Shown here piece after piece: positions 1 to 12,541 of a stretch of DNA of 12,541 nt (position 1 is its first letter; each line of letters begins with the position of its first letter). The notes below the pieces were generated by a model. The model was not told the origin of the DNA. It worked only from the letters and a program-made list of their open reading frames with translations, and did no database searches. The stretch lies in NCBI GenBank assembly GCA_030615745.1, contig JAUWYR010000054.1:1-12541 (forward strand), in the 5' to 3' direction. The translations under genes were made by a program, and so were the position numbers. The stretch comes from Candidatus Zixiibacteriota bacterium (GTDB lineage Bacteria; Zixibacteria; MSB-5A5; SM23-73-2).

Positions 1-1230
1 TTTTTGATTCCTTTACTTTTTCTTTTTTGTGGTAAAAAAATCACAAAACAGGACACAACTCCTCCTACTTGTGAGATAGTCTTTCCACCAAATAATTATT
101 CTGTGCCTGAGGATTCTACCTCGATAGAAATAGAAGTGGAGGCTGAGGATAATGTGGGGGTGGTAAGGGTTGAATTCTACATAGATTCAGAACTATCCTT
201 CACCCTTACCCAGCCGCCCTGGAGATACAGGTGGGTAACTGTTTTGTATGATGATAGTAGCTTGCACACTATTTTGGTCAAAGCTTATGATGAAGCAGAG
301 AATTTCGATACATCCTCTACCATAAATGTTCTGGTCAGAGTTAAGCCCGGGCTTCACTTTGTAAGGCAATATACTGTATCTGGAGAGGCTTATGACCTTT
401 TCGTTCAGAACAACTTCTTATATGTGGCTTATCAGAATCAGGGAATTCAGATAATAGATATTAAAAACCCAGCTTATCCAGAATATAAAGGACAATATAT
501 TACTCAGGGTAACGCACATGGAGTCTATGTCTCAGGAGACTATGCCTATATAGCAGATGGAGATAATGGACTTCAGATAGCTAATGTTTCCAATCCATCC
601 AATCCACAACCTTCAGGCTGGTTTTCTGCAGCAGGACAGGCAAAAAATGTTTTCGTATCAGGAAGTTATGCATATGTGGCCTTCGGATTAGGGGGTCTTC
701 AGATTGTTGATGTCTCCCAACCTGAAAACCCGGATTCAGCTGGTAAATTTTTAAACCAGGAATCATTTGAGGATGTATTCATCTCTAATAATTATGCTTA
801 TATTGCAAATGGCTCAAGAGGAATTCAGATTCTCGATGTATCAAATCCCTCAAATCCAGAATCGGTTGGCTATGCTCAGACTTACGGGATTGCCAGCAAG
901 ATATTTGTTCAGGATAACTATGCCTATGTCACAGCTAAAGCTGAAGGTTTATACATTTTTAACATATCTGACCCAGCAAATCCATATCAGGTTGCAACCT
1001 ACAATGTGGGTGGCATTGCTTATGGTGTTTTTGCTGAGGACACATTGGTCTACCTTGCCTATGGTAGTGAAGGTTTGCATATTTTAAATGTAAAAAATCC
1101 ACAAAACCCTGAATTCGTTGATAAATATATAGTTCCAAATGTAAACTGCTATGAGGTCTTTGTTGAGAATAATCTGATCTTTTTAGCTTACGATACATCT
1201 GTTTTAATCCTTCGTTTCACAACTAAATAG
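1..1230 (+). CDS. Secreted Ig-like plus LVIVD beta-propeller repeat protein (5' end outside window)
   Basis: The frame is open to the window edge, so the true start is probably upstream; a TTG at position 4 is only a possible start. The visible N-terminus is the hydrophobic end of a signal peptide running into FLFCGKK. That resembles a lipoprotein cleavage site, but the residues before the Cys are atypical. Roughly residues 18-112 look like a bacterial Ig-like domain (TTPPTCEIVFPPNN, then a EAEDNVGVVRVEFYID strand pattern). From about residue 116 there are six clear LVIVD-type repeats of about 43 residues, each with a pattern like Y-A-Y-[IV]-A-x-G-x-x-G-[LI]-x-I-x-[ND]-[VI]-x-x-P-x-x-P, plus a degenerate seventh at the C-terminus. 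Seven blades would suit a closed beta-propeller. LVIVD proteins are usually surface-exposed or secreted; no catalytic residues are evident and the ligand is unknown. The stop is TAG at 1228-1230. Confidence 0.85.
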   Translation, partial: FLIPLLFLFCGKKITKQDTTPPTCEIVFPPNNYSVPEDSTSIEIEVEAEDNVGVVRVEFYIDSELSFTLTQPPWRYRWVTVLYDDSSLHTILVKAYDEAENFDTSSTINVLVRVKPGLHFVRQYTVSGEAYDLFVQNNFLYVAYQNQGIQIIDIKNPAYPEYKGQYITQGNAHGVYVSGDYAYIADGDNGLQIANVSNPSNPQPSGWFSAAGQAKNVFVSGSYAYVAFGLGGLQIVDVSQPENPDSAGKFLNQESFEDVFISNNYAYIANGSRGIQILDVSNPSNPESVGYAQTYGIASKIFVQDNYAYVTAKAEGLYIFNISDPANPYQVATYNVGGIAYGVFAEDTLVYLAYGSEGLHILNVKNPQNPEFVDKYIVPNVNCYEVFVENNLIFLAYDTSVLILRFTTK

Positions 1231-1374
1231 TTTTTTTAATTCTATCTTCAAATGAATACTTTATCTCATTTTCCCTTTTTATTTTGAAAATTTTTTCTAA
1301 CAAAAATTTGCCTTTAGACGATATAAGATAAAAAAGGGAATAATTAAAAACATTAAAAATCAGGAGAGGGTTTT

Positions 1375-1668
1375 ATGATTCAGATTAGCCCTAAGACAAA
1401 AAAGGTGAACTTTACCTTATCGGATCTGGATGCAAAGAGAGTCTTTTTAGTGGGTGATTTCAACGACTGGAACCAAAAAAAGCATCCGATGAAAAAACTT
1501 AAGAACAATGGGTGGAAATTCGAGGTTAAGCTTCCTGCCGGTGAATATAAGTTTAAATATCTGGTTGATGGAATCTGGATGAACGATCCAATTGCCCATA
1601 AATATGTTCCCAATATTTATGGGGGTGAGGACTCGGTAGTAGTAGTCCCGGGACAAAAAAAGAAGTAA
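1375..1668 (+). CDS. Free-standing CBM48/AMPK-type glycogen-binding domain protein
   Basis: The 97-residue protein is essentially one carbohydrate-binding module 48 (E-set) domain. Diagnostic segments are FLVGDFNDWN (residues 24-33), GEYKFKYLVDGIW (56-68), the DP at 71-72 and the N80 region ahead of the last strand. In this family the conserved aromatic residues (here W32 and W68) contact alpha-glucan. The domain normally sits at the N-terminus of branching enzymes and isoamylases, or in AMPK beta subunits. Here it has no enzyme attached, no signal peptide and no transmembrane segment, so it is probably a cytoplasmic glycogen-binding or adaptor protein. The start is supported by GGAGAGGG at 1363-1370 just before ATG 1375. 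A terminator follows, so it looks monocistronic. The physiological partner cannot be told from the window. Confidence 0.85.
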   Translation: MIQISPKTKKVNFTLSDLDAKRVFLVGDFNDWNQKKHPMKKLKNNGWKFEVKLPAGEYKFKYLVDGIWMNDPIAHKYVPNIYGGEDSVVVVPGQKKK

Positions 1669-1712
1669 ACAACTTCTTTAAAAAAAAACTTCCATAAATA
1701 TTTATTACCTGT

Positions 1713-1741
1713 GCTCCTACGCAAGAGGGGAGCTTTTTTTT
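1713..1741 (+). terminator. Rho-independent terminator of the CBM48 gene
   Basis: GCTCC (1713-1717) pairs with GGAGC (1729-1733), with a possible T-G pair inside, and eight T residues follow. It lies 45 nt after the CBM48 stop codon, so it probably ends that transcript. Confidence 0.75.
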
Positions 1742-1765
1742 CTATTCAAAGAAAGTCTTCTAATC

Positions 1766-1794
1766 TTGACATTTCATCTTAGCTTTTGTATTAT
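1766..1794 (+). promoter_or_regulatory. Strong sigma-70-type promoter upstream of a long structured leader
   Basis: TTGACA (1766-1771) is a perfect -35 box. A 17-nt spacer separates it from TATTAT (1789-1794), a near-consensus -10. Transcription would start near 1800, which is where the repeated element at 1801 begins. The next coding start is 2135, so the untranslated leader would be about 335 nt. Confidence 0.75.
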
Positions 1795-1800
1795 AAAAAA

Positions 1801-1887
1801 TTGGAGTATGCGAAGTCTCTTGACCTTCGGCATCTTAACGATAAACCTTTAGGTTTATATAAAAAATTTTTACAAGTAAAGCTAAAA
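1801..1887 (+). repeat. Structured intergenic element, copy 1
   Basis: It shares TTGGAGTATGCGAAG at the start and ACGATAAACCTTNAGGTTT further on with copy 2 at 9475-9572. Three pairings are visible. ATGCGAAG (1808-1815) pairs with CTTCGGCAT (1825-1833) with one bulged G. Hairpin A is ATAAACCT (1841-1848) with AGGTTTAT (1851-1858). Hairpin B is TTTAGGTTTA (1848-1857) with TAAAGCTAAA (1877-1886) with one G-G mismatch. A and B share the AGGTTT strand, so they exclude each other, like an attenuator or switch. The element begins at the predicted transcription start of the ABC ATPase leader. Its function is unknown; it could equally be a mobile palindromic repeat. Confidence 0.6.
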
Positions 1888-1919
1888 TGTATTATCAACC
1901 TATATCGGTAACACCCTTT

Positions 1920-1964
1920 GGCATGTCATCTTATCCTGCCAAAGGCGGGAGAGGTAGACATGCC
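1920..1964. other. Two-tier stem-loop in the ABC ATPase leader
   Basis: GGCATGTC (1920-1927) is the exact reverse complement of GACATGCC (1957-1964). Inside, CCTGCC (1935-1940) pairs with GGCGGG (1944-1949) across an AAA loop, with one T-G pair. It lies in the 335-nt gap before the ABC ATPase gene. Similar GC-rich palindromes are common dispersed repeats in genomes of this kind. Confidence 0.55.
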
Positions 1965-1989
1965 ACGGGATAATAAAACCATAGTCGAA

Positions 1990-2062
1990 CAGCCGCGTAG
2001 CGGAGGGTTTATCCCTCCGCACAGAGCCATAAAGGCTCCCTGGCCGGGCAGGCTGCTACGCG
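1990..2062. other. Cloverleaf-like GC-rich structured element (not a tRNA)
   Basis: An outer stem CGCGTAGC (1994-2001) with GCTACGCG (2055-2062) encloses three hairpins: CGGAGGG/CCCTCCG with loop TTTAT (2001-2019), GAGCC/GGCTC with loop ATAAA (2024-2038) and CCTG/CAGG with loop GCCGGG (2039-2052). One base (C2001) is shared by the outer stem and the first hairpin. An alternative CAGCC (1990-1994)/GGCTG (2051-2055) pairing exists. There is no T-loop sequence, no CCA and no standard arm lengths, so it is not a tRNA. The GC-rich composition contrasts with the AT-rich surroundings. It may be part of a regulatory leader or an inserted repeat. A weak open frame of 67 codons spans it (1918-2121), but its sequence just mirrors the hairpins and I do not call it a gene. 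Confidence 0.5.
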
Positions 2063-2134
2063 TGCTTCGGACATTCATACGAATCTTTTGCAGAAACACT
2101 TTTCTTAGCTATCGAGTGTAATTAAGGATTAAAG

Positions 2135-3226
2135 ATGGCAGAGATAATTTTAAGAAACATCTCGAAGATATTCGGAAAAGATAATCAGGTTTTAGATAAT
2201 ATCAATTTAGAGATAAAAGACCAGGAGCTTTTCACCATTGTTGGTCCTTCAGGATGTGGGAAATCTACACTTTTGAACCTTATTGCTGGATTGGAGGATT
2301 TAAGTTCAGGAGAGATATTTTTCGACAAGGTAAAAGTCGATCATCTTCCACCAGCTAAAAGGGATGTGGCTATGGTCTTTCAGTCCTATGCTTTATATCC
2401 TCATAAAGACGTCTTTGAGAATATAGCCTTCCCTTTAAGAATAAAAAAGCTTCCTAAAGATAAAATAAAAAGTAAAGTCCAAAAAGTAGCCAAAATGCTT
2501 GAGATAGAAGACTTTCTACAAAGAAAACCAAAAGAGTTATCCGGAGGTCAACGTCAGAGGGTTGCCCTGGGACGAGCAATAGTGAGAAAACCTAAGGTAT
2601 TCCTTCTGGATGAGCCTCTGTCCAATCTCGATGCTAAACTAAGAGTCTCCATGAGGGCTGAATTGAAAAAACTTCATTCTGAGATCAAAACAACCATGGT
2701 CTACGTTACCCATGACCAGGCTGAGGCTATGTCACTTTCAGAAAGGGTTGCAATTCTGTGCGACGAAAAAATACAGCAATGTGATAAACCTGAGGTTATC
2801 TATAATTATCCCAAAAACAAAATAGTCGCTGAATTCATCGGCAGTCCCCAGATGAACTTTTTTGAAGGAGAGATAGTTGAAAAAGATGATGAGCTTTTTG
2901 TCCAATTTAATCCTTTTGATTTCTTTTCCCTTCAAAAAAAAGGATTTAACTATTTAATAAAAGAAATATTTTTCGGCATCAGACCAGAGGATGTGATCTT
3001 AAGTCAGAAAGAAGAGAAAAGATTTTTCAAAGGAAAGATATTTGCAATTGAACCTTTAGGTGATAGAACCTATGTGGATATTTTGTGGGAGGGTAAAAGG
3101 GTAAAAGCTCAAACCACATCCGATTTTTGGGGAAAAACCGAGGAGTTTTTCTATTTTTCATTTGAGCCTCAAAAGATTCATCTTTTTGATAAAAAGACTG
3201 GTGATTCTTTAAGAGAGAATCTCTAA
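2135..3226 (+). CDS. ABC transporter ATP-binding protein, MalK/UgpC/MsmK type
   Basis: This 363-residue protein is the ATPase of a carbohydrate- or glycerol-phosphate-type importer. All nucleotide-binding motifs are intact: Walker A GPSGCGKST (37-45), Q-loop VFQSYALYPH (Q83), signature LSGGQRQRVALGRA (135-148), Walker B VFLLDEP (155-161), D-loop SNLDAKLR (163-170) and the switch His in VTHDQAEA (H193). The C-terminal 130 residues, starting near EFIGSPQMNFFEG (233-245), form the TOBE/OB region of the MalK branch. AAGGA (2124-2128) lies 6 nt before ATG 2135 and fixes the start. No permease or solute-binding gene is next to it, so it is probably a shared ATPase serving transporters encoded elsewhere, as MsmK does in streptococci. 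The substrate cannot be assigned. A long structured leader precedes the gene, and a terminator-like hairpin lies about 100 nt after it. Confidence 0.9.
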   Translation: MAEIILRNISKIFGKDNQVLDNINLEIKDQELFTIVGPSGCGKSTLLNLIAGLEDLSSGEIFFDKVKVDHLPPAKRDVAMVFQSYALYPHKDVFENIAFPLRIKKLPKDKIKSKVQKVAKMLEIEDFLQRKPKELSGGQRQRVALGRAIVRKPKVFLLDEPLSNLDAKLRVSMRAELKKLHSEIKTTMVYVTHDQAEAMSLSERVAILCDEKIQQCDKPEVIYNYPKNKIVAEFIGSPQMNFFEGEIVEKDDELFVQFNPFDFFSLQKKGFNYLIKEIFFGIRPEDVILSQKEEKRFFKGKIFAIEPLGDRTYVDILWEGKRVKAQTTSDFWGKTEEFFYFSFEPQKIHLFDKKTGDSLRENL

Positions 3227-3304
3227 CTTCTAAGTTAAAAGAACCATCATGTCTTGAAAAGCTTATCTTTTTTACTTTACCCTAAATGTAAAAGCAAATC
3301 TTTG

Positions 3305-3392
3305 TGAATCAGGTAGTTGGTAGCCCACCTTGCCTCAAGGTGGGGTTTTCTTTTGCCCAGGTTGGAGGTAACCACCGGAATTACCTGATTCA
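3305..3392 (+). repeat. Terminator-like repeat copy 1 enclosed in a 14-bp inverted repeat
   Basis: TGAATCAGGTAGTT (3305-3318) pairs with AATTACCTGATTCA (3379-3392), 14 pairs including one G-T. Inside, CCCACCTTG (3324-3332) pairs perfectly with CAAGGTGGG (3336-3344) across a CCT loop and is followed by GTTTTCTTTT, the form of a rho-independent terminator for the upstream ABC ATPase gene. A smaller hairpin GGTT/AACC with loop GGAGGT sits at 3360-3373. The AGTTGGTAGCCC...CTCAAGGTGGG core recurs at 4125-4155. Whether the outer stem is regulatory or marks an inserted element is not clear. Confidence 0.6.
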
Positions 3393-3420
3393 GATGTGAC
3401 TTTCTTGACAGGTAACATAT

Positions 3421-3452
3421 TTGAAACTTTGACCGGGTCCTATCCGTATAAT
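3421..3452 (+). promoter_or_regulatory. Promoter of the 44-residue membrane peptide
   Basis: A perfect -10 TATAAT lies at 3447-3452. The best -35 candidates are imperfect: TTGAAA at 3421-3426 has a long 20-nt spacer, and a TTGACC at 3429 is too close. A start near 3459 would give a leader of about 27 nt containing the ribosome binding site at 3473-3480. Confidence 0.5.
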
Positions 3453-3485
3453 CCAATAAGTCAAACTAAAGTAAGGAAGGATATT

Positions 3486-3620
3486 ATGGAAAAACAGACT
3501 GGCTTTCTGGGAATCTCAAGCTCGGCCTGGGTTGTGATTGGCATAGTGACAGCAGTGTTGGCCGGTGCGATTGTAATCTGGGCCCTATTGTTTTTGGCGT
3601 TTGGGCTAACCATAGGTTAA
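3486..3620 (+). CDS. Small hydrophobic membrane peptide (44 aa), unknown function
   Basis: I do not recognise this gene. It begins MEKQTGFLGISSSAW and then has about 30 uninterrupted hydrophobic residues (15-44), enough for one long membrane helix or a tight pair. AAGGAAGG at 3473-3480 ends 5 nt before ATG 3486, so this start is better than the in-frame ATG at 3396, which lies between the repeat and the promoter. A perfect TATAAT lies just upstream and a strong terminator at 3828-3853, so it has its own transcription unit. Its codons look richer in G and C than the neighbouring genes, which hints at foreign origin. A +1 shift at the stop codon would join it to a second hydrophobic frame ending at 3753. 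It could be a small toxin-like membrane peptide, a holin-like remnant or the start of a frameshifted two-helix protein; nothing decides between these. Confidence 0.55.
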   Translation: MEKQTGFLGISSSAWVVIGIVTAVLAGAIVIWALLFLAFGLTIG

Positions 3621-3753
3621 GTACTTAGTTCGTGATATTGTTGAGAGACCACTGATTTTTAACAACACCGGAACCAGGTTCATTCTGATTGCGATTGCGT
3701 GGAGCATAGCTATAATTGTTGCTGAATTGGCTGGGCCCTCTAGTTCGAGATAA
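3619..3753 (+). pseudogene. Start-less second hydrophobic frame, possible +1 continuation of the 44-aa peptide
   Basis: Immediately after the TAA of the small peptide, the +1 frame reads KYLVRDIVERPLIF, then NNTGTR, then an 18-residue hydrophobic stretch FILIAIAWSIAIIVAELA, ending at TAA 3751-3753. It has no ATG, GTG or TTG start and no ribosome binding site of its own. Skipping one T at GGT-TAA-G would fuse it to the upstream peptide into a protein of about 89 residues. This could be a mutated gene, an assembly error or a programmed frameshift; the first two are more likely. Confidence 0.35.
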
Positions 3754-3827
3754 TGAGCTATCTCAGGACTAACTTAAGAAGTGGTACAATAACCGGGGGC
3801 ACATCAGTTATTATATTAGCGTGTAGA

Positions 3828-3853
3828 GGAGGTCAAAAGACCTCCATTTTTTT
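3828..3853 (+). terminator. Strong rho-independent terminator
   Basis: GGAGGTC (3828-3834) and GACCTCC (3839-3845) form a perfect 7-bp stem with an AAAA loop, followed by A and seven T residues. It closes the transcription unit that starts near 3459. Confidence 0.8.
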
Positions 3854-3888
3854 GGAAGGCTGAAGTTTCAAGACCTTGACGGCCTTCC
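3854..3888. other. Two-tier hairpin after the terminator
   Basis: GGAAGGC (3854-3860) pairs with GCCTTCC (3882-3888), and inside it TCAAG pairs with CTTGA across two bases. There is no T-tract, so it is not a second plus-strand terminator. Nothing recognisable lies between it and the hairpin cluster at 4018; that stretch is non-coding. Confidence 0.45.
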
Positions 3889-4017
3889 TCTACATCTTTT
3901 TTGTTTATCCATTAAATGGTGAAGTCAAAAGTTTCCTCCTGACTTAAGGCTTCTTTTGGGAGGTAACTTTCGACAGCACTGTTCAACGAATTGAGCGGAT
4001 TTAACGGATGGATTTGT

Positions 4018-4100
4018 AGGCACGGATTTTATCCGTGCCTGGTACTGTTCGGGTTCCCTGACCCGAACGGGGGTTCCGCCAGGTCTGGGGACCTGCCGGA
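4018..4100. repeat. Cluster of three strong hairpins
   Basis: Three consecutive perfect or near-perfect hairpins are visible: AGGCACGGAT/ATCCGTGCCT with loop TTT (4018-4040), GTTCGGGT/ACCCGAAC with a 6-nt loop (4047-4068), and TCCG-C-CAGGTC/GACCTG-C-CGGA with loop TGGG and one C-C mismatch (4075-4100). The cluster is GC-rich in an AT-rich context and lies about 210 nt upstream of pdxA. Frames on both strands are open here, but they only mirror the palindromes. I read this as a composite of dispersed palindromic repeats; a structured RNA is possible. Confidence 0.5.
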
Positions 4101-4124
4101 CACAATGGGAGTAGTTTCTTACCC

Positions 4125-4165
4125 AGTTGGTAGCCCCATCTTGTCTCAAGGTGGGTTTCTCTTTT
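4125..4165 (+). repeat. Terminator-like repeat copy 2
   Basis: AGTTGGTAGCCC, then CCCATCTTG (4135-4143) pairing with CAAGGTGGG (4147-4155) across a TCT loop, then TTTCTCTTTT. It matches copy 1 at 3315-3354. One stem C has become T, which still pairs as T-G, so the hairpin is kept despite the sequence change. The outer 14-bp stem of copy 1 is absent here. Confidence 0.55.
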
Positions 4166-4166
4166 C

Positions 4167-4197
4167 CTCCTCTAATGAGGGGAATTTTAATTATTTT
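4167..4197 (+). terminator. Possible terminator upstream of pdxA
   Basis: CTCCTC (4167-4172) pairs with GAGGGG (4177-4182), one T-G pair, loop TAAT, followed by AATTTTAATTATTTTT. No obvious gene ends here, so it may only insulate pdxA. From 4198 to 4308 there is AT-rich sequence with a run of ten T residues (4250-4259) and no convincing promoter. Confidence 0.35.
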
Positions 4198-4308
4198 TGC
4201 TGAGATCACCTAGCTTTCTATTTCTTTACTTTCCCCTTGCGATTTCTTATTTTTTTTTTAAGTTATGAAAAAATGCAAAAATAAATTTTTTCGCTCCAGA
4301 AAATAACT

Positions 4309-5340
4309 ATGAGAAGAAAACTTATAATAGGCATAACAATGGGAGATCCAGCTGGAGTCGGTCCTGAGGTTGTGGCTAAGGGGATTTCAAACAAAAAGAT
4401 TAGATCAGTCTGTATTCCCGTTATCTTCGGCTCTTATGAGGTTATAAGAAGAGCTGCGAAAAGATATGTTAAAAATGCCAAGGTTGAAAAAGTCTCCTCT
4501 TTTGAAAATTTTGCGAAGCATTCTTCGAAAAAGACCTCTTCTGAGTTAATAAATGTTTATCCCTGCACAAACATAGATTATAAAAAGATAAAAGTTGGAA
4601 AACTAAATTATACCTCAGCAAAGATGGCAGTTGATTCTTTAATTTGCGCCACAAAAATGGCATTGTCAAAAAAAATCGATGCTTTAGTTACCGCTCCACT
4701 GACCAAAAAGGGACTTTTTTTAGCTGGTTATAAATTCAAAGGTCACACTGAGTTTCTGGCTAAACTTTCCCACACCAAAAATTACGCTATGATGTTTGTA
4801 AGCCCTGATTTAAAAGTTGCTTTGGTCACCACCCATCTGCCGATTTCAGAGGTGTCAAGAGCTTTAACTCCTAAAAAAGTAAGGGAGAAAATAGAGCTAA
4901 CAAACCAGATGCTCAAAAAAGCATTTAGAATAAGAAATCCTAAGATAGCTGTCTGTGGTTTAAATCCTCATGCAGGTGAGGAGACACTCTTAGGAGAGGA
5001 GGATAGAAAAATCATTTTGCCCGCAATAAGAAAAGCCCAGAGGAAGGGATTGAAGGTATTTGGTCCTTTTCCAGCTGATTCAGTATTTTCACTTGATGTT
5101 TCATCCAATTTCGATTGTATAGTGGCGATGTATCACGATCAGGGGATAATTCCTTTGAAAACGAAAGGTATAGGAAATGCTGTGAACTTAACCTGGGGTT
5201 TGCCTTTTATTCGCACCTCACCTGACCATGGAACAGCATTTAATATTGCTGGAAAGGGGAAGGCTAATCCAACGGGGATTATAAATGCGGTCCTTTTAGC
5301 ATCCAAGCTTACAAGAGAAAAATTAAAAATTAAAAATTAA
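4309..5340 (+). CDS. pdxA: 4-hydroxythreonine-4-phosphate dehydrogenase PdxA
   Basis: PdxA oxidises 4-phosphohydroxy-L-threonine with NAD to an amino-ketone that PdxJ then condenses with deoxyxylulose phosphate to give pyridoxine phosphate; it is a cytoplasmic, metal-dependent dimer. The 343-residue length is normal. Visible signatures are GITMGDPAGVGPE (8-20), TAPLTKKG (128-135), FKGHTEFLAKL (143-153), GLNPHAGE (217-224), GPFPADSVF (252-260), AMYHDQGIIPLK (273-284) and SPDHGTAFNIAGKG (304-317). The three metal-ligand histidines correspond to H176, H221 and H276. No good Shine-Dalgarno sequence precedes ATG 4309, but the conserved ITMGDP motif sits at its usual distance from this Met. The gene ends 1 nt before holB and its last codons lie in a heptamer repeat. 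Close packing with holB suggests co-transcription rather than a functional link. Confidence 0.95.
   Translation: MRRKLIIGITMGDPAGVGPEVVAKGISNKKIRSVCIPVIFGSYEVIRRAAKRYVKNAKVEKVSSFENFAKHSSKKTSSELINVYPCTNIDYKKIKVGKLNYTSAKMAVDSLICATKMALSKKIDALVTAPLTKKGLFLAGYKFKGHTEFLAKLSHTKNYAMMFVSPDLKVALVTTHLPISEVSRALTPKKVREKIELTNQMLKKAFRIRNPKIAVCGLNPHAGEETLLGEEDRKIILPAIRKAQRKGLKVFGPFPADSVFSLDVSSNFDCIVAMYHDQGIIPLKTKGIGNAVNLTWGLPFIRTSPDHGTAFNIAGKGKANPTGIINAVLLASKLTREKLKIKN
5318..5338. repeat. Triple AAAAATT heptamer tract across the pdxA 3' end
   Basis: Three exact tandem copies of AAAAATT (5318-5324, 5325-5331, 5332-5338) run into the pdxA stop codon and end 3 nt before the holB ATG. The unit is not a multiple of three, so slippage would change the PdxA tail and the stop-start spacing. 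Confidence 0.8.
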
Positions 5341-5341
5341 A

Positions 5342-6469
5342 ATGATTGATTTTGAAAATATTGTTGATCAGGAGCTTGTTAAAAAAATACTTTCCGGAGC
5401 GTTAAAAAAAGATAAGTTAGCTCACGCTTATCTGTTTTATGGAGAACAGGGAGTTGGAAAATGGGCTATGGGTCTGGAGCTTGCTAAGGCGGTCAACTGT
5501 GAGAATAAAAAAATTATACCATGCCAGAAGTGTAACATTTGTAAAAAAATCTCCAGGCTAATCCATCCAGATGTGAGATTGATATTTCCTCTGCCACCTT
5601 TAGAAGGTAAAAGCGAGAGTCAAAAAGAGGCTGAAAAACAAAAATTGATCCGAAATTTAAAAGAGATAAAAACATCTGATACTTATGCAACTCTTAGATT
5701 CTTTAAAAAAACCACAATCTCTGTGGATGAGATACGGGAGATGAAAAATCATCTTAATCTCAAGCCCAATGAGGGTAAAAAAAAGGTTGTGATAATAAAG
5801 GATATTGAAAATCTATCTTATTCTGGTGCTAACTCCATGCTTAAAGTCTTGGAGGAGCCTCCAGGTGATTCCCTTTTAATTTTAACTACCAAAAGTGTTG
5901 ACCGACTTCTTCTCACCATAGTATCGAGATGTCAGCTTTTAAAATTCAGCTTAATTCCAAAAGACTTTATCAAAGGTGAGTTGGAAAAAAGGTTAAAACT
6001 TTCCTCAAAGAAAGCCTCATTTATTGCGAATATATCTAAAGGAAGTCTGGGAAAAGCAATATATTTAGCTCAGAAGGAGGGTCCACTTGCACAAAAAAAA
6101 GCAAAAGATTTTTTAAAACTCTGTTTTGAAAATGACTTCTCCGAAACCATAGATTTCGTTGAGAAGGTTTCAAAGGAATATACAAGGGAGGAGGTTTTAG
6201 AATTAATTGATGGTTGTATCTTAGTTTTCAAAGACCTATCGTCAATATCCTTCGGATGTTTTTTCTCGGAGGCAGAAAAAAAAGAAAAGTTAAAAGATAA
6301 AGATTTAGAATTGCTTAGAACTTTTTTTAAATCATTTTCGCAAATCGTTATCGGAATAAGGGAGGCAGAGAAGACAAAGAGGGCTATTGAGCAAAATGTG
6401 GGTGTTGATCTTGCTTTATTGGCATTTTTAATTAAATTAAAAGATAAAAAAGAATTGATGGTAAAATAG
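5342..6469 (+). CDS. holB: DNA polymerase III clamp-loader subunit delta prime
   Basis: This AAA+ family protein of 375 residues would be part of the clamp loader that places the sliding clamp on primed DNA. LAHAYLFYGEQGVGK (26-40) contains the P-loop, but the residue after the Lys is Trp instead of Ser/Thr, consistent with delta prime subunits that do not hydrolyse ATP. C53, C61, C64 and C67 form the zinc-binding module of the family. ANSMLKVLEEPP (163-174) is the conserved segment of clamp-loader subunits, and TIVSRCQLLKF (192-202) carries the SRC motif whose Arg acts as the arginine finger. The remainder is the helical collar domain. The start codon is 1 nt after the pdxA stop, with an A-rich leader and no Shine-Dalgarno, so translation probably depends on coupling. 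The PSP1 gene starts 2 nt downstream. Confidence 0.9.
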   Translation: MIDFENIVDQELVKKILSGALKKDKLAHAYLFYGEQGVGKWAMGLELAKAVNCENKKIIPCQKCNICKKISRLIHPDVRLIFPLPPLEGKSESQKEAEKQKLIRNLKEIKTSDTYATLRFFKKTTISVDEIREMKNHLNLKPNEGKKKVVIIKDIENLSYSGANSMLKVLEEPPGDSLLILTTKSVDRLLLTIVSRCQLLKFSLIPKDFIKGELEKRLKLSSKKASFIANISKGSLGKAIYLAQKEGPLAQKKAKDFLKLCFENDFSETIDFVEKVSKEYTREEVLELIDGCILVFKDLSSISFGCFFSEAEKKEKLKDKDLELLRTFFKSFSQIVIGIREAEKTKRAIEQNVGVDLALLAFLIKLKDKKELMVK

Positions 6470-6471
6470 TT

Positions 6472-7281
6472 ATGCCAGATCTATATTTAGTTGAATTCAA
6501 AGGAGCAAGAAAGGGATATTATTTGAATCCTAAAGGTCTTCTAATCCAGAAATTTGATTTTGTAGTTGTGCAGGCAGAAAAAGGGGAGGACCTTGGAAGG
6601 GTGAAGTTTTGTGTAGAAAAAGATGACCTTTCTTTTTTAGGTGATAAGCGTTTGTCTATTTTAAGAAAGGTGACTAATAAAGACTTAGAAAAACTCTCTG
6701 CTAATCAAAAGAGGGAAAAAGAGGCTTTGAAGGAGTGTAAAAGGATGGTTATGGAGAGGAATATGGAGATGAAGCTTGTCGATTGTGAATTCCAGTTCGA
6801 TTGTAATAAGGTTACCTTCTATTTCACCGCTGATAAAAGAATAGATTTTCGTGAGTTGGTTAAGGAGTTAGCTTCTTTGTACAAGACAAGGATCGAGTTA
6901 CGTCAGATAGGGGTGAGGGATGAAGCTAAAAGGATGGGAGGGTATGGACCTTGTGGGCTTCCACTTTGCTGTGCCAACATTCTTAAGGATTTCGAGCCTA
7001 TCTCCACTCAACTGGTAAAGGAACAAAATCTAACTTTGAGCCCAACCAAGATATCGGGTAATTGCGGAAGGCTTTTGTGTTGCCTGCTTTTTGAAAAAGA
7101 TTTTTACGACAAGACTCTTCCCTTATATCCTAAATTAGGCTCTAAGTTTCTAACAGAGAAAGGCGAAGGAATTGTTGAAAAAATTAATCTCTTCAAGGAA
7201 TATATTGTGATAAAATACGAGGATGGCGAGGAAGAAAAGGTCACTTTATCCGAGATAAAAAAAAGGAAAAAAAAGAATTAA
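6472..7281 (+). CDS. PSP1 domain protein, RicT/YaaT-like
   Basis: The 269-residue protein has the PSP1 C-terminal domain over about residues 60-165 (for example RIDFRELVKELASLYKTRIE, then LRQIGVRDEAKRMGGYG). Two cysteine clusters follow: CGLPLCC (161-167) and CGRLLCC (198-204). In Bacillus subtilis the homologue RicT (YaaT) belongs to the RicA-RicF-RicT complex, which binds Fe-S clusters and is needed for RNase Y-dependent RNA maturation and for development. The cysteine pattern supports iron-sulfur binding here. RicA and RicF partners are not in the window. The Lys-rich tail (KKRKKKN) is unremarkable. The gene begins 2 nt after holB, matching the holB-yaaT neighbourhood of Firmicutes. I leave the symbol blank because the Ric complex is not established outside that group. 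Confidence 0.88.
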   Translation: MPDLYLVEFKGARKGYYLNPKGLLIQKFDFVVVQAEKGEDLGRVKFCVEKDDLSFLGDKRLSILRKVTNKDLEKLSANQKREKEALKECKRMVMERNMEMKLVDCEFQFDCNKVTFYFTADKRIDFRELVKELASLYKTRIELRQIGVRDEAKRMGGYGPCGLPLCCANILKDFEPISTQLVKEQNLTLSPTKISGNCGRLLCCLLFEKDFYDKTLPLYPKLGSKFLTEKGEGIVEKINLFKEYIVIKYEDGEEEKVTLSEIKKRKKKN

Positions 7282-7344
7282 GGCTATCCCATAGCTTAAA
7301 AAAAGCCCGGACCAAAACTTAAGGAGACTAAGATGATATGCTTT

Positions 7345-7418
7345 GAGATTGCTTCACTTCGTTCGCAATGACAGATGTTTCCTCTGTCATTGCGAGGGCA
7401 GAAGCCCCGAAGCAATCT
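7345..7418. repeat. Widespread palindromic repeat (TCATTGCGA type)
   Basis: AGATTGCTTC (7346-7355) pairs with GAAGCAATCT (7409-7418), and TCGCAATGACAGA (7363-7375) pairs perfectly with TCTGTCATTGCGA (7383-7395). The 3' arm carries a small extra GGGC/GCCC hairpin. This is the palindrome behind the spurious peptide VIANEVKQS that is often annotated in unrelated bacterial genomes; the minus strand here reads exactly that. It lies in the 281-nt gap between the PSP1 gene and metG. Confidence 0.8.
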
Positions 7419-7430
7419 TTTCGCTCTTTG

Positions 7431-7484
7431 GGGATGTTATTATCACCAACCCATCCTTCCCTTGCGGGGAATGAAAAACATCCC
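7431..7484. other. Inverted repeat with inner hairpin upstream of metG
   Basis: GGGATGTT (7431-7438) pairs with AACATCCC (7477-7484). Inside, TTCCC pairs with GGGAA. It directly follows the TCATTGCGA palindrome and may be part of the same insertion. No promoter or T-box motif could be recognised before metG. Confidence 0.45.
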
Positions 7485-7552
7485 TTTTGAGCAGAGAGAT
7501 AAAAAAGGATTGAAATTAAAAAGTAACCTGAAAAAAAAATGAAAACAAACTT

Positions 7553-7565
7553 GGGAGGTAACTTG
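7553..7565 (+). promoter_or_regulatory. Ribosome binding site that favours a TTG start for metG
   Basis: GGGAGGT (7553-7559) is a strong Shine-Dalgarno sequence inside the longest metG frame, 4 nt (from GGAGG) before TTG 7563-7565. The upstream ATG at 7539 is preceded only by a run of A residues. The TTG start is therefore preferred and shortens the protein by eight residues. Confidence 0.65.
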
Positions 7566-9464
7566 AAAAATTCAAAGAGGTTTTTTTTCACCACTCCTAT
7601 ATATTACGTTAACGACAGACCCCATATCGGTCAAGCCTATACAACGATCGCCACAGATGTTTTAGTTCGCTTCAAAAAATTAGCCAATAAAAAGACTTTC
7701 TTTTTAACCGGGACTGATGAACATGGAAGCAAAGTCTACAAGTCAGCTCAAAATGCTAAGCTGGACCCCCAGAAGTTCTGTGATATAATCAGTAGCTTTT
7801 TCAAAGATCTGTGGAAAAATTTAAAGATCGAATACGATTATTTTGTCAGGACAACAGATAAAAGACATGAAAAAGCAGTCCAGGATTTTTTAGAAAAACT
7901 TTATAATTCCAGGACAGAAAAAGGTGAACCTGTGATCTATAAGGGAGAATATAAGGGTCTTTATTGTGTTGGTTGCGAGAAATTCATAACAGAGAAGGAA
8001 CTGGTAGGTGGGCTTTGCCCTGACCATCAGAGAAAACCTGAGCTTTTATCTGAGAAAAACTATTTTTTCAGGCTCTCAGCTTACCTTCCCCAGGTGAAGG
8101 AATTGATCCTAAAAGATGAAATAAGAATACTTCCAGAGGAGAGGAAAAAAGAGGTTTTAGGACTGTTCAAGCAAAAATTAGAGGATTTCTCCATCTCAAG
8201 AGAAAGGGTGAAGTGGGGAATAACTCTTCCTTTTGACAGAAGTCAAAAAGCATATGTTTGGGTGGATGCCCTGCAGAACTACATCACCGCAATTGGATAT
8301 GGTGATGACAAAAAGCAATTCAATTTCTGGTGGAATGAAGGGGAAATAGCTCACTTAATTGGAAAAGACATATTAAAATTCCATTGTATTTTTTGGCCAG
8401 CGATGCTTTTAGCCGGTGGGGAAAAGCCACCTGATACGATCTTTGTACATGGGTTTTTCACCGTGAACGGGCAGAAGATGAGCAAATCCTTGGGAAATGT
8501 AATAGATCCGAATTATCTTCAAAAAAAATATGGCTCAGATGGTGTGCGCTATCTTCTGTTAACCCAGTTCCCATTTGGGCAGGATGGGGATATTCAGGAG
8601 AAAAGATTTATAGAGAAATACAACTCTGACCTTGCAAATGATTTTGGAAATTTGGTTAGCAGAATTTTGAAGATGGTATCCGATTTTTACAAAGGAAAAA
8701 TCCCAGAGCCAAAATCCTACGGAAGTTTAGAAAAATCGTTAATTGACCACACAGAAAATACAAAAAAAGATGTTTTTGAGGATATTGAGAATTTCAGAAT
8801 AGATTCAGCAACAGAAAAGATTTTAAAGTTGGTAAGAAAAACAAATAAGTATATTGAAGAGTCAGCACCCTGGAATTTAGCTAAAAAGAATGAGTTGGAT
8901 AAATTGAGCACTGTTCTTTATACCGGGTGCGAATGTTTGAGAATACTCTCTTTTCTTTTCTACCCCTTTTTACCTTCCAAATGCAAAAGGATAAGGGAGC
9001 TTTTAGGATTTGGCTCTGATGAGCTCGAACCTGTAAAAGAATATGATAAAAGCTGGGGTGTTTTGACACCCGGGACAAAGGTTTTAAAGCCTGAATCTTT
9101 ATTCCCAAGGATTTCCAAGGAGAAAGTGATGGAGAAAAAAAATGAGATAACTTTTGATGAGTTTTCAAAGCTTGATTTAAGGGTTGCTGAGATAAAAGAA
9201 GCTGAAAAGGTTTCAGGAACAAATAAGCTTTTGAAGCTAAAGATTAATATAGGTGATGAGGAGAGGACAATTGTGGCTGGAATTGCCCAGTATTATTCAC
9301 CAGAGGAGCTTTTAGGCAAAAAGATTGCAGTTGTTATCAATTTAGCTCCTGCTAAGATAAAAGGAATCGAGTCAAAGGGAATGCTTTTAGCAGCAGAGGA
9401 TGAGAAGAATCTGGGTTTGTTGATATTGGATAAGGATATGAAGCCGGGGACTAAGATACATTAG
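7563..9464 (+). CDS. metG: Methionyl-tRNA synthetase with C-terminal tRNA-binding domain
   Basis: This class I synthetase charges tRNA-Met with methionine in the cytoplasm. From TTG 7563 it has 633 residues; ATG 7539 would give 641. Using the 641 numbering, the catalytic HIGH motif is PHIGQAY (28-34) after FTTPIYYVNDR, and KMSKS is GQKMSKSLGN (311-320). The connective insertion has CVGC (143-146) and CPDH (160-163), a single zinc knuckle of the type seen in Thermus MetRS. IEESAPWNLAKK belongs to the anticodon-binding helical domain. Residues from about 534 (ITFDEFSKLDLRVAEI ...) form the Arc1p/Trbp111-like OB-fold tRNA-binding domain, with SKGMLLAA near the C-terminus. It follows the PSP1 gene after a 281-nt repeat-bearing gap, so co-transcription with holB-PSP1 is possible but not shown. 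Copy 2 of the structured element starts 10 nt after its stop. Confidence 0.95.
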   Translation: MKNSKRFFFTTPIYYVNDRPHIGQAYTTIATDVLVRFKKLANKKTFFLTGTDEHGSKVYKSAQNAKLDPQKFCDIISSFFKDLWKNLKIEYDYFVRTTDKRHEKAVQDFLEKLYNSRTEKGEPVIYKGEYKGLYCVGCEKFITEKELVGGLCPDHQRKPELLSEKNYFFRLSAYLPQVKELILKDEIRILPEERKKEVLGLFKQKLEDFSISRERVKWGITLPFDRSQKAYVWVDALQNYITAIGYGDDKKQFNFWWNEGEIAHLIGKDILKFHCIFWPAMLLAGGEKPPDTIFVHGFFTVNGQKMSKSLGNVIDPNYLQKKYGSDGVRYLLLTQFPFGQDGDIQEKRFIEKYNSDLANDFGNLVSRILKMVSDFYKGKIPEPKSYGSLEKSLIDHTENTKKDVFEDIENFRIDSATEKILKLVRKTNKYIEESAPWNLAKKNELDKLSTVLYTGCECLRILSFLFYPFLPSKCKRIRELLGFGSDELEPVKEYDKSWGVLTPGTKVLKPESLFPRISKEKVMEKKNEITFDEFSKLDLRVAEIKEAEKVSGTNKLLKLKINIGDEERTIVAGIAQYYSPEELLGKKIAVVINLAPAKIKGIESKGMLLAAEDEKNLGLLILDKDMKPGTKIH

Positions 9465-9474
9465 ATGAAAAATT

Positions 9475-9572
9475 TTGGAGTATGCGAAGCTCGAAGAGTC
9501 TTGACGACATCTCCGTATGGATCAAGAGATTGACGATAAACCTTCAGGTTTGTCAATTTGACAAAGCTGAAG
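9475..9572 (+). repeat. Structured intergenic element, copy 2
   Basis: It begins TTGGAGTATGCGAAG like copy 1 and shares ACGATAAACCTTNAGGTTT. Hairpin A is TTGAC-GAT-AAACCT (9530-9543) with AGGTTTGTCAA (9546-9556), the GAT being bulged. Hairpin B is CTTCAGGTTTGTC (9542-9554) with GACAAAGCTGAAG (9560-9572), 12 pairs with one G-G mismatch in the same place as in copy 1. A and B compete for the same bases. An additional 5' pairing GGAG-T-ATG (9477-9484) with CATCTCC (9508-9514) is possible. It sits between metG and a methyltransferase gene. An open frame over it (9482-9742) mirrors the hairpins and looks non-coding. Confidence 0.6.
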
Positions 9573-9580
9573 TCGTAGAT

Positions 9581-9599
9581 CCCCCGCATTTTGCGGGGG
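9581..9599. other. Very stable GC hairpin after element copy 2
   Basis: CCCCCGCA (9581-9588) pairs perfectly with TGCGGGGG (9592-9599) across TTT. The next bases are GGCTTTACAC, without a real T-tract, so intrinsic termination is uncertain. It may be the final stem of the upstream element or the terminator of metG. Confidence 0.5.
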
Positions 9600-9607
9600 G
9601 CTTTACA

Positions 9608-9643
9608 CTCCAAATAGCTCTGGAGTTAAAGCCTTTAGGTTTA
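9608..9643. repeat. Short hairpin repeats related to the structured element
   Basis: ACTCCA (near 9608) pairs with TGGAGT (near 9621), and ACTCCAAA is also the reverse complement of the TTTGGAGT that opens copy 2 at 9474. CCTTTAGGTTTA (9632-9643) is a third occurrence of the 12-mer found in copy 1. The rest of the gap up to 9728 shows nothing further except the ribosome binding site at 9716-9721. Confidence 0.45.
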
Positions 9644-9728
9644 CTTTTTATGAATGGAATTGATTCCGGTGGACATTTCGGAGATAAGAAGTTATGCAAA
9701 ATTGGCTTGATGCCCAGGAGGAAGAAAG

Positions 9729-10523
9729 ATGTTAGAGGATAAATCAAAAGATATTGAAAGTATCAGAAAGAGGTGGGACGAACATTCGAAAAGATATGAT
9801 GAATGGTATGAGACTTTTGAGGGCGCTGTTGAACACCATGTGGACTGGGAGCTTCTAAAAGGATATCTTCCCCAAAAAAAAGATGCAAAGATATTAGATG
9901 CTGCTGGCGGGACCGGGAGGATAACACTCCCTCTGGCGAAGATTGGATATTCAGTTACTCTATGTGACATCTCTCCAAGAATGTTAGATGTGGCAAGGCA
10001 AAAATTGAAAACAGAGGGGGTCTTAGATAAAGTAGAAATCTTCGAATGTGATGTTTTAAACCTTCGTTTTGCCGACGAGAGTTTCGATTTTGTCCTGTGC
10101 TGGGATGGGATGATCGAAGCCATAAAAGAGCTCATACGAGTGACAAAGAGGGGAGGAAAGATTTCCATATTTCTTTTCAATAAATGCGGTGCTGCCATTA
10201 GCAAGTTTCTCAAAGACCCCGATTCTGCTCTTGCTTTACTTAGATCAAAATCGAATTATGTTTACCATGATGAAGAGAAACACATGGCTGTCAGCGCAGA
10301 AGAAGCAAGAAAGTTGTTTGAAGCAGAAGGGATCAGAGTTATCGATATATATGCTGTTTGTGGCTGGATGGATGTACTCTCTATCCCAGAAAAAGTTCTA
10401 AAGTCTAGCAATTGGGATGAAAAATTCTTCAGGCAGACAGCCGAGATGATGTTAAAGTTAGCTAAAGAGCCATCCGTTAGAGGAATGTCAAGACACCTGG
10501 TTCTATATGGGGAGAAAATTTAG
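9729..10523 (+). CDS. Class I SAM-dependent methyltransferase, substrate unknown
   Basis: The 264-residue protein has the Rossmann-like methyltransferase fold. Motif I is ILDAAGGTGRIT (55-66), the acidic residue at the end of strand 2 is in TLCDISPRML (77-86), a following ECDVLNLRFADESFDFVLCWDG (106-127) gives motifs II-III, and LIRVTKRGGKISI (135-147) matches the 'L-K-P-G-G' region. After that come a variable segment and a C-terminal GIRVIDIYAVCGWMDVLS (201-218), as in UbiE/Methyltransf_11-like small-molecule enzymes. No membrane segment is visible. AGGAGG (9716-9721) lies 7 nt before ATG 9729. It is not tightly linked to neighbours: the gap before it is repeat-filled and a stem-loop follows it. 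Neither the methyl acceptor nor the pathway can be inferred. Confidence 0.88.
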   Translation: MLEDKSKDIESIRKRWDEHSKRYDEWYETFEGAVEHHVDWELLKGYLPQKKDAKILDAAGGTGRITLPLAKIGYSVTLCDISPRMLDVARQKLKTEGVLDKVEIFECDVLNLRFADESFDFVLCWDGMIEAIKELIRVTKRGGKISIFLFNKCGAAISKFLKDPDSALALLRSKSNYVYHDEEKHMAVSAEEARKLFEAEGIRVIDIYAVCGWMDVLSIPEKVLKSSNWDEKFFRQTAEMMLKLAKEPSVRGMSRHLVLYGEKI

Positions 10524-10525
10524 AA

Positions 10526-10644
10526 TGGGAAGGCAACACAGAATGTTGATATCCCAAAAGTTTAGCCAGCCAACATCGCCTAACAGAGGAGGCTGTCGAA
10601 AAATACCTTAAATGTCATTGATTTATATAGAAGCGAGATCGCTT
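10526..10644. other. Stem-loops in the gap after the methyltransferase
   Basis: Directly after the stop, TGGGA-agg-CAACA (10526-10538) folds against TGTTG-ata-TCCCA (10544-10556); no T-tract follows. Further on, CAGCC (10567-10571) can pair with GGCTG (10591-10595), and AAGCGA (10631-10636) pairs with TCGCTT (10639-10644). No gene is visible here. Confidence 0.35.
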
Positions 10645-10719
10645 CCTCGCAACTTCGGGTATGCTCGGAACGATAGGCGAAATATGTCTATAAGAGATCA
10701 AAAATAATGAGGTGAGAAA

Positions 10720-11172
10720 ATGGGAAAAAATGATTTAGTTGCACCATGCGGTGATTATTGTGGTGGCTGTGGACAGTATAATGGATTAATTGTTGAAACA
10801 GCCAAGCAAATGAGAGAATTTGCAGATCTTTACGGATTTGAATTTCGATCCGAAGGGTTGTTCAATTTTAAGCAATTTGTGAAGGGATTAGAATGGTTCA
10901 TCGAGAACGCGAAGTGTCCAGGTTGTCGACAAGGTGGAGGGCCAGCTTGGTGTGAAGTAAAAAAATGCTGTTTTGAAAAAGGATTGCGTATCTGTTTTGA
11001 ATGTGAAGAGTTTCAGTGTTCCAAATTTAAGGAGTATGCAGACCCTGACACGATGGATAGATATAAGAGATTTAAGGAAATAGGATTTGAGAAATGGGTT
11101 CAGGAACAAGTGCAGAAAGCCAAGGAAGGCTATGAAATACATTTGCAGAAAGTAGCATCTTTAAAACCATAG
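10720..11172 (+). CDS. DUF3795 cysteine-rich protein
   Basis: The 150-residue protein matches the DUF3795 pattern: an N-terminal APCGDYCGGCGQYNG (8-22), a central CPGCRQGG (66-73) and WCEVKKCC (77-84), then ICFECEEFQCSKF (91-103). Eleven cysteines lie in the first 100 residues (10, 14, 17, 66, 69, 78, 83, 84, 92, 95, 100), so binding of zinc or an Fe-S cluster is likely. The C-terminal 50 residues are charged and helical (RYKRFKEIGFEKWVQEQVQ). No signal peptide or membrane segment is seen. The family's function is not known; members occur widely in anaerobic bacteria and archaea. GAGGTGA (10709-10715) precedes ATG 10720 by 4 nt. It is a single gene in an accessory stretch with repeats on either side. 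Confidence 0.85.
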   Translation: MGKNDLVAPCGDYCGGCGQYNGLIVETAKQMREFADLYGFEFRSEGLFNFKQFVKGLEWFIENAKCPGCRQGGGPAWCEVKKCCFEKGLRICFECEEFQCSKFKEYADPDTMDRYKRFKEIGFEKWVQEQVQKAKEGYEIHLQKVASLKP

Positions 11173-11243
11173 CAATCAAATGGCAAGATTAATCTGTGGT
11201 GATCGGGCATAAGAGAAAATAAATATGACAACTTCGCATAATA

Positions 11244-11305
11244 CAGCATATACGGATTACTTTGTTAGCCCAAATTTCGGCTTCGCCGATACTCCTTATA
11301 TGCTG
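11244..11305. repeat. Imperfect palindromic element
   Basis: CAGCATATACGGA (11244-11256) pairs with TCCTTATATGCTG (11293-11305) with one mismatch; inside, TCGGC (11277-11281) pairs with GCCGA (11285-11289). The phrase ACTTCGCATAATACAGC just before it is also typical of dispersed repeats. Downstream, up to 11391, the plus frame NVVRNREPRATIGNFLDIH is open without a start codon and may be a gene remnant. The gap is otherwise non-coding. Confidence 0.45.
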
Positions 11306-11396
11306 GGAATGTTGTAAGAAATCGTGAACCACGGGCAACTATTGGCAATTTTTTAGATATCCATGCAACATTTATAAATGAAATGAGGTAGATGAA

Positions 11397-11852
11397 ATGA
11401 GCAATGAAATTAAGGAAAGACATCATCACTCGAATTTTGCTTTCTGGATAATATCTGTGATGCATGACAATCCACTTCTCCCGATTTTTAGAAATCCTTA
11501 CAAGCTACTGGAAGCAGCCGGCCTCAAACCGGGTCAAAAAGTACTGGAGGTTGGATGTGGTCCAGGATTTTTTACAATTCCTGCGGCAAAAATAGTGGGA
11601 AAGGAAGGCACAATTTACGCTGTGGATGTGCATCCGCTTGCGATAAAAAAAGTTCAAAAGAAGGTTGAAAAAGAGGGAATAAAAAATGTGACTCCTATCC
11701 TTGCAAATGCATCTAATACCGGACTACCAGATCGAAGTGTTGACCTTGCCTTCCTTTTTGGTCTTTTTTGCTCTTTCAAGGCGGCAACACGGGTTCAAAT
11801 CCCGTTAGGGGCAGCAAAATATGGAGAAAGTGGAAAAGTTATGAGCATATAA
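11397..11852 (+). pseudogene. Truncated class I methyltransferase (C-terminus lost)
   Basis: Residues 1-123 look like a normal SAM-dependent methyltransferase: an N-terminal HDNPLLPIFRNPYKLLEAAGL (23-43), motif I KVLEVGCGPGFFTIPAA (48-64), the strand-2 acidic residue in YAVDVHPLA (74-82), then LANASNTGLPDRSVDLAFLFGL (102-123). After L123 the expected remainder, including the 'R-V-L-K-P-G-G' strand, is missing. The frame instead runs through the 3' half of a tRNA-Glu gene and stops at 11852, adding about 28 unrelated residues. GAGG at 11385-11388 lies 8 nt before ATG 11397, so it could still be translated, but the protein lacks half of the fold's second part and is probably inactive. The break falls near 11766-11773. 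Confidence 0.8.
11773..11813 (+). other. 3' half of a tRNA-Glu(UUC) gene, remnant or attachment-site copy
   Basis: Reading from the anticodon loop: CTTTCAA (11773-11779, anticodon TTC), the 3' anticodon strand GGCGG (11780-11784), a CAAC variable loop, a T-arm ACGGG/CCCGT closing TTCAAAT (11789-11805), the acceptor strand TAGGGGC (11806-11812) and discriminator A. No CCA follows (GCA instead). The matching 5' half (acceptor GCCCCTA, D-arm) is absent upstream; that sequence is methyltransferase coding. Such 3' tRNA fragments are the usual footprint of integrases that use tRNA genes as attachment sites. Confidence 0.8.
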
Positions 11853-12067
11853 ATTTTCACCTTTTTTCGCCTCAGGAATTTGTTACTCCTTTCAGTGTAA
11901 TAGAACTTGTCTTCTATATGACAGTAATCACGCAAAATACGGGATTCAAATTCTATAGAATCTCTCCTGCTCTTTTGGAGGTATATGCGAAGCATTCATA
12001 CGAATATCCAGATCAAACATTCCCAATCGCGAAAGTCCCCAAAAAAGTGCTTGACAAGATTGCATAA
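11816..12067 (+). pseudogene. Unidentified C-terminal coding fragment
   Basis: Directly after the tRNA fragment, one frame reads KIWRKWKSYEHINFHLFSPQ and continues for 83 codons to TAA 12065-12067, ending VPKKVLDKIA. Composition and hydrophobic pattern look like real protein sequence, but there is no start codon or ribosome binding site at its beginning; the nearest upstream ATG (11768) lies before the tRNA segment. It is therefore probably the 3' part of a gene whose start was lost at the junction. It does not resemble the missing half of the methyltransferase. I do not recognise the family. Confidence 0.5.
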
Positions 12068-12136
12068 ATGATTATAATTAATTATATAAATAGAAGGGAT
12101 TTCTCCGGAAAACGGGCTACAAGACACCATTCATTT

Positions 12137-12159
12137 GTCAGGAGCGCAGGGAACCTGAC
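12137..12159. other. Short hairpin in the gap before the cold-shock gene
   Basis: GTCAGG (12137-12142) pairs with CCTGAC (12154-12159). It is another GC-rich palindrome in AT-rich surroundings and probably a dispersed repeat. The gap from 12068 to 12245 otherwise shows only AT-rich sequence. Confidence 0.4.
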
Positions 12160-12245
12160 CTACGAAGCTAGCGAGCTATTTATAAAAAAATGGATTAATT
12201 GGTCACCTTAATACACTTCTAATTATTTAAAAATTTAAATATAGC

Positions 12246-12273
12246 TTGACATTTAAAAACAAAAGGCTATATA
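12246..12273 (+). promoter_or_regulatory. Promoter of the cold-shock protein gene
   Basis: TTGACA (12246-12251) is a perfect -35 box; a 16-nt spacer leads to TATATA (12268-12273). Transcription would begin near 12280. Confidence 0.65.
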
Positions 12274-12279
12274 GGAGAT

Positions 12280-12408
12280 ACCAAAGATTTTGAGCTAACG
12301 ATTAAAACTTAAAGAAAGGAGTCTCAAGCCCAATTATTCGTTAAGAAGGTTAAAGAAGATAACTATTTTCAAAAGGTGGTGTATTTTTTCTGAAAGGAGA
12401 ATAAAAGT
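12280..12408 (+). promoter_or_regulatory. Long 5' leader of the cold-shock gene
   Basis: About 130 nt separate the predicted start of transcription from ATG 12409. TAACGA (12296-12301) can pair with TCGTTA (12338-12343). Cold-shock mRNAs in E. coli carry a long leader that acts as a temperature-sensitive switch; similar control is an inference here. AGGAGA at 12395-12400 is the ribosome binding site. Confidence 0.4.
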
Positions 12409-12541
12409 ATGTCTAAAGGGACAGTAAAGCGGATAATGAGAGAAAGGGGATTTGGATTCATTTTGGCTGAGGACGGAAGAGAGATATTTTTTCATCGCTC
12501 AGAACTTCAGGATGTGGACTTTGATAAATTAGAGGAAGGAG
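12409..12541 (+). CDS. Cold-shock domain protein (3' end outside window)
   Basis: The first 44 codons read MSKGTVKRIMRERGFGFI and onward. RNP1 is seen as RGFGFI (13-18) and RNP2 as IFFHRSEL (26-33), the two RNA-binding motifs of the CspA family, with the aromatic side chains in place. Typical members have about 65-70 residues, so roughly the last third lies beyond the window. The protein would bind single-stranded RNA/DNA and act as an RNA chaperone. AGGAGA (12395-12400) supports ATG 12409, and the gene has its own promoter and a long leader. Which paralogue it is cannot be told. Confidence 0.9.
   Translation, partial: MSKGTVKRIMRERGFGFILAEDGREIFFHRSELQDVDFDKLEEG

Follow-up and report, generated by a model that had tools for sequence, protein, structure and literature searches.

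GGAG-footed REPINs in a Zixibacteria genome and the RAYT branch by which they are apparently moved

The elements described here are most similar to the REPIN/REP-BIME elements and RAYT (TnpAREP) transposases of E. coli, Pseudomonas fluorescens SBW25, and Stenotrophomonas (PMC3116915, PMC2817692, PMC8266576), with which they have in common short intergenic palindromes, a tetranucleotide foot, inverted doublets, a single-stranded hairpin spanning the whole REPIN, a bracketed RAYT gene, and no target duplication signal. Published canonical REPs have a GTAG or GTGG foot, and in E. coli TnpAREP the GTAG is reportedly contacted by residues W94, Q95, E100, H101, and R104 (PMC6006769). The family analyzed here differs from these systems in that its foot is GGAG rather than GTAG/GTGG, its pairs are C-type/G-type heterodimers, its long variants carry nested extra stem-loops, and the cognate RAYT is absent from the genome to which our sequence belongs. 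It also resembles the CGTC-tagged REPs and the TIRYT/TIRtron elements of Di Nocera et al. 2013 (PMC3733652), which are non-GTAG palindromes, some of them dimers, with some repeats bracketing tyrosine transposase genes (the CGTC-tagged REPs have no transposase association, and the TIR motif is GGGGWSAS). The transposase clade discussed below, in turn, is similar to TnpAY1 subclass 2.6, found mostly in Bacteroidetes, and class 3, with a CnGA foot, both being HuH Y1 enzymes with non-GT[AG]G flanking structures that are copied elsewhere (PMC6006769). Because these other non-GTAG classes (CGTC, CnGA, and the TIR motif GGGGWSAS) have been published, we consider the GGAG foot to be a variant and not a new kind of element. 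GGAG is absent from the texts of the REP papers searched, among them Di Nocera et al. 2013 (PMC3733652) and PMC6006769, with our comparison to the TnpAY1 subclasses being one by description, and none of them describes REPs with a GGAG tag alongside a RAYT clade of their own (subscription papers, figures, and supplements may do so).

The window is a stretch of 12,541 nucleotides, contig JAUWYR010000054.1 of a Candidatus Zixiibacteriota bacterium, whose genome assembly (2.28 Mb, 98.6% complete) we refer to as G000. Two sequences in this window are very probably REPINs, that is, non-autonomous mobile elements of two inverted REP units each, moved in the manner of a RAYT system as set out below. 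The relevant features are as follows:

1766–1794, + strand: sigma-70-type promoter, TTGACA-17 nt-TATTAT, read from the sequence
1801–1898, + strand: REPIN copy 1, with a long-form left REP at 1801–1859, comprising the GGAG foot TTGGAGT, an extra hairpin TGCGAAG..CTTCGGCA, and then hairpin A at 1841–1858
~1876–1898: decayed right REP of copy 1, reading GTAAAGCTAAA..
2135–3226, + strand: ABC transporter ATPase gene (ORF, downstream of copy 1, context only)
7539–9464, + strand: methionyl-tRNA synthetase-like gene (ORF, context only)
9475–9613, + strand: REPIN copy 2, full length, with a long-form left REP (hairpin A at ~9537–9555), a gap of 2–3 nt, and a right REP at 9559–9613 that has a GC-rich stem-loop, CCCCCGCATTTTGCGGGGGG, inserted and ends in CACTCCAA
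9620–9645, + strand: lone degenerate REP, CTGGAGTTAAAGCCTTTAGGTTTAC, a covariance-model match of 16.6 bits

Both copies had been described in a first-pass annotation made from the sequence alone, and their shared blocks and two alternative pairings are found as claimed there. The extents need correction, in that copy 2 does not end at position 9572 and continues to 9613, and the decayed partner in copy 1 had been overlooked. A third fragment placed at 9632 is real, and forms part of the whole degenerate unit at 9620–9645. Copy 1 is identified by a covariance-model match to hairpin A, together with the sequence and the DNA fold, and copy 2 by a covariance-model match to its right REP on the − strand and by the DNA fold of the whole element (z = −6.1), with its 3′ end, ...GGCTTTACACTCCAA, being the inverted partner of TTGGAGT. 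Rfam has no match in the window above the gathering score. Copy 2 begins 10 nt past the stop codon of the methionyl-tRNA synthetase-like gene. Judging from the promoter sequence, copy 1 would start at about the expected transcription start of the ABC ATPase gene, and is probably transcribed within the leader of this gene, where any effect it has would be a by-product of insertion. The sister species in the same genus, candidate division Zixibacteria bacterium SM23_73_2 (G001), has a similar promoter (TTGACT-18 nt-TATTAC) at the corresponding place on its contig C63.

The window also contains other repeats. At 12135–12161, there is a GTAG-type REP (GTCAGGAGCGCAGGGAACCTGACCTAC) that resembles those beside L039, a RAYT gene of the same genome, and further dispersed repeats lie at 1995–2062, 3324–3354/4135–4165, 3813–3899, 7333–7418, and 12030–12104, each of which is multiply matched in G001; the intergenic space of G000 is built largely from differing palindromic repeats. 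We note, separately, that a methyltransferase-like gene at 11397–11852 looks broken or fused: the similarity of this ORF to G001 (C48:33061–33431) ends at 11765, just past which there is a string that looks like a 3′ tRNA half (GGGTTCAAATCCC...CAGC); ARAGORN detects no whole tRNA.

The repeated unit consists of TTGGAGTG and a hairpin, so that a GGAG(TG) foot leads into a stem of 7 bp capped by a TTYA loop, and a REPIN is formed by two such units facing each other as an inverted pair of small palindromes. When the copies are read side by side, the left unit of the full element is TTGGAG-TGTAAACC-TTTA-GGTTTAC, and the right unit is the reverse complement of TTGGAG-TGTAAAGC-TTYA-GCTTTAC, with a spacer of ~1–80 nt between them; in the long forms within the window, the left unit is enlarged by extra stem-loops, as is the right unit of copy 2. 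We tested for the canonical GT[AG]G foot, which is absent, with GGAG in its place, and we therefore file the element as a variant rather than as a canonical GTAG REP. C-type/G-type heterodimers make up 25 of the 28 clean REPINs from several genomes, a pattern to be expected of pairs that move together, and a converging second REP lies within ~110 nt at 14 of the 24 loci that were fetched via one REP, with a directly repeated partner within this distance at none of them. The joining of a C-type to a G-type unit recalls E. coli REPINs, in which REP types are likewise mixed.

The annotation had further proposed selection on a folded strand, citing two compensated pairs in hairpin B (T1850–A1884 in copy 1 to C9545–G9569 in copy 2, and A1857–T1877 to G9552–C9562), both of which are present, and such selection is supported by the covariation of hairpin A. 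In 31 aligned half-elements, which were taken by their TGGAGT ends and are mostly of the short form, insertion-bearing long forms being excluded, all 7 stem pairs have changed on both sides, with 36 double-changed cells compared to 10.8 upon shuffling, and a covariation score of 0.512 compared to 0.161 upon shuffling and at most 0.114 when slid. Over all 48 halves, including the long forms, the pairing is 5.10 of 7 compared to 4.09 when shuffled (maximum 4.60). The 28 clean elements give 6.89 of 7 compared to 5.39 when shuffled, a value that is partly selected, as these elements were chosen with both REP hairpins at least 6/7 paired, such that the 31-half covariation and the 48-half pairing are the fairer tests.

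Rather than being limited to the two copies first described, the family has dozens more members. Their abundance far exceeds chance: the 15-mer TTGGAGTATGCGAAG occurs with up to one mismatch at 8 places in G000 and its reversed control at 1, and ACGATAAACCTTNAGGTTT with up to three mismatches occurs at 47 and its reversed control at 7. The unit covariance model, with the best 150 candidates per genome scored, finds at least 115 units in G000. Eight of 10 other genomes in the same order have 29–137 units, and the remaining two have 7 and 0; outside the order, 1 of 28 genomes in the same class has a match, which is marginal (E = 0.095). The elements are predominantly intergenic (21 of 23, while ORFs cover 78%). 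The covariance-model search that had been suggested for the genome and its relatives has returned many copies, and hairpin A covaries in the half-elements aligned, in support of the annotation’s alternative reading, a structured mobile repeat, for which the high copy number, the intergenic location, and the differing site occupancy in two species of the genus also speak. Specifically, the copy 1 locus is syntenic in G001, where 147 nt correspond to the 449 nt at 1683–2131 and the element is absent (the junction was read by eye from the two sequences). Comparison of contig C69 of G000 with G001 gives one site without the element and another at which the two copies of G000 are matched by a single decayed one, such that the element is absent from G001 at 2 of 3 sites and decayed at 1 of 3. 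This differing occupancy between sister species is indirect evidence, at the level of sequence comparison, that the family is mobile. Target-site duplications in 57 elements do not exceed chance, the distribution being that of shuffled flanks, which fits Y1 transposition, unlike a DDE MITE.

A candidate source of this mobility is found in related genomes, where L112, a 225-codon ORF in G001, and L116, a 183-codon ORF in genome G002, have TGGAGTG..CACTCCA elements on both sides, with the downstream element starting 1–2 nt past the stop codon. The unit model gives full-scoring matches on both sides of L112, and weak ones (10–12 bits) beside L116. The L112, L116, and L104 proteins score above the NCBIfam REP_Tyr_transpos cut-off, and the RAYT features found are the PF01797 fold and invariant HuH and Y---NP residues; no close relative of the G001 RAYT was found in viral contigs. 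This is, in its anatomy, a REPIN/RAYT system and behaves like one, and the family is apparently moved by the matching RAYT branch. By analogy to TnpAREP of E. coli and Stenotrophomonas, the Y1/HuH transposase would bind the hairpin in single-stranded DNA, read the 5′ GGAG foot as its cleavage guide, and move both REPs together without duplicating the target. We note also three GGAG-clade RAYTs (L104 in G010, L105 in G009, and L097 in G005) with flanking hairpins that keep GGAG on unrelated stems (TGCGCAAGC, TGCACAAGC), suggesting a conserved foot and a drifting stem.

No RAYT of the GGAG clade was found in the 98.6% complete G000 assembly, and its copies are for this reason probably relics of, or dependent on, a RAYT that is lost or unassembled. 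G000 has three Y1 genes above the Pfam cut-off (L039–L041), which we rejected as the cognate enzymes, as their immediate flanks are other REPs, of the GTAG type for L039 and L041, and the GGAG element that lies near L039 does not adjoin the gene at both ends. L040, on contig C25, is a Y1 gene with WED..DR in its guide region, and is flanked by repeats of a further non-GTAG type (TTGCTGCATT..AATGCAGCAA and TTGTGCTGGATT..AATCCAGCAC).

The annotation had offered a switch as one reading of the mutually exclusive hairpins, and an RNA switch, in which hairpins A and B compete in a gene leader to control expression, would be in keeping with copy 1 lying directly after a promoter and ahead of the ABC ATPase gene, as well as with the greater stability of hairpin B in copy 2 alone (−10.6 kcal mol–1, compared to −4.5 kcal mol–1 for hairpin A, as DNA). 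Partner shuffling, however, rules out hairpin B as a conserved helix in both short and long forms: between the 3′ arm of the left unit and the 5′ arm of the right unit, the pairing is 5.21 of 7 in the 28 clean elements, compared to 5.46 after right halves are exchanged at random between elements, and 4.29 of 6 compared to 4.27 in 7 copies of the long form, with several copies breaking hairpin B. The further copies hence show no covariation of hairpin B within the element, an outcome that the annotation had itself named as contrary to its proposal. Nor do the copies have a common gene context: their neighbors and orientations vary, and one lies between convergent genes; moreover, the sister species has the promoter and the gene without copy 1. 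We thus regard a switch as highly improbable. In the REPIN reading, hairpin B is the REPIN-wide hairpin, arising because the two REPs are inverted repeats, in line with Bertels and Rainey, for whom the long hairpin is a property of inverted REP doublets (PMC3116915), and the G–G mismatch, which is indeed constant in both copies, arises because one unit has C–G where the other has G–C at the same stem position (25 of 28). This explains the apparent two-state switch as a by-product of inverted REP pairs. Least probable of all is that these are terminators or mRNA-stabilizing intergenic hairpins of chance resemblance: the elements do often come after stop codons, and REP elements get co-opted as terminators or mRNA stabilizers, but the U-run is absent, terminators feature neither inverted pairing nor a conserved GGAG foot that is single-stranded, and presence or absence varies by species.

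Two further possibilities concern the type of mobile element. A MITE of a DDE transposon, with TTGGAGTG..CACTCCAA as short terminal inverted repeats, would account for these repeats being perfect while the interior is variable; we nevertheless consider it very unlikely, given the lack of a target-site duplication signal, the covarying subterminal hairpin that each end has of its own, and the nature of the bracketed gene, which is a Y1 REP transposase. The REPIN reading also has to be weighed against elements of the TIRtron type, that is, long inverted repeats around TIRYT genes that are not REPs. There is a resemblance, in that a gene lies between inverted repeats with stems varying by species, and double-palindromic TIRs have been published (PMC3733652). 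The published TIR motif is, however, GGGGWSAS, most TIRYTs are in a subclass without REP-like hairpins, and each end is here a tetranucleotide at the foot of a perfect hairpin, making this assignment unlikely, if less so than the foregoing ones.

Homologs of the clade, gathered from 84,980 species genomes, gave 80 loci in Zixibacteria, Patescibacteria groups, Chloroflexi, WOR-3/Stahlbacteria, Planctomycetes, and others. We scanned every tetranucleotide 0–2 nt 5′ of a perfect hairpin near these genes, with no tag presupposed, and GGAG is the commonest of the 256 at the hairpin foot, being found at 43 of the 80 loci (27 on both sides), compared to 7 in the distal flanks; under this strict hairpin rule, a GGAG hairpin was not detected at 37 of the 80. 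Within the order, RAYTs of the W-Q....[D/E]-H..R type have GTAG in 19 of 28 cases and GGAG in 1 of 28, and all 6 of the W-[Y/W/H]..YWDxC type have GGAG, L116 carrying F instead of W. A tree of 128 RAYTs requires 2 changes of the tag, compared to ~17.6 with shuffled labels, and the 81-row clade has 41 GGAG-only and 0 GTAG-only members, the other RAYTs sampled having GTAG. As both tag and sequence are inherited, the association of tag and residues is essentially one phylogenetic contrast, and small p-values overstate independence.

Guide residues were mapped by alignment to E. coli TnpAREP (4ER8), the only solved relative found. At the guide positions, the clade keeps W, an acidic residue at 100, and usually R, whereas Q95 is mostly Y, W, H, or F, and H101 is replaced. 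As the loci were found partly by pattern through the guide motif, conservation of this motif is partly by construction, which is not the case for the tag. From these sequence comparisons, the guide may have been switched from GTAG to GGAG by W-[Y/W/H]...D-x-C..R replacing W-Q...[D/E]-H..R. On balance, we favor the broader proposal that GGAG-tagged REPs and REPINs across phyla have a distinct RAYT clade that serves them, and that the GTAG-reading residues Q95 and H101 changed in this clade, along with the deletion of one residue, in concert with the change of the guide from GTAG to GGAG.

If true, this would be a natural switch of guide specificity in a domesticated single-strand transposase. 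The choice of cut site through the foot tetranucleotide is partly known, based on few GTAG systems, and a clade whose foot differs, with correlated changes in the residues that bind it, offers a direct, testable contrast for guide recognition. With this family, REPIN populations are also documented for uncultured candidate phyla.

Follow-up and report, generated by a model that had tools for sequence, protein, structure and literature searches.

The window analysed here is a whole contig (C26, 12,541 nt, JAUWYR010000054.1, forward strand) of a metagenome-assembled genome from the phylum Zixibacteria, G000, which amounts to 2.28 Mb and is 98.6% complete. Positions 11397-11765 hold, on the plus strand, a class I SAM-dependent methyltransferase gene (Pfam Methyltransf_25, E = 5.6e-14) of which only the 5' two-thirds are present. 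Two junction bases, TT (11766-11767, defined by sequence comparison), separate it from a 3' fragment of a tRNA-Glu(UUC) gene at 11768-11812 on the same strand, which we propose to be an attachment site remnant.

A methyltransferase gene broken at a tRNA-Glu fragment

The methyltransferase gene (METHYLTRANSFERASE) runs on in two relatives where it is intact, G001 from the same genus as G000 and G044 from another family. DNA identity to these is 77-78%, beginning at 11395 (11353 with G044) and stopping at 11765; at the protein level it is 81% to the G001 copy and 79% to the G044 copy. About 123 residues are kept in the window compared with 188 in the intact G044 protein, so that the last third is missing, and this C-terminus was found nowhere else in the G000 genome. 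The reading frame extends 28 codons past the break, through the tRNA fragment, and the product is probably inactive. Our search for the gene that follows the methyltransferase in G001 returned no match in G000, an empty answer that carries no weight.

The tRNA-Glu fragment comprises 45 bases: the anticodon arm (TTGCT-CTTTCAA-GGCGG), the variable region, the T arm (ACGGG-TTCAAAT-CCCGT) and the 3' acceptor strand. Its identity is directly supported: it matches tRNA-Glu genes at 36-40 of 45 positions (36 for the tRNA-Glu of its own genome and likewise for a fragment in genome G006, 40 for a phage tRNA-Glu), whereas the best score among 300 shuffled windows was 26. A reading of this DNA from the sequence only had placed an intact methyltransferase up to about residue 123, followed by the 3' part of tRNA-Glu(UUC), and this is what we find; that reading was also right that the fragment reaches the tRNA 3' end (11812), but it began the fragment at the anticodon loop, and the anticodon stem is present as well. 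The start lies at 11768 by structure (nt 27) and at 11770 by BLAST (nt 29). As that reading expected, ARAGORN and Rfam found no complete tRNA in the window; the fragment itself went undetected in an Rfam search with loose E-values. We ruled out a functional tRNA gene at 11768-11812 because the cloverleaf is incomplete.

The intact tRNA-Glu gene that had been suggested for comparison does exist in the genome (C30:22256-22330, minus strand; BLAST E = 1.1e-6), but at 85% identity over 41 bp it is not the copy from which the fragment came. The fragment has T at nt 27, 28 and 31 where other copies have C, giving TTGCT in place of CCGCC at nt 27-31; three G.U pairs still allow pairing with GGCGG. 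Its anticodon loop is CTTTCAA, where every native tRNA-Glu gene that we examined in the class has CTTTCAC, and its acceptor stem also differs from that of native tRNA-Glu. Among viral contigs, relaxing the tRNA pattern gave a single phage tRNA array, which contains a complete tRNA-Glu, and neither the fragment-plus-flank pattern nor the flank pattern found a match.

The edges of the methyltransferase homology and of the fragment lie no more than 3 bp apart. The methyltransferase reads GGTCTT at the junction, and the sequence GTCTTTT (11761-11767) just 5' of the fragment recurs 5' of another tRNA-Glu fragment, in G003:C47. A microhomology join at GTCTT is thus possible, seven T-rich bases being weak evidence.

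The junction could instead be an artefact, a wrong fusion of two places during metagenome assembly. Only one assembly of the species is to hand, and the last 141 bp of the contig (12401-12541) overlap exactly with an end of contig C50, as happens where an assembly graph branches. In the chromosome C26 and C50 are probably adjacent, the overlap being such as a k=141 assembler leaves. The methyltransferase/tRNA junction, on the other hand, is about 770 bp away from the contig end, in surroundings free of genome repeats except for the 41-bp tRNA match and short matches, and we consider an assembly error there very improbable.

Three further observations concern the DNA upstream. A 148-bp repeat at 9475-9612 has a second copy in the genome, on a different contig (L022, 5343-5490; 86% identity). 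The stretch 10526-11394 (870 bp) is missing between two adjacent methyltransferase genes of G001, and 11228-11318, 3' of a DUF3795 gene, forms a strong attC-like hairpin (z = -5.2); with both these properties the stretch looks like an integron-type gene cassette.

The chromosomal block to the right of the fragment

The DNA to the right had been described as an unrelated coding fragment. It proves to be the upstream flank of a cold-shock-like gene (csp), with an inserted promoter repeat. Plus-strand positions 11813-11986 are a flank conserved 5' of csp in the order-mate Zixibacteria SM23_73_3 (G003, contig LJUX01000074). Over 11800-11986 identity to G003:C41 is 76%, the indels measuring 1, 2 and 3 nt and the mismatches falling 17/13/10 on the three codon positions. 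Given this homology, the non-triplet indels and the lack of codon periodicity, this DNA is non-coding and the open reading frame 11768-12067 is not a gene; Pfam gave no match for it.

Positions 11987-12173 (plus strand) are an insert relative to G003, with no match in G003:C41. Homology resumes at 12174 (82.5% identity over 12174-12539) with the remaining upstream region of csp, which has a TTGACA-type -35 of its own (12174-12408, plus strand), and with the start of csp itself (12409-12541, plus strand), whose rest lies in C50. There csp is followed by what we take from the sequence to be ilvC.

The insert carries a promoter repeat (12005-12122) with a perfect sigma-70-type match, TTGACA-16-TATAAT at 12051-12078 (12/12 in the promoter scan). 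The repeat (CCCCAAAAAAGTGCTTGACAAGATTGCATAAATGATTATAAT...) has 21 further matches besides the window copy (for example L060, L061, L062, L065 and L075) and occurs in nine of the 11 genomes of the order. It stands before unrelated genes (TIR-like, HicB-like and integrase-like, named by eye), some copies being followed by GTTAGGC-like motifs, and directly 3' of a tRNA-Glu 3' fragment in G003:C47 and G006:C11. Possible identities of the repeat are a cassette promoter and a mobile leader.

The left neighbours of the fragment/csp block differ between G000 and G003. The counterpart fragment in G003:C41 is eroded, with no more than its last ~14 nt clear, and leftward of these the evidence for homology is suggestive (anchored p = 0.013). 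Since flank and csp are common to both genomes, their common descent is directly supported, and the comparison indicates that the fragment end, the flank and csp were already together before G000 and G003 diverged. The fragment thus belongs with the csp block, and the methyltransferase is the newcomer at the junction. Across genome contigs the flank pattern truly matched only SM23_73_3; the flank is therefore no widespread element.

These comparisons bear on two suggestions of the sequence-only reading, that the methyltransferase was the target of integration and that an element lies to the right of the fragment. The first conflicts with G003, where fragment end, flank and csp stand together beside another left neighbour, and the second with G000 itself, where csp and then ilvC occupy the place of the supposed element. 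Both suggestions would fit a circular element that carried a tRNA-Glu attP and entered the methyltransferase at a secondary site, the right-hand DNA being the element. Such an event would account for the coinciding edges of methyltransferase and fragment, and 3' tDNA fragments are normal parts of attP (PMC4383910). We nonetheless regard it as quite improbable: the right-hand DNA is the csp-ilvC chromosomal block, partly common to G003; the displaced methyltransferase tail is absent from the rest of a 98.6% complete genome; and the intact genes of G001 and G044 read CGTTAC at the place of TTTTGC in the window, so that no core-like site is visible in the methyltransferase. The search that had been proposed for an integrase and the missing C-terminus next to the junction gave neither, with no integrase flanking the junction and no C-terminus in the genome.

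tRNA-Glu fragments and integrases in the order

A pattern search of the 11 genomes of the order found intact tRNA-Glu genes and three 3' fragments besides that of the window. It is a direct observation that all three begin with the first base of the anticodon stem, nt 30 in the 76-nt gene. With full genes excluded, the pattern found only these three among 132 genomes of the phylum and none in the other 121; this fragment-only pattern misses fragments that follow an A or whose stem has changed, and the window's own fragment too. Two of the three, at G006:C54:66899-66943 and G003:C47:4682-4723, are 3' parts of tRNA-Glu(UUC) that share their start nucleotide with the window fragment and keep the CCGCC stem, which the window fragment does not. 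With its 85% identity and without CCGCC at nt 27-31, the window fragment has a less exact start than these sisters.

Both have surroundings that the window fragment lacks. Over 177 bp, the G006:C54 fragment and 131 bp of its flank share 79% identity with the 3' part and flank of the intact G000 tRNA-Glu, whereas the intact tRNA-Glu of G006 has a different flank. The G006:C54 fragment has thus kept the ancestral downstream flank of tRNA-Glu, the product expected from island integration. On its island side, ~3-7 kb away (region L116, G006:C54:60000-68645), lies a CBASS-like set comprising a cyclase (E = 1.4e-151), a SAVED endonuclease and E1-E2 proteins. The G003:C47 fragment lies ~0.4 kb from an integrase gene (PF00589, E = 1.2e-30). 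In G010:C217, a tyrosine integrase gene (L117, 559-1716; E = 8e-34) has its last codons within the 3' part of an intact tRNA-Glu, so its frame crosses the likely attachment site; relatives of this integrase lie near tRNA-Ser genes in G006, G008 and G010. The common start, the one displaced native flank and the integrases near or overlapping tRNA-Glu support the earlier suggestion of an anticodon-type att remnant.

A simpler history would dispense with the integrase: an extra tRNA-Glu stood 5' of csp, and a deletion ran from inside it into the methyltransferase, taking away the 5' half of the tRNA and the methyltransferase tail. No integrase lies near the junction, the acceptor stem of the fragment is unlike that of native tRNA-Glu, and the tRNA end sits on the csp block in G000 and G003 alike, all as such decay would have it. 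The structural start, however, is also that of the three sister fragments, of which two have island features, and a complete tRNA-Glu 5' of csp occurs in no genome examined, several contigs being short. We hold plain decay to be unlikely.

Origin of the scar

The reading we prefer, with a probability of about 0.58, is that the fragment is the eroded attR-type 3' end of a former tRNA-Glu island, to which a later rearrangement joined the methyltransferase. That an integrase produced the window fragment is our inference, as is the following course of events. First, a tyrosine-integrase element would have entered a tRNA-Glu, at that time located 5' of csp, by recombination at its anticodon arm, rebuilding the tRNA at one end and leaving the 3' part, from nt 27, beside the csp flank. 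Second, the element would have decayed and the fragment changed at nt 27, 28 and 31. Third, a deletion or rearrangement on the branch leading to G000, perhaps by way of the GTCTT microhomology, would have put codon 123 of the methyltransferase at the left edge of the scar, the loss of the tail being directly observed.

As in an attR, the fragment runs from an internal point of the tRNA to its 3' end with a match beyond chance, starts at the anticodon arm, a known crossover site, and is followed by a flank of original chromosomal DNA that predates what now lies to the left. No second att site flanks it, tblastn with the integrases of the order found near it only tRNA overlap, and C26 holds no intact tRNA-Glu, the genome's copy being on C30. 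Because no intact cognate tRNA stands on the contig, our claim is of an island relic and not of an intact island. A candidate integrase relic beside the native tRNA-Glu of G000 was dropped, since only the tRNA overlap and about two codons matched.

Speaking against the island relic are the missing integrase, complete tRNA-Glu and second att site, the 85% identity and less exact start of the fragment, the erosion of its counterpart in G003:C41, and the coincidence of the methyltransferase and fragment edges, which an unrelated deletion would hit by chance only. That coincidence, within 3 bp, together with the differing left neighbours in G003 and G000, underlies another proposal: that an integrase recombined a pseudo-att site in the methyltransferase with the old tRNA-Glu scar, the tRNA scars of the order serving as rearrangement points. 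We give this proposal little weight.

An eroded island end would have close precedents. In Islander, anticodon-centred attachment sites are the commoner kind (2083 versus 1836; PMC4383910). The window resembles this 'A' type in that its 3' tDNA fragment begins at the anticodon arm and that tyrosine integrase genes occur in the order, including one whose frame crosses the tRNA; it differs in that its contig lacks an island, an integrase and an intact partner tRNA, in that its sequence has diverged, and in that the fragment adjoins a broken conserved domain. Partial tRNAs separated from intact copies through rearrangement have been published (PMC9897764). PYG1 at tRNA-Gln of Pyrococcus yayanosii has a repeat of similar size, 44 bp compared with 45 nt here, and at the Arg-TCT fragment of Thermococcus kodakarensis a rearrangement has likewise separated fragment and intact tRNA (both PMC9897764). 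Those cases differ from G000 in belonging to Archaea and in having elements that are still recognisable.

Unless the assembly is wrong, the scar is real but ordinary, of a known kind. It explains a puzzling truncation of the methyltransferase, and it is a warning for annotation, as the frame 11768-12067 might be called a gene. For the organisms themselves, the data indicate that islands integrate at tRNA-Glu(UUC) in one Zixibacteria order, where a CBASS cluster lies next to one of the island ends.
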